Shown: positions 1-64,000 of the stretch, in pieces
Layout: each line of letters opens with the position of its first letter
How positions within the stretch are numbered: position 1 is the stretch's first letter
Assembly (NCBI GenBank): GCA_902615715.1
Contig: CACMQA010000002.1
Coordinates: forward strand, 62,001 to 126,000
DNA length: 64,000 bases
Direction of reading: 5' to 3'
From: an uncultured Pelagibacteraceae bacterium
GTDB taxonomy: Bacteria > Pseudomonadota > Alphaproteobacteria > Pelagibacterales > Pelagibacteraceae
The notes under the pieces: generated by a model
Databases searched by the model: none
What the model was told of the DNA's origin: nothing
The model's input: the letters and a program-made list of their open reading frames with translations, nothing else
Translations under genes and position numbers: made by a program

Positions 1-215
1 TTGCCTCCATCTTTAATTCCTGCTCTAAAAGATCCCTCGCCTCCATCAAGAGCTCTTGTACCATCATAATTTAAATTTTGCTTTCTAGGATCTGCTATCT
101 CTGCATTGCTAATTTCATCAATGGCACTTTGTGTCAAAGGTTCATTAATCTCAAAGTGTTTAAAAGGATCAGTAAATAATTTCGTCCTGCTTTCTAAAGA
201 TTTAAATAATTCCAT
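1..215 (-). CDS. N-terminal fragment of an uncharacterised protein, possibly 2OG-Fe(II) oxygenase-like
   Basis: An open frame runs from an ATG at 215 off the left edge, so only the first 71 residues are visible. The start reads MELFKSLESRTKLF, followed by DPFKHFEI and later YDGTRALDGGEGSF. The 'PF-H-F-I' opening resembles the N-terminus of 2-oxoglutarate/Fe(II) oxygenase-like proteins common in marine bacteria and phages, but the catalytic HxD...H residues would lie outside the window, so this is a weak guess. Its first 14 bases overlap the 3' end of the downstream ELM1-family gene (stop at 202-204), suggesting co-transcription. Frame openness and the tight overlap support it as a real gene; the function is unsure. 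Confidence 0.55.
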   Translation of the reverse strand, partial: MELFKSLESRTKLFTDPFKHFEINEPLTQSAIDEISNAEIADPRKQNLNYDGTRALDGGEGSFRAGIKDGG

Positions 216-1155
216 TTTTTTTCATCTTTGCTTTTACAATTGGAGCAATTCTGTTTACCTCATTTAAACTTCTGTAACTCCAACTTTCAATTCTATTTTC
301 CAATTCTCTTGTTATACCTAAATCTTTAAGTTGTGAATAAAATTTTTTAAATCTTCCAGTTGGTTTTAGAGACTTCATCATGGCTATATAAACAGGTTTT
401 CCAGTTATCGCTGCCTCTGAAATCATTGACGTAGAGTCGCATGTAACGACTATGTAATTAGAAATCGCTAAAGCAGAAAGATAAGCTTTTTTATCGATAG
501 TTTTAATTACATTATGATCAACATTAAAGGTATTAAAGGCCATTTTTAAAATATTTTCAGGTGTCCGATAGGATGGTATAACTATAATTTTAAATTTATC
601 CGGAGTAAATAAAGTTTTTACTTTGTTAAAAAGCTCATGAATTTGTTTTTCAGAATACTTATAATATTTATTTGGTCCGCCAATAATAAAAGCGACTAAT
701 TCTTTTCTCTTATCTTTTTCTATTCCTAAATACTCAGAGTTATCATTTATTTCTTTTTTATTTAGATAATGTATAGCTCCTTTAGTGTTAATTATATTTT
801 CACCTTTTAAATTATCATGCTCTGGGCTTACTATTAAATCAAAATGTTTAAATGAAACTTTTGGATCTTGTACATGTATATTGAAAATTTGATTTCCTAA
901 TCTTTTTTTTAAAGCGATCGATGGTATCACGCTTTTTCTTCCACATGAAATTATAACCTTGCAATCACATACAAATTTGTTCTTAACCAAATTTTCTGAA
1001 ATTGGGCTGATTTTGGGAGGTATCAGATTCCAAAATGATTTTAATTCAATTTTTTGATGTTTATAACTTAGACCTAACGATTTGGCTAATCCTTCAACTT
1101 GGCTAACCATGCCGTGCATACCTTGCGTTAAAAGAAGTGCTTTTAATTCTAACAT
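202..1155 (-). CDS. ELM1-family (DUF1022) protein
   Basis: The 317-residue product fits the family named after the plant mitochondrial fission factor ELM1, widespread in Alphaproteobacteria and probably GT-B-fold related. Visible family marks are HVQDP near residues 94-98, GGPNKYYKYS at 159-168, the serine-rich TCDSTSMISEA at 238-248 (where GT-B enzymes often bind a nucleotide sugar) and GRFKKF near 267-272. There is no signal peptide or membrane segment. The start at 1155 lies 23 bp from the divergent trxB start, and the gene overlaps the following cut gene by 14 bp. The biochemical role in bacteria is not established; a glycosyltransferase-like activity is inferred only from the fold. Confidence 0.8.
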   Translation of the reverse strand: MLELKALLLTQGMHGMVSQVEGLAKSLGLSYKHQKIELKSFWNLIPPKISPISENLVKNKFVCDCKVIISCGRKSVIPSIALKKRLGNQIFNIHVQDPKVSFKHFDLIVSPEHDNLKGENIINTKGAIHYLNKKEINDNSEYLGIEKDKRKELVAFIIGGPNKYYKYSEKQIHELFNKVKTLFTPDKFKIIVIPSYRTPENILKMAFNTFNVDHNVIKTIDKKAYLSALAISNYIVVTCDSTSMISEAAITGKPVYIAMMKSLKPTGRFKKFYSQLKDLGITRELENRIESWSYRSLNEVNRIAPIVKAKMKKNGII

Positions 1156-1178
1156 TAGTTATTATATACCTTTACATA

Positions 1179-2129
1179 ATGAATAATAAATCAACAAAAC
1201 ATACAAAAGTGTTAATTCTTGGATCTGGTCCTGCTGGTTATACAGCGGCCATTTATGCGGCTAGAGCTATGCTTAAACCAATACTTGTTCATGGTTCTCA
1301 ACCTGGTGGACAATTAACTACTACAACTGATGTTGAGAATTATCCTGGATACTCAAAAGTGATTCAGGGTCCATGGCTTATGGATGAAATGAAAGGCCAA
1401 GCTGAAGCTGTTGGAACTGAGATGATACAAGATCATATAAACAAAGTAGATCTGTCTAAAAAACCTTTTGAAGCAGTGGGAGATAGTGGTCAAATTTATA
1501 CAGCAGATAGTTTTATTATTTCTACAGGAGCTCAAGCTCGTTGGTTGAATATTAAGTCAGAGCAAAAATTTAGAGGTTATGGAGTTTCAGCATGTGCTAC
1601 TTGCGACGGTTTTTTCTTTAAAGATAAAGAGGTAGCTGTTGTAGGAGGAGGAAACGCTGCAGTTGAGGAAGCAATGTTTTTAACAAAATTCGCATCTAAA
1701 GTTAAACTAATACATAGAAGAGATGAATTAAGGGCCGAAAAAATGCTTCAAGAAAAACTTAAAGCTAATAAAAAAATTGAAATTATTTGGGATAGTGTTG
1801 TTTATGAGGTCTTAGGGGATAATGAGCCTAAAGGAGTTAACGGAATTAAAATAAAAAATGTTAAAAATAACAAAATTACAGAACTTAAAGTCCATGGATT
1901 GTTTATAGCTATAGGTCATGATCCTGCTACCTCTTTGTTTAAGAGTCAATTGAAGATGGACAACGAAGGATATTTGATTACCAAGCCAGATTCCACTGTT
2001 ACTAATATACCGGGGGTATTTGCTGCGGGAGACGTGAAAGATAAAACTTTTAGGCAAGCCGTAACAGCTGCAGGAATGGGATGTATGGCTGCACTTGAAG
2101 CTGAAAAGTTTTTAGCTAACAAGAACTAA
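1179..2129 (+). CDS. trxB: Thioredoxin reductase (NADPH)
   Basis: This flavoprotein transfers electrons from NADPH through FAD and a redox disulfide to thioredoxin in the cytoplasm. From the chosen ATG at 1179 the protein is 316 residues, close to the usual length. It shows the FAD site GSGPAG at 15-20, the active-site CATC at 139-142 and the NADPH site GGGNAAVEEA just after. The C-terminal FAD motif GVFAAGDV is also present. An in-frame ATG at 1137 would add 14 hydrophobic residues inside the divergent neighbour, so the later start is preferred. Its stop is only 3 bp from the stop of the convergent Gfo/Idh/MocA gene. Confidence 0.95.
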   Translation: MNNKSTKHTKVLILGSGPAGYTAAIYAARAMLKPILVHGSQPGGQLTTTTDVENYPGYSKVIQGPWLMDEMKGQAEAVGTEMIQDHINKVDLSKKPFEAVGDSGQIYTADSFIISTGAQARWLNIKSEQKFRGYGVSACATCDGFFFKDKEVAVVGGGNAAVEEAMFLTKFASKVKLIHRRDELRAEKMLQEKLKANKKIEIIWDSVVYEVLGDNEPKGVNGIKIKNVKNNKITELKVHGLFIAIGHDPATSLFKSQLKMDNEGYLITKPDSTVTNIPGVFAAGDVKDKTFRQAVTAAGMGCMAALEAEKFLANKN

Positions 2130-2132
2130 CCT

Positions 2133-3164
2133 TTAAATATTTACAATTTTTTTTATTTGGCTTGATTGTTTAATGGCTTCTATAACTTTTAAAGATTTTA
2201 AACCCTCTTCACCCGAAACAATTGGCTCTTTATCACTTACTATAATCTCATGAAAGTGACTAATCTGATCTACAAACGGTTCATTCGATTCATAACTTAT
2301 TTTTTTTATTTTAAATGAATTTGTCCAATCTTCTCTGCTTTCATGATGCCAAATTTTTAATTCTGGAATAGATAAAGATCCTTTAGACCCTCCGAATAAA
2401 TAACAGTTTTGCTCAGTATAAGGAAAATCAGGATTCTCTCTTGAGTTCATCTCCCAACTCCATGGAGAAACAATACTGTCCGAAACTGACATAGTCGCTA
2501 TTATATCTGTGTCAAATTTTAAAACTACAGATGCTAAATCTTCATTTTCATATCCTCTTATTGATGGAGATGTGAGTGCCTGAACTTCTTTTACTTCCCC
2601 GCAGAAATACCTCAATAAATCAACATCATGAATTAAGTTTGTAGAAACCGGTCCTGCTCCATATTTTTTTCTCCAAGTTTTTTTTTCAAAATATTCATTG
2701 GGTTTGTAAAACCAACAAATTGATGAGACAGATCTCAATTTTCCGATAGAGCCTTTCATAATTAATTTTTTTACAGTTTTAATTAAATTATTATGACGCC
2801 TGTGGTGACCAACTAAAATTTTAGTTGAATTTTTATTAGCTAAATCTAACAAAACTTCAACTTCTTTTGATGAATTTGAAATAGGTTTTTCTATTAAAAT
2901 TGGAATTTTTTTTTCTATAAACTTTCTTGATTGTTCAACGTGTAAAAGTGTTGGTGTGGAAATTATTGCGCCATCTACTTTCTCATTTTTAAGTAATTCT
3001 TCTATGGAATAAAAAAACTTATATTTTAAGTTTTTTTCTTTTAAAGGTTTTTTATTATTTTCTACTATTCCACAAAGTTTTAATTTTTTATGATTCTGTA
3101 TAATTGATGCATGTTTTTGTCCAATTAAACCAAAACCTATTACGGCTATATTAACAGAGTCCAT
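2133..3164 (-). CDS. Gfo/Idh/MocA-family NAD(P)-dependent oxidoreductase
   Basis: The 343-residue protein has the family's two-domain plan. A Rossmann dinucleotide site is present as GFGLIG at 10-15, and the EKP motif that positions substrate and cofactor is at 92-94. The catalytic region NLIHDVDLL is near 176-184. Relatives oxidise or reduce sugars, inositols and related polyols, and the substrate cannot be read from the sequence. It sits 27 bp downstream of the aminotransferase on the same strand, so the two may be co-transcribed. No transporter or other sugar gene is adjacent, which makes this one of the less contextual genes in the window and a candidate accessory gene. Confidence 0.85.
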   Translation of the reverse strand: MDSVNIAVIGFGLIGQKHASIIQNHKKLKLCGIVENNKKPLKEKNLKYKFFYSIEELLKNEKVDGAIISTPTLLHVEQSRKFIEKKIPILIEKPISNSSKEVEVLLDLANKNSTKILVGHHRRHNNLIKTVKKLIMKGSIGKLRSVSSICWFYKPNEYFEKKTWRKKYGAGPVSTNLIHDVDLLRYFCGEVKEVQALTSPSIRGYENEDLASVVLKFDTDIIATMSVSDSIVSPWSWEMNSRENPDFPYTEQNCYLFGGSKGSLSIPELKIWHHESREDWTNSFKIKKISYESNEPFVDQISHFHEIIVSDKEPIVSGEEGLKSLKVIEAIKQSSQIKKIVNI

Positions 3165-3191
3165 TTATTAAATTTTCTAATTTTTCTTACT

Positions 3192-4382
<1,191 letters not shown>

Positions 4383-4414
4383 TTATAATAATTTATAAAT
4401 ACTAATAACATATA

Positions 4415-6586
4415 ATGCAAAATACCTATCAAGAAAAATTAGCTGACCTAGAAGTTAATAACTCTAAAAAAATTAAGAAGTTAGAGGGAGGTATTAACTT
4501 TAAAATCAAAAGTGATTTTCAACCTAGCGGTGACCAGCCGGAGGCTATAAAGCAAATATTAAAAAACTTAAAAGATAATAAGCAAGAACAAGTGCTTTTG
4601 GGGGTTACTGGATCGGGTAAAACTTTTACAATGGCAAAAGTTATCGAAAAGGCTAATAGGCCAGCTCTTATTCTAGCGCCAAATAAAACTTTAGCTGCTC
4701 AATTGTACGGAGAGTTTAAAAGTTTTTTCCCAGACAATGCTGTAGAATATTTTGTGTCATATTACGATTACTACACTCCAGAAGCATACGTTCCTAGATC
4801 TGATACTTATATAGAAAAAGAAGCTTCAATTAATGAGCAAATTGATCGTATGAGACACTCGGCAACAAGATCTTTGTTGGAAAGAGATGATGTAATTATT
4901 GTTGCGAGTGTATCATGTATTTATGGTTTAGGTTCTGTAGAGGCGTACTCAAAAATGACAATTACTTTAAAAAAGAATTATGAGTATGAGCGGGATGATT
5001 TAATCAGAGCTTTTATAAACTTGCAGTACAAAAGAAATGATCAAAATTTTTTTAGAGGCACTTTTAGAGTAAGAGGAGAAAATTTAGAAATTTTTCCATC
5101 ACATTTGGAAGATAGAGCTTGGAGAATAAGTTTTAATTTAAATAAATTAGAAAAGATTGAAGAATTTGATCCACTTACTGGTGATAAAACAAATGATTAC
5201 TCCATTATAAAAATTTACGCTAATAGCCACTACATAACTCCAAAACCAACTATCGATCAAGCTATTAGACAAATAAAATCTGAATTAGCTGAAACTTTAA
5301 AAAAACACAGAGAGAATAATAAACTTTTAGAAGAGCAGCGACTTAGAGAAAGAACTAAATTTGATTTAGAAATGATTGAAGCGACTGGAACTTGTGCAGG
5401 TATCGAAAATTATTCAAGGTTTTTATCTGGACGAAAAGCTGGAGAACCTCCGCCTACTCTATTTGAATATTTTCCAGATAACGCAATTATATTTGTAGAT
5501 GAAAGTCATGTAACTGTTCCTCAGTTAAATGGAATGTATAAAGGAGACCGTACAAGAAAGAGCACCTTGGCTGAGTACGGATTTAGACTACCTTCCTGTA
5601 TGGACAATAGACCTTTAAAATTTGAGGAGTGGGATTTGATGAGAACACAAACTGTATTCGTGTCTGCTACCCCAGGGCCATGGGAACTCAAACAAACCAG
5701 CAATAAACATATTGATCAAATCATTAGACCAACAGGTTTAATAGATCCACCAGTAGAAATAAGGCCAGCTAAAACTCAGGTGGACGATCTTATGCATGAA
5801 GCAAAAGAAATAGTGAAAAAAGGTTATAGAGTTCTTGCCACAACACTTACTAAAAAGATGGCAGAAGATCTTACTGAATACCTTCACGAAAATGGTCTTA
5901 AAGTAAGATACATGCACTCCGACATAGATACTTTAGAAAGAATTGAAATTATTAGAGATTTAAGAATGGGGGTATTTGATATTCTTGTTGGTATAAATTT
6001 ATTGAGAGAGGGACTAGATATACCTGAGTGCGCTTTGGTGGCAATATTAGATGCAGATAAAGAAGGTTTTTTAAGATCTGAAACTTCTTTAATACAAACT
6101 ATTGGAAGAGCTGCTCGTAACATAGATGGTAAAGTAATTTTGTATGCTGATAAAGTCACAAAAAGTATTGATAAAGCTATAAAGGAAACTGAAAGAAGAA
6201 GAAATAAGCAGTTAGAATACAATAAAAAAAATGGGATAACTGCAGAGTCTGTAAAAAAAGAGATCAGCGATATATTAGAGTCAGTCTATGAAAAAGATTA
6301 CGTAAAAATTAGTGAAGGCTCAAATGTAGGCGGAAACTTAAAAAAGCATCTAAAAGCATTAAATAGAAAGATGAAAGAAGCTGCATCTAATTTGGAGTTT
6401 GAGGAAGCTGCAAAATTAAGAGATGAAATGAGAAAATTGGAAGCAAGTGAACTTGAAATAACTTTAAATCCAAAAATTTCTCAATATAATTTAAAAAGTA
6501 AGGTTTACCCAAAAGGGAGGTCAACGATGGGAATGCCAGGCACAAAACCTAAAAAGGCAATAAAAAAATGGAAGCCAAAAAAATAA
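4415..6586 (+). CDS. uvrB: Excinuclease ABC subunit B
   Basis: The damage-verifying helicase-like subunit of nucleotide excision repair. The Walker A motif GVTGSGKT is at 63-70 and the DNA-gripping beta-hairpin region [15 protein letters not shown] at 116-130. The Walker B variant VDESH and helicase motifs follow. A C-terminal UVR helix pair for UvrC contact is recognisable in [13 protein letters not shown] and onward. At 723 residues it is longer than typical (about 670): roughly 24 extra residues come before the usual GDQPEAI region and the tail is basic. No later in-frame ATG offers a better start. It overlaps the next gene by 19 bp. Confidence 0.96.
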
Positions 6587-7323
6587 TTATTACTGGTGGA
6601 GCTACAAGGATCGGTGCTGCAATTGCAAAAAGCTTAGTAAATTATGATACTAAAATGGTTATTCATTTTAATAAATCTAAAAGTAGTGCTTTAAAATTAA
6701 AAAAAGAACTAGAGGAGCTTGGCGTTGAGACTTTTCTATTAAAAGCAGATTTAAATAATTTCGATCAGACTAACAATTTAATTAAGACTGCACATAAGAA
6801 GATGAAAGGCTTAGATTGTCTGATTAATAATGCTTCTATTTTTGAAAATGATAATCTTGAAAATTTTTCTGAAAAATCGTTTTCAAAACATATTAATGTA
6901 AACTTAAAAGCTCCTGCTATGTTGACTCGAAATTTTTACAAATTATTGAAAAATAAAGAAGGATGTATTGTAAATATTATTGACCAAAGAGTTGAAAAAT
7001 TAACTCCATTTTTTTTCTCATATACTTTAAGTAAATCTTCTTTAGCGGTTTTAACAAAAACCTCAGCTATGAAACTGGCCCCCAATATTAGAGTCAATGG
7101 TATCTCACCTGGCCCTACTTTAAAAAACAAAAGACAATCTGAGAAACATTTTAAAAAACAATGGAAATCTATAATATTAAGAAAAAAAGTGGATTTAGAA
7201 AATATTTGTAATGGAGTAAAATTTCTTATTGAAAGTGAAAGTATAACTGGAGAAATAATTAATATTGATGGTGGACAAAGGCTTGCATGGCAAACACCTG
7301 ATATAATAAATACTAAAGAATGA
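6568..7323 (+). CDS. Short-chain dehydrogenase, probable FolM/pteridine-reductase type
   Basis: A 251-residue classical SDR. The NADP-binding TGGATRIG lies at 9-16, where the arginine after the glycine loop is typical of pteridine reductases. NNAS is at 87-90, and the catalytic YxxxK is Y152-K156 in YTLSK. The C-terminus carries a GEIINIDGG motif. It lies immediately upstream of folB, overlapping it by 4 bp. That context supports a dihydrofolate or dihydromonapterin reductase (FolM-like), which could help supply tetrahydrofolate. The exact substrate is inferred from context and one motif only. Confidence 0.75.
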
Positions 7324-7715
7324 AAATAATTAAATTTAAAAAAAAGGAAAAATTTAAATACAAAAGAAAAGTAATTATCAAAGATCTTACTTTAAGTATT
7401 TTTGTTGGAATACATAAATTTGAAAAAAAAAAGAAGCAAAGAGTAAAATTTAATATTGAAATTTTAACGGATCCTTATGTGTTTCCAGATAGTAGAGATT
7501 TGAATTCAATTCTAAATTATGAAGAAGTTGTAATAAAAATTGAAAAACTTACAGAATTAAAACACTATGAATTACTTGAGAATTTGGCAGAGAATATTTT
7601 TAATATTATGTTTAAAAATAAACTTGTTAAAAAAGTAATTTTAAAATTAGAAAAACTAGATATCCTTAAAAAAACTGAATCAGTTGGTATTGAAGTTTCA
7701 AAAACTAAAATATGA
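7320..7715 (+). CDS. folB: Dihydroneopterin aldolase
   Basis: The 131-residue product has the tunnelling fold of FolB, which splits dihydroneopterin to 6-hydroxymethyl-dihydropterin and glycolaldehyde in folate synthesis. [20 protein letters not shown] and [10 protein letters not shown] follow the usual order of family landmarks, and the last contains the pterin-binding glutamate region. The N-terminal 15 residues are lysine-rich and longer than normal. It overlaps the upstream SDR by 4 bp and uvrC by 4 bp, so it is probably translated by coupling within a uvrB-SDR-folB-uvrC-pgsA run. Confidence 0.85.
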
Positions 7716-9550
7716 TAAATAGTTTAGAGTTAGGAAAAAAAGTAATTAAAGATAAAATACCATTAATTCCAAAAAATCCTGGGGTATATAAAATGTTAAG
7801 TTCTACAGGTGAAATTCTTTATATTGGTAAAGCAAAAAATATACCGAACAGGCTCAAGAGTTACGTAACTGATTCAAATCTTCCAATAAGAACTGAAAGG
7901 ATGTTGTCTCTAACCCATAATCTGGAAACAACTACTACAAGTAATGAAAGTGAGGCCTTATTACTTGAAGCAAACTTAATTAAAAAACATAAACCTCGCT
8001 ATAATATTTTATTAAGAGACGATAAATCTTTTCCATATATTTATATTGGAAATAAAGATAAATGGCCTCAACTGACCAAGTTAAGAGGAAAAAAATCAAA
8101 ATCAGGTTATTATTTTGGTCCATTTGCATCAATAGGTTCTGCTAATTGGACAATCAAAATTCTACAAAAAATTTTTCAATTAAGAGTTTGTGACGATACA
8201 GTTTTCAAAAACAGAGAACGTCCATGCATTCTTTATCAAATCAAAAGATGCTCTGGTCCTTGTGTTGGACATATTCAAGAAAAAGATTATTTATCTACCG
8301 TGAATGATGCGATAGATTTTATTTCTGGTAAATCAAGACGAATCCAAAAGAACCTTTCTAAAGAAATGGAAGCAGCGAGCAAAGAGCTCGATTATGAAAA
8401 AGCAGCTATCGCTAGAGATAGAATAAAAGCTTTGACACAAATACAAACCTCTCAAAAAATAAATCAAACTAACCTAACTGAAGCAGATGTAATAAGTATA
8501 TATAAAGAAACTGGAAAAACTTGTATTCAAGTTTTCTTCTTTAGATCTAAGCAAAATTGGGGTAATCAAGCATTTTACCCAAAACATGATACAGATGATA
8601 CTGTGGAAGAAATTCTAACATCTTTTTTACCTCAATTTTATGAAAATAAAGCTATCCCTTCTCTAATCCTTACAAATATAGAAGCAAATGAAAAAAATCT
8701 TCTCGAAAAAACATTTTCTTCAAAAGAAAACAAACAAATAACAATTAAAAAAGCTAAAGCAAAAAATGAATTATCTATTTCAAAACTCGCAGAAAAGAAT
8801 GCTAAACAAGCTTTAAAACAAAAACTCATTCAGTCTGATACCAATAACAATTTAATCGAGACACTTGCTACTAAATTTGAACTAAGCAGCAATATAGATC
8901 TCATAGAAGTTTACGATAACAGTCACATTCAAGGAACCGACTCAATTGGAGCTTTAATATGTTTTAGTAACGAGGGTTTTGTAAAAAAAAGATACAGAAA
9001 ATTTAATATAAAAGATGAAAAAGTAAAAAACGATGATTATGGAATGATGCGAGAGGTTTTGTTTAGAAGATTCTCTAAAGCAGTGAAAGAGAAATCAGGA
9101 TCTTTATCACTTCCAGATTTGATTATGATTGATGGAGGTAAAGGACAATATTCAGTAAGTAGAGAGATTTTGAATGAACTTGGTTTACATGACTTGCCAA
9201 TATTAGCTGTAGCAAAAGGTAAGAAAAGAAATGCAGGTGAAGAGAAAATTTATCACAAAAACAAAGAGTTTATCTTGAACAAAAATGACTCTCTTTTATT
9301 TTTTATTCAAAGACTTAGAGATGAAGCGCATAGATTTGCAATAAGCACTCATAGAGCAAAAAGAAAGAAAAATTTGAGCAAATCTCTTTTAGATCAAATA
9401 CAAGGTATTGGAAAACAAAGAAAGAGAGCTTTGTTAAACCATTTTGGTTCGGCTAGAGCCGTTGAGTCAGCAAGTCTAGAAGATCTAAAAGCTATTGAAG
9501 GAATAGAGGACAGTATAGCAAATAAAATATATAATTATTTTCACGAATAA
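7712..9550 (+). CDS. uvrC: Excinuclease ABC subunit C
   Basis: The nuclease subunit of nucleotide excision repair, 612 residues and of normal length. It opens with a GIY-YIG nuclease domain ([19 protein letters not shown]). A cysteine pair region and a UVR helix ([16 protein letters not shown]) for binding UvrB come next. The RNase-H-like second nuclease domain includes YDNSHIQGT and MIDGGKGQ. It ends with tandem helix-hairpin-helix motifs ([16 protein letters not shown]). uvrB and uvrC lie within the same strand run here, so both could be made from linked transcripts. Confidence 0.97.
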
Positions 9551-9556
9551 AAAAGT

Positions 9557-10141
9557 ATGAAACTAAAAATACCAAATATTTTAACAATTGGTCGAATAAT
9601 TATTGTTCCAATTTTTGTTCTTACTTTTTTTATCCCGGGGTTTTTTGGAGATTTAATTCCATTCTTTCTATTCGCTCTAGCTAGTTTTACAGATTATCTT
9701 GATGGTTTACTGGCAAGAATGTTTAAAGAAGAGTCAAAGTTAGGCGAACTTCTTGACCCTATTGCTGATAAAATTCTCGTTGCAGCTGCTCTGATACTTT
9801 TAGTAATGAATGGAACTATAAAAAATTATGAAGTAATAGCTGCAATCATAATTCTTACAAGAGAGATTTTAATTTCAGGCTTAAGAGAATTTTTGGCTAA
9901 AGGTCAAATTGCAATGCAAGTTACAAGTTTATCTAAATTAAAAACTTTTATTCAAATGGTTTCTATAGCAATATTGCTTACTGGTGAAAGTGGAAATAAG
10001 ATAATTAATTTTCAAGATTATAATGCCCAAACAATTGGTATTATTCTTTTATGGCTTTCAGCTTTTCTAACGCTGTACACTGGATACGACTATTTGAGAA
10101 AAGGTATAGATCATGCAATTAATGAGGATAGTAAAGATTAA
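9557..10141 (+). CDS. pgsA: CDP-diacylglycerol--glycerol-3-phosphate 3-phosphatidyltransferase
   Basis: An integral inner-membrane enzyme that makes phosphatidylglycerophosphate, the precursor of phosphatidylglycerol and cardiolipin. The CDP-alcohol phosphotransferase signature is complete: TDYLDGLLAR, then GELLDPIADK supplies the remaining aspartates. About five hydrophobic helices are visible in 194 residues. Its stop shares the TTAA at 10138-10141 with the stop of convergent ilvE. Confidence 0.95.
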   Translation: MKLKIPNILTIGRIIIVPIFVLTFFIPGFFGDLIPFFLFALASFTDYLDGLLARMFKEESKLGELLDPIADKILVAAALILLVMNGTIKNYEVIAAIIILTREILISGLREFLAKGQIAMQVTSLSKLKTFIQMVSIAILLTGESGNKIINFQDYNAQTIGIILLWLSAFLTLYTGYDYLRKGIDHAINEDSKD

Positions 10142-11025
10142 GCCGCTGATTTTTTTCTTACGACTGTTTGGTATGACTCATTTAAATCAGTAATTAATTC
10201 ACAAACTTTGAAATTATAATTAGATATTTGAGACACTGGCGTAACCTCAGCGGCAGTTCCTGTTAAAAAACAACCCACAAAATTTTGCATTTCCTCAGGC
10301 TTAATTTTTCTTTCAATAACTTTTACACCTTTTGATTTTGCAATTTTAATAACTTCTCTTCTTGTAATTCCATCTAAGAACGAATCTGGGATAGGGGTAT
10401 GAAGCTCTCCAGACTTATTTTTAAAGAATATATTTGCTCCAGTAGCCTCGGCAATATTTCCTTCATGGTCTAACATTAAGGAGTCAGTAAATCCTTTTGC
10501 TTCTGCTTCATGTTTTGATAAAGTACATATCATATATAATCCTGCTGCTTTAGTATCCCAAGGAATTGTGTTTGGAGCAGGTCTTCTCCAGCTTGATATG
10601 TTTAATTTTATTCCGTTTAATTTTAGTTTGGGATCGAAGTACGAACCCCACTCCCATGTTGCAATTGCAACATGAATTTTATTTTTTTGAGCTGAGATAG
10701 CCATCATCTCGCTTCCCCGCCAAATTAATGGTCTTACATATCCATTTTGGACCTTTTGAATGTTCACGATATTTTTACATGCTTTGTTAATCTCAGCTTG
10801 AGTGAAAGGAACTTCTATTCCCATTCTTTTTGCAGAGTAAAAAAGTCGGTCTGTATGTTCCTCTAGTTTAAATATTTCTCCATCATAAACTCTTTCTCCT
10901 TCAAAAACACAGCTTGCATAATGCAATCCATGATTAAGAACATGAATATTTGCGTCTGCCCAATTAACAGTTTTTCCGTTAAACCAAATTTTTCCTGAAC
11001 GTTTGTCGTAAGGTATGCTTTCCAT
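10138..11025 (-). CDS. ilvE: Branched-chain amino acid aminotransferase
   Basis: A fold-type IV PLP aminotransferase that makes or degrades Leu, Ile and Val by exchange with glutamate. The 295-residue protein shows FEGERVYDG at 41-49 and the PLP lysine K159 in DTKAAGLYM. The C-terminal phosphate-binding TGTAAEVTPV is also visible. Its divergent neighbour is the MarR regulator, with 76 bp between the starts, which is one of the larger intergenic gaps in the window. No attenuator-like leader peptide is apparent in that gap. Confidence 0.94.
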   Translation of the reverse strand: MESIPYDKRSGKIWFNGKTVNWADANIHVLNHGLHYASCVFEGERVYDGEIFKLEEHTDRLFYSAKRMGIEVPFTQAEINKACKNIVNIQKVQNGYVRPLIWRGSEMMAISAQKNKIHVAIATWEWGSYFDPKLKLNGIKLNISSWRRPAPNTIPWDTKAAGLYMICTLSKHEAEAKGFTDSLMLDHEGNIAEATGANIFFKNKSGELHTPIPDSFLDGITRREVIKIAKSKGVKVIERKIKPEEMQNFVGCFLTGTAAEVTPVSQISNYNFKVCELITDLNESYQTVVRKKSAA

Positions 11026-11079
11026 TAATTGTAAATATATAGATTTTTTTTATATAAAAAAGTATATTCATATTCATGA

Positions 11080-11096
11080 TAAGTCAATATAACTTA
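11080..11096. promoter_or_regulatory. Candidate operator: inverted repeat upstream of the MarR gene
   Basis: TAAGT and ACTTA form a perfect 5-bp inverted repeat around a 7-bp centre, ending 5 bp before the ATG of the marR-like gene, in the region shared with divergent ilvE. MarR proteins usually bind short palindromes in their own promoter, so autoregulation is plausible. The arms are short and AT-rich, so chance is a real alternative. Confidence 0.25.
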
Positions 11097-11101
11097 CCAA
11101 T

Positions 11102-11542
11102 ATGAAAGATTTACTATACTTAAAAGATGAACAAATAAAAGAGTTTATTCTATTGCTTTACTACGCTTATAGAGAGACTTTCTCTGACACAAAAGATGTA
11201 TTATCGAAAAAATATTTTGGACCAGCTCATCTCAGAGCGTTAAATTTAATTGAGAGAAACCCAGGTATAAACTTAGGTGAACTTATATTCAGGTTAAAAG
11301 TTACCAAACAAAGTTTAAACAGGGTATTACGAGACTTGATAAAGTCTAAAATGATAAAACAAATACAAGACGAAACTGATACAAGAAAAAAAAACTTATT
11401 TTTGCAAAAAGAAGGAAAAATCTTTTTTGAAACAGTTTATAATACTCAAAAAAAAAGAATATTTAACGCTTTAAAAAGCTCTAGCTCTGACTCGGTAATA
11501 AAATTTAAAGATGTTTTAAAAAAAATAATAGATGGAAAATAA
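11102..11542 (+). CDS. MarR-family transcriptional regulator (PetP-like)
   Basis: The 146-residue protein has a winged helix-turn-helix with flanking dimerisation helices. The recognition-helix region is about FRLKVTKQSLNRVLRDLI, and the wing QIQDETDTRKKNLFLQKEG follows, as in MarR proteins. It overlaps the following OmpR-type gene by 11 bp. This MarR plus OmpR pairing matches the petP-petR arrangement described in Rhodobacter, where it is needed for cytochrome bc1 expression. The bc1 operon itself lies about 8 kb downstream in this window. The PetP assignment is an inference from gene order. Confidence 0.85.
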   Translation: MKDLLYLKDEQIKEFILLLYYAYRETFSDTKDVLSKKYFGPAHLRALNLIERNPGINLGELIFRLKVTKQSLNRVLRDLIKSKMIKQIQDETDTRKKNLFLQKEGKIFFETVYNTQKKRIFNALKSSSSDSVIKFKDVLKKIIDGK

Positions 11543-12209
11543 TAAAAATCACATACTTATTGTTGATGATGATGATAGAATTCGAAATCTATTGAAAGAT
11601 TACCTCTCTGAAAACAAATATATTGTATCAACTGCTGAAAACGCAGATCAAGCAAAAGAGAAGTTAGATTACATAAAATTTGATATAATTATTTTAGATG
11701 TGATGATGCCCGGGCAGAATGGGTATGAGCTTACAAAAGATATTAAAAAGCGTATTAAAGTTCCAATAATTTTATTAACTGCAAAAGGCGAGGTTGAGAA
11801 TAGAATTAAAGGTTTAGAGCTAGGTGCTGACGATTATTTAGGGAAACCCTTTGAACCAAAAGAACTTTTATTAAGGATTAAAAATATAATAAACAAAAGT
11901 AAAAAAATTAACTTAAAATTAAAGCATAAAATTGGATCAGCTGAGCTAGACTTAAATAAAATGATAGTAACCTTAAATAATAATTCTAGAAAAATTAATA
12001 ATTCTGAGAAAAAGGTTTTAATTGAAATGTTGGCAAACCCCGGGACTTCTTATTCTAGAGAAGAAATAGGAAAAATTTCTGGAATTAGTCAAGAACGTTC
12101 TATTGATGTTATGATTACAAGACTAAGGCAAAAATTAGAGATAGATCCAAAAAATCCAAAGTTTCTTCAAACTATAAGGGGGTCAGGTTATGTTCTTTGG
12201 ATTGAATAA
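11532..12209 (+). CDS. OmpR-family response regulator (PetR-like)
   Basis: A 225-residue two-domain response regulator. The receiver has the acidic pocket VDDDD at 11-15, phosphoacceptor D56 in ILDVMMP, switch T83 and conserved K105 in LGKPFEP. The C-terminal winged-helix DNA-binding domain (about 125-225) ends with the usual LQTIRGSGYVL. It overlaps the histidine kinase gene by 20 bp, so kinase and regulator should be a cognate pair. Family order suggests PetR, a regulator of respiratory cytochrome genes, but target genes cannot be read from the sequence. Confidence 0.9.
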   Translation: MENNKNHILIVDDDDRIRNLLKDYLSENKYIVSTAENADQAKEKLDYIKFDIIILDVMMPGQNGYELTKDIKKRIKVPIILLTAKGEVENRIKGLELGADDYLGKPFEPKELLLRIKNIINKSKKINLKLKHKIGSAELDLNKMIVTLNNNSRKINNSEKKVLIEMLANPGTSYSREEIGKISGISQERSIDVMITRLRQKLEIDPKNPKFLQTIRGSGYVLWIE

Positions 12210-13509
12210 ATTATTAAAATATATATTACCAAAAAGACTTTTTTACAGAGCTTTAATAATTGTTGCAGCTCCAACTATTATTTTGCAGATAATTATTACT
12301 ATTGTTTTTTATGATAGCGTTTGGATAAAATCCAACAAGAATATAACTAGATCACTAGTAGCTCAATTGAAAACAATTGAAGAAGTTTATCAAAATGATA
12401 AAAAAAATTCAGATTTTTTTACTGATAGTTATAAAAATAATTTTAATTTTGAAATCGGAATTAATCAAGATGCTTTCCCCAAATATAGTGGTGAAAGAAA
12501 GTTTAGTCCTATGGACAGATCTTTAAGAAGAGAACTGAAATCAGTTTTTGGAAATAATAATTATTGGTTCAATACCTCAAAGTTCAAAAATGCTGTAGAA
12601 ATTAAAATAAGATCTGAGAATGATGTAATTGAATTTTTGGTACCAAAAGAAATGGTTTCAGCATCATCTGTTAGACTATTTGTTTTATGGACTACACTCC
12701 CCTCAGTAGTTTTAATTATAATCGCACTTATATTTTTAAAAAATCAAACTAAACCTTTGGTAAAATTAGCCAAAGCTGCTGAGCGATTTGGTAAAGGGGA
12801 CTATGTTAATGATTTTAGAGCCTCTGGATCACAGGAGATAAGAAAAGCTGCATTCGAGTTTGATAGAATGGCAAAAAGAATAAATCGTCATCTAAATCAA
12901 AGGGCTGAAATGCTCTCAGGAATAAGCCACGATTTAAGAACACCCCTTACTAGATTAAAATTACAATTAGCGATGTTAAGTCAAAAAGATCTGTCAAAAA
13001 AGATGTCAAAAGATATTGATGAAATGGAAAAGATGTTAAATGATTATTTAGATTTTGCCAAAACTCAAACTCAAGAAACCACTGTGAAAATAAATTTAAA
13101 TGAACTTATTTACTCCATAAAAGAAAAATTTGGTAATCAAAAAATAGCTATCATTAAAAATGTTTCATCTATAGATCTAAATTGTAGACCAACAGCTTTA
13201 AAAAGATTATTCGAAAATATTATACAAAATGGTTTATTATATGGAAATAAAGTCGATATAGATATTCAGAAAGGCAAAAATAGGGCTTTGGTAATAATTG
13301 AAGATGATGGGCCTGGTATTCCTGAAGATCAATATAAAAATGTTTTTAAACCTTTTTTTAGATTGGATAAAAGTAGAAGCTTGAATCAATCAGGGGTTGG
13401 ATTGGGATTGGCGATAGTGGAGGATATCATAAATTCGCACGGCGGTAATATTCAGCTTGGTAAAAGTAAATATGGTGGATTGCAAGTTAAGATTTCTTTA
13501 CCTTTTTAG
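12190..13509 (+). CDS. EnvZ-like sensor histidine kinase
   Basis: The 439-residue kinase has two membrane helices (about 19-41 and 161-183) flanking a roughly 120-residue sensor region in the periplasm. A HAMP linker comes next. The HisKA domain carries H247 in SGISHDLRTPLTRLK, and the ATPase domain has N346 in the N box, DDGPGIPED and GVGLGLAIV. It is the likely phosphodonor of the overlapping OmpR-type regulator. The stimulus is unknown. Its last 23 bases overlap the 3' end of the convergent ubiK-like gene. Confidence 0.9.
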   Translation: MFFGLNKLLKYILPKRLFYRALIIVAAPTIILQIIITIVFYDSVWIKSNKNITRSLVAQLKTIEEVYQNDKKNSDFFTDSYKNNFNFEIGINQDAFPKYSGERKFSPMDRSLRRELKSVFGNNNYWFNTSKFKNAVEIKIRSENDVIEFLVPKEMVSASSVRLFVLWTTLPSVVLIIIALIFLKNQTKPLVKLAKAAERFGKGDYVNDFRASGSQEIRKAAFEFDRMAKRINRHLNQRAEMLSGISHDLRTPLTRLKLQLAMLSQKDLSKKMSKDIDEMEKMLNDYLDFAKTQTQETTVKINLNELIYSIKEKFGNQKIAIIKNVSSIDLNCRPTALKRLFENIIQNGLLYGNKVDIDIQKGKNRALVIIEDDGPGIPEDQYKNVFKPFFRLDKSRSLNQSGVGLGLAIVEDIINSHGGNIQLGKSKYGGLQVKISLPF

Positions 13510-13732
13510 CTTTTTTATCTTTAATCAGTTTTTTAATTATTAGTTCCTGCTTTTGAACAATTTTTTTCAAAACGTCGAACTCCTCTCTCGATACAAGATC
13601 AAGACTATTAATTATTTTGTCTTTTTTAAATTTCAAATCTGTAGATATTTCTTTTTTAATATCTTCAGATGTTAAAATGCCATTTTCTATTAATCTTGAT
13701 AGAGATTTTAAAATTTTTTCTGAATTACTCAT
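13487..13732 (-). CDS. ubiK: UbiK/YqiC (BMFP) family accessory factor
   Basis: A small 81-residue, highly charged, coiled-coil protein. The C-terminal LVSREEFDVLKKIVQKQE matches the hallmark of the BMFP/UbiK family, members of which assist the aerobic ubiquinone hydroxylation complex and can bind or fuse membranes. It lies back to back with lgt (51 bp between the starts), an arrangement seen in many Alphaproteobacteria. It overlaps the kinase gene tail to tail by 23 bp. The role in ubiquinone synthesis is taken from characterised relatives. Confidence 0.8.
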   Translation of the reverse strand: MSNSEKILKSLSRLIENGILTSEDIKKEISTDLKFKKDKIINSLDLVSREEFDVLKKIVQKQELIIKKLIKDKKAKKVKKS

Positions 13733-13783
13733 TCCTCATCTTATTTGATGGCCATCTTAATTTCAAATGTGATATAAGAAATT

Positions 13784-14581
13784 ATGTATACCCATAACTT
13801 AGACCCTGTTTTAATAGATTTTGGGTTTATAGTCATTCGTTGGTACTCACTTGCATATATTTTTGGAATCATAATAGGTTGGTGGCTCGGAAAGAGAATA
13901 ATCATCCATATATGTAAAACAACAAATTTTAAATTTAATTTGAGTGATTTCGATGATTTAATTACTTATTTAATTATTGCTATTATTATTGGTGGACGTC
14001 TAGGTTATGTAATTTTTTATAACTTAGAATATTTCTTATCAAATCCATTTGAAATTATAAAAGTTTGGGAAGGAGGCATGTCTTTTCATGGCGCGCTAAT
14101 TGGTATAATTCTAGGAACATATTTCTTTTGTAAATCAAGAAATATATCAACCTTATTTTCATTAGATGTCATAGCTTGTGTATCTCCTATTGGTATTTTT
14201 TTAGGAAGGATCGCTAATTTTATAAATGGTGAATTAGTTGGAAAAGTTACAGACATTTATTGGAGTGTAATTTTTCCAACAGTGGATATGCTGTCTAGAC
14301 ACCCATCTCAATTATATGAAGCTGTGCTAGAAGGTGCAATTTTATTTTTAATATTAAATGCAGTAGTTTTCAAAAAAAGATACAATATAGGTACTTGCTC
14401 ATATTTATTTCTAATACTTTATGGAATATTTAGAATAATATCAGAATTGTTTAGAGAACCGGACACTCAATTAGGATACTTTTTAAATTTACTAAGTATG
14501 GGAACTATTTTAAGTTTTTTTATGATTTTAGGTGGATTATTTCTTTTAAGTAATTTGAAAAAAAAAAATGAAAACGAATAA
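13784..14581 (+). CDS. lgt: Prolipoprotein diacylglyceryl transferase
   Basis: The inner-membrane enzyme moves diacylglycerol from phosphatidylglycerol to the lipobox cysteine of prolipoproteins. The 265-residue protein has about seven hydrophobic segments. GGMSFHGALIG near 97-107 contains the essential histidine (H102), and the signature GRIANFINGE is at 141-150. It overlaps the next gene by 14 bp, giving an lgt-midA-pgeF run. A source of its lipid donor, pgsA, is encoded nearby. Confidence 0.95.
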   Translation: MYTHNLDPVLIDFGFIVIRWYSLAYIFGIIIGWWLGKRIIIHICKTTNFKFNLSDFDDLITYLIIAIIIGGRLGYVIFYNLEYFLSNPFEIIKVWEGGMSFHGALIGIILGTYFFCKSRNISTLFSLDVIACVSPIGIFLGRIANFINGELVGKVTDIYWSVIFPTVDMLSRHPSQLYEAVLEGAILFLILNAVVFKKRYNIGTCSYLFLILYGIFRIISELFREPDTQLGYFLNLLSMGTILSFFMILGGLFLLSNLKKKNENE

Positions 14582-15629
14582 AGTATTTTTTAAAGACTCT
14601 TCAATTCTTCCAGTTGATAGCTTCTTTAAAAATGTTTTGTATGATAAAAAAAATGGTTACTACTCTTCACAAATACCCTTTGGAGCAAAGGGAGATTTTA
14701 TTACATCTCCAAAAGTTTCAAATTTGTTTTCTGAAATAATCGCTATTTGGATCATCTCCTGTTGGGAGTCATTCGGAAAACCAAAAAATTTTAATATTGT
14801 AGAGCTAGGGCCTGGAGATGGAAGCTTAACGAATATATTACTTAAATCTTTTAAAAAATTCCCTGAATTTAATTCTATCAAAAAGTTATTCTTGTATGAG
14901 GAAAGTAATTTTTTAAAAAAGATACAAAGAAAAAAAATTAACGGAGACGTGAAATGGATCACCAACTTCGATAAAATAAAAAAAGGTCCAATTGTTTTTT
15001 TTGGAAATGAATTTTTTGACGCAATTCCAATCAAACAATTTAAGATGATTAAAGATTCTTTATTTGAGAAAAATTATATTTTAGATAAAAATTATAAAAT
15101 AAAACAAGTTTTTGTAAAAGCCTCGGTCTCTAACTCAAAACTAATTAAATCTTACAAAACATTAAAAAAGTTAAAATTTATTGAATTTCCAAAATTAGGT
15201 TTTAAAGAGCTTAAAAAAATAGTAAACAAAATTTCTAAATTAAAAGGGTGTATTTTGTTAATTGATTATGGTTATTTAAAACCAAATAATCAAAACACCT
15301 TACAATCAGTGATGAAACACAAAAAAAATAACATACTTAATAATCTAGGCAAGGCAGATATTACCGCTCATGTAAACTTTTCGCTTTTAAGTGAATTTTT
15401 TTTAAAAAATAATCTAAAAACTAAAAATTTAATTTCGCAAAAAGATTTTTTAGAAACTATGGGCATTTTTGATAGAGCCAAGATAGTTGCAAAAAAAATG
15501 AAATTTAGCGAGCAATCAGACTTATATTTAAGAATGCAAAGATTATTAAATCCTAAATATATGGGTGAACTATTTAAAGTAATTTTAGCCTATAAATTTA
15601 ATAAAAATAATTTTTTAGGATTTAAATAA
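14568..15629 (+). CDS. MidA/NDUFAF7-family class I methyltransferase
   Basis: The 353-residue protein belongs to the DUF185 family, whose mitochondrial member NDUFAF7 methylates an arginine of a complex I subunit. It shows GDFITSPKVSNLFSE near the N-terminus, the SAM-binding VELGPGDGSL at 78-87 and the family motif GNEFFDAIPIKQF. Many lysine codons reflect the AT-rich genome. It overlaps pgeF by 1 bp (TAATG). A complex I assembly role would suit the respiratory content of the region but is not shown for bacteria. Confidence 0.85.
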   Translation: MKTNKVFFKDSSILPVDSFFKNVLYDKKNGYYSSQIPFGAKGDFITSPKVSNLFSEIIAIWIISCWESFGKPKNFNIVELGPGDGSLTNILLKSFKKFPEFNSIKKLFLYEESNFLKKIQRKKINGDVKWITNFDKIKKGPIVFFGNEFFDAIPIKQFKMIKDSLFEKNYILDKNYKIKQVFVKASVSNSKLIKSYKTLKKLKFIEFPKLGFKELKKIVNKISKLKGCILLIDYGYLKPNNQNTLQSVMKHKKNNILNNLGKADITAHVNFSLLSEFFLKNNLKTKNLISQKDFLETMGIFDRAKIVAKKMKFSEQSDLYLRMQRLLNPKYMGELFKVILAYKFNKNNFLGFK

Positions 15630-16381
15630 TGTTTTATTCAAAAAAACTTAGAAGAATAAAAGAGATAAAACATTGTTTTTTTTCCAGAAAAAATGGGTTT
15701 TCTAAAGGTATTTATAAAGGTCTAAATTGTGGAAGAGGTTCTAAAGATAGCAAGAAAAATATTAATAAAAATTTAAATTTTGTTGCTAAAACAATGAATG
15801 TTAAGAGAAGCAGATTAATCTTAATGCACCAAACTCACAGTAATAAAGTTATAGAAATTAAAAAATATAATTACAAAAAAAAAATAAACGCAGATGCAAT
15901 GATTACCAAATTAAGGGGCCTTGCAATTGGGGTGGTCACCGCCGATTGCGTGCCCATTATCATTTACGATATAAAGAATGGTGTTATTGGCTGTATACAT
16001 GCTGGATGGAAAGGTATTTATTCAGGTATAATTAAAAATACTATAAAAAAGATTAAAAAATTAAACTCAAATAATAAAATTTACGCGAGTATTGGGCCCT
16101 GTATTGGCAAAAAAAGTTATGAAGTTGATATTAAATTTTACAAAAAATTTGTGTCAAAATCTATGAGTAATAAAATTTATTTTACTCATAAAAGTAAAAC
16201 AAAAAAATTGTTTAATTTAAGAAAATTTGCAACAGATAAACTCTTAAAATATAACGTTAAAGTTGATCAAGTTAATAGAGATACTTTTGCTGAAAAAAGT
16301 AATTTTTTTAGTTACAGAAGATCATGTAAATTGAAGCATAAAGATTATGGAAGATGTATATCTACGATTTGCTTACCTTAA
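15629..16381 (+). CDS. pgeF: PgeF/YfiH-family multicopper-like (purine nucleoside/peptidoglycan editing) protein
   Basis: A member of the former 'laccase' DUF152 family, 250 residues. The metal-binding residues are visible: H67 and H70 in LMHQTH, C107 in TADCVP and H124 in HAGWKG. The loop SIGPCIGKKSYEV is also typical. Relatives have been reported as peptidoglycan-editing factors and as purine nucleoside phosphorylases or deaminases, so the physiological role is unsettled. It follows lgt and the MidA gene with overlapping ends, a common alphaproteobacterial cluster. Confidence 0.88.
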   Translation: MFYSKKLRRIKEIKHCFFSRKNGFSKGIYKGLNCGRGSKDSKKNINKNLNFVAKTMNVKRSRLILMHQTHSNKVIEIKKYNYKKKINADAMITKLRGLAIGVVTADCVPIIIYDIKNGVIGCIHAGWKGIYSGIIKNTIKKIKKLNSNNKIYASIGPCIGKKSYEVDIKFYKKFVSKSMSNKIYFTHKSKTKKLFNLRKFATDKLLKYNVKVDQVNRDTFAEKSNFFSYRRSCKLKHKDYGRCISTICLP

Positions 16382-16391
16382 CTTAATTAAT

Positions 16392-16419
16392 TTGAAAAGA
16401 TATAGAAATAAGGTATAAA
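16392..16419 (+). promoter_or_regulatory. Candidate sigma-70-type promoter of prs
   Basis: TTGAAA at 16392-16397 and TATAAA at 16414-16419 are separated by 16 bp, close to the consensus. Transcription would start near 16426, only about six bases before the ATG at 16432. No Shine-Dalgarno sequence lies in between, so the message would be almost leaderless. Confidence 0.4.
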
Positions 16420-16431
16420 TAGTTACATTTC

Positions 16432-17364
16432 ATGAAAATTTTATCTGGAACTAGCAATTTAAAACTTAGTAAAAGTATTGCTAAAAATCTAAAATTAAAA
16501 CTTATCAATACTAATATAAGAAGATTTGCCGATGGAGAAATTTATATAGAAATAAATGAAAATATTAGGGGCAATAGTGTATTTGTGATTCAATCTACTT
16601 CTAACCCAGCAAACGATAATTTAATGGAATTGCTTTTAGTAATTGATGCATTAAAGAGATCTTCAGCTAAAACTATAACAGCTGTAGTTCCATATTTCGG
16701 TTATGCGAGACAAGATCGTAAGGTAGCACCAAGAACTTCCATTTCAGCCAAAGTGATGGCAAACTTAATAACAAATGCAGGGGCAACTAGAGTTGTTACT
16801 GTAGACTTGCATGCTGGTCAAATTCAAGGCTTCTTTGATATGCCTGTAGATAATTTATATACAGCACCCCTATTTGCAAAATATATAAAAAAAAAGTTGA
16901 GTAATAAAAAACTCATATGTGTTTCTCCAGATGTTGGGGGTGTTGCAAGAACTAGAGATCTAGCCAATAGAATAAAAGCTGATCTTGCAATTATAGACAA
17001 AAGAAGACCTGTTCCCGGTAAGTCTGAAGTTATGAATATTTTAGGAGATGTTAAAAATAAAACATGTATAATTGTTGATGATATAATTGATAGTGGAGGA
17101 ACAATAATTAATGCTGTTAATGCTTTAATTAAAAGTGGAGCAAATGAAGTTTATGTATTTATTACTCATGGTGTCTTAAGTGGAGATGCGGCAAAAAAAA
17201 TCAAAAATTCAAAAATTAAGAAACTTATAGTAACGGATACCATAGATAATAGTAAAAAAATAAATAATAATACTAAAATTGAGGTTTTATCTATATCTTC
17301 ATTAATGTCAGAGGCAATTAAAAGGATTGCAAATTCTAATTCGGTATCTGATTTATTTAATTAA
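16432..17364 (+). CDS. prs: Ribose-phosphate pyrophosphokinase
   Basis: Makes PRPP from ribose 5-phosphate and ATP for nucleotide, histidine and tryptophan synthesis. At 310 residues it is the standard class I length. Visible are the flexible-loop PYFGYARQDRK, the catalytic VTVDLHAGQIQGFFD and the PRPP-binding loop CIIVDDIIDSGGTI. It is preceded by a 50-bp gap with a promoter-like sequence and followed by the L25 gene. Confidence 0.96.
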   Translation: MKILSGTSNLKLSKSIAKNLKLKLINTNIRRFADGEIYIEINENIRGNSVFVIQSTSNPANDNLMELLLVIDALKRSSAKTITAVVPYFGYARQDRKVAPRTSISAKVMANLITNAGATRVVTVDLHAGQIQGFFDMPVDNLYTAPLFAKYIKKKLSNKKLICVSPDVGGVARTRDLANRIKADLAIIDKRRPVPGKSEVMNILGDVKNKTCIIVDDIIDSGGTIINAVNALIKSGANEVYVFITHGVLSGDAAKKIKNSKIKKLIVTDTIDNSKKINNNTKIEVLSISSLMSEAIKRIANSNSVSDLFN

Positions 17365-17367
17365 TAC

Positions 17368-17396
17368 TTGTTTTGATTAAGATCATGGGTTATATA
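17368..17396 (+). promoter_or_regulatory. Candidate promoter of rplY
   Basis: TTGTTT at 17368-17373 and TATATA at 17391-17396 are spaced by 17 bp, a fair match to a housekeeping promoter. The -10 lies inside an imperfect dyad, TGGGT...ACCCA (17386-17400). The start codon follows at 17414. Confidence 0.3.
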
Positions 17397-17413
17397 CCCA
17401 CTTCAATAAAATT

Positions 17414-18172
17414 ATGAGTAATTTAAAGGCAATTAAAAGAGAGAGCACCTCTACTGGATCAAATAATAAGTTACGATCAGAAGGTTTAATACCGGCTATT
17501 TTATATGGCGGTAAAGATTCTAATCTTAATATTTCTATACAGATGAAAGAAATTAAAAACTTAATTAATTCAGATACGTTCTTATCAAAAGTTTTAGAAT
17601 TAGAGATTAATGGAAAAAAAGAAAAAGTAATTCCAAGAGATGTCGCTTTCAATGTTGTGTCTGAAGAACCTATTCATATAGATTTTATGAGAATTGTTTC
17701 TGGAAAAAAAATAATTCTTGAAATACCCGTAAAGTTCATAAACCACCCAGACTCTCCAGGCTTGAAAAGAGGTGGTGTGTTAAATATTGTGAGAAGAAAA
17801 GTTGAATTAAAATGTCCTGCAGAAAACATTCCAAACGAAATAGTTGTTGACTTAACAGGTACTGACATCGGTACAAGTATAAAAATTTCTTCAGTAAAAT
17901 TAGAGGGTAATGTTGTTCCAACAATCTCAGATCGTGATTTCGTTATTGCAACTGTTGCTTCTCCAACAGTTATTAAAGAACCAGAAAAACCTGCAGAGGG
18001 AGATGCTGCAGCTGAGGGTGCTGAAGGTGAGGCACCACCAGAAGGTGCAGACGCTGCTGGTGCAGGTAAAGATGGAGACCCAGCTAAGAAAGATGATAAA
18101 TCAAAAGAAGGTGCTGATAAAAAACCTGAAGATAAAAAACCTGCTGAAAAGAAACCTGCTGAGAAAAAATAA
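17414..18172 (+). CDS. rplY: Ribosomal protein L25/TL5 (Ctc form) with long charged C-terminal tail
   Basis: The first roughly 90 residues are the 5S rRNA-binding L25 domain (RSEGLIPAILYGG). The TL5 C-terminal beta domain follows to about residue 185 (HPDSPGLKRGGVLNIVRR). From about residue 190 the protein changes to a low-complexity stretch of Ala, Gly, Glu, Pro, Asp and Lys that ends in short KKPAE-type repeats. This tail is unlike the ordered domains in composition and probably disordered. The total of 252 residues exceeds the usual 190-220. It lies between prs and pth, a common order for rplY-pth. Confidence 0.93.
   Translation: MSNLKAIKRESTSTGSNNKLRSEGLIPAILYGGKDSNLNISIQMKEIKNLINSDTFLSKVLELEINGKKEKVIPRDVAFNVVSEEPIHIDFMRIVSGKKIILEIPVKFINHPDSPGLKRGGVLNIVRRKVELKCPAENIPNEIVVDLTGTDIGTSIKISSVKLEGNVVPTISDRDFVIATVASPTVIKEPEKPAEGDAAAEGAEGEAPPEGADAAGAGKDGDPAKKDDKSKEGADKKPEDKKPAEKKPAEKK
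18116..18172 (+). repeat. Short tandem repeats coding KKPAE/KKPED units in the L25 tail
   Basis: The last codons of the L25 gene repeat a lysine-lysine-proline-(Ala/Glu)-(Glu/Asp) unit about four times, with near-identical 15-bp DNA units such as AAACCTGCTGAAAAG. Unit number could vary between strains through replication slippage. Confidence 0.6.
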
Positions 18173-18177
18173 TTAAT

Positions 18178-18750
18178 ATGCTTTTACTCGTCGGATTAGG
18201 AAATCCTGGATCCAACTATACTAATACCAGACACAACATTGGTTTTAAAATAATTGACGCTATCAATGCTCACTTTAAGCTTTCAAAACAAAAACCAAAA
18301 TTTAAAGGTTTGCTTACTACAGGAAATATTGACGAGAAAAAAATTTATGCAATTAAGCCTTTAACTTTTATGAATAATTCTGGAACAGCTATTAAAGAGC
18401 TTATTGATTATTTTAAAATAGATGCCAAGGATGTATTTGTTTTTCACGATGATATGGACATTGATTTTGGAAAGATAAAAGCAAAGTTTGGAGGAAGCAG
18501 TGCAGGTCATAATGGAATTGAGTCTATAGATAAATTTATTGGTAAAGACTACTCTAGAGTAAGAATAGGCATTGGCCATCCAAAAGAGAAGAAAAAAGTA
18601 AATAATCATGTGCTTGAAGATTTTAAAGAAGACGAAGAAGACAAAATAAACGAGATAACAGAAAATATTGTAAAACAACTACCTACATTAATTGAAAAAA
18701 AAATAGATCTTTTTTCAAGCAAAGTTAATCAAGACCTTAATGGGATTTAA
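18178..18750 (+). CDS. pth: Peptidyl-tRNA hydrolase
   Basis: Releases tRNA from prematurely ended peptidyl-tRNA in the cytoplasm. The 190-residue enzyme shows the GLGNPGSNYTNTRHNIG signature with catalytic H19, the FMNNSG loop and the FHDDMD motif. GGSSAGHNG completes the active site. It is 5 bp after rplY and overlaps ychF by 11 bp, so the three are probably one transcript, fitting a translation-related operon. Confidence 0.96.
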   Translation: MLLLVGLGNPGSNYTNTRHNIGFKIIDAINAHFKLSKQKPKFKGLLTTGNIDEKKIYAIKPLTFMNNSGTAIKELIDYFKIDAKDVFVFHDDMDIDFGKIKAKFGGSSAGHNGIESIDKFIGKDYSRVRIGIGHPKEKKKVNNHVLEDFKEDEEDKINEITENIVKQLPTLIEKKIDLFSSKVNQDLNGI

Positions 18751-19810
18751 ATGTGGAATTGTAGGACTTCCGAATGTGGGAAAGTCTACTCTATTCAATG
18801 CATTAACAGCTTCTAAGAACGCTGAAGCAGCTAACTTTCCTTTTTGCACTATAGATCCAAACATTGGAATTGTAGATGTGGTAGATCAAAGATTAGACAA
18901 ATTAACTGAATTATCAAAATCTAAAAAAAAAATTTATACTAATATTACTTTTGTTGATATTGCAGGATTAGTTAAAGGTGCATCTAAAGGCGAGGGATTA
19001 GGTAATAAATTCCTATCTCATATAAGGGAAGTCGACGCAATTATTCATTTAGTAAGATGCTTTGAGTCTGAAAAAATTACTCATGTAAATTCTCAGATTA
19101 ACCCTGTTGAAGATTTAGAAACTATTAAAACTGAGATAATATTGTCAGACATTGATATTATTCAGAAAAAGCTTGAAAAAGGAAAAAAAAAACTTCTAGA
19201 AGAAAAACAGATTAAAATTTTAGAGGAAAAACTTTCTCAGTTAAACGAAGGTAAAGAAATATTTGATAAAGATGTGGATGAAAAAAAATTCTTATCTTCT
19301 CTCGGTCTTTTGAGTATAAAACCAAAAATCATTGTTTGTAACGTAGATGAAGGAAGTTTAGCAAATGGAAATGCTTTTACAGAAGAGGTAAAGAAAAAAT
19401 ATTCAAATGAAAAAGTTGTAACAATTTGTGCAGATATAGAAGATCAAATCATGGGCTTAGATAAAAGTGATAGAGAAACTTTTATGAAAGAAATTGGTCT
19501 TGATAAAACGGGTCTAAAACAATTAATCAAAGAGGGATACGAACTACTAAATCTCGATACTTTTTTTACTTCCGGTCCAGAAGAAAGTAGGGCGTGGACG
19601 GTCGAAAAAAATACTCTAGCTCCCAAAGCAGCTGGTATTATCCATACAGATTTTGAAAAAAACTTTATTAGAGCTGAAGCTGTATCGTGTGATGATTTTA
19701 TAAAGTTTGGTAGTGCAGAAAAATGCAAAGAAAATGGAAAACTTAGAATTGAAGGTAAAGATTATATTGTAAAAGATGGAGATGTCTTATACTTCCGTGT
19801 CAATCCGTGA
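18740..19810 (+). CDS. ychF: YchF/Obg-like ATPase
   Basis: A universally conserved P-loop NTPase of the Obg group that prefers ATP and associates with ribosomes. It has the P loop GLPNVGKST at 8-16, switch region DIAGLVKGASKGEGLGN and a coiled-coil insert. The C-terminal TGS-like domain contains AAGIIHTDFEKNFIRAE. The length of 356 residues is near the usual 363. It overlaps pth at its start, and its last 24 bases overlap the 3' end of the convergent petC. Confidence 0.96.
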   Translation: MGFKCGIVGLPNVGKSTLFNALTASKNAEAANFPFCTIDPNIGIVDVVDQRLDKLTELSKSKKKIYTNITFVDIAGLVKGASKGEGLGNKFLSHIREVDAIIHLVRCFESEKITHVNSQINPVEDLETIKTEIILSDIDIIQKKLEKGKKKLLEEKQIKILEEKLSQLNEGKEIFDKDVDEKKFLSSLGLLSIKPKIIVCNVDEGSLANGNAFTEEVKKKYSNEKVVTICADIEDQIMGLDKSDRETFMKEIGLDKTGLKQLIKEGYELLNLDTFFTSGPEESRAWTVEKNTLAPKAAGIIHTDFEKNFIRAEAVSCDDFIKFGSAEKCKENGKLRIEGKDYIVKDGDVLYFRVNP

Positions 19811-20569
19811 CCAAATTTTCTTCATACTTAAATAAACTAAAGTTGTTAATAGCACTAAATAAATAATTACTTTAACACCTGTTCTGTGTCTTTCTTCTAA
19901 TTCAGGCTCAGCAGCCCAAGCTAAAAAAGTTGTTACATCTTTAGCCATTTGATCAACAGAAGACTCAGTTCCATCTGCGTATTCAACTAGGCCATCCATT
20001 AAATTATTTGGCATTTTAATCTTATTGCCGGCCATATATTTATTGTAATAAACACCGTCATCAAGAGTTACACCTGGAGGAGGGTCTTCGTAACCAACTA
20101 GAACTGAATAAATGTAATTAGCTCCTCCTTTTCTTGCTTTAACTAAAACTGACATATCAGGCGGATATGCCCCTCCATTAGCAGCTGTTGCTGCCTGAGT
20201 ATTAGGATATGGGCTTTTAAATTTATCTGACGGTTTTCCTGGTCGAGTAAACATTTCTCCCTGAGAATCTGGGCCATCCTCTATTTCGAAACTAGCAGCA
20301 ATAGCTTTTACTTCTTGTTCTGAAAACTCAGGTCCGCCAGGTTCTCCTAGATTTCTATAGCTAAGGTATTGCATTGAGTGGCAAGAAGCGCAGACTTCTT
20401 TATAAACTTGAAAACCTCTTTGTAGAGATGCTCTATCGAAAGTTCCTGTTAAACCTTTAAAACTCCAATCCACTTTAATTGGATCAACCATTTCGGCGCT
20501 TTGTAGTGGTCTAAGTGAAATAAGTAACAAAAAAGATAAAACGAGTAGTTTTATATTAAACTTTGTCAT
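19787..20569 (-). CDS. petC: Cytochrome c1 of the bc1 complex
   Basis: The haem-binding electron carrier of complex III passes electrons from the Rieske protein to soluble cytochrome c. A signal-peptide-like hydrophobic N-terminus ([19 protein letters not shown]) is followed by the haem site VCASCHSM. A downstream methionine region ([16 protein letters not shown]) holds the likely axial ligand. One C-terminal membrane anchor ([16 protein letters not shown]) is present. It overlaps petB by 14 bp and ends the petABC operon. Confidence 0.95.
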
Positions 20570-21815
20570 TAACCTTCCTAGCTAAAGATGGTTCTGCTCC
20601 TCCGGTTAATACTGGCTCGGAGATGCTCATTGGTATCGGATCTGTTTTCTCTATTAATCCGACTACTGGCATTACAATTATAAAATGAGCAAAATAGTAA
20701 ATAGTTCCTACTCTAGCTAATACTAAGTAAATTCCTTCAGCTGGCATCGCACCAACATAACCAAGCATCAAAACGTCTAAAACAAATATCCAATAAAATT
20801 GTCTGTATATTGGTCTGAATACTGCTGATCTAACTTTAGAAGTATCCAGCCACGGCAAAACAAATAGAATAAAGATTGCTCCAAACATTAAAATCACTCC
20901 ACCTAATTTATCTGGAACAGATCTTAAGATTGCATAGAAGGGTAATAAATACCACTCTGGCACAATATGTGCTGGTGTAACTAAAGGATTAGCCGGAATA
21001 TAATTATCAGAATGACCCAAAACATTTGGAGTGAAGAATACAAATCCAGCAAATATGATCATAAATACTAAAAGCGCGAAAGCATCTTTAATGGTTATAT
21101 AGGGATGGAATGGCACTGTATCTTTAGACGGTTTCTTTATATCAATTCCTACAGGGTTATTATTTCCTGGGACATGTAAAGCCCAAATGTGTAAAACTAC
21201 TAATCCTAAAATTAAAAATGGGATTAAATAATGTAAACTAAAAAATCTATTTAGTGTTGGATTATCTACAGAATATGCTCCCCATAACCAAGTTGTTATA
21301 CTTTCTCCAACTAATGGTATTGCACTAAATAAGTTAGTTATTACCGTAGCGCCCCAGAAGCTCATTTGACCCCAAGGCAAAACGTAACCCATGAAAGCTG
21401 CTGCCATCATTAATAAATAAATCATAAGACCAATTATCCAAATTACTTCTCTTGGTGATTTATATGAACCATAAAATAAAGACCTAAAAATGTGTATGTA
21501 AACTGCTAGGAAAAACATTGATGCACCATTACTATGAATATATCTTATTAACCAACCATAATTTACATCTCTCATTATGTGTTCCACACTTGCAAAAGCT
21601 AAATCTGCATGAGCAACGTAATGCATTGCTAAAACAATTCCTGTAACTATTTGAGTGATCAAACAAAAAGTTAAAATTCCGCCAAAAGTCCACCAATAAT
21701 TTAAATTTTTAGGAGTTGGGTAATCTGTTAGATGTGCTCCAAGCGTGAGCAAAGGTAAACGGTCATTAAACCATTTTCCTGCTTTAGATTTTGGTACGTA
21801 TTCGTGTTCACTCAT
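20556..21815 (-). CDS. petB: Cytochrome b of the bc1 complex
   Basis: The membrane core of complex III carries the two b haems and the quinol and quinone sites. The 419-residue protein shows eight or so hydrophobic helices. The two pairs of haem histidines sit in [18 protein letters not shown] and [16 protein letters not shown]. The Qo-site motif [14 protein letters not shown] is intact. It starts 5 bp after the Rieske gene stop and overlaps petC by 14 bp. Confidence 0.97.
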
Positions 21816-21820
21816 AATTA

Positions 21821-22342
21821 TTATCCAATTTTAATTGTATTGCTATCAACAAATTCAAACTTTGGTATTTCCATGTTTGTCGGAGCTGGTCCTTTTCTTA
21901 TCCTGCCTGATACATCGTAATGTGAACCGTGACAAGGACAAAACCAACCATTGTAATCACCTTTATCTTTTAATGGTACACAACCTAAGTGAGTACAAAC
22001 CCCTAACATTACTAACCATTCATCTTTTCCATCTTTTACTCTATCCTCATCTTTTTGAGGATCAGGCAAATCGTCCAATTTTACCGCCCTGGCCTCAGCT
22101 ATTTCCTCCGCTGTTCTTTTTTTTATAAATATTGGCTTTCCTCTCCATAAAACAGTAATAGATTTGCCAGGTTCTATACTACTGATGTCAACTTCTGTAG
22201 TTGCTAAAGCTTGTTGGGCTTTATCTGGGTTCATTTGGTCTATCATTGGCCAAATTACTGCTCCAACTCCTACTGCTCCGATAGTGTAACTAGCCGTAAA
22301 TAAAAAATCTCTTCGATTTACTTTCTTTTCTTCTTTGCTCAT
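21821..22342 (-). CDS. petA: Rieske iron-sulfur protein of the bc1 complex
   Basis: The 173-residue subunit carries the 2Fe-2S cluster of complex III. Both cluster-binding boxes are present: CTHLGC and [10 protein letters not shown] twin-arginine-like N-terminus, [17 protein letters not shown], is followed by the single membrane anchor and suggests Tat export. It is the first gene of petABC. The 88-bp divergent region with trmL should carry the promoter. Confidence 0.97.
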
Positions 22343-22399
22343 TATTGTTTGTGTTTATAGTGTATATATTTAAATAAACTATGTTTTTAAATACCTAGG

Positions 22400-22410
22400 G
22401 TCAGAATGAC
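22400..22410. promoter_or_regulatory. Short dyad GTCA-GAA-TGAC in the petA/trmL divergent promoter region
   Basis: An 11-bp element with perfect 4-bp arms lies 58 bp upstream of petA and 21 bp upstream of trmL. It is next to a second palindrome-like CCTAGG. It could be a regulator site for the bc1 operon, perhaps for the OmpR-type regulator at 11532. The arms are short and the idea rests on position alone. Confidence 0.2.
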
Positions 22411-22430
22411 ACATAAATTAAGCAATAATA

Positions 22431-22880
22431 ATGCACATAGCTCTATATAAACCGGATATACCTCAGAATACAGCCGCCATAATAAGATTAAGCGCCTGTT
22501 TGAACCTTAAAATTCACATTATTGAACCTTGTGGTTTTGACTTACATGATGCAAGATTTAAACGTGTCGTGATGGATTATTTGGGATTTAGTAAAATATA
22601 TAGGTACGAAGATTATGATAAATTTTTAAGCAAGAATAAAAGTAAAAGAATAGTTCTCATGACAACTAAGGCTAAAAAAAACTATCATAGATTTATTTTT
22701 AAAAAGAATGATATCCTGTTATTTGGAAGAGAAAGTGCTGGGGTGCCAGAAAATCTTCATAAAACAATTAAAAATAAAGTGAAAGTGCCAATGAATAAAA
22801 AAACTAGATCACTTAATGTTGCTATGAGTGTAGCGATTGTTTCTGCTGAAGCTCTAAGACAAAATAATTTGTTAAAATAA
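22431..22880 (+). CDS. trmL: tRNA (cytidine/uridine-34-2'-O)-methyltransferase
   Basis: A minimal SPOUT methyltransferase of 149 residues that methylates the wobble ribose of leucine tRNAs. It begins HIALYKPDIPQNTAAIIRL, shows the knot motifs LLFGRESAGVP and VPMNKKTRSLNVAMSVAI, and lacks the extra RNA-binding domain of larger relatives, as expected. Its stop overlaps the start of hemF by 1 bp (TAATG). Confidence 0.93.
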   Translation: MHIALYKPDIPQNTAAIIRLSACLNLKIHIIEPCGFDLHDARFKRVVMDYLGFSKIYRYEDYDKFLSKNKSKRIVLMTTKAKKNYHRFIFKKNDILLFGRESAGVPENLHKTIKNKVKVPMNKKTRSLNVAMSVAIVSAEALRQNNLLK

Positions 22881-23704
22881 TGATTTCTTCAGATTATAGA
22901 AAAAAAATGGCTGATAGTTGGTTTTCATACCTCCAAATTCAGATTTGTAAATCATTCGAACAATTAGAAAAAAATAAATCTAAATTTTCTAAAAGAGATT
23001 GGTTTAAAAACAAAATAAAAGAAGGTGGAGGAACTTCTTATTTGTTAACCAACGGAAAAATTTTTGATAAAGTTGGAGTAAATAAATCAACTGTATCAGG
23101 TATTTTCCCAAAAAAATTTAGATCGAATATTCTTGGTGCTGGAAAACAAGGTAGGTATTGGGCTTCAGGTGTTTCTGTTGTTGCCCATATGAAAAACCCG
23201 AAAATTCCTGCGATACATTTCAACACTAGATTTATTGTTACGTCTAAAGAATGGTTTGGTGGAGGAATAGATGTAACTCCTAGCCATGAGGATAAAAAAG
23301 AAAGTCAAATAGTTCATAATGATCTTAAGAAAATTTGTTTGCAAAATAAAAAAAATTATAAAAAATATAAAAAATGGTGTGATGAATATTTTTATCTACC
23401 TCATAGGAAAGAAGCTAGAGGTATTGGTGGAATTTTTTTTGATTATGAAACTAAAGATTGGATTAAAAACTTTAAATTTGTAAGAGAGCTTGGATTGGTT
23501 TTCATTGATATTTCAAATAAGGTGATCAATAGAAAGAAAAAATTAAAATACACAAAAAAAGATAAAGAAAAACAATTGCTTAAACGAGGAAGATATGTTG
23601 AGTTTAATCTTTTATATGACAGAGGTACAAAATTTGGTTTGAATTCTGGGGGGAACACTGACTCTATTTTAATGTCATTGCCCCCTGAAGCTAAGTGGAA
23701 ATAA
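22880..23704 (+). CDS. hemF: Oxygen-dependent coproporphyrinogen III oxidase
   Basis: Performs the aerobic oxidative decarboxylation of coproporphyrinogen III in haem synthesis. The 274-residue protein contains signature stretches such as PAIHFNTRFI, WFGGGIDVTP, KEARGIGGIFFD and GRYVEFNLLYDRGTKFGL. It sits beside the bc1 operon, which consumes haem, and the window also encodes haem O synthase (ctaB). Relying on the O2-dependent enzyme fits a surface-ocean aerobe. Confidence 0.96.
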   Translation: MISSDYRKKMADSWFSYLQIQICKSFEQLEKNKSKFSKRDWFKNKIKEGGGTSYLLTNGKIFDKVGVNKSTVSGIFPKKFRSNILGAGKQGRYWASGVSVVAHMKNPKIPAIHFNTRFIVTSKEWFGGGIDVTPSHEDKKESQIVHNDLKKICLQNKKNYKKYKKWCDEYFYLPHRKEARGIGGIFFDYETKDWIKNFKFVRELGLVFIDISNKVINRKKKLKYTKKDKEKQLLKRGRYVEFNLLYDRGTKFGLNSGGNTDSILMSLPPEAKWK

Positions 23705-23706
23705 TT

Positions 23707-24183
23707 ATGGAAAAGGAACCTATAACAGTAAACGGTCTTCAAAGTTTAAAATCAGAATTAGAAGATTTAAAAAATGTTCAAAGACCAAAAGTTGTTGAAG
23801 CAATCGCTGAAGCTAGATCTCATGGAGATTTAAAAGAAAATGCTGAATATCATGCAGCAAAGGAACAACAAGCTTTAATTGAAAGCAGAGTAGTTGCAAT
23901 CAATGATTTAATTGCACGTGCTAATGTAATTGATGTGACTAAGATTGAAAATGAAGGGAAAGTAATATTTGGATCCACAGTAAAACTAAAAGATTTGAAT
24001 ACAGAAAAAGAAATTGTTTATAAATTGGTTGGACAAGACGAGGCAGATATAAAAAAAAATTTAATATTTTTTAAAAGTCCTATTGGAAAGGCATTAATTG
24101 GGAGAGGTAAAGGTGAAATGGTAAATGTTAATACTCCCTCAGGTGAGAAAAATTTTGAAATATTAAACGTTGAATATATTTAA
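23707..24183 (+). CDS. greA: Transcription elongation factor GreA
   Basis: Rescues backtracked RNA polymerase by stimulating transcript cleavage. From the ATG at 23707 it is 158 residues, exactly the usual size. An ATG 12 bp upstream overlaps hemF and would add only four residues. The N-terminal coiled coil carries the acidic tip in ARSHGDLKENAEYH, and the FKBP-like C-terminal domain (SPIGKALIGRGKGE) is complete. Its stop shares the TTAA at 24180-24183 with the convergent cca gene. Confidence 0.95.
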   Translation: MEKEPITVNGLQSLKSELEDLKNVQRPKVVEAIAEARSHGDLKENAEYHAAKEQQALIESRVVAINDLIARANVIDVTKIENEGKVIFGSTVKLKDLNTEKEIVYKLVGQDEADIKKNLIFFKSPIGKALIGRGKGEMVNVNTPSGEKNFEILNVEYI

Positions 24184-25442
24184 TTCGAGTTTAATTTTAT
24201 TATTTCTCTTACTCTTTCATTGCTTATTTTAAAACTATTTTTTATCCACTCTTCTTCGATTTCTTTTAACACTTTACCTATAAGAGATCCTTGTTGCATA
24301 CCATTTTCTAACAAATACTTTCCATCAAAAGGAAAGTGGTGAGTTTTGGATTTTAATATTCTATTCAAGTTTTCAGAAAATTCTTTGAATTTTAATTTTG
24401 AATTTATCACAAAATTTAAAATATTTAGATTTATCAGATGATTTTTATTATATAAATAAATATTTTTTTCAAGGTCTTTAATAAAAAAATTTTTATTTTC
24501 TTTTAAAAAATTAAAATTTTTTGCCAGTAAGTTTAGATTCTCTTTTAAATTATTTGAAATATTGTACTTATGGCTAAAGTAATCTTGACTATTTTTTTCA
24601 TCAATTAATAAAGCAGCTAATAAAAATTCTTTATTAATTTGTGAATGATTGCAGATCTTTATCAATCGATTTAGGCGACCAAGATTTTCAAATTCAGGAA
24701 AAACAAGACAAAAAATTTCTTTTAAAAAAGAATTTTCATTCAAATTTAAAAAATTTTTTAAATCAAGAATTTTATATAATTCTATTAAAATTCTTTCTTT
24801 TGAAATTTTTTTAATTCCATTTAAATTTTGTTTAATTGCGTTATTGGTTGTTGGCTCAATTTTACCATCATACATTATTTTAAAACGGATAAAACGTATG
24901 ATACGTAAGTAATCTTCTTCAATTCTTCTTTGAGGATCACCAATAAACTTTACAATATTATTTTTTAAGTCAACCGTTCCCATTTGAGGATCGAATATCT
25001 TTCCATTAATATCAAGATAAATTGCATTAATAGTGAAATCTCTTCTTTCAGAGTCAAGCTGCCAATCGTCAATGTATTCTACTTCGGCATGTCTACCATC
25101 TGTCTCAACATCTTTTCTAAGTGTGGTTAATTCAAGTCTTAAATCTTTTGATACAAGAGTTACTGTTCCGTGTTGTATTCCAGTTTCAACTACTTTAAAT
25201 TTTGTATCTTTAAATTTTTCTTTTATCTCTTCAGTGTTTAATATTGTAGCTATGTCAATATCATCGATTTTATCGTTGGTTAGATATTTTCTGACACAAC
25301 CTCCAACAAATCTAGCTGTTACTTTGTCTGCTGAAAAACCTTCTTGAATTTTATTAAAAACAAATTTTATATCTTTGTTTTTATAAAACGGAAATAAGTT
25401 TCTTTTAATTTTATTTATAAAGTTGAAACTTATATTAAGCAT
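24180..25442 (-). CDS. cca: CCA-adding tRNA nucleotidyltransferase / poly(A) polymerase family protein
   Basis: A class II nucleotidyltransferase of 420 residues. The head holds FVGGCVRKYL, the metal-binding DIDIAT and the RRDFTINAI motif, followed by the neck region DPQRRIEEDYLRIIRFIRF. The tail is lysine- and asparagine-rich. Alphaproteobacterial members maintain tRNA 3' ends. The adjacent tRNA-Gln gene already encodes its CCA, so the enzyme there would act in repair. The distinction from a poly(A) polymerase cannot be made by eye. Confidence 0.88.
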   Translation of the reverse strand: MLNISFNFINKIKRNLFPFYKNKDIKFVFNKIQEGFSADKVTARFVGGCVRKYLTNDKIDDIDIATILNTEEIKEKFKDTKFKVVETGIQHGTVTLVSKDLRLELTTLRKDVETDGRHAEVEYIDDWQLDSERRDFTINAIYLDINGKIFDPQMGTVDLKNNIVKFIGDPQRRIEEDYLRIIRFIRFKIMYDGKIEPTTNNAIKQNLNGIKKISKERILIELYKILDLKNFLNLNENSFLKEIFCLVFPEFENLGRLNRLIKICNHSQINKEFLLAALLIDEKNSQDYFSHKYNISNNLKENLNLLAKNFNFLKENKNFFIKDLEKNIYLYNKNHLINLNILNFVINSKLKFKEFSENLNRILKSKTHHFPFDGKYLLENGMQQGSLIGKVLKEIEEEWIKNSFKISNERVREIIKLNSN

Positions 25443-25447
25443 AAATA

Positions 25448-25521
25448 TGGCTGGGGCACTAGGATTCGAACCTAGGATGGCGGTATCAAAAACCGCTGCC
25501 TTACCGCTTGGCTATGCCCCA
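25448..25521 (-). tRNA. tRNA-Gln (anticodon UUG)
   Basis: The reverse strand folds into a complete cloverleaf of 74 nt including the encoded CCA. The acceptor arm TGGGGCA pairs with TGCCCCA, with G as the discriminator base. The anticodon stem GCGGT/ACCGC encloses the loop TTTTGAT, giving anticodon TTG. The T arm CTAGG TTCGAAT CCTAG is perfect. It is located between ispE and cca in the same direction. Confidence 0.96.
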
Positions 25522-25557
25522 ATGTTAAGAAATCTGATATATCATATATCATAAAAA

Positions 25558-26394
25558 TTAAACAGTTTTTGCTAATGAAAGCCAAAATTTAGGGTACTTA
25601 ATTTTTAAATTATTAAGTGCCTTTTTCGCTTTTATTTGATTTTTAAATAAACCGTAACAAACTGACCCAGAACCAGTAATTCTTGAAAAAGAACAACCTT
25701 CCATTTTTTTTATGTCTGTTAATATTTTTTTTATAAGGGGGTATTTTTTTTCAACAATAAATTGTAAATCATTTCTACTTTTAGACAAATAATCTGTAAA
25801 TTTGTCTCTAGATTTTATCAATTTTCCATCAAGGTGTTCTTTTTTTGAAAATTTTTTAACTTTCGAATACACTTTTTTTGTTGAACATTTTATGTTTGGC
25901 TGGGTAAGCAAAAAATAAAATGTTTGTTTATTCTTTAACTCGACCAATTTCCCAAGTTTTTTTAAAAATCCTTGCTTTTTAAAAAAAAGCCTTAGATCAG
26001 AACCGACTGTACTTTCTAATTTTTTTAATAGATTGTTTTTAAATTTATTTTTTAATAAATATTTTAGTATAAAAGCTGCATTGCTAGTTCCTCCTCCTAA
26101 ACCACCAAAAACAGGAATATTTTTAGTAACCGTTATCTTGTAATAGTCCGAAATCAATTTAAGTTTTCTCAATTCTTCAAGAAGATTGAGTATAGAATTA
26201 TTTTTTAACTTTACAAATTTTTTAAATGGACCGTTAAAACTTATCTTATCTTCATAATTTTTAATTTTTCTTATTTTAATTTTATCGAACAAATTTATCC
26301 AACAATAAAAAGACTGAATTTCGTGCAATCCATTTTTCAATTTATAATTTACCTTTAGTGACAAATTAATTTTTGAATAAGACTTTATGAGCAT
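25558..26394 (-). CDS. ispE: 4-diphosphocytidyl-2-C-methyl-D-erythritol kinase
   Basis: A GHMP kinase of the MEP isoprenoid pathway, 278 residues. The ATP loop is FGGLGGGTSNAAF and the C-terminal motif RITGSGSVCYGLF is intact. The rest is diverged and lysine-rich, as is common in this genome. With ispH at 42784 it gives two MEP steps in the window. These supply prenyl units for carotenoids, ubiquinone (ubiA) and haem O (ctaB). It is separated by 3 bp from the upstream TPR gene. Confidence 0.92.
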   Translation of the reverse strand: MLIKSYSKINLSLKVNYKLKNGLHEIQSFYCWINLFDKIKIRKIKNYEDKISFNGPFKKFVKLKNNSILNLLEELRKLKLISDYYKITVTKNIPVFGGLGGGTSNAAFILKYLLKNKFKNNLLKKLESTVGSDLRLFFKKQGFLKKLGKLVELKNKQTFYFLLTQPNIKCSTKKVYSKVKKFSKKEHLDGKLIKSRDKFTDYLSKSRNDLQFIVEKKYPLIKKILTDIKKMEGCSFSRITGSGSVCYGLFKNQIKAKKALNNLKIKYPKFWLSLAKTV

Positions 26395-26397
26395 AAT

Positions 26398-28086
26398 TTA
26401 AAGGCCTTGAATTAATTTTTTTTTTATTGTTTTTTTAAGCTCTTCTTCAGTTTTTTCAAGATTAAGCACATATTCCCAATAATATCTTGCCTGAATTTCA
26501 TTGCCGTTCTTCCATAAAGCATCACCATAATGATCGTTAACAATTGGATCAGCGGGCATTAATCTCACTGCTAATTGCAGATATTCTTTTGCTTCATTAT
26601 ATCTCTCTAGTTTGAATAAAGCCCAACCAAGTGAGTCAGTTATATAAGGATCATTCGATCTTAACTTATTGGCTTTCTCTAACATACTTAAGGATTTTTT
26701 TATTTTTATACCTTGTTCAATCCAGGAATAAGCTAAGTAATTGATTACATAAGCTTGATCGGGATTTGCTTTTAATGATGCCAAAAAATCTTTTTCGGCT
26801 TTATCCCACTCACCTGTTCTTTCATATGCAATACCTCTTCCATCGGTCGACTCTGTGTATAGTGGGTGGTCTTGTTGTACAAGATTTATTACTTTTGAAT
26901 AAAGTGGAATAGCCTCCTCAAATTTTTCATTATTTTTTAAAAACTCTGCATAATCAAAAATTTCGTAGACTTCTTTTTTTGATAAACTGCGATAGGATTT
27001 TTCTAAAAGTTTTATTGCTTCACTTTTACTATCTTTTTTTAAAAAGATTCTTGCAATTTGTTTCGATGAATACCAATTAAAAGCTTCACCTTTTTTGCTA
27101 AGATTATTATAAATCTTCTTTGCTGTATCAAAATTATTAGTTTTATAAAAGTTTTCTGCTAACAGCGTATCGTATGAATGAAAGTCTTCATTAAGATACT
27201 TAGCTAAATTTAAGTAAAAATTCGATAAAGGATAAATTGACTGTGCAGATAAAGCATTTGAGGTGATATATAAAATTTCTGATATAATATGCTCCTCTTT
27301 TTTACAGTTGAAAGCTTGAACATTTCTATTTTCATTTAGATCAATTTTATATTGATTTAATAATAAATTTCTTGGGTAAGTTTCAAGTGCTGAGTCTACG
27401 ATTTCTTTGGCTTCTTTTATTTTTCCAGACAAAGCTAAATATGAAGCGTAAAAATAATAATACCTGGAAAAATCTGTATTTTGATCATATATTAACTCAG
27501 AAAAAAATTTATCTGAATTAGTGTGATCAAAATAACAGCCTAAAAAAACTTTTTGTATTTTTTTTAAATTTTTAAACCTTTCATCTAATTTTTGCAGTTC
27601 AAACAAAGCTTGATTAAAGTTTGATAAACTTGATAAATTATAAAGTGAGTGTGAAACATAGCTGTTTACTACAAATCTTGAGTTACTATTCTTTGCCTTA
27701 AGAAAATATTTTTGAGCCAAATCAATATTTGAGTTTTTGAGATGGAATATTCCAGTTACTAAGTAACTTTCAAAATTACCTAACTTTTTTTTTTCAAGTT
27801 TTCTAGAATAGTTGAGCGCCTCTCTTAAATTTCCAGAATTAATTAAAGAGTACAAATATTTAACTGAATAACTGATGTGACTAGTTTCAAGTCCATTCAG
27901 TTTTTTAAAATATTCTTGTGAGTCTTCATATTGATTATTATTCAATAATAATATTCCTGAAAAGTAGCTTGATAATTGGTTTGTATTATAAAACTTATCC
28001 AAAGATTTAGCAGATGATGTGGACAAAAATATAATGACAAATAAAATCTGTCCTATAATCTTGGAATTTGAAAAAAATTCTTTCAT
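26398..28086 (-). CDS. Exported tetratricopeptide-repeat protein
   Basis: A protein of about 562 residues built mostly of TPR-like helix pairs, for example YNEAKEYLQLAVRLMPADP and WDKAEKDFLASLKANPDQA in the C-terminal half. I take the ATG at 28086, which begins a signal-peptide-like hydrophobic stretch (IIGQILFVIIFLSTSSAKS). The longer start at 28122 would overlap the divergent UDG gene. Alphaproteobacteria commonly carry such a TPR protein beside ispE. It probably scaffolds protein contacts in the periplasm or at the membrane, and its partners are unknown. Confidence 0.82.
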   Translation of the reverse strand: MKEFFSNSKIIGQILFVIIFLSTSSAKSLDKFYNTNQLSSYFSGILLLNNNQYEDSQEYFKKLNGLETSHISYSVKYLYSLINSGNLREALNYSRKLEKKKLGNFESYLVTGIFHLKNSNIDLAQKYFLKAKNSNSRFVVNSYVSHSLYNLSSLSNFNQALFELQKLDERFKNLKKIQKVFLGCYFDHTNSDKFFSELIYDQNTDFSRYYYFYASYLALSGKIKEAKEIVDSALETYPRNLLLNQYKIDLNENRNVQAFNCKKEEHIISEILYITSNALSAQSIYPLSNFYLNLAKYLNEDFHSYDTLLAENFYKTNNFDTAKKIYNNLSKKGEAFNWYSSKQIARIFLKKDSKSEAIKLLEKSYRSLSKKEVYEIFDYAEFLKNNEKFEEAIPLYSKVINLVQQDHPLYTESTDGRGIAYERTGEWDKAEKDFLASLKANPDQAYVINYLAYSWIEQGIKIKKSLSMLEKANKLRSNDPYITDSLGWALFKLERYNEAKEYLQLAVRLMPADPIVNDHYGDALWKNGNEIQARYYWEYVLNLEKTEEELKKTIKKKLIQGL

Positions 28087-28094
28087 AATAAATA

Positions 28095-28784
28095 ATGATA
28101 AAAAAAAATACTTCTCACTCAATAAAATTGATAAACTATTATAAACTAATTAATCACAATTTAATTTACAATAACAAGGCAATCAATAGATATAAAAAGG
28201 ACAATTATGAAATTTCAGCTAATAAAGCTGAAAATCTAGAAAAATTAAAAAAAACCATTCAAAATTTAAAAAATTGTAGCCTCAAAGAAAATGCTAAAAA
28301 TATTGTATTTAATGATGGAAATCCAAAATCAAAAATTATGCTTTTAGGTGAAGCCCCAGGAGCGAATGAGGATGAAGAGGGCTTGCCTTTTGTAGGTCGA
28401 GCTGGAATGTTGCTTGATAAAATGCTTGCCTCAATAAATCTTGACAGAAAAAAAGTATATATATCAAATATTATAAATTTTCGACCTCCTGAAAACAGAA
28501 AACCGACAGAAGAAGAAATAAAAAGATATCTGCCTTTCATAACTAAACACATAGAGATCATAAATCCTAAAATACTTGTACTACTTGGGAGTACAGCTAT
28601 GAATGCAATAATAGGAAACGAAGTTGTAATATCCAAAATGAGAGGAAAATGGATTAAAAAAAATTTTGGTAGTTGCAAAACTAACGTTATTATTACATTT
28701 CATCCTGCTTTTTTGTTGAGACAACCGGCTCAAAAAAAAATGGCTTGGATTGATTTAAAAATGATTAGGGACAAAAAAATCTAA
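28095..28784 (+). CDS. Uracil-DNA glycosylase family protein (UDG family 4/5-like)
   Basis: A 229-residue member of the UDG superfamily that should remove uracil from DNA. The active-site stretch GEAPGANEDEEGLPFVGRAG is complete and the C-terminal motif FHPAFLLRQP is present. Classical family 4 enzymes bind a 4Fe-4S cluster and start with a C-x2-C pair. Here only one cysteine (NCSLKENAKN) is seen at that place, as I recall for other alphaproteobacterial members, so a cluster may be altered or absent. Its start lies 8 bp from the divergent TPR gene start. Confidence 0.85.
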   Translation: MIKKNTSHSIKLINYYKLINHNLIYNNKAINRYKKDNYEISANKAENLEKLKKTIQNLKNCSLKENAKNIVFNDGNPKSKIMLLGEAPGANEDEEGLPFVGRAGMLLDKMLASINLDRKKVYISNIINFRPPENRKPTEEEIKRYLPFITKHIEIINPKILVLLGSTAMNAIIGNEVVISKMRGKWIKKNFGSCKTNVIITFHPAFLLRQPAQKKMAWIDLKMIRDKKI

Positions 28785-28793
28785 TTTAGAAAA

Positions 28794-29369
28794 TTGAAAA
28801 AAAAATTAATTACCGCTGGAGTTGATGAAGTTGGCAGAGGATGCCTCGCTGGTCCGGTAGTTTCAGCAGCCGTGATACTAAAAGAAGGTGTTAATTTGAA
28901 ACTTTTAAAAGATTCAAAAAAAATTAGTTTTAAACGTAGAATTGAAATTTCAAATTATATTAAATCGTGTTCCATTTATGCTATTGGTTTAGCATCAGTA
29001 GATGAAATTTTAGATTTAAATATTCTTCAAGCATCGTTGCTATCAATGAAAAGAGCTGTTGAAAAATTACCTGTAAAACCTAATCTTACTTTAATAGATG
29101 GAAATTTTACTCCTAGTGGATTAAAAAATTGTAAAACTATTATTAACGGTGATGAAAAAGTAAAAGTGATTAGTGCGGCCTCCATTGTTGCAAAAGTTTA
29201 TAGGGATAATCTCATGATAAAACTCGCTAAGGAATTTTCTGATTATGCTTGGGAAAGTAACTTTGGTTATGGAACTAAAGCTCATTTAGAAGGTTTAAAA
29301 AAATTTGGTGTTACCTCACATCATAGAAAAGGTTTTAAACCCGTGCACAAGATATTGTCTAATTATTAA
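28794..29369 (+). CDS. rnhB: Ribonuclease HII
   Basis: Removes ribonucleotides and RNA primers from DNA. The 191-residue enzyme starts GVDEVGRGCLAGPVVSAAV with the first two catalytic acids. It continues with SMKRAV, LIDGNF and the KVKVISAASIVAKVYRD block. The only sensible start is a TTG at 28794, since no ATG lies before the catalytic region. RNase HI (rnhA) is also in this window. The rnhB-ccrM neighbourhood is common in Alphaproteobacteria. Confidence 0.94.
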   Translation: MKKKLITAGVDEVGRGCLAGPVVSAAVILKEGVNLKLLKDSKKISFKRRIEISNYIKSCSIYAIGLASVDEILDLNILQASLLSMKRAVEKLPVKPNLTLIDGNFTPSGLKNCKTIINGDEKVKVISAASIVAKVYRDNLMIKLAKEFSDYAWESNFGYGTKAHLEGLKKFGVTSHHRKGFKPVHKILSNY

Positions 29370-29407
29370 TCTCAAACACAAGAAGAATCATTTTTTCATA
29401 AAACTGT

Positions 29408-29436
29408 TTGACCCTTGATTCAATTTCGGGTTGAAT
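29408..29436 (+). promoter_or_regulatory. Candidate ccrM promoter overlapping a GANTC site
   Basis: TTGACC at 29408-29413 resembles a -35 element. A weak -10-like TTGAAT lies 17 bp downstream at 29431-29436 and overlaps the GAATC at 29433-29437. A start would then fall near the ATG at 29443, giving a leaderless message. The -10 match is poor, so this is tentative. Confidence 0.25.
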
Positions 29437-29439
29437 CAA
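29415..29439. repeat. Perfect 9-bp inverted repeat made of two GANTC sites before ccrM
   Basis: TTGATTCAA (29415-29423) and TTGAATCAA (29431-29439) are exact reverse complements separated by TTTCGGG. Each arm contains one GANTC, the site methylated by CcrM. A third site, GAATC at 29385-29389, lies just upstream. The repeat ends 3 bp before the ATG at 29443 and covers an alternative TTG start. It may act as a methylation-sensitive operator in DNA or a hairpin in RNA. Confidence 0.75.
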
Positions 29440-29442
29440 AAA

Positions 29443-30516
29443 ATGTTTAAATTTTCCAACCAAATCGTTAATGGAGATTGTTTAAAGGAAATAAAAAAAA
29501 TTCCTGATAAGTCTTTTGATTTAGTTTTTGCTGATCCACCTTACAACATGCAAATAGGAGAAAAATTAACTCGTCCAGATGCAAGTAAAGTGAATGGGGT
29601 AAATGATAAGTGGGATCAATTTAATAGTTTTAAACATTACGATGAATTCTGCATTGCTTGGCTAAATGAATGTAAAAGAATTCTAAAAGATAATGGAAGT
29701 ATTTGGGTAATAGGATCATACCATAATATTTTTAGATTAGGTTACCACTTGCAAAATTTAGATTACTGGTTACTTAACGATGTTATCTGGAGAAAAAATA
29801 ATCCTATGCCAAATTTTAGAGGAACTAGATTTACTAATGCACATGAAACTCTTATCTGGGCTTCAAAAAATAAAAAATCAAAATATACGTTTAATTACCA
29901 ATCGTTAAAATGCTTAAATGATGACTTGCAGATGAGATCAGACTGGACATTACCTATTTGCAACGGAAAAGAGAGACTAAAGAGAAACGGAAAAAAAATT
30001 CATTCTACACAGAAACCAGAAGCGCTTTTACATAGAATTATTTTAGCTACTACAAATAAAGGTGATACCATCTTTGATCCATTTTTAGGTACTGGTACAA
30101 CAGCAGTGGTAGCTAAAAAATTAGGAAGAAGATACTTTGGTATAGAAAAAGACAAAAATTATTTTAAAGCTGCTGATGAACGAATAAAAAAAGCTAAGGT
30201 AATTGAGGATGAATATTTAGATACTATTGAAAACAATAAGTCAAAACCAAGAATACCTTTTGGTTCTCTTGTAGAACTAGGAATATTGAAGCCAGGTACT
30301 ACCCTATTTGATCCTAAAAAGAAGATTAATGCTAAAATTATGGCTGATGGAAGTATTAAATATAAAGAGTCAGAAGGTTCAATTCATAAAGTGGCAGCAA
30401 CAATTATGGGAGCAGAAAGCTTTAATGGTTGGACTTATTGGCATTGTAATATTAATGGATCCACTGTTGTAATTGATAGTCTAAGAAAAAAATTTATCTC
30501 AGAAACTAAAGCTTAA
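29443..30516 (+). CDS. ccrM: CcrM-type adenine-N6 DNA methyltransferase (GANTC)
   Basis: A beta-class methyltransferase. The catalytic DPPYN comes first, then HSTQKPEALL, then the SAM-binding DPFLGTGTTAVVAKK. The C-terminal 90 residues (from about SLVELGILKPGTTLF to VVIDSLRKKF) form the RAMA-like domain that sets CcrM apart from restriction methylases. In Alphaproteobacteria it methylates GANTC once per cell cycle. No restriction enzyme is adjacent, which fits an orphan regulatory enzyme. I chose the ATG at 29443 (357 residues); a TTG at 29431 would add MNQK and lie within the GANTC hairpin. Its stop shares a TTAA with the next gene. Confidence 0.92.
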   Translation: MFKFSNQIVNGDCLKEIKKIPDKSFDLVFADPPYNMQIGEKLTRPDASKVNGVNDKWDQFNSFKHYDEFCIAWLNECKRILKDNGSIWVIGSYHNIFRLGYHLQNLDYWLLNDVIWRKNNPMPNFRGTRFTNAHETLIWASKNKKSKYTFNYQSLKCLNDDLQMRSDWTLPICNGKERLKRNGKKIHSTQKPEALLHRIILATTNKGDTIFDPFLGTGTTAVVAKKLGRRYFGIEKDKNYFKAADERIKKAKVIEDEYLDTIENNKSKPRIPFGSLVELGILKPGTTLFDPKKKINAKIMADGSIKYKESEGSIHKVAATIMGAESFNGWTYWHCNINGSTVVIDSLRKKFISETKA

Positions 30517-31646
30517 TTCTTATAAACTTTACCTAAGTAATTTTTTATAAAAAATTTACGTTTTACCAAAAACTTCAAAAATATATTTCTAACGTTTTGC
30601 ATAATTTTGCTTGAAAAGTGAAATGCAAAGAAATTAAAATTTGATCTGCTTCTAATAATTTTTGCCCTTTTTGATCTAATCTCAAAATAGTTATTTTCTT
30701 TATCAAGCTTATCTTTTGTCAATAAATTAAATATTTCAAAAGCACTTTCTATAGATTGTCCAGCACCTTGTGCGAGTGTTGGTAAAAATCCATTAAAGGC
30801 GTCTCCAATATAAAATACCTTTTTATTAGAGGAGGGAATAATTTTTGGTGTAAAATATAAAGGCCATGTTTTTATTTCATTCTCAAATATATTTTTAAAT
30901 TTAGGATTTTGTTTTAATATTATTTCTTGAACTAACTGTTTTACGTTGTCAGGCTCATATTTTTTACATCTCATTATACAAACCATATTAAGTTCCTTTT
31001 TTTTATTTATTGGATAAAGAACAATATGACTATTACTTCCAAGCATTAAACTTATATTCTCTTCATTTATATCGAATTCAGATTTTGATTTTAGTATTAC
31101 TCTCGCTGCAATAGCTTTTTTAAATCTTGGCTCATTTTTTTTTGTTTCAAAGAATGATCTAGTGTTTGAAAATATTCCATCAGCAGCAATAACAAAATCT
31201 ACTAAATCATTTGTGTTGTCATCAAATTTAATAAGAACTTTGTCTTTAAGCTCAGAGACTTCTTTCATTTTTTTTCCAAATCTTAAATGCTGAGTATAAA
31301 TATCTTCTTTCAAAAGTTCGATTAAAGTAGATCTTTGAAGTGTTGTATATTTTGCTTCAGGGCTATTAAACTTAGATAAGTTTAAATCACATATTTTTTT
31401 ATTTTGAATATTATAAAAATCTATTGTTTTAGGGTTAAATATTTTTTCATTATTAATTTTATTGAAATTAATTTGATTCAAAATTTTAATGCTATTAGTT
31501 GCTAATTGAATACCGTAACCCTCTTCTAAAGACAAACTTTCCTCCCTTTCATAAACCATAAATTCATGATCGGTATATTTTTTTAATAAGTTCGCAAGAG
31601 TTAATCCTGCTATACCGGCGCCAATGATTGCTATTTTTTTTTTCAT
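30513..31646 (-). CDS. FAD-dependent aromatic-ring hydroxylase-like monooxygenase
   Basis: The 377-residue flavoprotein has the class A hydroxylase plan. The N-terminal FAD site is IIGAGIAGLTLANLL, DG (FVIAADGIFSNTR) is in the middle, and the second FAD motif is YIGDAFNGFLPTLAQGAGQS. Relatives include UbiH-type ubiquinone hydroxylases and salicylate or 3-hydroxybenzoate hydroxylases. The substrate is not readable. Ubiquinone synthesis is possible, but the GYGIQLATNS region looks more like the small-aromatic hydroxylases. It overlaps mutY by 1 bp and may be co-transcribed with it. Confidence 0.82.
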   Translation of the reverse strand: MKKKIAIIGAGIAGLTLANLLKKYTDHEFMVYEREESLSLEEGYGIQLATNSIKILNQINFNKINNEKIFNPKTIDFYNIQNKKICDLNLSKFNSPEAKYTTLQRSTLIELLKEDIYTQHLRFGKKMKEVSELKDKVLIKFDDNTNDLVDFVIAADGIFSNTRSFFETKKNEPRFKKAIAARVILKSKSEFDINEENISLMLGSNSHIVLYPINKKKELNMVCIMRCKKYEPDNVKQLVQEIILKQNPKFKNIFENEIKTWPLYFTPKIIPSSNKKVFYIGDAFNGFLPTLAQGAGQSIESAFEIFNLLTKDKLDKENNYFEIRSKRAKIIRSRSNFNFFAFHFSSKIMQNVRNIFLKFLVKRKFFIKNYLGKVYKN

Positions 31647-32644
31647 TAAAATAAATTTGAAATTTGTCTAAATATATTCTTTGTGAAGCTAGGTATAAAT
31701 TCTTTTTTATCGTCTAAAGAGTGCCAACTATATTCTGATGGGATCTTATTGGAGAACTTATAATATAAATTTATATTTAATTTTAAATTAGATATAGAAT
31801 TATTATAGTTGTTTAACAACTTCCAGCTTCTGGTATTATTTTCTTTTGACTCTTTAATCATAGGTAAATTAAAATTTTTTAAAAATCCAAAGTCGTTTTT
31901 TTTAGTTAAAGCAATTTGTCTCTTTTTATTTAAAAAACAAAAAATATCATAATTTTTATTTTTAAACATTTTTTTAGATGTAGTTCTAATTTTTTTAGAT
32001 GATTTAAAATACTTACAGGTTTTGTTCAAACAGCAAACGACACATTTTGGGTCTTTTGGCCTACAGATTAACGCTCCAAATTCCATTAGTGCTTCAACAA
32101 AATCCGCGTTTCTTTTATTGTTGAAAAGCATCTTGGAGTTAAAATTAACTAATTTTTTAAAATCAATTTTAGACTCTTTTTTATTTAAATTTCTTGCTAA
32201 TACTCTCTTTACATTTCCATCTACAGCTATTCTGGGCTGATCGTGTACTAAGCCTAGCAAAGCGCTTCCGGTATAATCGCCGATACCTGGAAGTTTTTTT
32301 ATTTCATCTAAAGTTTTTGGTAGTTTTCCCTCATAAAGATTTATTAGTTGGTTTGAACATGCATAAAGATTTCTAGCTCGTCTGTAATAACCTAGCCCTT
32401 CCCACATTTTTAATATTTGTTTTTCATTACTTTTTGAGAGTGACTCAAGCGTTGGAAATTTTTTAGTAAATTTTTTAAAGTAAGGTAATACGGTTTTTAC
32501 TTGCGTTTGCTGCAACATAAATTCACTCAATAACCTATAATAAAGCTTTTTTGGCGACTTTTTGCTCACACGCCATGGTAGATCGCGTTTGCTATTATCG
32601 TACCATGCTAGAATTTTTTTTGATAAAGTCGAATTTAGATGCAT
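31646..32644 (-). CDS. mutY: A/G-specific adenine DNA glycosylase
   Basis: Removes adenine mispaired with 8-oxoguanine. The helix-hairpin-helix core is clear: SEFMLQQTQV with the catalytic Glu, then LPGIGDYTGSALL and the catalytic Asp in AVDGNVKRVL. The iron-sulfur loop has C-x6-C-x2-C-x5-C (CRPKDPKCVVCCLNKTC) with one extra cysteine. The C-terminal MutT-like domain is diverged, giving 332 residues. Its ATG at 32644 abuts the ATG of the divergent DUF721 gene. Confidence 0.94.
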   Translation of the reverse strand: MHLNSTLSKKILAWYDNSKRDLPWRVSKKSPKKLYYRLLSEFMLQQTQVKTVLPYFKKFTKKFPTLESLSKSNEKQILKMWEGLGYYRRARNLYACSNQLINLYEGKLPKTLDEIKKLPGIGDYTGSALLGLVHDQPRIAVDGNVKRVLARNLNKKESKIDFKKLVNFNSKMLFNNKRNADFVEALMEFGALICRPKDPKCVVCCLNKTCKYFKSSKKIRTTSKKMFKNKNYDIFCFLNKKRQIALTKKNDFGFLKNFNLPMIKESKENNTRSWKLLNNYNNSISNLKLNINLYYKFSNKIPSEYSWHSLDDKKEFIPSFTKNIFRQISNLF

Positions 32645-33121
32645 AGTAAAAATAATAATAAATCACAAACCTTCATTCAAGGGCTCAGGCCTTTTTCTAG
32701 CTCTATACCTAAGACTTTAAAAAAACACCTTAGAAAAGGTGGATACAATTATTCTAATATAGTGGATAATTGGACAAAAATCGTAAGTAAAAAAATTGCT
32801 GATGCTTGTTACCCAATTACTGTGAAAATGGGAAAAGAAATGAGAGACGGAACTTTAATATTAAATGTTATACATGGCAAAGAGGTAGAAGTTGAGTACG
32901 AAAAAAATGAAATCATGGATAAAATAAATAGTTTTTTTGGATATAAATGTATCAGTAACGTAGTGCTAAAAATTGTGCAAGATACAGTCAAACCAAAAAA
33001 GAGTTTTACAAAGATAAAAAATTTTTCAAAAATTGAGGATAAAATGAGTAAAGTTAATGATGAAACGTTAAAAAGATCTCTTAATAATTTTCTAAAGGCA
33101 TTTAATGAAAGAAATGATTAG
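32639..33121 (+). CDS. DUF721 (DciA-like) protein
   Basis: A 160-residue basic protein. The DUF721 core is seen in TLKKHLRKGGYNYSNIVDNW and in LILNVIHGKEVEVEY. Some DUF721 proteins (DciA) recruit the replicative helicase, and alphaproteobacterial members carry the same N-terminal fold. This one is shorter than many and its tail is low in complexity. It is the first gene of the forward run leading to smc and the ATP synthase genes. The ATG at 32639 abuts the mutY start head to head, and no alternative start fits better. Confidence 0.78.
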   Translation: MHSKNNNKSQTFIQGLRPFSSSIPKTLKKHLRKGGYNYSNIVDNWTKIVSKKIADACYPITVKMGKEMRDGTLILNVIHGKEVEVEYEKNEIMDKINSFFGYKCISNVVLKIVQDTVKPKKSFTKIKNFSKIEDKMSKVNDETLKRSLNNFLKAFNERND

Positions 33122-33698
33122 ATTATTTTATAAAACTATTTTCTTTTTTTTATTTTTTTTTTCTATTGAAGCAGAAAGTAAAATTTTAAGCATAGGAAGT
33201 TCAGATGCAAAGGTTACTGTAAAAGTTTTTTCCTCACTAACATGTCCACATTGTGCTAACTTTCATACTGCTGTATTTGAGAAATTAAAAAAAGATTATA
33301 TCGATAAAGGTTTGGTAAAATTTGAACACCATGCTTTTCCATTAGATCTAGCAGCATTAAATGCTGAGGTTATAGTAAGATGTTCTTCAAACAATGAGAA
33401 AAAATTTAAATTATTAGATCAAATGTACATCAAACAAAAAGTATGGGCTGTTGGCTCTGATATTAATAAAATTAATGAACTAATAAAAAAAATAGGTTCA
33501 GAGTTAGATTTATCAGAAAACAATATGGACGATTGTTTAAAAAGTAGTGATGCCCAAGATATTATTCTAAATCAAAGAATTGAGGCTCAAAAAAAATATA
33601 AAATTGAGTCAACACCAACTATAATAGTAAATGAAAAAAAGTATTTAGGTAAAGTTAATTATGAAAGTTTCAAAAAAATTATTGAAAAAAATTTATAG
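33105..33698 (+). CDS. DsbA-like thiol:disulfide oxidoreductase
   Basis: A 197-residue thioredoxin-fold protein with an N-terminal signal (IFFFLFFFSIEAES) and the redox motif CPHC in SSLTCPHCANF. The cis-proline region STPTIIVNEKK is near the C-terminus. It should act in the periplasm, oxidising cysteines of exported proteins. The periplasmic domain of cytochrome oxidase subunit II, with its two CuA cysteines, is one possible client encoded nearby. The order DUF721-dsbA-smc is typical of Alphaproteobacteria. It overlaps the upstream gene by 17 bp and abuts smc. Confidence 0.88.
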   Translation: MKEMIRLFYKTIFFFLFFFSIEAESKILSIGSSDAKVTVKVFSSLTCPHCANFHTAVFEKLKKDYIDKGLVKFEHHAFPLDLAALNAEVIVRCSSNNEKKFKLLDQMYIKQKVWAVGSDINKINELIKKIGSELDLSENNMDDCLKSSDAQDIILNQRIEAQKKYKIESTPTIIVNEKKYLGKVNYESFKKIIEKNL

Positions 33699-36143
33699 AT
33701 GAAATTTAAGCAGCTAGATATAACAGGTTTTAAATCGTTTTCAGATAAAACATCTTTTTTAATTGAAAATGGATTAACTGGGATTGTTGGTCCTAATGGT
33801 TGCGGAAAGTCAAATATTGTAGAAGCCTTACGGTGGTGTATGGGAGAAAACTCTGCGAAAAGCATGAGAGGAAGTGGTATGGAAGATGTTATTTTTTCGG
33901 GAACTTCAAATAGAGCATCTAAAAATATTTCTGAAGTTTCTTTGTTGTTGGACAACCAAAGTAAAGAATGTCCTGCTCAATATAAAGAATTTGATGAGAT
34001 TACTGTTAGAAGAAAAATTGAAAAAGATAAAGGGTCAAAATATTATGTTAATGATAAAGAAGTAAGAGCAAGAGACGTACAAACTTTATTTGCTGATTTA
34101 TCTACAGGAGCACATTCACCGTCGCTAATAAGTCAAGGAAAAATAGGTCAGCTTGTAACTTCAAAACCGATTGAAAGAAAATCTATTCTTGAAGAGGCGG
34201 CAGGGATTTCAGGAATTCATGCTAGAAGACAAGAAGCGGAAACTAGATTAAATGCAGCAGAGAATAATTTAAAACGAGCTGATGAACTTAAAAAACAACA
34301 ACAAAAACAACTTGATAATCTTAAAAAGCAGGCTGAAGAAGCAACAAGATATAAAGAAATATCTAGAGATATAAAGAGAGCAGAAGCGGGTTTATACTAT
34401 TTAAAAATCAGAGAAATAGAAAAAGATAAAAAAAAAATAGCTGAAAAACTTAATGAGCTTGAAGATGAAATAAGCGCTGTCAATATAGATTTCAATCATA
34501 ACAGTACCCTTTTAGAGGAAGAAAATAAAAAACTTGCTCCACTTAGAGATAAAAAAATGGAAAGCGCCGCAAGATTACAAAAACTAAATTTAGATATGGC
34601 CAGTCTAGATGAAGAGGAAGCTAGAGTAAAATCATTACAAGAAAAACTAGAAAAATCAATTAGAACTGTAGTGTCAGATCTTGATAGAGAAAAAAGTATT
34701 TCACTGGACGCGGACCTCAATGAAAAGAGGATTTCTAAAGAGAAAGAAGAGCTTCTCAAAACTGAAAACGAATTAACTAAAGCTGAGACAAATTCTTCAA
34801 ATGAGCTTAAAGAGTCTAAATCTAATTTAAATCTTCTGCAAACTCAGTTGGAAGATATGTTAAATAAAATAGAGAGAGATATTGATGAAAATAAAAAAAT
34901 CACAAAAAAAATATTTATTGATCTTAAACAATTAGTAAAAAAAATTACCTCTTCGCAAGAGGAATATGCTGAAAGATATGGTAAAGATAAATCAATACAA
35001 AACGACTCAATAAAAAGAAAAGAAAGAATTAAAAATATTGATGTGGAGTTAGAAAATTGGAGAAATTTAAAATCTAACTCAGAAAAAATGATATTTGAAT
35101 TAACTGATCGTAAAAATAAATTACAAGCAGAGTTAACAGAGAACCAAAAAAATCCTGAGCGAATAGCAACCTCGAAAGGTCAAAACCTTCAAAATTTAGA
35201 AAACACAAAAAAAAGAAATGAGGAAATTGAAAACGAACTTATAGAAGCAGACAAAAAATATAATTCTGTAAATGAAAATATTAAAGAAATACAACTTAAA
35301 CTCTCCGAACTTAAAGAGAATAAAGCAAGAAATGAAGCAACTATAGAAGGAATAGATAATAGAAAGAAAGATCTATTATATTCTGTAAAAAATGAATTAA
35401 GTATTCATAGTGAAGATGAACTTTTACCAAAGTCAGATTTAAGTCAAGTTTCACCAGATAAACTTCCTACATTAGAAGAACAATCTAAAAAATCAGATAA
35501 AATTAAAAAACAAAGGGAGTCTTTAGGTTCAGTAAATCTTAGAGCAGATGAAGAAACAAAAAAATATGAAACAGAAATAAAGAAAATGGAAGATGACAGG
35601 GCCGATCTTTACTCTGCTATAGTCAAATTAAAAACTAGTATTGAAGAATTAAATCAAAAAGGAAGGGAACGATTACTGGATGCTTTTACTAAAGTTAACA
35701 GAAAATTTAATGAGGTGTATACAAAATTATTTAATGGGGGTACCGCTAAAATAGAATTAGTTGATTCTGAGGATCCTTTAGAAGCTGGATTGGAAATGTT
35801 TGTTTCGCCTCCAGGAAAAAGATTGCAGTCAATTACATTATTATCAGGAGGGGAACAAGCTTTGACTGCACTGTCATTAGTTTTTGCAGTATTTTTAGTA
35901 AACCCTTCTCCTATTTGTGTTTTAGATGAAGTAGATGCCCCATTAGATGATGCTAATGTCACTCGTTTTTGTGGATTATTAGATGAGCTTACTAAAATAA
36001 CGAACACAAAGTTTATTATTATCACTCATCATGCGCTTACAATGTCTAGAATGCACAGATTATATGGTGTTACAATGGCAGAACAAGGTGTGAGCCAATT
36101 AGTTTCTGTTGATTTACAAAAAGCAGAAGAGTTAGTTGCTTAA
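33699..36143 (+). CDS. smc: Chromosome partition protein SMC, short form apparently lacking the hinge
   Basis: The ATPase head is complete: Walker A GPNGCGKS at 31-38, the Q-loop region, signature LSGGEQ at 715-720, Walker B ICVLDE at 739-744 and the switch histidine in ITHHALT. Between them lies only coiled coil (about 170-640). At 814 residues it is some 330 shorter than common bacterial SMCs. I cannot find the globular hinge (the usual KYE-x-AIE-x-ALG block) where the two coils meet, near 395-450. The frame is uninterrupted. The alphaproteobacterial order dsbA-smc supports orthology. Confidence 0.9.
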   Translation: MKFKQLDITGFKSFSDKTSFLIENGLTGIVGPNGCGKSNIVEALRWCMGENSAKSMRGSGMEDVIFSGTSNRASKNISEVSLLLDNQSKECPAQYKEFDEITVRRKIEKDKGSKYYVNDKEVRARDVQTLFADLSTGAHSPSLISQGKIGQLVTSKPIERKSILEEAAGISGIHARRQEAETRLNAAENNLKRADELKKQQQKQLDNLKKQAEEATRYKEISRDIKRAEAGLYYLKIREIEKDKKKIAEKLNELEDEISAVNIDFNHNSTLLEEENKKLAPLRDKKMESAARLQKLNLDMASLDEEEARVKSLQEKLEKSIRTVVSDLDREKSISLDADLNEKRISKEKEELLKTENELTKAETNSSNELKESKSNLNLLQTQLEDMLNKIERDIDENKKITKKIFIDLKQLVKKITSSQEEYAERYGKDKSIQNDSIKRKERIKNIDVELENWRNLKSNSEKMIFELTDRKNKLQAELTENQKNPERIATSKGQNLQNLENTKKRNEEIENELIEADKKYNSVNENIKEIQLKLSELKENKARNEATIEGIDNRKKDLLYSVKNELSIHSEDELLPKSDLSQVSPDKLPTLEEQSKKSDKIKKQRESLGSVNLRADEETKKYETEIKKMEDDRADLYSAIVKLKTSIEELNQKGRERLLDAFTKVNRKFNEVYTKLFNGGTAKIELVDSEDPLEAGLEMFVSPPGKRLQSITLLSGGEQALTALSLVFAVFLVNPSPICVLDEVDAPLDDANVTRFCGLLDELTKITNTKFIIITHHALTMSRMHRLYGVTMAEQGVSQLVSVDLQKAEELVA

Positions 36144-36151
36144 GATTAATA

Positions 36152-36436
36152 ATGACTATTCCAGAAGACTTTAAAACTCGCCTAAAAATTGCAAAGTCAA
36201 AGTTAAAAAATCAAGTTCTATCAGATGGAGAAAAAAGGGGGTCATTTATGGGTAATGCTTTCAAATTAGGTACGGAACTTGTAGCAGCTGTTGCTGTTGG
36301 GACAATAATTGGGTTTATTTTAGATAGTTGGTTTGATACTAAACCTTGGTTAATAATAATTTTCTTTTTTTTGGGTGCTGCTGCAGGAATATTAAACGTA
36401 ATTCGCACTGCAAAGCAGATGCAGAAAGAGGAGTAA
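36152..36436 (+). CDS. atpI: ATP synthase F0 assembly protein I / AtpZ-like
   Basis: A 94-residue protein with two membrane helices (LVAAVAVGTIIGFILDSWF and WLIIIFFFLGAAAGILNVI), the layout of AtpI/AtpZ proteins that assist c-ring assembly or magnesium supply. It opens the F0 gene group and is 8 bp after smc and 13 bp before atpB, leaving no obvious separate promoter. Confidence 0.85.
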   Translation: MTIPEDFKTRLKIAKSKLKNQVLSDGEKRGSFMGNAFKLGTELVAAVAVGTIIGFILDSWFDTKPWLIIIFFFLGAAAGILNVIRTAKQMQKEE

Positions 36437-36449
36437 TTCGAGGGAATTT

Positions 36450-37184
36450 ATGGCAAATAATCCGATGCAACAATTTAGTGTCCACAAAATCGGACCTGAA
36501 ATAAAGATCGCTGGAATAGATTTATCATTCACAAACGCAAGTTTATTCATGGTAATTAGCGCATTAACTATTTTATTATTTTTATTTTTAGGAACTAAAG
36601 AAAAAAAAATTGTACCAAGTAAAATTCAATTAATCGCCGAAATGTTTTATTCATTTGTGGCCAAAATGATTAATGATACAGCTGGTTCAAAAGCTAAACC
36701 TTATTTTCCTTTTATATTTAGTTTATTTATGTTTGTGCTATTTTGTAATATGGTGGGAATGTTGCCTTATTCTTTTACCGTTACTAGTCATATAATTGTA
36801 ACTTTGATAATGGCCTTATTTATTTTTATAGCAGTTACAATTATTGGGTTTGTTAAACATGGATTTAAGTATTTGAGCATATTTGTTCCAAGCGGTGTTC
36901 CTGCGGTGCTATTACCTTTGATAACGATTATTGAAATCATTTCTTACTTGAGTAGACCGGTAAGCTTATCGGTTAGATTGTTTGCAAACATGATGGCGGG
37001 GCATACAATGTTAAAAGTATTCGGTGGATTTGTCATTAGTTTAGGATTTCTAGGTGGTTGGTTACCACTTGGTTTTTCAGTTGCGCTTACAGGTTTGGAA
37101 ATCTTAGTAGCATTTCTTCAAGCTTATGTTTTTGCAATATTAACCTGCATCTATTTAAATGATGCATTAAATTTACATCATTAA
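36450..37184 (+). CDS. atpB: ATP synthase F0 subunit a
   Basis: The stator subunit that forms the two half-channels for protons. The 244-residue protein has five to six helices. The essential arginine lies in SRPVSLSVRLFANMMAGH and the C-terminal helix is typical (FLQAYVFAILTCIYLNDAL). The preceding SD-like element (GAGGAGTAATTCGAGG) may be responsible for translation starting after atpI. Confidence 0.96.
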   Translation: MANNPMQQFSVHKIGPEIKIAGIDLSFTNASLFMVISALTILLFLFLGTKEKKIVPSKIQLIAEMFYSFVAKMINDTAGSKAKPYFPFIFSLFMFVLFCNMVGMLPYSFTVTSHIIVTLIMALFIFIAVTIIGFVKHGFKYLSIFVPSGVPAVLLPLITIIEIISYLSRPVSLSVRLFANMMAGHTMLKVFGGFVISLGFLGGWLPLGFSVALTGLEILVAFLQAYVFAILTCIYLNDALNLHH

Positions 37185-37190
37185 TTAATA

Positions 37191-37197
37191 AAGGAGG
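37191..37197 (+). promoter_or_regulatory. Strong Shine-Dalgarno sequence of atpE
   Basis: AAGGAGG lies four bases before the atpE ATG. Most genes in this window have weak or no such element. A strong site here fits the need for many c subunits per ATP synthase compared with the single a subunit encoded just upstream. Confidence 0.7.
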
Positions 37198-37201
37198 AAA
37201 A

Positions 37202-37429
37202 ATGGAGTTAGAAGCGGCAAAAATGATTGGAGCAGGTTTAGCTGCAATCGCATTGGCAGGCGCTGGTGTAGGTATCGGAATTATTTTCGGTAACTACCTT
37301 TCGGGCGCAATGAGAAATCCATCTGCAGCTCAAAAACAATTCCCTAACTTGCTTTTGGGATTTGCTTTGGCAGAGGCAACTGGGTTATTCGGTCTTGTAG
37401 TTGCGTTAATTATATTATTTGCATTTTAA
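37202..37429 (+). CDS. atpE: ATP synthase F0 subunit c
   Basis: The 75-residue hairpin protein of the rotor ring. Helix one contains the glycine-rich AGAGVGIGIIFG, the polar loop is RNPSA, and helix two carries the ion-binding glutamate in GFALAEATGLFG. The residues that make a sodium site (a Gln in helix one, Ser after the Glu) are replaced by Ile and Ala, so proton coupling is expected. Confidence 0.97.
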   Translation: MELEAAKMIGAGLAAIALAGAGVGIGIIFGNYLSGAMRNPSAAQKQFPNLLLGFALAEATGLFGLVVALIILFAF

Positions 37430-37437
37430 AAAATAAT

Positions 37438-38013
37438 ATGAACCACTACATTAATTTTATTATAGCTACTATAGCTATAAATAATAATTTGTTTGCAGCT
37501 GAGGCTGGTATGCCTCAGCTGGATCCAAAATATTGGGCGTCTCAAGCTTTTTGGTTAATACTAGTCTTCATAATTTTGTACACTTCTATATCAAAGTTTT
37601 ATCTTCCCAAAATAAAAAAAAATTTAGACGATCGTGACAACAAAATTAAAGATGACATAGAAGATGCAAGTAAATTTAAAGAATTGTCAGATTCAAAAAT
37701 TAAAGAATATGAAAAAATTTTAGAAAATGCAAAAAAAGAAGTTATAAAAATCCATATAGAGTCCAAAAATTTACTGGATAAAGATATTCAATCTAAAAAA
37801 GAAAAAATAGAGAAAGAAATTGAAAAAGAAATTTTAAATGCACAAAAAGAAATCAATGAACTTAAAAAAAATTCTATTTCTGATATCAATAAAATTTCAG
37901 AAAATATCGCATCGAATTTAATTGAAAGTATCTCCGGTGATAAACTTAATGAGAGCAGTGTTAAAGCGACTGTAGATGAAGTATCAAAAAGAAATGCGGG
38001 TAAATATTTATGA
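37438..38013 (+). CDS. atpF2: ATP synthase F0 subunit b'
   Basis: The first of two b-type stator stalk subunits. The 191-residue protein has an N-terminal hydrophobic stretch, then PQLDPKYWASQAFWLILVFIIL as the membrane helix, then a long charged coiled coil. The PKYW-x-QAFWL opening identifies the b' form of Alphaproteobacteria and phototrophs. It overlaps the b subunit gene by 4 bp. Confidence 0.93.
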   Translation: MNHYINFIIATIAINNNLFAAEAGMPQLDPKYWASQAFWLILVFIILYTSISKFYLPKIKKNLDDRDNKIKDDIEDASKFKELSDSKIKEYEKILENAKKEVIKIHIESKNLLDKDIQSKKEKIEKEIEKEILNAQKEINELKKNSISDINKISENIASNLIESISGDKLNESSVKATVDEVSKRNAGKYL

Positions 38014-38507
38014 TATTTGATGCAACTTTTTGGGTGATGATATCTTTTTTTATTTTTATAGGATTGTTAATCTATTTTCAGATTCCTCAAAAAATTAAAA
38101 AAGTTTTGGAAGAAAATATTAAAAATATTAAAGATCAATTAAATGAGGCAGACAAATTAAAAGAAGATGCAAAAAATATTCTTACAGAGCACGAAAAAAA
38201 AATTAGCAATTCCAAAGCTGAGGTAAAACATATGATAAACAAAGCGAATGAGGAAGCTGAAAAAAATGTTATTAAAACAAATCAAGATTTTCACAACTTG
38301 ATGGAGTCTAGAAAGAAAAATGCTGAAGAAAGAATTAAGCAACTTAAAAATCAAGCTTTAAAGGACATTAAAAATGCTTCAGTAAAAATTGCGATAGAGT
38401 CAGTTGAAAAACTCTTTAAAAACTCACTAGATAAAAGCAAATTAGATAAAATTTACAGCTCTAGTATTGAAGAAACAAAATTAGCACTTAAGAAAAAATC
38501 TAGTTAG
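38010..38507 (+). CDS. atpF: ATP synthase F0 subunit b
   Basis: The second stalk subunit, 165 residues: one N-terminal membrane helix (FWVMISFFIFIGLLIYF) and a charged coiled coil to the end. It pairs with b' to hold F1 against rotation. The F1 genes are not in this window, as expected for Alphaproteobacteria, where F0 and F1 are separate operons. Only 16 bp separate it from crtI. Confidence 0.93.
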   Translation: MIFDATFWVMISFFIFIGLLIYFQIPQKIKKVLEENIKNIKDQLNEADKLKEDAKNILTEHEKKISNSKAEVKHMINKANEEAEKNVIKTNQDFHNLMESRKKNAEERIKQLKNQALKDIKNASVKIAIESVEKLFKNSLDKSKLDKIYSSSIEETKLALKKKSS

Positions 38508-38510
38508 AAT
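38481..38510 (+). promoter_or_regulatory. Candidate weak promoter before crtI
   Basis: TTAGCA at 38481-38486 and TAGAAT at 38505-38510 are spaced by 18 bp within the end of atpF, with the crtI ATG at 38524. The match is partial. If inactive, the retinal genes depend on read-through from the F0 genes. Confidence 0.22.
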
Positions 38511-38523
38511 AGGCCATAAACAA

Positions 38524-39993
38524 ATGGCAAAAAAAACAACTGTTATTGGTTCAGGTTTTGGAGGTCTAGCTGCTGCGCTTAGATTAAAAGCTAAAGGTCA
38601 TAAAGTTACTTTAGTAGAAAAACACTCTGACCTTGGTGGTCGCGCTAGAGTGTTTAAAAAAGATCAGTTTATATATGACGGCGGTCCAACAGTAATTACC
38701 GCCCCGTATCTATTTGAGGAATTGTTTTCGTTATTCAATAAAAATATATCTGACTACGTAGAAATAGTGCCCTTAGATTTGTGGTACCGTTTTGTATTCA
38801 GTAATGGAGATACATTTGATTACAATGGTGATGACAAATCTATGGAAGAGCAAGTTAAAAAATTTAACCCTTCTGATTATGATGGATATAAAAATTTAGT
38901 AAATTTTACTGAAAAAATTTTTGATAAAGGCTTTACAGATTTATCAGATAAGCCTTTTAATAATTTGGTTTTTATGATGAAACAAATTCCATCATTATTA
39001 AAATTAAAAAGTTATAAATCAGTCTACAGCTTGGTTTCGAACTATATATCTAATGAAAAATTAAGAAGAGTATTTAGTATGCACCCTCTTTTAGTAGGTG
39101 GAAATCCTTTCAGTACGACTTCGATATATGCATTAATTTTATTTTTAGAAAAAAAATGGGGTATTCACTACTCAATGGGTGGGACAGGAAGCGTTGTTAA
39201 GGCTTTAGAGAAACTAATGATCGAGGAAAATATCAAAATTATTAAAGACGCTGAGGTCACAGAAATACTTACAGAAAATAAAAAGGTAAAAGGTGTTAAG
39301 ATTAATAATTCAAAAATAATTAATAGTGATTATGTAATTTGTAATTCTGACCCACCAAATGTTTACAACAATTTAATAAAATCAAAGGAAGATTATGATT
39401 TTTTATTTAAACAAAAAATGAAAAGGATGGATTATTCAATGGGATTATTTGTTTATTATTTTGGTTCTAAAAAAAAATACACCGATGTTGCACATCATAC
39501 AATTTATTTTGGAGAGTCTTATGAAAAACATCTCGATAAAATCTTTGAAAAGAAAATACTTTCTGAAGACATAAGCTATTATTTACATCGACCATCTGCA
39601 TCAGACCCTAGTATGGCCCCAGAAGGCCAAGATGCATTTTATGTATTGGTTCCAGTTCCAAATAATTTATCCAAAGTTAAATGGATTGAAGAAGGTGACA
39701 AATTTAAAGATTTAGTTTTAGATAAAATGGATAAAACTGTTCTGCCTGGCATTAAAGAAAATGTGGTAAGTGATTTTTATTTAACGCCTGATTACTTCGA
39801 AATTGATCTAGCAACTCTTTATGGATCTGGATTCTCAATTCAGCCAAAATTTTCTCAGTCAGCTTATTTTAGATTTCATAATCAATCTGAAATATATAAA
39901 AACTTATTCTTTGTGGGTGCCGGTACACACCCAGGAGCTGGAATGCCTGGTGTTCTTTCATCAGCGAAAGTTTTAGATAACCTATTTCAATGA
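38524..39993 (+). CDS. crtI: Phytoene desaturase (lycopene-forming)
   Basis: A CrtI-type flavoprotein of 489 residues that turns phytoene to lycopene by repeated desaturation. The N-terminal FAD site is VIGSGFGGLAAALRLKAKG followed by LGGRARVF. The C-terminal bacterial phytoene desaturase signature is FVGAGTHPGAGMPGVLSSAK. It starts the crtI-crtB-crtY-blh run, whose product should be retinal. It overlaps crtB by 4 bp. Confidence 0.96.
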   Translation: MAKKTTVIGSGFGGLAAALRLKAKGHKVTLVEKHSDLGGRARVFKKDQFIYDGGPTVITAPYLFEELFSLFNKNISDYVEIVPLDLWYRFVFSNGDTFDYNGDDKSMEEQVKKFNPSDYDGYKNLVNFTEKIFDKGFTDLSDKPFNNLVFMMKQIPSLLKLKSYKSVYSLVSNYISNEKLRRVFSMHPLLVGGNPFSTTSIYALILFLEKKWGIHYSMGGTGSVVKALEKLMIEENIKIIKDAEVTEILTENKKVKGVKINNSKIINSDYVICNSDPPNVYNNLIKSKEDYDFLFKQKMKRMDYSMGLFVYYFGSKKKYTDVAHHTIYFGESYEKHLDKIFEKKILSEDISYYLHRPSASDPSMAPEGQDAFYVLVPVPNNLSKVKWIEEGDKFKDLVLDKMDKTVLPGIKENVVSDFYLTPDYFEIDLATLYGSGFSIQPKFSQSAYFRFHNQSEIYKNLFFVGAGTHPGAGMPGVLSSAKVLDNLFQ

Positions 39994-40841
39994 AAAATAA
40001 TTTATTAAAAAAACATGCTAAATCTTTTTATTGGGCGAGTTTTTTTCTGTCGAGCAACACTCTAGATAAATGCTCATCTCTATATAATTTCTGTAGAACC
40101 TTAGACGATATAGTTGATGATGATAATAAAAATCTGAATATAAAAAAAGAAATTTTTTCAAAATTTAAAATGGATTTTGAAAATAAAAGTCTTAACAATC
40201 AAATTATAAAAAATATGTGGTCAATTATTGATAGTGAAAATATTCCTAAACAAATAGTATTAGACTTATTTGATGGAGTTGAGACAGACTTAGAAGAAAA
40301 AGTAGTAATCAATTCAAAAAAAGATTTACTTGTTTATTCTTATAGAGTTGCTGGAACAGTTGGATTAATGATGTCAAAAATTCTAAAAGTCAAAAATAAA
40401 GAAGCCCTAAAAGGTGCGATTGATCTAGGGATAGCGATGCAGCTTACTAACATTGCCCGAGATGTTTGCGAAGATAAAGAACGTAATAGACAATATGTAA
40501 GACACGACTTTTTCTCAATTCAGAAAATAATTAAAGAGTCACAAATATTTTATGAAAATTCATTTAGCTCTATTCGCAATATACCGTTTAGATCAAGATT
40601 TTCAGTTCTCGTTGCTAGGCGTGTCTACAGAAAAATAGGTGACAATATTCTTAAACAAAAAAATATAGATAATTACAACAAAGCTGGCAAAATCTATGTT
40701 CCAACATTTGAAAAGCTAATTCAGACCTTTTTATCTATTTTTGACTTGATTAAATTATTATTCATCAAAAATTTAAATCACGACAACCAAGCAAATCATA
40801 ATATTCTAGATCAAGAGATTAATTTAAATGAAAGAATTTGA
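39990..40841 (+). CDS. crtB: Phytoene synthase
   Basis: Joins two geranylgeranyl diphosphates head to head to phytoene. The 283-residue enzyme carries two aspartate-rich motifs, DDIVDDD and the second in QLTNIARDVCEDKERNRQYV (written here as the family signature region). No geranylgeranyl diphosphate synthase (crtE) is encoded beside it, so the substrate must come from a polyprenyl synthase elsewhere. It overlaps crtI and crtY by 4 and 14 bp. Confidence 0.95.
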   Translation: MKNNLLKKHAKSFYWASFFLSSNTLDKCSSLYNFCRTLDDIVDDDNKNLNIKKEIFSKFKMDFENKSLNNQIIKNMWSIIDSENIPKQIVLDLFDGVETDLEEKVVINSKKDLLVYSYRVAGTVGLMMSKILKVKNKEALKGAIDLGIAMQLTNIARDVCEDKERNRQYVRHDFFSIQKIIKESQIFYENSFSSIRNIPFRSRFSVLVARRVYRKIGDNILKQKNIDNYNKAGKIYVPTFEKLIQTFLSIFDLIKLLFIKNLNHDNQANHNILDQEINLNERI

Positions 40842-41895
40842 TTATATAATTATTGGTGGTGGATGCGCGGGTCTATCTTTAGCTTATGAACTTGAAATTA
40901 ATGATAAACTAAAAGAGAAAACTTTAGCAATTATTGAAACTCGAGCAGAATATAAAAGAGACAAAACGTGGTCTTTCTGGAAAGTTTTTAATCATAACTT
41001 TGATGATTGTGTAATTAAAAGTTGGAACAATTTTACAATAAACTCTCCAGATAGTTCACATGAATTATCTAATAAAAAATTTCCCTATCAAAGCATTGAT
41101 AGTGGTAAATTTTATAAAAAAATAAATTCCAAGCTCTCTTCAAATTCCAATATAAGTTTTTTTAAAAATCTTAATGAAATTAAGTCAGAAAATTCCATAA
41201 TTTTTAATAGTGTTCATGAAAAAGAATTAGATAAATCTAAATTGTGGCAACACTTTCAAGGTATCGAAATAGAAACATCTAAAAATATATTTGATGAAGA
41301 AATAATAAATCTTATGGATTTTAATTGTGATCAGAGAAATGAAGTTCATTTTTTTTATACTTTACCATTCAGTAAAAATAAAGCTTTAATTGAAACAACT
41401 TGGCTTTCAGATTTAGAGGATCAAAGCTTAATGGATTACGATCTTCAATTAGAAAATTATATTAAAAATAATCTAGGTATTAAAAACTATAAAATAAATT
41501 ATACTGAAAGAGGCGCTATACCTTTATTTCATCCATTAATTAAAAATAATAAAAAAACTATCTATATTGGATCTGCTGGCGGAATGACGAGATTAAGCAC
41601 AGGATATACTTTTTTGAATATTCAAGAACATAGTAAATATATTGTTGAAAACATTAATAAAATTGAAAAAATAAAAATGTACAATATAGGAAAGAAATAT
41701 CAGTTTTTGGATAAAATATTTTTAAGAGTTTTAAAAAACAATCCAGATAAAATGCCAAAAATATTTTTTGAAATGTTTAAAGCTTCATCAAGCTGTGTAA
41801 TAAAATTTTTATCTAATAAAAGTAATATCTTTGAAGATATAAATATTATAGGAAGAATGCCAAAATTAATTTTTATGAGAGCTCTATTTCATTAA
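40828..41895 (+). CDS. crtY: Lycopene beta-cyclase
   Basis: A CrtY-type flavoprotein of 355 residues that closes both ends of lycopene to give beta-carotene. It has the N-terminal dinucleotide site YIIIGGGCAGLSLAYEL, the RDKTWSFW motif, IETTW (the counterpart of the FLEET catalytic motif) and ERGAIPLFHP. The GSAGGMTRLSTGYTF block is also typical. It overlaps crtB by 14 bp and blh by 1 bp. Confidence 0.94.
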   Translation: MKEFDYIIIGGGCAGLSLAYELEINDKLKEKTLAIIETRAEYKRDKTWSFWKVFNHNFDDCVIKSWNNFTINSPDSSHELSNKKFPYQSIDSGKFYKKINSKLSSNSNISFFKNLNEIKSENSIIFNSVHEKELDKSKLWQHFQGIEIETSKNIFDEEIINLMDFNCDQRNEVHFFYTLPFSKNKALIETTWLSDLEDQSLMDYDLQLENYIKNNLGIKNYKINYTERGAIPLFHPLIKNNKKTIYIGSAGGMTRLSTGYTFLNIQEHSKYIVENINKIEKIKMYNIGKKYQFLDKIFLRVLKNNPDKMPKIFFEMFKASSSCVIKFLSNKSNIFEDINIIGRMPKLIFMRALFH

Positions 41896-42800
41896 TGGAA
41901 AAGATAAATTTTAAACACTCACTTATATTTTTCAATTTTTGTATTTTAATAAGTCCATTCTACTTTATGTTAAATTATGAGCCGATAATATTTTGTTTAA
42001 TCTTAATATTAATTTTAGGAATTTCGCATGGAGCATTAGATAATTTAAAAGGAAAAAAACTTTTATATTCATTTGGTTATAGATCCCTTTTATCTTTTTA
42101 TTTTGTATATATTTTAATCTCTATCTTAATAGTTTTTTTGTGGGTATTTTATCCTAATACTGTTTTATTATTATTTCTTGTTGTGGCGGCTTATCACTTT
42201 GGTAAGGAAGATACGGTATTCTCTTTAAAGAAAAAATTTATAATGGCTGAGTTTTTGTACTTTTTAAAAGGATCAGCGGTAATTTTTGCTCCGTTATTAT
42301 TTCAGAGAGAGAAAACAAACGAAATATTTGGAATTTTAAACTTTAATGTTTTTGAGTATCAAATATTTACTAATCAATTCTTAATAATTTTTTTGTGTTT
42401 AAGCTTTTTATCATCTCTCGTTATCTCTAATAAAAAAAAGGTTGACTTTAAAGCATTGATGATAATGGATTTTTTTTCGTTAATTATATTAAATCTCTTT
42501 TTAACTCCTGTTTTGGCTTTCACAATTTATTTTTGCTTTCTTCATTCTATAAGGCATTCAATTACATTAATCTTCGAATTAGATAAGTCTTTTAGATCAG
42601 GACTAAAGAAATTTATTAACAAAGCTATTCCATTAACTTTTGTAACTGGTGTGATGTTTTTAATAGCGTTATATTTTCTTAAAAGCTCCTATAAGCTCGA
42701 TGAGGCTATTTATAAGGTAATATTTATTGGTTTGGCGTCTCTGACTTTTCCGCATATATTGCTCGAATACTTGTTAGAAAAGAATGAAAAAAGATCTTAA
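41895..42800 (+). CDS. blh: Beta-carotene 15,15'-dioxygenase, Brp/Blh family
   Basis: An integral membrane enzyme that splits beta-carotene to two retinals, the rhodopsin chromophore. The 301-residue protein has some eight hydrophobic helices. The histidines proposed to bind iron are present in ISHGALDN, AYHFGKED and FLHSIRHS. Together with crtIBY it shows the cell can make retinal, which strongly implies a proteorhodopsin gene elsewhere; none is in this window. It overlaps ispH by 17 bp. Confidence 0.92.
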   Translation: MEKINFKHSLIFFNFCILISPFYFMLNYEPIIFCLILILILGISHGALDNLKGKKLLYSFGYRSLLSFYFVYILISILIVFLWVFYPNTVLLLFLVVAAYHFGKEDTVFSLKKKFIMAEFLYFLKGSAVIFAPLLFQREKTNEIFGILNFNVFEYQIFTNQFLIIFLCLSFLSSLVISNKKKVDFKALMIMDFFSLIILNLFLTPVLAFTIYFCFLHSIRHSITLIFELDKSFRSGLKKFINKAIPLTFVTGVMFLIALYFLKSSYKLDEAIYKVIFIGLASLTFPHILLEYLLEKNEKRS

Positions 42801-43728
42801 AATTTATTTAGCTTCACCTAGAGGATTTTGTGCTGGCGTAAAAAGAGCAATTGAAATTGTCGAAAAGGCAATAAATAAATATGGTGCTCCTGTGTATGTT
42901 AGACATGAGATAGTTCACAACAAACAAGTTGTTGATGAATTAAGAGAAAAAGGTGCAATTTTTGTAGACGAACTCTCTGATGTTAAAGACAGAAGTAGAC
43001 CTGTAATTTTTTCTGCACATGGTGTTCCTAAATCAGTACCTGACGAAGCGAAGTTAAAAAATTTATCCTATGTAGATGCAACTTGTCCTTTGGTCTCTAA
43101 AGTACATAGAGAGTCTGAACAGTTACACAAACTAGGATATGAAATATTTTTAATTGGACACAAAAATCACCCAGAGGTTATTGGTACAATGGGTCAGCTC
43201 CCTAAAGGGTCTATTAAATTAATAGAAACTAAAACTGATGTTGAAGATCTTGAAGCGGACAGCTTTAGGAATCCATTAGCTTATATTACTCAAACAACAC
43301 TTTCTGTGGATGACACTTTAGAAATTATTAATGCTCTTAAAAATAAATTTCCTGAAATCAAAGGTCCAATTAAAGAAGATATTTGTTACGCTACAACTAA
43401 TCGTCAAGCTGCTGTTAAAGAAATAGCATCTAAGTGTGATTTATTTTTTGTGGTTGGAAGTCGTAATTCATCAAATTCAGTAAGACTAGTGGAGGTAGCA
43501 AAAAAAGCGGGGTGCAAAAACTCTCAATTAATGCATTCGGAAAAAGAGATACCTTTTAACGAAATAGAGAAATCGGATACTATTGGAATTTCATCTGGCG
43601 CATCAGCACCAGAAAAATTGGTACAAGCTTTGCTTTCTAATATAAAAAAAGATCGAAAAGTATCTATAGAAGAGGTATTAGTTGCAGAAGAAAAAGTCGT
43701 ATTTAAATTACCAAAAGAACTAAACTAA
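42784..43728 (+). CDS. ispH: 4-hydroxy-3-methylbut-2-enyl diphosphate reductase
   Basis: The last MEP-pathway enzyme, a 4Fe-4S protein giving IPP and DMAPP. The 314-residue protein has cluster cysteines in SPRGFCAGVKRAIE, VDATCPLVSKVH and the SSNSVRL/GISSGASAPE regions. The TTNRQAAV stretch is typical. It overlaps blh, so prenyl precursor supply and retinal synthesis are joined, and then continues into the common alphaproteobacterial order ispH-thrB-rnhA. Confidence 0.96.
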   Translation: MKKDLKIYLASPRGFCAGVKRAIEIVEKAINKYGAPVYVRHEIVHNKQVVDELREKGAIFVDELSDVKDRSRPVIFSAHGVPKSVPDEAKLKNLSYVDATCPLVSKVHRESEQLHKLGYEIFLIGHKNHPEVIGTMGQLPKGSIKLIETKTDVEDLEADSFRNPLAYITQTTLSVDDTLEIINALKNKFPEIKGPIKEDICYATTNRQAAVKEIASKCDLFFVVGSRNSSNSVRLVEVAKKAGCKNSQLMHSEKEIPFNEIEKSDTIGISSGASAPEKLVQALLSNIKKDRKVSIEEVLVAEEKVVFKLPKELN

Positions 43729-44696
43729 TGGCCGTCTATACTCAACTTAATCAAACCAAAATTGAAGAAATATTATCTAATTATAGCTTAGGAAAATTAG
43801 ACTCATTTAAAGGAATTGAAGAAGGGATAGAAAATACAAATTATTTTTTATCAGTAAATAAAAAAAAGTTGATACTTACTGTTTACGAAAAAAGAGTTAA
43901 AACTGAAGATCTTCCTTTTTTTTCTAATTTGATGTCTTCTTTAAATAAAGCAAATTTTAAATGCCCTGCTCCGGTTTTAAACAATAATAATTCGACAATT
44001 ACGAATTTCGAAGACAAAAAATTAATGATAGTCTCTTTTCTTGAAGGAAAAGCAAAGTCAAATTTATCTCCTGATAATTGTAAAGCCATTGGAATAGAAA
44101 CAGCTAAAATGCACGAATTAACAAAAAATTTTAAAATTAAAAGGCAAAATGATCTATCCATTAATTCGTGGAGAAGCTTATTCGATACTGTAAAAGATCA
44201 GTGCTCTAAGTTACATAAAGATCTGCCCACACTGATAGAAGAGAATCTTAATAGTGTTGAAAAAAAATGGCCTAAAGATTTGCCAAAAGGAATTATTCAT
44301 GCAGATTTATTTCACGATAATATTTTTTTTAATAAAGATGAGCTAAGTGGAATAATAGATTTTTATTTTTCATGTGAGGATTTTTTTGCTTTCGAAATAG
44401 CTATATGTTTCAATGCATTATGTTTTGACGGATCTAAAGAAAATTTGAGTTTTAATGTAACAAAAGCTAAACACTTTATTGATGGTTATTCCTCGGTGAG
44501 AAAATTATCAAGCTCAGAAAAACAAAGTATCAAGGTGCTTTCTCAAGGAGCTGCTCTAAGGTTTTTACTAACTCGCGTTTTTGATGCTTTAAACACTGTT
44601 GAAGGAGCAATGGTAAAAGTAAAAGATCCCATAGAATACTTGAAAAGGTTAGAATTTCATAAAAATGCAAAAAACCATGAGGATTATTTTTTTTAA
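43728..44696 (+). CDS. thrB: Homoserine kinase (aminoglycoside-phosphotransferase fold)
   Basis: The 322-residue protein is the alphaproteobacterial type of homoserine kinase, unrelated to GHMP-type ThrB. Marks are EGIENTNYFL, the catalytic loop GIIHADLFHDNIFF and the metal site GIIDFYFSCED. It makes O-phosphohomoserine, the substrate of threonine synthase encoded at 45596-46972 on the other strand. It abuts ispH and rnhA with 1-bp overlaps. Confidence 0.93.
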   Translation: MAVYTQLNQTKIEEILSNYSLGKLDSFKGIEEGIENTNYFLSVNKKKLILTVYEKRVKTEDLPFFSNLMSSLNKANFKCPAPVLNNNNSTITNFEDKKLMIVSFLEGKAKSNLSPDNCKAIGIETAKMHELTKNFKIKRQNDLSINSWRSLFDTVKDQCSKLHKDLPTLIEENLNSVEKKWPKDLPKGIIHADLFHDNIFFNKDELSGIIDFYFSCEDFFAFEIAICFNALCFDGSKENLSFNVTKAKHFIDGYSSVRKLSSSEKQSIKVLSQGAALRFLLTRVFDALNTVEGAMVKVKDPIEYLKRLEFHKNAKNHEDYFF

Positions 44697-45121
44697 TGAA
44701 ATTAAAAATTTATACTGACGGAGCTTGCTCGGGCAATCCTGGAAAAGGAGGTTGGGCGGCTATCATAATAGATAACAATTTAAATCAATCAAGTATTTCT
44801 GGAAGTGAAAGTAGTACGACTAATAATAGGATGGAATTAATGGCTCCAATTATGGCATTAAAAAAAATAAAAAAAAAATCTGAAATTACAATTTTTACAG
44901 ACTCAAAATACGTGAAAGATGGAATTACTGATTGGATTAAAAAGTGGAAACTAAATAATTGGAAAGGTTCAAATAAAAAAACTGTAAAAAATAAAGATCT
45001 TTGGATTAAATTAGATGATTGTTGCTTGAAACATAAAATTACTTGGAAATGGGTAAAAGCTCACGCTGGAAACAAATATAATAATCTTGCTGATGAATTA
45101 GCGGTTTTGGAAACTAAATAG
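44696..45121 (+). CDS. rnhA: Ribonuclease HI
   Basis: Cuts RNA in RNA-DNA hybrids. The 141-residue enzyme has all catalytic acids: IYTDGACSGNPGKGGW, RMELMAP, FTDSKYV and ADELA. It ends the 15-gene forward run starting at 32639. Its stop region overlaps the convergent peroxiredoxin gene by 8 bp. Confidence 0.96.
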   Translation: MKLKIYTDGACSGNPGKGGWAAIIIDNNLNQSSISGSESSTTNNRMELMAPIMALKKIKKKSEITIFTDSKYVKDGITDWIKKWKLNNWKGSNKKTVKNKDLWIKLDDCCLKHKITWKWVKAHAGNKYNNLADELAVLETK

Positions 45122-45599
45122 ATTTTAAAAAATTCTCAGCAGCAGATAATTCACATTTAGCTGTTTCTTTTTCTTCCTCCACCTTTTTTACTTCATTATT
45201 TTCTACAAGCATAGTGTACCTATTAGATCTGACTCCCAATCCTTTTTCAGATTTGTCTACTTCTGCTCCAATAGCTTTTGTAAATTTAAGAAAGGGGTCG
45301 CCAGCCATAAAAATTTTACTACCGGCATTTTGATTTTCTCCCCAAGCCTTCATAACGTTGGGATCATTTACGGCAATACATACAATTTTTGTAATCCCTT
45401 TTTTAGTGGCTAATTCATAATTTTTTATATACCCAGGAAGATGAAGAGCTGAGCAAGTTTTAGTAAAAGCGCCAGGCATACCTAAAATAATAGTTTTGCC
45501 TTTACATAGATCTAAAACATCAATTTTTTTTACAATGTTATTTTGGTCGAGATAAAATAATTCTGACCCCGGAAGTTTATCTCCTATTTTTATTCTCAT
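45114..45599 (-). CDS. Peroxiredoxin, Prx5-type
   Basis: A 161-residue thiol peroxidase. The peroxidatic cysteine sits in GMPGAFTKTCSALHLPGY, and the typical GVRSNRYTMLVENNEVKK follows. A second cysteine near the C-terminus (AKCELSAAENFL) could form the resolving disulfide. It should reduce hydrogen peroxide or organic peroxides in the cytoplasm. It overlaps thrC by 4 bp. Confidence 0.92.
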   Translation of the reverse strand: MRIKIGDKLPGSELFYLDQNNIVKKIDVLDLCKGKTIILGMPGAFTKTCSALHLPGYIKNYELATKKGITKIVCIAVNDPNVMKAWGENQNAGSKIFMAGDPFLKFTKAIGAEVDKSEKGLGVRSNRYTMLVENNEVKKVEEEKETAKCELSAAENFLKSI

Positions 45600-46972
45600 T
45601 GTATTTTACCTAATATATAATTTTTAACTTCTGAATTTGAATTACCAATAATATCAAATGTTTCCTTTTTATCTATATTCAATTTTAGATGTACAGGTGA
45701 ATTTATATTTTTACCTATAGCTTTTTTTATAGTATCGCTGAATTTGTAGGGATGAGCTGTACCAAGAACAACTATATCACCTAAATTTTTAAATTTTTTT
45801 GCCGCTCCTACTCCAGTAGCAGTGTGAGGGTCAATTATAAATTTGTGTTTCTTGTATATCTCATCGATAATACCTATTGTCTCTTCATCTGTTACTTTTA
45901 TTGCTTCAAAATCTTTTTTTATTTTGTCGATTTGATTTTTTTCTAAATTAAATAAACTTTTTGACGATAGATCATTCATTAATGACTCTACCTTACTATC
46001 GCTTTCATCTAATATATAATAAAGCAGTCTCTCAAAATTACTAGCAACTTGGATATCCATACTTGGTGTGATGGTTGATTTCACTATATCAGGTTTATAT
46101 TCACCTGTATTAATAACTCTTTGTAAAATATCATTTTTATTTGTAGCAACTATAAGTTTATTAATTGGTAAACCCATTTTTTTTGCCACATATCCAGCAT
46201 AGATATCTCCAAAATTACCAGTTGGTACAGAAAAGCTAATATTGTTTTTTTTTAATTTAAAGAAAGAATAAAAATAATAAACAATTTGACAAAAAATTCT
46301 CGCCCAATTGATAGAATTTACACCAGACATGTTTATTTTTGATCTAAAACTATCTTCATTAAAGAGCTGTTTTACAATTTTTTGGCAATCATCAAATGAA
46401 CCCTCAATAGCAATATTAAAAATATTAGCGCCACCAATTGTTGTCATTATCTTTCTTTGAATATTAGAAATTTTATTATGCGGATGCAGAACAAAAAGAT
46501 TTATATTTTTTCTATTACTTAATGCTGCAATAGCTGCTGAACCGGTATCTCCTGATGTAGCTACTACGACATTTACAGTTTTATCTTTAGCAACTTCTAA
46601 GTAGTCATACAAATTGCCAATCACCTGCATTGCAATATCTTTAAAAGCTAAAGTGGGTCCATGATAAAGTTCAAGAAGATCGATCTCTCCAATCTTTTTT
46701 AAATTTACTACTTCTTTATCTTTAAACCTACTATAAGATTTTTGTATCAGTGAGCTAAGTTCCTCCTTTTCAATTTCACCTGAACAGAAATTAAAGATAA
46801 TTTCGGTAGCAAGTTCGTTATAATTTAGTTGACTTAAATTATTTAGCTCTTCTTGATTATACTTCTTAATTTCAGCAGGTAAAAATAACCCTCCATCTGG
46901 TGCAAGTCCTCTTAAGAAAATATCTTTAAAACTAAATTTTAAAGATTTATCCCTAGTGCTAAAATAATTCAT
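45596..46972 (-). CDS. thrC: Threonine synthase
   Basis: A PLP enzyme converting O-phosphohomoserine to threonine. At 458 residues it belongs to the longer class. The N-terminus is YFSTRD, the PLP lysine is in HGPTLAFKDIAMQ, and the phosphate loop is SGDTGSAAIAAL. Overlap of 4 bp with surf1 upstream shows it is attached to the cytochrome oxidase operon, a linkage found in several alphaproteobacteria. Confidence 0.95.
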   Translation of the reverse strand: MNYFSTRDKSLKFSFKDIFLRGLAPDGGLFLPAEIKKYNQEELNNLSQLNYNELATEIIFNFCSGEIEKEELSSLIQKSYSRFKDKEVVNLKKIGEIDLLELYHGPTLAFKDIAMQVIGNLYDYLEVAKDKTVNVVVATSGDTGSAAIAALSNRKNINLFVLHPHNKISNIQRKIMTTIGGANIFNIAIEGSFDDCQKIVKQLFNEDSFRSKINMSGVNSINWARIFCQIVYYFYSFFKLKKNNISFSVPTGNFGDIYAGYVAKKMGLPINKLIVATNKNDILQRVINTGEYKPDIVKSTITPSMDIQVASNFERLLYYILDESDSKVESLMNDLSSKSLFNLEKNQIDKIKKDFEAIKVTDEETIGIIDEIYKKHKFIIDPHTATGVGAAKKFKNLGDIVVLGTAHPYKFSDTIKKAIGKNINSPVHLKLNIDKKETFDIIGNSNSEVKNYILGKIQ

Positions 46973-47667
46973 TTTTTTCTTCTAAAATATAAATAATAAA
47001 AAATTATAGAAATTGATATTGCATACCATGTTATAGCATATTTGAGGTGATTGTTTGGCACATCAATGGTGATCTTTTTAGGAATTGGTGACTTAACTTG
47101 GTTATCTTCTAAAAAAATTACGAACTCGTTAAATTGTTCTCCTGTAGCCTCTTTTAGATCTTCTAAATTTATTGAAAACCAAAGATTATTTTTTATATCA
47201 TTATCTGGTTTAAACATATTTGGTTTATATATTTCTCTCAGAAGACCAACAATTTTTTTTTCAGTTGATGCATTAAGATTTATCTTAACGTTACCTTTAA
47301 GTTCTTTATTTATCCATCCTCTATTGACTAATACGTTCTCATTTTTGTTTGTTCTAAATGGGGTAATTACATCATATCCTGGTTTTCCTTTTTCATTCAA
47401 ACTATAAAGGTAGATTTGTTTATCAAAATCAAATTTTCCCTTAGCGATTATTCTTTGATAGTTTTTTTTTAAGGAACTTGAGTATTCTATTGGTTGAGAG
47501 TCTAATCCAAAAGTTATTTCGCTAATTAATTCTAATTTCCACTGAAGTCTATAAAGTTGCCATGTACCTAGTGCACAAAATAATGTTATGAAGAAAATAA
47601 CAAATAATTGAAATAAGAATGCTTTTTTCAATTTGAGTTTAACTTCCCCAAATATAGATTGCAGCAA
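46969..47667 (-). CDS. SURF1-family cytochrome oxidase assembly protein
   Basis: The product (232 residues from the ATG) has two membrane helices, one near the N-terminus (FQLFVIFFITLFCALGTWQ) and one at the C-terminus (YAITWYAISISIIFYYLYF). Between them is a periplasmic domain with the motif NRGWINKEL. SURF1 helps insert haem a into subunit I. The ATG at 47667 overlaps ctaE by 29 bp. A TTG at 47631 after a GGGGAAG sequence is a credible alternative that would remove the overlap. Confidence 0.9.
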   Translation of the reverse strand: MLQSIFGEVKLKLKKAFLFQLFVIFFITLFCALGTWQLYRLQWKLELISEITFGLDSQPIEYSSSLKKNYQRIIAKGKFDFDKQIYLYSLNEKGKPGYDVITPFRTNKNENVLVNRGWINKELKGNVKINLNASTEKKIVGLLREIYKPNMFKPDNDIKNNLWFSINLEDLKEATGEQFNEFVIFLEDNQVKSPIPKKITIDVPNNHLKYAITWYAISISIIFYYLYFRRKK

Positions 47668-48430
47668 AAAGGAATAACCAAACTACATCAACAAAGTGCC
47701 AGTACCAGGCAGCTGCTTCAAAACCAAAATGATGAGTCGGTGTTGAATGACCTTTCATTGATCTAAATAGGCACACTGCTAAGAAGATAGTTCCAACGAT
47801 CACATGAAATCCATGGAAGCCTGTAGCCATATAAAATGTGGAACCATAAATATTTCCATCTAAAGTGAAAGTGGCATGATGATATTCGTAGGCTTGAAAG
47901 CATGAAAATATAAATCCTAAAAATACAGTTGCAATCAATCCATTCACCAATCCTTTTCTATCATTCTCTAACATTGCATGATGAGCCCAAGTTACTGTTG
48001 TTCCAGATAATAATAGAATAAGAGTATTGATTAATGGTATATCCCACGGATCAAATGTCTTTATATCAGGTGGAGGCCAGGTTCCTCCGATAGACTCAGT
48101 TGGAAATAAACTTGCATTAAAATAAGCCCAAAACCATGCAACAAAAAACATAACTTCTGAAGCAATAAAAAGTGTCATTCCATATCGATGACCTATTTGT
48201 ACTACAGGAGTATGATGACCTTGGTGCTCTGCTTCCTCAATTACATCTCTCCACCACATAAAGGCTCCATAGACAACTAGAGCAAAACCTACTAATAAAA
48301 GCCAAAGAGCTTTGGAATGAAAATAATACACTGCACCAACTGCTAATACTAACGTTGCAAAAGATACATAAATTGGCCAAGGACTTGGATCAACTAAATG
48401 AAAGTCATGTTTCTTTTTTTCAGATGACAT
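47639..48430 (-). CDS. ctaE: Cytochrome c oxidase subunit III
   Basis: A seven-helix subunit of the aa3-type oxidase, 263 residues. HDFHLVDPSPWPI at the start, ASEVMFFVAWFWAYFN and the C-terminal HFVDVVWLFLFAAIYIWG are all characteristic. Its start shares one base with the ctaG stop. Confidence 0.96.
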   Translation of the reverse strand: MSSEKKKHDFHLVDPSPWPIYVSFATLVLAVGAVYYFHSKALWLLLVGFALVVYGAFMWWRDVIEEAEHQGHHTPVVQIGHRYGMTLFIASEVMFFVAWFWAYFNASLFPTESIGGTWPPPDIKTFDPWDIPLINTLILLLSGTTVTWAHHAMLENDRKGLVNGLIATVFLGFIFSCFQAYEYHHATFTLDGNIYGSTFYMATGFHGFHVIVGTIFLAVCLFRSMKGHSTPTHHFGFEAAAWYWHFVDVVWLFLFAAIYIWGS

Positions 48431-48981
48431 TAAGTTTTTTCCTTTTCATAAAATTCTGATGCAAAGAATGTAAAAGATAGTGTTACATCAGAAATATTCT
48501 TTGTTTTATTATCATCAACCACTTTGGGATCCAAGAAAAATGTTAAAACAAATTCTTGTTTTTCATTAGGTTTTAATGTTTGTTTTTCAAAACAGAAGCA
48601 GCCAATCTTATTCAAATATTTGCCAAATGAAGAGGGGGAAACATTAAATGAAGCTGAACCTGATGAAGTCTGGTTGCTTGGGTTTTCCACATTAAATTTG
48701 ACTGTGTGAACTTGGCCTGGTTTTAAATCTAAAGTATTTTTTTCAGGATAAAACCTCCAATCTGAAGTGCTATGAACATTAGTATCAAACCTCATTTTAT
48801 AATCTTGATTAACAATAATTTTTGGAATTTCTTTATCCGAAGCATTTTGTGTTGTCCCCCCAAAGCCAGTAACCCTACAGAACAAATCGTACAAGGGCAC
48901 TGCTGCAAAAGATAAAGCCAACATTAAAAGAAATATTGAAACTAAGGCTACTGGTGTTAAATTTTTTTTGTTAATGGTCAT
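48430..48981 (-). CDS. ctaG: Cytochrome c oxidase assembly protein CtaG/Cox11
   Basis: Delivers copper to the CuB site of subunit I. The 183-residue protein has one N-terminal membrane helix, the PLYDLFCRVTGFGG motif and the copper-binding pair in KIGCFCFEKQ. Its ATG overlaps the stop of the 36-residue upstream ORF (TAATG), suggesting coupled translation. Confidence 0.95.
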   Translation of the reverse strand: MTINKKNLTPVALVSIFLLMLALSFAAVPLYDLFCRVTGFGGTTQNASDKEIPKIIVNQDYKMRFDTNVHSTSDWRFYPEKNTLDLKPGQVHTVKFNVENPSNQTSSGSASFNVSPSSFGKYLNKIGCFCFEKQTLKPNEKQEFVLTFFLDPKVVDDNKTKNISDVTLSFTFFASEFYEKEKT

Positions 48982-49091
48982 TAAATTTCTCTATTATAAA
49001 TTCCAATATTGTAAAAGGTAAGTGCAAATAAAAAGATCATAAATAATACTAATAGCACTGCAGTTATTATGTTTTTCTTTTTTTTACTCAT
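48981..49091 (-). CDS. Small 36-residue membrane protein between ctaB and ctaG (CoxF-like position)
   Basis: A short frame reads MSKKKKNIITAVLLVLFMIF and on to NIGIYNREI: a basic start, one membrane helix and a polar end. Its ATG (49091) overlaps the ctaB stop as TAATG, and its stop overlaps the ctaG ATG the same way. AGGAG lies nine bases upstream (49101-49105). Alphaproteobacterial oxidase operons often hold a tiny membrane protein exactly here. The role is unknown; an oxidase assembly or accessory function is inferred from place only. Confidence 0.75.
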   Translation of the reverse strand: MSKKKKNIITAVLLVLFMIFLFALTFYNIGIYNREI

Positions 49092-50011
49092 TAAAAAAGA
49101 CTCCTAGTATTATCAATAAGTAAAATTAGATAAACAAAAAATAGATAAAAGATTGAGTAGATAAATACTTTTCTTGCAATTTTATTTGAGAATTTTATAA
49201 CCTTTGCTTTAAACAACTCTAAGCATAAATAATTATAATATATTGTCATAGCTAAAGCTAAGACTAAGTATAATAAGCTTGCAAACTCAAAATAATATGG
49301 AGCTATTACAACTGGAAGCATAGCAAATGAGTAAACCAATATATTCGTTTTTGTAGTTTTTGTTCCAGCAATAACTGGTAACATTGGTATCTTAGCTTTC
49401 TTATAATCTCCTGATTTATATAAACTCAATGCCCAAAAATGAGAAGGTGTCCAAACAAAAATAATTAAGAAAAGTATTATTGGTTCGATTGTTATTTTTC
49501 CTGTAGCTATCGTCCATCCAATAACTGGGGGTAAAGCTCCGGCGGCACCTCCAATGACAATATTCTGTGGAGTTTTTCTTTTAAGCCAGATCGTATAAAT
49601 AAAAAAATAAAAACCAATAGTTGATGCTAATAATATTGCTGAAATAGTATTTGCCGAATAGTAAAGCATAGCAACAGAAATAATTGATAAAATAATTCCA
49701 AAATATAAAGCCTGATTTCTTTTTACTTTGCCTGTTGGTATCGGTCTTAAACAGGTTCTGCTCATTAGGGCATCAACATCGGACTCATACCACATATTTA
49801 AAGCTCCAGCCGCACCAGAGCCAATTGCTACTGCAAGTAATGATATTAAAGAAGTTTTAAGATCAACGCTATAAGGTGCAATCAATAAACCAACCATGCA
49901 AGTAAATAAAACAAGAGACATTACTCTTGGCTTCATTAGATTAAAAAATGAGTTAAGATCTAATGCTAAACCAAGTTTAGAGTTTCTCGTTTTTAAAAGT
50001 GTCTGGCTCAA
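49091..50011 (-). CDS. ctaB: Protohaem IX farnesyltransferase (haem O synthase)
   Basis: A nine-helix UbiA-superfamily enzyme, 306 residues. It adds farnesyl to haem B for the oxidase haem. The prenyl-diphosphate site is NMWYESDVDALMSRTCLRPI, and the second acidic stretch is replaced by the usual HFWALSLYKSGDYKKAKIPM. It begins 1 bp after the ctaD stop. Confidence 0.95.
   Translation of the reverse strand: MSQTLLKTRNSKLGLALDLNSFFNLMKPRVMSLVLFTCMVGLLIAPYSVDLKTSLISLLAVAIGSGAAGALNMWYESDVDALMSRTCLRPIPTGKVKRNQALYFGIILSIISVAMLYYSANTISAILLASTIGFYFFIYTIWLKRKTPQNIVIGGAAGALPPVIGWTIATGKITIEPIILFLIIFVWTPSHFWALSLYKSGDYKKAKIPMLPVIAGTKTTKTNILVYSFAMLPVVIAPYYFEFASLLYLVLALAMTIYYNYLCLELFKAKVIKFSNKIARKVFIYSIFYLFFVYLILLIDNTRSLF
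49101..49105 (-). promoter_or_regulatory. Shine-Dalgarno sequence of the 36-residue ORF
   Basis: AGGAG on the reverse strand, inside the end of ctaB, nine bases before the ATG at 49091. This is the main argument that the tiny frame is translated. Confidence 0.6.
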
Positions 50012-50012
50012 T

Positions 50013-52441
<2,429 letters not shown>

Positions 52442-52446
52442 GAGTT

Positions 52447-52474
52447 TTTATACAGCTTTTAAACAATTTAACAA
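52447..52474 (-). promoter_or_regulatory. Candidate promoter of the cytochrome oxidase operon
   Basis: On the reverse strand TTGTTA (52474-52469) and TATAAA (52452-52447) are spaced by 16 bp. The -10 ends five bases before the ctaC ATG, so a transcript from it would start at or next to the start codon, i.e. be leaderless. Confidence 0.4.
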
Positions 52475-52492
52475 TTTCAATTAATGCGACAA

Positions 52493-53206
52493 TTAATGAA
52501 AGTTATTGATAAAATTAACTAATGAAATAGCGCCTATTACAGCAGTATCTGATCTTAGAATGTTTCTAGATATTGTAAATGGCACCACGTTAGGATTTCC
52601 ATGAATAAGCTCTATTTCTGAAGGTGAAAAATCTCCCTCTGGACCTATAAGTACGGATAAAGATTTCGCTTCTCTTAAAACCTCTTTTTTTAAACTATCT
52701 TTAGAATTAACATCTGCAAATAATAGTTTTGTAGAACTGTCTAAATTATTTAGAAAATCTTTAAGTTTAATTACTTGAGAAATTTCTGGAGGTATTAATT
52801 GATTGGATTGTTCAGTAGCTTCAATAACAATTTTTTTTGCTCTTTCAAAATTTAATTCTTTAACCTCTGTTCTTTCAGATACAATCGGTGTGATTTTAGT
52901 AACACCAAGCTCTGTGGCTTTTTGTAAAATGGTGTCCATTGGACTTTTCTTTACTAAGCAAATCGCTAATTCAATATTAGAATTCTTAGTTGGCTCTTTT
53001 AATTTATTTAAAAATTTTACCTCAACCCGATCTCTATCTAGAAAAACTATCTCGCTAAGCCATTCTCCATCTTTATTAAAAAAATTAATTTTAGAACCCC
53101 TTTTCATTCTCATTACATTTACAACATAATGAGTGTGCTCTTTAGATAATAGGCTTGTAGTATTTTCTATTATATTTTCTGGGTGAAATAATCTAATATT
53201 GCTCAT
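52493..53206 (-). CDS. rsmE: 16S rRNA (uracil-1498-N3)-methyltransferase
   Basis: A SPOUT methyltransferase with an N-terminal PUA-like domain. HYVVNVMRMKRG at the start, KKSPMDTILQKATELGV in the middle, and LSVLIGPEGDFSPSEIE with the knot are all present. From the ATG at 53206 it has 237 residues. A start nine bases earlier is possible but adds only MIL. It is divergent from the haloacid dehalogenase gene by 17 bp. Confidence 0.95.
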   Translation of the reverse strand: MSNIRLFHPENIIENTTSLLSKEHTHYVVNVMRMKRGSKINFFNKDGEWLSEIVFLDRDRVEVKFLNKLKEPTKNSNIELAICLVKKSPMDTILQKATELGVTKITPIVSERTEVKELNFERAKKIVIEATEQSNQLIPPEISQVIKLKDFLNNLDSSTKLLFADVNSKDSLKKEVLREAKSLSVLIGPEGDFSPSEIELIHGNPNVVPFTISRNILRSDTAVIGAISLVNFINNFH

Positions 53207-53223
53207 TAAGATCAATTTAAGAT

Positions 53224-53886
53224 ATGAAAAATATTAAAGCAATAATTTTTGATGCATATGGCACTCTTTTTGATGTCAATTCAGCTGCAGAAAAATGTAA
53301 AGATAAAATCGGTAGCAAGTGGGAAGGTTTTGCCAATTATTGGAGAACTACGCAACTTGAATATACTTGGCTAAGAAGTTTAATGAACAAGCACAAAGAT
53401 TTTTGGCAAGTGACAGAAGATAGTTTAGATAAATCAATGAAAGCTTTTAATATAGATATTTCAATGAGAAATGAATTGTTAAACCTTTATAAAGTACTTT
53501 CACCTTTTAAAGAGGTTCATGAAGTTTTAAAAATTTTAAAAGAAAAGAATTATAAACTTGGTATTCTTTCAAACGGAACACCTACCCTTCTCAATGAATT
53601 AATTAAAAGCAATAATTTAAAAAATATTTTTGATGATGTTTTTTCAATTGAAGAAGTAGGAATTTATAAACCCAGCTCAAAGGTTTATGACCTGCCAATT
53701 AAAAAATATAATATACGAAAAGACGAAGTTGTATTTTTAAGTGCAAATACTTGGGATGTATCAGGTGGCGGTAACTACGGTTACAATTCTATTTGGGTAA
53801 ATAGAAATAAAAATATTTTTGATAATCTTGATTATAAACCTAGTAATGAAATAAATAATTTGAAACAATTATTAGATTTAGTATAA
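53224..53886 (+). CDS. Haloacid dehalogenase type II (L-2-haloacid dehalogenase-like)
   Basis: A HAD-superfamily hydrolase of 220 residues. The nucleophile motif is FDAYGTLFD, motif II is SNGTPTLL, the lysine is in YKPSSKVY, and motif IV is SANTWDVSGGGNYGY. This last motif is typical of (S)-2-haloacid dehalogenases. It may remove halogen from short organic acids in sea water, but related enzymes act on other substrates. It is the first gene of a short redox/detoxification group. Confidence 0.85.
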   Translation: MKNIKAIIFDAYGTLFDVNSAAEKCKDKIGSKWEGFANYWRTTQLEYTWLRSLMNKHKDFWQVTEDSLDKSMKAFNIDISMRNELLNLYKVLSPFKEVHEVLKILKEKNYKLGILSNGTPTLLNELIKSNNLKNIFDDVFSIEEVGIYKPSSKVYDLPIKKYNIRKDEVVFLSANTWDVSGGGNYGYNSIWVNRNKNIFDNLDYKPSNEINNLKQLLDLV

Positions 53887-53909
53887 GCTAAATAACTTGA
53901 AGAAATTAA

Positions 53910-54149
53910 ATGACTAAAGGACAAAGAGCGGGAGATGCTCCAATCGGAGTTAATGTTTTAGAGGGTAGATCTTATTATTGGTGTGCTTGTGGTAAAAGTT
54001 CAAAACAACCTTTCTGTGATGGTTCACACAAAGATACGACTTTTAAACCCTTGCCATATAAAGCTGATCAGTCTATAAAGGTCTTTTTCTGCACTTGCAA
54101 ACAAACAAATGATCAGCCAATGTGTGATGGATCGCATAATTTAAAATAG
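53910..54149 (+). CDS. CDGSH iron-sulfur domain protein with two clusters
   Basis: A 79-residue protein with two CDGSH sites. Each has C-x-C, then CDGSH: WCACGKSSKQPFCDGSHK and FCTCKQTNDQPMCDGSHN. It should bind two 2Fe-2S clusters with three Cys and one His each, the tandem form common in bacteria. The role is probably electron transfer or redox sensing and is not known for this group. It lies 3 bp before the pirin gene. Confidence 0.9.
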   Translation: MTKGQRAGDAPIGVNVLEGRSYYWCACGKSSKQPFCDGSHKDTTFKPLPYKADQSIKVFFCTCKQTNDQPMCDGSHNLK

Positions 54150-54152
54150 AAT

Positions 54153-54995
54153 ATGAAAACTATTGAGGTTAAAAAAATTATTAAAGCTTTAAATGCATCA
54201 GACGGTGCAGGTGTTAAATTAAAAAGAAGTATTGGTACACCTGAAGCAGATTATATTGATCCTTTTTTAATGCTTGATGAGTTTGGATCAGAAAACAAAG
54301 ATGATTATATTGCAGGTTTTCCTCCACACCCGCATAGAGGAATAGAGACAGTCACTTACATGTTAAATGGAGAGTTTGAACACCAAGATAGTACTGGTGC
54401 AAAAGGAATTATGACATCTGGTGATGTACAATGGATGAAAACAGGTAGAGGAATAATCCATTCTGAAATGCCTGCTATGAAAGAAGGCAGGTTATTAGGA
54501 TTTCAACTTTGGATAAACATGCCAGCAAAATATAAAAAGAACAAACCTGAGTATCTATATATAAAAGGTAACGAACTTGGGACACATAAAGATAATGACA
54601 AAACAGTTAAGGTGATAGCTGGAAAGTATGAAAATGCAGAGGGACCTGAAAAAAATCACAATGTTGAACCTATATATTTTCATATAGTTTTAAATGAGGG
54701 TAAAGAATTTAGTTGTGATGCTCCAGAGGGGCATAATAGTTTTTTATATTTACTTAAAGGGGAAATAAAAATTGGTGTTAAAGATCACGATAAAACTGCT
54801 GACTCAAATTTAATTTTACTTGAGAGAGGTAATAAACTTATTGTCAAAGCAATAAAAAAATCTGAATTTTTATTTATTGCTGGAAAACCTATAGGTGAGC
54901 CTATTGCGAGAGGTGGTCCTTTTGTGATGAATACAAAAGCAGAAATACTTGAGGCTATTCAAGATTACAATAACGGAACATTTGCTAAATATTAA
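54153..54995 (+). CDS. Pirin-family protein
   Basis: A bicupin of 280 residues. The N-terminal cupin has the metal-binding histidines in FPPHPHRGIETVTYML and FEHQDS, plus the catalytic-type MKTGRGIIHSEMP. Some pirins are quercetin 2,3-dioxygenases, while others act as redox cofactors or regulators. Its place beside a CDGSH protein and a quinone reductase suggests a redox or stress role, which is an inference. Confidence 0.9.
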   Translation: MKTIEVKKIIKALNASDGAGVKLKRSIGTPEADYIDPFLMLDEFGSENKDDYIAGFPPHPHRGIETVTYMLNGEFEHQDSTGAKGIMTSGDVQWMKTGRGIIHSEMPAMKEGRLLGFQLWINMPAKYKKNKPEYLYIKGNELGTHKDNDKTVKVIAGKYENAEGPEKNHNVEPIYFHIVLNEGKEFSCDAPEGHNSFLYLLKGEIKIGVKDHDKTADSNLILLERGNKLIVKAIKKSEFLFIAGKPIGEPIARGGPFVMNTKAEILEAIQDYNNGTFAKY

Positions 54996-55016
54996 AAGTT
55001 AAAGTACGTTCCACGA

Positions 55017-55991
55017 ATGTCAAAAGCAATAATTATAAAAAAGAATGGTGGACCTGAAGTTTTAGAACTTCAAGATGTTAAAGTTGGTGCCCCTGGTCCA
55101 GATGAAATCAAAGTTAGCAATCACGCAATTGGTTTAAATTATATTGATACTTATCATAGGTCAGGTCTTTACCCTCTTAAGTTACCAAGTGGAATTGGTT
55201 TAGAGGCAGCAGGCAAAGTGGAAGAAGTTGGATCTAATGTAAAAGAATTTAATATAGGTGATAATATAGCATACGCATCAGTACCTTTAGGTGCATATTC
55301 ACAACAAAGAATTATTCCATCTAAAATAGCTGTAAAAGTGCCTGATGGTATTTCTCACAAACAAGCTGCAACCTTAATGACTAAGGGTTTAACTACTAAT
55401 TATTTACTTTGTAAAACTTACAATCTTAAAGCTGGAGAAATTGTTTTATTTCATGCAGCCGCAGGGGGTGTTGGACAAATTTTTGCTCAATGGGCTAATA
55501 GCATTGGCGCGAAAGTAATTGGAACAGTAGGTTCTGATGAAAAGATTAAAATTGCAGAGGAGAATGGTTACGCACACGTCATCAACTATACAAAAGATGA
55601 TTTTGCAAAAAAAGTCATGGAAATTACCGACAATGAAGGAGTTCCAGCAGTATTTGATGGGGTTGGAAAAAATACTTTTCATGGTTCGTTAGCTTGTCTT
55701 AAGACAAGAGGTATGATGGTAAGTTTTGGAAATGCATCAGGTCCCTTGGACCCGGTAAATGTTCCAAAAGATATTCAACCTAAAGGGCTTTACTTAACAC
55801 GACCTTCGATTGGTCAATACTTTACTAACCGTAAAGAACTTCAGACTGGAGCAGATGCTATATTTGAAAAAGTTAAATTTGGTAAAATCAAGATAAAAAT
55901 TTCAAAAGAATACAGTTTAATAGATGCAAAAAAAGCCCACGCAGATTTAGAGGCAAGAAAACTTACAGGTCCGGCAATTTTAATTCCTTAA
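55017..55991 (+). CDS. qor: NADPH:quinone reductase, zinc-free MDR family
   Basis: A 324-residue medium-chain reductase without zinc ligands. The N-terminal GroES-like domain has SNHAIGLNYIDTYHRSG. The Rossmann domain has the dinucleotide loop AAAGGVGQIFAQWA and RPSIGQYFTNR, as in QOR. It should reduce quinones by one electron. It shares one base with the start of the DUF1289 gene. Confidence 0.92.
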   Translation: MSKAIIIKKNGGPEVLELQDVKVGAPGPDEIKVSNHAIGLNYIDTYHRSGLYPLKLPSGIGLEAAGKVEEVGSNVKEFNIGDNIAYASVPLGAYSQQRIIPSKIAVKVPDGISHKQAATLMTKGLTTNYLLCKTYNLKAGEIVLFHAAAGGVGQIFAQWANSIGAKVIGTVGSDEKIKIAEENGYAHVINYTKDDFAKKVMEITDNEGVPAVFDGVGKNTFHGSLACLKTRGMMVSFGNASGPLDPVNVPKDIQPKGLYLTRPSIGQYFTNRKELQTGADAIFEKVKFGKIKIKISKEYSLIDAKKAHADLEARKLTGPAILIP

Positions 55992-56260
55992 TGAATAAGA
56001 AAATAATATCTCCTTGCATTAGTATTTGCAGGACTGATCCAGTTACAGGGTTTTGTTATGGTTGTGCAAGAACTAATGATGAAAAGAGACAGTGGAAAGA
56101 TGAAAACGTTACCGACGATTGGAGAGAGGATAATCTAAAAATAATTATAACTAGAATGCAAGGCTGGCAATTAGAAACTTTTAAAGAGTCATATCATCAT
56201 AAAAAAAATAAAGGTATTTCTTTGTTCAAAAAAAAGTTGTTAGCAGATAAAAAATCATAA
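55991..56260 (+). CDS. DUF1289 protein
   Basis: An 89-residue protein opening with SPCISICRTDP and GFCYGCARTNDE, the four-cysteine core of DUF1289, which probably binds a metal or iron-sulfur cluster. The rest is polar. It follows qor directly, a pairing that suggests a shared redox role. It overlaps the convergent DUF2721 gene by 6 bp. Confidence 0.85.
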   Translation: MNKKIISPCISICRTDPVTGFCYGCARTNDEKRQWKDENVTDDWREDNLKIIITRMQGWQLETFKESYHHKKNKGISLFKKKLLADKKS

Positions 56261-56665
56261 GTCATTTTTCATAGAGTCCATATCGCTCAAATGATATTTT
56301 AAGGCCTTATTAGAGAGTCTAATCTCTTGTAAAAATAAAAATATTGAAATTATCATACAAACACAGCAAGCAGCAAAATTTAATCTAGCAACTTGTAAAC
56401 TTCCTAAATAAAGCAATAAAACTGTAGTCATATTGAATAAAAACCCAAACGCAGCAAAACCCATAGTGTATTTTAATAAATTTGTTCTATTATTTAAAAC
56501 ATGAAGTTGATTTTCTAATTGTGGTGGGGTTTTTTTTTCAATAGTTAATTGATCGTGTAATTTCCTTATTAATCCACTTAATGTATGAAATCTATTACTA
56601 TACATTGTCATCATCAAAGGAATAGCCGGAAACATTAATGCTGATACTGTGTAATCTATATCCAT
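56255..56665 (-). CDS. DUF2721 membrane protein
   Basis: A 136-residue protein with three predicted helices: an N-terminal one (YTVSALMFPAIPLMMTMYSN), and two in the second half (YTMGFAAFGFLFNMTTVLLL; FAACCVCMIISIFLFL). The RFHTLSGLIRKLHDQL stretch between is typical of DUF2721. The function is unknown. It is divergent from ubiA by 53 bp. Confidence 0.78.
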   Translation of the reverse strand: MDIDYTVSALMFPAIPLMMTMYSNRFHTLSGLIRKLHDQLTIEKKTPPQLENQLHVLNNRTNLLKYTMGFAAFGFLFNMTTVLLLYLGSLQVARLNFAACCVCMIISIFLFLQEIRLSNKALKYHLSDMDSMKNDL

Positions 56666-56718
56666 ATCGAATCAAATTGATTATGTAGTTAGTGTTTGAT
56701 ATTTACAAGTAATATTTC

Positions 56719-57576
56719 ATGCATCAATTAAAAATATTTATAGAGCTGACTAGATTAAATAAACCAATCGGTTTTATGCTTTTGTTTTGGCCTTGTTCTT
56801 GGGGATTAGCTTATGGTTACTTGGTTAATCAGGATGTAAACTTATTCGTTTATTATTTAATTTTATTTTTTATTGGATCAGTTTTAATGAGAAGTGCTGG
56901 ATGCATCTTTAACGATATTGTTGATAAAGATTACGACATAAAAGTCCAAAGAACAAAAAGTCGACCCATCACGTCGGGCAAAATATCAATTAGACAATCT
57001 TTTTTATATGTGATTGTTCTTTGCTCAATTGCTTTTTTAATTTTAGTACAATTTAATCTAATTACTATAATACTTGGATTGAGCTCAATGCTATTAGCTT
57101 TTTCTTACCCGTTTATGAAAAGAATTACTTATTGGCCTCAATTATTTTTAGGTATCACTTTTAATTGGGGAATTTTAATGGCATGGACAGCTTTAAATAA
57201 CAGTTTATCTGTAGATATTTTCATTCTATATGCCTCAGCCATATTTTGGACATTGGGCTATGACACCATTTATGGGGCTCAAGATATGTCAGATGATGAG
57301 GTGATAGGTTTAAAGTCAACATCTATTAAGTTTAAAAAAAATATAAGGTTGTTTGTGTCAACCACCTATTTAATAAGTTCGATTTTAATTATTTTTTTAC
57401 TTTATGATTATATAGGAGCAAATATATCTACAATTTTTTTAATTTTTTTTATTTATAGTCTTATTTATCAACTAATAAATTTTAAAAAAAACAATGTTAA
57501 GGATTATCTAAAATTATTTAAATATAATAATTATACAGGACTATTACTATTTTTAAGTATCTTTTTAATAAAGTAA
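56719..57576 (+). CDS. ubiA: 4-hydroxybenzoate polyprenyltransferase
   Basis: Attaches the polyprenyl tail to 4-hydroxybenzoate in ubiquinone synthesis. The 285-residue membrane enzyme has both acidic motifs, FNDIVDKDYDIKVQRTKSRP and YDTIYGAQDMSDDE. It starts a forward run with the lipid A genes. The quinone made here feeds the bc1 complex encoded at 19787-22342. Confidence 0.95.
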   Translation: MHQLKIFIELTRLNKPIGFMLLFWPCSWGLAYGYLVNQDVNLFVYYLILFFIGSVLMRSAGCIFNDIVDKDYDIKVQRTKSRPITSGKISIRQSFLYVIVLCSIAFLILVQFNLITIILGLSSMLLAFSYPFMKRITYWPQLFLGITFNWGILMAWTALNNSLSVDIFILYASAIFWTLGYDTIYGAQDMSDDEVIGLKSTSIKFKKNIRLFVSTTYLISSILIIFLLYDYIGANISTIFLIFFIYSLIYQLINFKKNNVKDYLKLFKYNNYTGLLLFLSIFLIK

Positions 57577-57579
57577 AAA

Positions 57580-59322
57580 ATGAATCTTGAAGAATTAAAA
57601 TTTATTTTACGCAGAATTTATAGAGAATATGTAAAAAAACATATTAAAAGAATTTTAATTGCTTTAATTCTCTCAATAATTGTTGCTGCAAGTACATCTG
57701 GTATAGCTTGGCTATTAGATCCAGCTGTTAAGAAAATTTTTATTGAACAAGACAAAGTGTTTGCATGGTCAATACCGGTTCTAATCGTGATAGCATTTTC
57801 TAGCAAAGGCCTTTCACTTTATCTAGCAAGAATTAATATAATAAGAGTTGGAGAAGAAGTGGCAGGTGCTTTGAAAAAAAAGATTGCAAACAATATTTTG
57901 ACTTCTGATATCCAAACTCTAGAGAATAGACACTCAGGAAAATATATCTCAAATATTATGTATGATGCACACCAAGTTCAGAATCTTGTTAGCACTGGAG
58001 TTTTAAATTTAATGAAAGATAGTTTCTCAGTTATTGCTCTAGTTTCGCTAATGTTCTATCAAAATTGGAAGTTAGCTCTATTTGCAATCTTAATGATGCC
58101 TTTAGCAGGTGTACTAGCTAAATCTTTAGGTAAGAGAATTGGAAAAGCTACTTCAAAAGCCGGTATATCATCTGGAAATTTAGCGTCTTTTTTAACAGAA
58201 ATATTTAAAGGATCTAAGATGATAAGAATTTATCAGAAAGAATATGAGGAATCTCAAAAAGCAAATCAGGTAATCGACGATTTAGTAGAAAAAAATATTA
58301 AAATTGGAAGTGTAATAATTAGAGCTACACCAATTATGGAAGCGCTTACAGGTTTCATGATCGCAGGATTCATAGTTTTTTCTGGTCAACTTATTGCTGC
58401 TGGTGAATTAGGTGTAAATAATTTTTTTTCTTTTTTAGCAGCTATGATGTTAGCTTATCAACCAATAAGGTCTTTAGCTACAATCAACATGGCCGCTTAT
58501 CAAGGTGCTACTGCTTTTAAAAGAATAAGTAAAATTATAGATAAAGAAATTAAAATAAAAGAACAAACTAATGCACCAAAACTAATTTTAAAAAATACTA
58601 ATATAAAATTTAATAATGTTGGTTTTAAATACGAGTCCACTGACGAAAAAGCAATTAACAATATTAATTTTGAGATAAAAGGAAATACAATGACGGCTTT
58701 TGTTGGCCATAGTGGGGCCGGTAAAAGTACTATTATAAATCTGCTACCAAGATTCTATGATCCTCAAGAAGGACATATAGAGATTGATAATCAAAATATT
58801 GTTAATATTTCTCTTAATTCATTAAGAAAGAATTTATCATTAGTAAGCCAAGATGTAATTTTATTTGACGATACAATTAAAAATAATATTGCATATGCCA
58901 AAAGTGATGCCTCTGATGATGATATAGTTAATGCATGTAAATTTGCAGCTGCTGATGAATTTATAAAAAAATTGCCTAATGGATATAATACCATGATAGG
59001 TGAAAACGGTGTTAGACTTTCTGGAGGTCAAAAACAAAGAATCTCGATTGCCAGAGCGGTTTTAAAAGAGTCCCCTATCATACTATTAGACGAGGCGACT
59101 TCATCTTTAGACTCGGACTCCGAAGAGAAAGTACAGAATGCCATTAATAATTTAACCAAGAATAGAACAACCTTAGTAATAGCTCATAGGCTCTCAACAA
59201 TTCATAATGCGGACAAAATATTTGTCATGAGAAATGGTAAGGTGGTTAATTCAGGTAATCATGATTTTCTAATAAATAATTGTGATGAATATAAATCACT
59301 TTATAAAAAACAAATAAAATAA
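57580..59322 (+). CDS. msbA: MsbA-like lipid flippase, ABC transporter with fused membrane and ATPase domains
   Basis: The 580-residue half-transporter has six helices in the first 320 residues. The ATPase shows Walker A GHSGAGKST, signature LSGGQKQR, Walker B ILLDEATSSLD and the H-loop IAHRLST. It lies just upstream of waaA, lpxK and an lpxL-like gene, so flipping of lipid A or its core across the inner membrane is the likely task. It is 1 bp from waaA. Confidence 0.88.
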   Translation: MNLEELKFILRRIYREYVKKHIKRILIALILSIIVAASTSGIAWLLDPAVKKIFIEQDKVFAWSIPVLIVIAFSSKGLSLYLARINIIRVGEEVAGALKKKIANNILTSDIQTLENRHSGKYISNIMYDAHQVQNLVSTGVLNLMKDSFSVIALVSLMFYQNWKLALFAILMMPLAGVLAKSLGKRIGKATSKAGISSGNLASFLTEIFKGSKMIRIYQKEYEESQKANQVIDDLVEKNIKIGSVIIRATPIMEALTGFMIAGFIVFSGQLIAAGELGVNNFFSFLAAMMLAYQPIRSLATINMAAYQGATAFKRISKIIDKEIKIKEQTNAPKLILKNTNIKFNNVGFKYESTDEKAINNINFEIKGNTMTAFVGHSGAGKSTIINLLPRFYDPQEGHIEIDNQNIVNISLNSLRKNLSLVSQDVILFDDTIKNNIAYAKSDASDDDIVNACKFAAADEFIKKLPNGYNTMIGENGVRLSGGQKQRISIARAVLKESPIILLDEATSSLDSDSEEKVQNAINNLTKNRTTLVIAHRLSTIHNADKIFVMRNGKVVNSGNHDFLINNCDEYKSLYKKQIK

Positions 59323-59323
59323 T

Positions 59324-60607
59324 ATGATTCTTGCATATAGAATCTTCTCAATTATTTCATACCCTTTTTTATTTTTATTTATATATTTTAGATTAATTTT
59401 AAAAAAAGAAGATCCTAGAAGATTTAAGGAAAAACTGCTTAGCTCTCATTTTAACGTTAAAAGGAAAGAAAATTCAAAACTTATTTGGTTTCATGCTGCG
59501 AGTATAGGAGAGTTTAAAAGCATAATACCAATTATAAAAAAATTAGACTCATATGAAAAAAACTTAGAATTTTTAATCACTACTACAACATTTAGCTCTA
59601 GTAACCTTGCTAAATTAGAATTAGCCAATTTTGAAAATATGCACCATAGATTTTTCCCTTTTGATGTTATTTTCTTAATAGATAAATTTATAAATGTATG
59701 GAAACCAAAAAAAATTTTTTTAGTAGACTCAGAAGTTTGGCCAAATCTCATAATTAAGGCAAACCAAAAAGGAATTCCTTTAGCTCTTATCAATGCAAGA
59801 TTATCTAGAAAATCTTTCAAAAGGTGGTTACTTTTTCCAAATACTGCAAAGAAAATATTTGGTATGATAGACTTATTTCTTTGTGCCAACAAAGAAACTA
59901 AAGGATATTTGGAAAAATTAAAGATCCAAAAAGTAAATTACGAGGGAAACATTAAGTTAATTAGTAAAATTAATTTTCAAAAAATTGACGAAGAAAATGA
60001 AAAGAGATTAGAAGAATCTAGATTTTGGATTGCTGCCAGTATTCATAAAGAAGAGGATATTTTTTGTTTGAAGACTCACAAAGAACTCAAAAATGTATAT
60101 AATGATATAATCACAGTTTTAGCTCCAAGACACATTGATAGAGTTAATAAAATCAAATCATTATCGGAGAAACTTGGTTTCAAAACACAAATATTAAATA
60201 AAGATGATAAAATTTTTGATGAAAATGAAGTTATAATAATTAATTTTTTTGGAAACCTACAAAACTATTTCAAATATGCTAAGAGCGTGTTTATTGGGAA
60301 ATCTACAATTAATAAAATAAAGCACGACAGTGGTCAGAGCCCGATTGATGCGGCCAAACTAAATTGTAAAATTTATCACGGTCCATATGTTTCAAATTTT
60401 CAAGAGTTGTATGATGATTTTAGAATTAATAATATTTCAAATTTAGTTGAAGATCACCACGATTTAAGTAAAAATCTAATAATTGATTTAAAAAAAATAA
60501 GTAAAAAAGAAATTACTAGCCCTCAATATATTAAAAATTTAGAAAGAGATGTATTAATCAATACTATGAAATTAATAAATAATTTTTTATACGATGAAAT
60601 TAATTAA
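59324..60607 (+). CDS. waaA: Kdo transferase
   Basis: A GT-B glycosyltransferase (427 residues) that adds Kdo to lipid IVA. An N-terminal membrane anchor is followed by the catalytic glutamate region WFHAASIGEFKS and DSEVWPN. The C-terminal CMP-Kdo site includes APRHIDR and SGQSPIDAAKLNCKIYHGP. It shows the organism makes a Kdo-bearing outer membrane lipid. It overlaps lpxK by 14 bp. Confidence 0.93.
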   Translation: MILAYRIFSIISYPFLFLFIYFRLILKKEDPRRFKEKLLSSHFNVKRKENSKLIWFHAASIGEFKSIIPIIKKLDSYEKNLEFLITTTTFSSSNLAKLELANFENMHHRFFPFDVIFLIDKFINVWKPKKIFLVDSEVWPNLIIKANQKGIPLALINARLSRKSFKRWLLFPNTAKKIFGMIDLFLCANKETKGYLEKLKIQKVNYEGNIKLISKINFQKIDEENEKRLEESRFWIAASIHKEEDIFCLKTHKELKNVYNDIITVLAPRHIDRVNKIKSLSEKLGFKTQILNKDDKIFDENEVIIINFFGNLQNYFKYAKSVFIGKSTINKIKHDSGQSPIDAAKLNCKIYHGPYVSNFQELYDDFRINNISNLVEDHHDLSKNLIIDLKKISKKEITSPQYIKNLERDVLINTMKLINNFLYDEIN

Positions 60608-61526
60608 GCCAAAATTTTGGGATAAAAAAGAGAAGAATTTTATTTCTCTTTTATTATTTCCAATTTCTTTAATAACTTTGTTGATTGTCTTTTTTAAAAA
60701 ACATTTATCTAAGAAAATAAAATTTAACATCCCGGTAATTTGTGTTGGGAATATTTATGTTGGCGGAACAGGAAAAACACCAGCAGCAATTTTCTTAGCA
60801 AATGAGCTTTCAAAACTTGGGCTTAACCCAGTAATTTTACGCAAGTTTTATAGAAATCATAATGATGAATATAGCCAAATTAGGAGTAATTATAAAAATT
60901 TAATTATAACGAAAAACAGGATTGATGGGATTAAAAAAGCAGAAAAAAATGGAAATAATATTGTTATTCTTGATGATGGTTTGCAAGATTACAAAATCGA
61001 AAAAGACTTATGTATTAGCTGTTTTCATCAAAACCAGTTAGTAGGAAATGGTTTGATTTTACCTGCCGGACCGCTTAGAGAAAATATAAGTGCGCTAAAG
61101 AAAATACAGATAGTTTTAATTAATGGTGATAAATGTTCCGATTTTGAGAAGAAATTAAAGATTATTAACAAAGATTTAGAAATATATTATTTAAATTACA
61201 AGCCATTAAATATCGAAAATTTTAAAGGTCACAAACTTTTAGCTTTTGCAGCTATTGGAAATCCAGAAAATTTTTTTCAATTATTAAACAATAATGGTTT
61301 AATTATTAAAAAAAAATTAGTTTATCCCGATCATTATGAATTTACAAAAGATGAAATTCAAAAAATTATAGACGAAGCTGATCATCAAAATTTGAAAATA
61401 ATTACAACTGAAAAAGATTTTTTTAAAATTAACAATTTTAATCTACCTGAAATAAATTTTCTTAAAGTATCTTTAGAGTTTGTTGAAAAAGAAAAATTTA
61501 TAAATAGGATACAGAAAATTATATGA
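60594..61526 (+). CDS. lpxK: Tetraacyldisaccharide 4'-kinase
   Basis: Phosphorylates the 4' position of the lipid A precursor. The 310-residue protein has a short N-terminal membrane helix, the P loop GNIYVGGTGKTPAA and the catalytic LDDGLQDYKI. It also has FAAIGNPENFF and TTEKDF. It overlaps the acyltransferase gene by 4 bp. Confidence 0.94.
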   Translation: MKLIKPKFWDKKEKNFISLLLFPISLITLLIVFFKKHLSKKIKFNIPVICVGNIYVGGTGKTPAAIFLANELSKLGLNPVILRKFYRNHNDEYSQIRSNYKNLIITKNRIDGIKKAEKNGNNIVILDDGLQDYKIEKDLCISCFHQNQLVGNGLILPAGPLRENISALKKIQIVLINGDKCSDFEKKLKIINKDLEIYYLNYKPLNIENFKGHKLLAFAAIGNPENFFQLLNNNGLIIKKKLVYPDHYEFTKDEIQKIIDEADHQNLKIITTEKDFFKINNFNLPEINFLKVSLEFVEKEKFINRIQKII

Positions 61527-62380
61527 TCAAGATAGTAAAATATTTTTTTCAATCAATTGTTATTTATTTACTCTTTTTTATTGGATTTATCTTTAGATTA
61601 AAAATTGGTAGAAAAATATTTGCTAGTTTTTTTTCATTATGCGGTCCCCTTTTTAAATCAAAAAAAATTATAAATAGTAACCTAAAAAATTTTTCTTCAA
61701 GAGTTTCGGAAATAGACGAGAAACAGATCGCTAATGAAATGTGGAGAAATTATGGTATGACTTTTATTGAATATTTGTATTTAGGAAATTTTAAAAAAAA
61801 CAATGCTCATATAGAAATTGATGGAGCTGAATATTTAACGAGAGTAAAAAAAAATGACAAACCAGTTATTTTTGTATCAGGTCATTTTGCTAACTTTGAA
61901 CTAATGTCTATGGAAATTACAAAAAATAATATTCAACTAGCAACTATTTATAGACCGTTAAATAATATATTTTTAAACCCCTTTATGGAGTTTTTGAGAA
62001 AAAAATATGTTTGCAAAAATCAAATAAAAAAGGGAATTAATGGTGTTAAAGAAACAATTAATTATATAAAAAATAATTATTCTATTGCTTTAATGATCGA
62101 TCAAAGGGTAAGCGAAGGTGAAAAAGTTAGTTTTTTTGGAAAAGAAGCTCTAACTACAACCTTGCCAGCTCAACTTTCTTTTAAATTTGGTTTGGAAATT
62201 GTGCCTGTTTTTATTGAAAGAAAAAAAAATAATAAATTCAGGATTGAATTTTTTGAACCAATAAAACCTTATGATTACGAGAATAAAATTAAACTTACAG
62301 AAAAATTGAATTCAATACTTGAGAAAATGATTACAAATAACCCGTACCAATGGATCTGGACACATAATAGGTGGAAATAA
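61523..62380 (+). CDS. lpxL: Lauroyl/myristoyl acyltransferase of lipid A synthesis (LpxL/HtrB-like)
   Basis: A LPLAT-family enzyme of 285 residues with an N-terminal anchor. The catalytic HX4E is in SGHFANFELM. The later block MIDQRVSEGEKVSFFG and the C-terminal NPYQWIWTHNRW are characteristic. Which acyl chain is used cannot be read. It ends 2 bp from the convergent DUF2093 gene. Confidence 0.9.
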   Translation: MIKIVKYFFQSIVIYLLFFIGFIFRLKIGRKIFASFFSLCGPLFKSKKIINSNLKNFSSRVSEIDEKQIANEMWRNYGMTFIEYLYLGNFKKNNAHIEIDGAEYLTRVKKNDKPVIFVSGHFANFELMSMEITKNNIQLATIYRPLNNIFLNPFMEFLRKKYVCKNQIKKGINGVKETINYIKNNYSIALMIDQRVSEGEKVSFFGKEALTTTLPAQLSFKFGLEIVPVFIERKKNNKFRIEFFEPIKPYDYENKIKLTEKLNSILEKMITNNPYQWIWTHNRWK

Positions 62381-62382
62381 AT

Positions 62383-62577
62383 TTATTTTTTTAATTTTTT
62401 AAATCTTTCATTAACTTCGATTGGTGAAAAATATGCCTCCTGAAGATCAACATTCCAGTAATTTAGGTTTTTTAGATTTATTTCTTTGCCTGAAATAGCA
62501 CATAAAACATGATCACCTTCTTCTATTATTTCAAAATAGTTGTGTTTATAAACAAGTTTAGCTTTTTTTTTATTCAT
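62383..62577 (-). CDS. DUF2093 protein
   Basis: A short protein, 64 residues from the ATG at 62577, with the DUF2093 core: EGDHVLCAISGKEINLKNL, then YWNVDLQEAYFSP. An ATG 30 bases upstream would overlap the purD start region. The family is specific to Alphaproteobacteria and of unknown function. Its place between lipid A genes and purD gives no clear clue. Confidence 0.8.
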   Translation of the reverse strand: MNKKKAKLVYKHNYFEIIEEGDHVLCAISGKEINLKNLNYWNVDLQEAYFSPIEVNERFKKLKK

Positions 62578-62605
62578 CAATAAATTATACAATATAAAAT
62601 CTATC

Positions 62606-63883
62606 ATGAATATTGGTTTAATAGGAAGTGGAGGCAGAGAACATGCTTTATGTAAAAAAATACATGAGTCTAAACTAGTAAAGAAAATATTTTGTCTTCC
62701 TGGAAATGCAGGAACCTCTCAACTTGCTACGAATATTGAAGTAGATATCTTAAATTTTAAAAAAGTTCTTAAAATAATTAAACAATATAAAATTAATCTA
62801 GTAGTAGTTGGTCCAGAGGAGCCGCTGGTAAAGGGGATAGTTGATTTTTTAAGAAAGAATAAAATTGCAGTATTTGGTCCAAATAAATATGCTTCTAAAT
62901 TAGAGGGATCAAAAGCTTTTATGAAAATGATTTGTGCTCAAAATCAAATACCAACCGCCAAATTTAAAATTTGTTACAAAAATACACAAGTCATAAATTT
63001 TTTAAAACGTAGCGAGCTCCCTTTAGTTGTAAAAGCAGACGGATTAGCTGCTGGTAAAGGTGTAACAATTTGTAAAACAAAAAAACAAGTAATCAAAACC
63101 TCATCAGAAATATTTAAAGGAAAATTTAAATCATCGAGAACAGTCGTTTTAGAAGAATTTTTAAAAGGTGAAGAAGCAAGCTATTTTATAATTGTTGATA
63201 ATAATAACTTTAAATTTTTTGGTACAGCACAGGATCATAAGCGTGTTTATGAAAATGATAAAGGACCTAACACTGGTGGGATGGGAGCTTACTCACCAGC
63301 TCCAATAGTCACGAAAACTCTAGAAAAAAAAATAATATCAAAAATTATAAAACCAACTTTAAAAGCTCTTAAAACAAAAAAAAAATCATATAATGGATTT
63401 TTATATGTTGGATTAATGATAAAAAATGACGAACCTTTTTTAATAGAGTACAATATAAGAATGGGAGATCCAGAATGTCAGGTAATTTTACCTAGATTAA
63501 AAACTGATATTGTAAAGGTATTTAAAAAAGCAACATTAAATAAACTTAAAAGTATTAAAATAAAATGGAAAAAACAAAAATGTATGACTATAGTTTTATG
63601 TGCAAAAGGATATCCAGGTTCTTATAAAAAAAACTTACTAATAAATAATATAAAAAAAATTAAATTATCTAAATCAGATTTTATATATCATGCAGGCACG
63701 AAAATAAGGAAAGGTGTTCTGAGATCAAATGGCGGAAGAGTTTTAAATATTTCATCATTGGGGGATAGTTTTTTTAAAATCAGAAAAAAAATAATTTTGA
63801 ACATTAAAAAATTAAGTTTAAAAAATTTTTTTTATAGGAAAGATATTGGTTGGAAAGTAATTAAAAATAATGCGAATTATTAG
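62606..63883 (+). CDS. purD: Phosphoribosylamine--glycine ligase
   Basis: An ATP-grasp enzyme of purine synthesis, 425 residues. It begins GLIGSGGREHALCKKI and carries the VVGPEEPLVKGI, VKADGLAAGKGVTI, GPNTGGMGAYSPAP and RMGDPECQVILP motifs. It uses phosphoribosylamine derived from PRPP, the product of prs at 16432. It overlaps rsmD by 14 bp. Confidence 0.97.
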   Translation: MNIGLIGSGGREHALCKKIHESKLVKKIFCLPGNAGTSQLATNIEVDILNFKKVLKIIKQYKINLVVVGPEEPLVKGIVDFLRKNKIAVFGPNKYASKLEGSKAFMKMICAQNQIPTAKFKICYKNTQVINFLKRSELPLVVKADGLAAGKGVTICKTKKQVIKTSSEIFKGKFKSSRTVVLEEFLKGEEASYFIIVDNNNFKFFGTAQDHKRVYENDKGPNTGGMGAYSPAPIVTKTLEKKIISKIIKPTLKALKTKKKSYNGFLYVGLMIKNDEPFLIEYNIRMGDPECQVILPRLKTDIVKVFKKATLNKLKSIKIKWKKQKCMTIVLCAKGYPGSYKKNLLINNIKKIKLSKSDFIYHAGTKIRKGVLRSNGGRVLNISSLGDSFFKIRKKIILNIKKLSLKNFFYRKDIGWKVIKNNANY

Positions 63884-64000
63884 CGGCACATTAAAAGGAA
63901 GAAAGCTAAATTTTATCAAAAATTCAACTACTCGGCCACTCAAAGATAGTGTTAGAGAAAATATTTTTAATATTTTAATACACTCTTCTCATATTAAAAC
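63870..64000 (+). CDS. rsmD: 16S rRNA (guanine-966-N2)-methyltransferase, 5' part
   Basis: The frame starts MRIISGTLKGRKLNF and continues TRPLKDSVRENIFNIL before the window ends. The 'MRIISG-x-x-KGR' start and the 'RP-x-x-D-x-VRE-x-x-FN' block are the RsmD N-terminal signature. The SAM-binding core lies outside. Its ATG is 14 bp inside purD. Confidence 0.85.
   Translation, partial: MRIISGTLKGRKLNFIKNSTTRPLKDSVRENIFNILIHSSHIK

What the first reader, a model, noticed from the sequence alone, without database searches (positions are those of the whole stretch)
33699..36143. SMC protein with intact ATPase head but no recognisable hinge
The gene is one uninterrupted frame of 814 residues, while bacterial SMCs are usually near 1,150. 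Both head halves are complete (Walker A 31-38, signature 715-720, Walker B 739-744). The region between is coiled coil only. The pattern I know from the second half of alphaproteobacterial SMC resumes near residue 445, so the missing part is the distal coil and hinge. A hingeless SMC could not dimerise in the usual way and would mean a different DNA-loading mechanism in a minimal genome.
Basis: partly seen in the sequence, partly recalled or inferred. Interest (0 to 1): 0.7.

Follow-up and report, generated by a model that had tools for sequence, protein, structure and literature searches.

The report
Hinge-less SMC protein of SAR11 bacteria
SAR11, among the commonest ocean bacteria, carry a working-looking version of the chromosome-organising SMC protein that has lost the hinge by which SMC proteins normally pair up, while keeping the usual partner proteins, which questions how essential the hinge is.

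Summary
Confirmed. The gene at 33699-36143 is an intact 814-residue SMC with complete ATPase head motifs and no hinge. Pfam's hinge model is a poor test here: it also misses hinge-bearing alphaproteobacterial SMCs. Purpose-built hinge models hit all 40 comparison SMC entries, including an 881-residue short-armed one, but none of 102 distinct SAR11 SMCs; profile-profile probability is at most 0.3%. AlphaFold2 predicts a plain helical hairpin at the tip. No hinge is encoded elsewhere in 11 SAR11 genomes. The gene lies in the smc neighbourhood of other alphaproteobacteria and is under purifying selection; the tip is its fastest-evolving part. ScpA, ScpB and ParB are retained in the lineage; their scpAB "absence" in this genome is a contig gap. 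So this looks like a natural SMC-ScpAB condensin without the hinge side of the ring. Another marine alphaproteobacterial lineage and one marine gammaproteobacterium also have hinge-less SMCs; before, I found only marine Actinobacteria reported (Sussfeld 2025). How the SAR11 protein dimerises is inferred, not shown.

The parts
33699..36143 (+). smc gene, hinge-less SMC, 814 aa plus stop
   Evidence: (TIGR02168 696 bits)
33699..34193 (+). N-terminal ATPase head half (residues 1-165)
   Evidence: PDB Smc head matches; median dN/dS 0.042
33789..33812 (+). Walker A GPNGCGKS (31-38)
   Evidence: invariant in 37 of 37 rows of A3
34209..34886 (+). N-terminal arm helices (171-246, 255-396)
   Evidence: AlphaFold2 model
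34887..34904 (+). apical turn (397-402) where the hinge domain is missing
   Evidence: AlphaFold2 model; no hinge by HMM and hhalign
34905..35399 (+). C-terminal arm helix (403-567)
   Evidence: AlphaFold2 model
35694..36140 (+). C-terminal ATPase head half (666-814)
   Evidence: median dN/dS 0.019
35838..35858 (+). ABC signature LLSGGEQ (714-720)
   Evidence: 714-719 invariant, Q720 nearly invariant
35913..35930 (+). Walker B ICVLDE (739-744)
   Evidence: C740, L742, D743, E744 invariant
31646..32644 (-). MutY-like HhH-GPD glycosylase gene, syntenic marker
   Evidence: Pfam PF00730; synteny
32639..33121 (+). dciA gene, syntenic marker
   Evidence: Pfam PF05258; synteny (labelled DUF721 there)
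33105..33698 (+). DsbA-like thioredoxin-fold gene immediately upstream, syntenic marker
   Evidence: Pfam PF13462/PF01323; synteny
36152..36436 (+). atpI-like gene, syntenic marker
   Evidence: Pfam PF09527; synteny
36450..37184 (+). atpB (F0 subunit a), syntenic marker
   Evidence: Pfam PF00119; synteny

Best explanation
This is the orthologue of the ordinary alphaproteobacterial smc gene, which in the ancestor of SAR11 lost the hinge domain together with about the distal third of both arms. Shown: head motifs and head fold, neck and arms are intact; the arm is predicted to end in a helical hairpin; the gene is constrained; ScpA, ScpB and ParB are present in the lineage. Inferred: it still works as the ATPase of an SMC-ScpAB condensin. 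Two SMC molecules are held together by ATP-driven head-head engagement and by the ScpA kleisin bridging the neck of one to the cap of the other (the canonical arrangement, recalled). DNA would be gripped at the heads and in the head-kleisin compartment, rather than inside a large ring closed by a hinge.
For: No hinge in 102 of 102 distinct SAR11 SMCs, from 12 of the 14 genera of the family seen, 3 of 4 genera of the sister family, and named records. No hinge elsewhere in 11 of 11 SAR11 genomes above noise, with a hinge in 3 of 3 control alphas, two of which are in the query alignment (one 12-bit, E 0.11 stray in G026). Hairpin tip in the model. The neighbours HhH-GPD, dciA, dsbA, atpI and atpB flank smc in SAR11 and in many hinge-bearing alphas. 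SAR11 SMCs form one clade (SH-aLRT 98, quick tree) among alphaproteobacterial SMC heads. Median dN/dS is 0.019-0.083 outside the apex. The model's heads match Smc heads, some solved with ScpA (5xns Z 35.6, 5xg3 Z 35.2, 3zgx Z 30.7). ScpA in 98 of 117 order genomes, 70 of 76 good ones; scpA-scpB adjacent and intact in G036 and G003, the two loci read; ParB_N domain in 11 of 11 SAR11 genomes searched, own included. The apex is the least conserved part in SAR11 (36% short, 24% long, against 38-51% for the arms), whereas the hinge of canonical alphas (46%) is more conserved than their arms (29-30%): no sign of a conserved apical dimer interface.
Against: No dimer, ScpA complex or function was tested or could be predicted. 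In Bacillus subtilis, abolishing hinge dimerisation inactivates Smc (PMC5344682, introduction passage), which argues that some other apical dimerisation may be needed. The long form modelled (857 aa) has an extra predicted apical helix that could be such a module. Model confidence is moderate (mean pLDDT 76.6, pTM 0.46). Three good genomes of the family besides the window's own, and two good genomes of the sister family, gave no ScpA match. PF02195 is not specific to chromosomal ParB: it also rings in E. coli.
Confidence: 0.55

Rival explanations
1. The arm tip itself became a new dimerisation module: two hairpin tips (or, in the long form, an apical helix-turn-helix cap) pack as a helical bundle that replaces the hinge, so the ring stays closed.
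For: A zinc hook can replace the hinge in B. subtilis Smc, so the dimerisation fold is not critical (PMC5344682). The long form is predicted to have an extra apical helix 422-444. Lengths fall into tight classes (798, 814, 857-859, 863-864, 880-881). The apex is still under some constraint (median dN/dS 0.158).
Against: The apex is the fastest-evolving region and less conserved than the arms. Short and long apices change 7 times by parsimony on the tree. No conserved CxxC: one of 107 hinge-less proteins has CHKC; two relatives keep only its first Cys.
Confidence: 0.32
2. It has stopped being a condensin and works as a largely monomeric Rad50- or RecN-like DNA repair ATPase.
For: Rad50 and RecN also have coiled-coil arms without an SMC hinge (recalled); weak sequence matches to RecN and Rad50 exist.
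Against: Scores above the SMC_prok_B cut-off and far below the Rad50 and RecN cut-offs; smc neighbourhood kept; ScpA, ScpB and ParB retained.
Confidence: 0.09
3. A hinge is present but too divergent to see.
For: PF06470 misses real alphaproteobacterial hinges; three of 30 gamma proteins, which have the gamma hinge, score at or under 2 bits with the alpha HMM.
Against: hhalign recovers gamma hinges with alpha hinges (97.8%) but gives at most 0.3% for SAR11; the predicted tip has no strand and no room for a domain of over 100 residues.
Confidence: 0.02
4. Artefact: frameshift, deletion in assembly, pseudogene, or a hinge encoded in trans.
For: One of 20 same-genus loci (L008) has an in-frame stop.
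Against: Same architecture in 12 genera of the family, 3 genera of a sister family and named records; purifying selection; no hinge elsewhere.
Confidence: 0.02

Closest known systems
Bacterial SMC (TIGR02168), Smc-ScpAB condensin
   Same: ATPase head, neck, antiparallel arms, gene neighbourhood, ScpA/ScpB/ParB partners
   Different: no hinge domain; about 230 residues from head to tip instead of about 330 from head to hinge in a canonical alpha (L072)
'Hinge-less' SMC of marine Actinobacteria (Sussfeld et al. 2025, PMC12153180)
   Same: SMC head and antiparallel coil with no hinge and no CxxC hook, in abundant marine bacteria; the authors found no regular SMC alongside in the single-cell genomes screened
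   Different: a different phylum; found as a metagenomic gene cluster; SAR11 or Pelagibacter is not named in the main text; kleisin partners were not mentioned in the section read
Rad50/SbcC
   Same: ABC head and long coiled coil without an SMC hinge
   Different: uses a CxxC zinc hook, absent here; NCBIfam Rad50 models score far below cut-off
RecN
   Same: SMC-like ATPase with a short coiled coil and no SMC hinge (recalled)
   Different: RecN model 38 bits against a cut-off of 408
Mini-Smc and Smc(zinc hook) constructs of B. subtilis (PMC5344682)
   Same: some shorter arms, or a replaced hinge, are tolerated
   Different: those keep a dimerisation domain; here none is recognisable

Membership tests
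Bacterial SMC (SMC_prok_B) | ABC-type head: Walker A, signature, Walker B | tested here: met
Bacterial SMC (SMC_prok_B) | score over the curated family cut-off | tested here: met
   TIGR02168 696 bits, cut-off 567.35
Bacterial SMC (SMC_prok_B) | SMC head fold | tested here: met
   VIA-align Z 35.6 to 5xns, 35.2 to 5xg3
Bacterial SMC (SMC_prok_B) | central globular hinge domain | tested here: not met
Bacterial SMC (SMC_prok_B) | orthology with known smc (gene neighbourhood and tree) | tested here: met
Smc-ScpAB condensin | ScpA and ScpB encoded in the genome | tested here: met
   met in the lineage; not seen in the window's own genome, where a contig ends in the locus
Smc-ScpAB condensin | binds ScpA; SMC dimerises; ATP-dependent DNA loading | not testable with these tools
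   needs protein work; only single chains can be modelled
Rad50/SbcC | CxxC zinc hook at the arm tip | tested here: not met
   no Cys between residues 91 and 740 of P0001
Hinge-less SMC of marine Actinobacteria | SMC without hinge and without CxxC | tested here: met
Hinge-less SMC of marine Actinobacteria | belongs to the same clade (branching near actinobacterial SMC) | not tested
   sequences not available; the SAR11 proteins sit among alphaproteobacterial smc by tree and neighbourhood, so common descent of the trait looks unlikely

The most novel reading that the evidence does not exclude
SAR11 runs a natural condensin with no apical dimerisation at all: an open-ended, head- and kleisin-joined DNA clamp. 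Loss of the hinge has happened independently in several streamlined marine lineages (SAR11, perhaps separately a MarineAlpha6-type lineage, a marine gammaproteobacterium, Actinobacteria), so that the hinge, held to be essential, is dispensable under genome streamlining.
Probability: 0.4. Interest if true: 0.87.

Novelty: new variant of a known kind. Interest (0 to 1): 0.68.

Why it matters
The hinge is one of the shared domains of SMC proteins and is treated as essential for ring closure and DNA loading. If one of the most abundant groups of ocean bacteria uses an SMC-ScpAB complex without it, natural sequence variation separates what the heads plus kleisin can do from what the hinge adds. SAR11 SMC, with hinge-less short and long forms and a hinge-bearing short-armed outgroup (L078, L165), is a ready comparison set for loop-extrusion and DNA-entrapment models. 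It also bears on how streamlined marine bacteria segregate chromosomes.

Tried and rejected
Pfam SMC_hinge as the decisive test: rejected, since it misses real alphaproteobacterial hinges. ScpA/ScpB loss accompanying hinge loss: my first reading; rejected. A hinge supplied by another gene: rejected. Zinc-hook replacement: rejected; one CHKC among 107 hinge-less proteins, not conserved in the two relatives whose tip could be read (a third, L241, is cut before the tip). One loss shared by SAR11 and the MarineAlpha6-type family f24: neither shown nor rejected (AU p 0.47; the tree puts f24 on a separate long branch). A parS consensus (recalled) in the window: 0 matches with up to 2 mismatches; only the window was scanned. 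Foldseek of the long-form model against viral structures gave SMC-, Rad50- and SbcC-like or unnamed matches with low TM-scores among the 50 shown and added nothing. In the phylum-level sample with the gamma protein as query (398 genomes, 268 with a match) every match row printed had a frame over 1,100 residues; no second short gamma SMC was seen, but the printed list is cut, and near relatives of L173 do not show in it. Literature: searches showed no report on SAR11 SMC hinge loss in their listings; the one paper holding SAR11, SMC and chromosome segregation together (PMC7858055) and one holding Pelagibacter and hinge domain (PMC7203096, of which only the first part is held) were looked into by passages and are unrelated. 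Subscription journals, preprints and supplements were not searched.

Full report
What is there. Window 33699-36143 (+) is one open frame of 814 residues. It scores 696 bits against NCBIfam TIGR02168 (bacterial SMC, cut-off 567), and far under the cut-offs of the Rad50 and RecN models. The neighbourhood is HhH-GPD (MutY-like), dciA, dsbA-like, smc, atpI, atpB (Pfam names).

Is the hinge really missing? Pfam's hinge model finds nothing, but it does not ring in Caulobacter either (that Caulobacter SMC has a hinge is recalled), and it misses three of the four hinge-bearing alphaproteobacterial SMCs given to it (L072, L078, L081; L165 only under cut-off). I therefore took smc genes from 16 other alphaproteobacteria, aligned them and built a hinge model of 130 positions. 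Leave-one-out, those 16 score 102-164 bits. Among 147 distinct SMC proteins with both head motifs in one frame of over 700 residues, 40 hit at 54-181 bits and 107 do not. The 107 are 102 SAR11, 4 of family f24 and 1 gammaproteobacterium; the best of them scores 6.2 bits. The 102 come from 12 genera of the window's family, 3 genera of the sister family f154, and named records. The 40 include the 16 training proteins, and L197 and L198 are pieces of training-set genes, so 38 genes stand behind them. Genes with an internal stop or frames under 700 residues were left out; one, L157, is cut at its end but still counted. Profile-profile comparison gives 97-98% for gamma against alpha hinges and canonical alpha SMCs, 99.9-100% for alpha hinges against canonical SMCs and L078/L165 (not independent, since rows are shared), 24.7% for gamma hinges against L078/L165, and at most 0.3% for SAR11 short, SAR11 long, f24 and L173. 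Scanning whole genomes with the alpha hinge alignment finds it in 3 of 3 control alphas (two of them in the alignment) and in none of 11 SAR11 genomes above noise (G026 had one 12-bit, E 0.11 stray).

What replaces it. AlphaFold2 on a 37-row alignment (mean pLDDT 76.6, pTM 0.46) gives helices 171-246, 255-396 and 403-567, the last two joined at the tip by the turn 397-402. The heads match solved Smc heads, among them ScpA complexes (5xns Z 35.6, 5xg3 Z 35.2; 3zgx, titled kleisin-N SMC interface, Z 30.7). From head to tip there are about 230 residues, against about 330 from head to hinge in a canonical alphaproteobacterial SMC (L072). A second model, of an 857-residue long form (mean pLDDT 71.5), shows an extra apical helix 422-444 between helices 258-418 and 448-529, with confidence near 60 on both sides of it.

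How widespread. In the window's own family 130 of 147 genomes gave a match (52 of 53 of the good ones), in 14 of 14 genera; the complete frames printed were 798-891 residues, in a list that is cut. The sister family f154 has frames of 863-873 residues, apart from one cut gene; 3 of 14 f154 genomes gave no match. Named loci are records titled Pelagibacteraceae or Pelagibacterales. Other alphaproteobacteria mostly have 1,140-1,220 residues in the printed list, and 72 of 240 genomes of the class gave no match. On a tree of head columns the SAR11 proteins form one clade (SH-aLRT 98, quick method); short and long apices change 7 times by parsimony inside it. Family f24 (named relatives L168 'SP38' and L169 'MarineAlpha6_Bin4') is also hinge-less; whether it shares the loss is open (AU p 0.47). 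L173, from a record titled gamma proteobacterium AG-447-O13, is a 906-residue SMC that lacks the hinge seen in 30 of 30 gamma comparison proteins (0.9 bits, against 133-171 bits for the model's own training rows; with half the rows held out, 108-168 bits for 15 held-out gammas).

Is it functional? In 19 same-genus genes (20 loci, one with an in-frame TAG dropped) median dN/dS is 0.019-0.043 in heads and neck, 0.057-0.066 in the arms, 0.083 in the C-terminal joint/neck region and 0.158 in the apex. Between 88 and 153 of 171 pairs were usable because synonymous sites are often saturated, so the ranking is firmer than the values. In 33 canonical alphas the hinge (46% identity) is more conserved than the arms (29-30%); in 27 short and 29 long SAR11 proteins the apex (36%, 24%) is less conserved than the arms (49-51%, 38-42%). 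The genes around smc are shared: in the flanks of 55 SAR11 loci, MutY 52, DciA 52, DsbA 54, AtpI 51, AtpB 51; of 22 hinge-bearing loci, 18, 10, 20, 12, 12; of 2 f24 loci, 0, 2, 2, 2, 2; none in the gamma locus (that script labels DciA 'DUF721'; flanks are cut in some loci).

Partners. ScpA is found in 98 of 117 genomes of the order (70 of 76 good ones); scpA and scpB are adjacent and intact in G036 and G003, the two loci read; a ParB_N domain is in 13 of 13 genomes tested, the window's included, though this domain is not specific to chromosomal ParB (it rings in E. coli). In the window's own genome ScpA and ScpB gave no match, but contig C9 starts within the scpB end of that locus, so this is best read as a gap in the assembly. 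The kleisin was therefore not lost with the hinge. ScpB was not counted across the order.

Mechanism. Shown: an intact, constrained SMC head with shortened arms, no hinge, and conserved partners. Inferred: ATP-dependent head engagement and the ScpA bridge hold the complex together, and DNA is held at the heads and in the head-kleisin compartment. The main rival is that the helical tip dimerises. B. subtilis work says loss of hinge dimerisation is fatal, yet a zinc hook can replace the hinge and some shorter arm lengths work (PMC5344682: passages, and section 9 whole). That survey of arm lengths located hinges by alignment, so hinge-less SMCs would have been left out of it (inference).

Novelty. 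Sussfeld et al. 2025 (PMC12153180: outline, passages and the SMC section read) described hinge-less SMCs in marine Actinobacteria; SAR11, Pelagibacter and Alphaproteobacteria do not occur in its main text. My other searches showed no report for SAR11. So the kind is known since 2025, but its presence across SAR11 with retained ScpAB and ParB, and in at least one gammaproteobacterium, appears unreported within the library searched.

Noticed in passing
L173:4001-6718: A marine gammaproteobacterial SMC (record titled AG-447-O13), 906 aa, also lacks the hinge; 30 of 30 gamma comparison SMCs have it.
   Followed up: partly
L168, L169, L043, L044: MarineAlpha6-type lineage (family f24) has hinge-less SMC of 803-817 aa; ScpA found in one of its two genomes searched.
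   Followed up: partly
L078, L165: Alphaproteobacterial SMCs of 878-881 aa that keep the hinge but have very short arms: a natural control.
   Followed up: partly
SAR11 smc apex, e.g. L131 residues 391-475: SAR11 SMCs come in tight length classes; an apical helical segment is present or absent repeatedly within genera, as if exchanged or deleted many times.
   Followed up: partly
L034 residue 414 (CHKC): One SAR11 SMC has a CxxC at the arm tip, like a zinc hook; two relatives (L239, L240) keep only the first Cys.
   Followed up: yes
L008: smc of one same-genus genome (G044) has one in-frame TAG; could be assembly error or decay.
   Followed up: no
and one search lists, e.g. G151, G152, G156, G159, G163: Several alphaproteobacterial genomes (these five 88-99% complete) gave neither an SMC nor a ScpA match.
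   Followed up: no
Pfam PF06470: The SMC_hinge model misses alphaproteobacterial hinges (L072, L078, L081; no ring in Caulobacter), so hinge loss cannot be called from Pfam alone.
   Followed up: yes
38524-42800: Carotenoid/retinal gene run downstream: amine-oxidase-type FAD oxidoreductase (phytoene-desaturase-like by eye), squalene/phytoene synthase, lycopene cyclase, beta-carotene dioxygenase.
   Followed up: no
29431-30516: DNA methylase with a RAMA domain, CcrM-like by eye, one gene away from the MutY-like gene.
   Followed up: no
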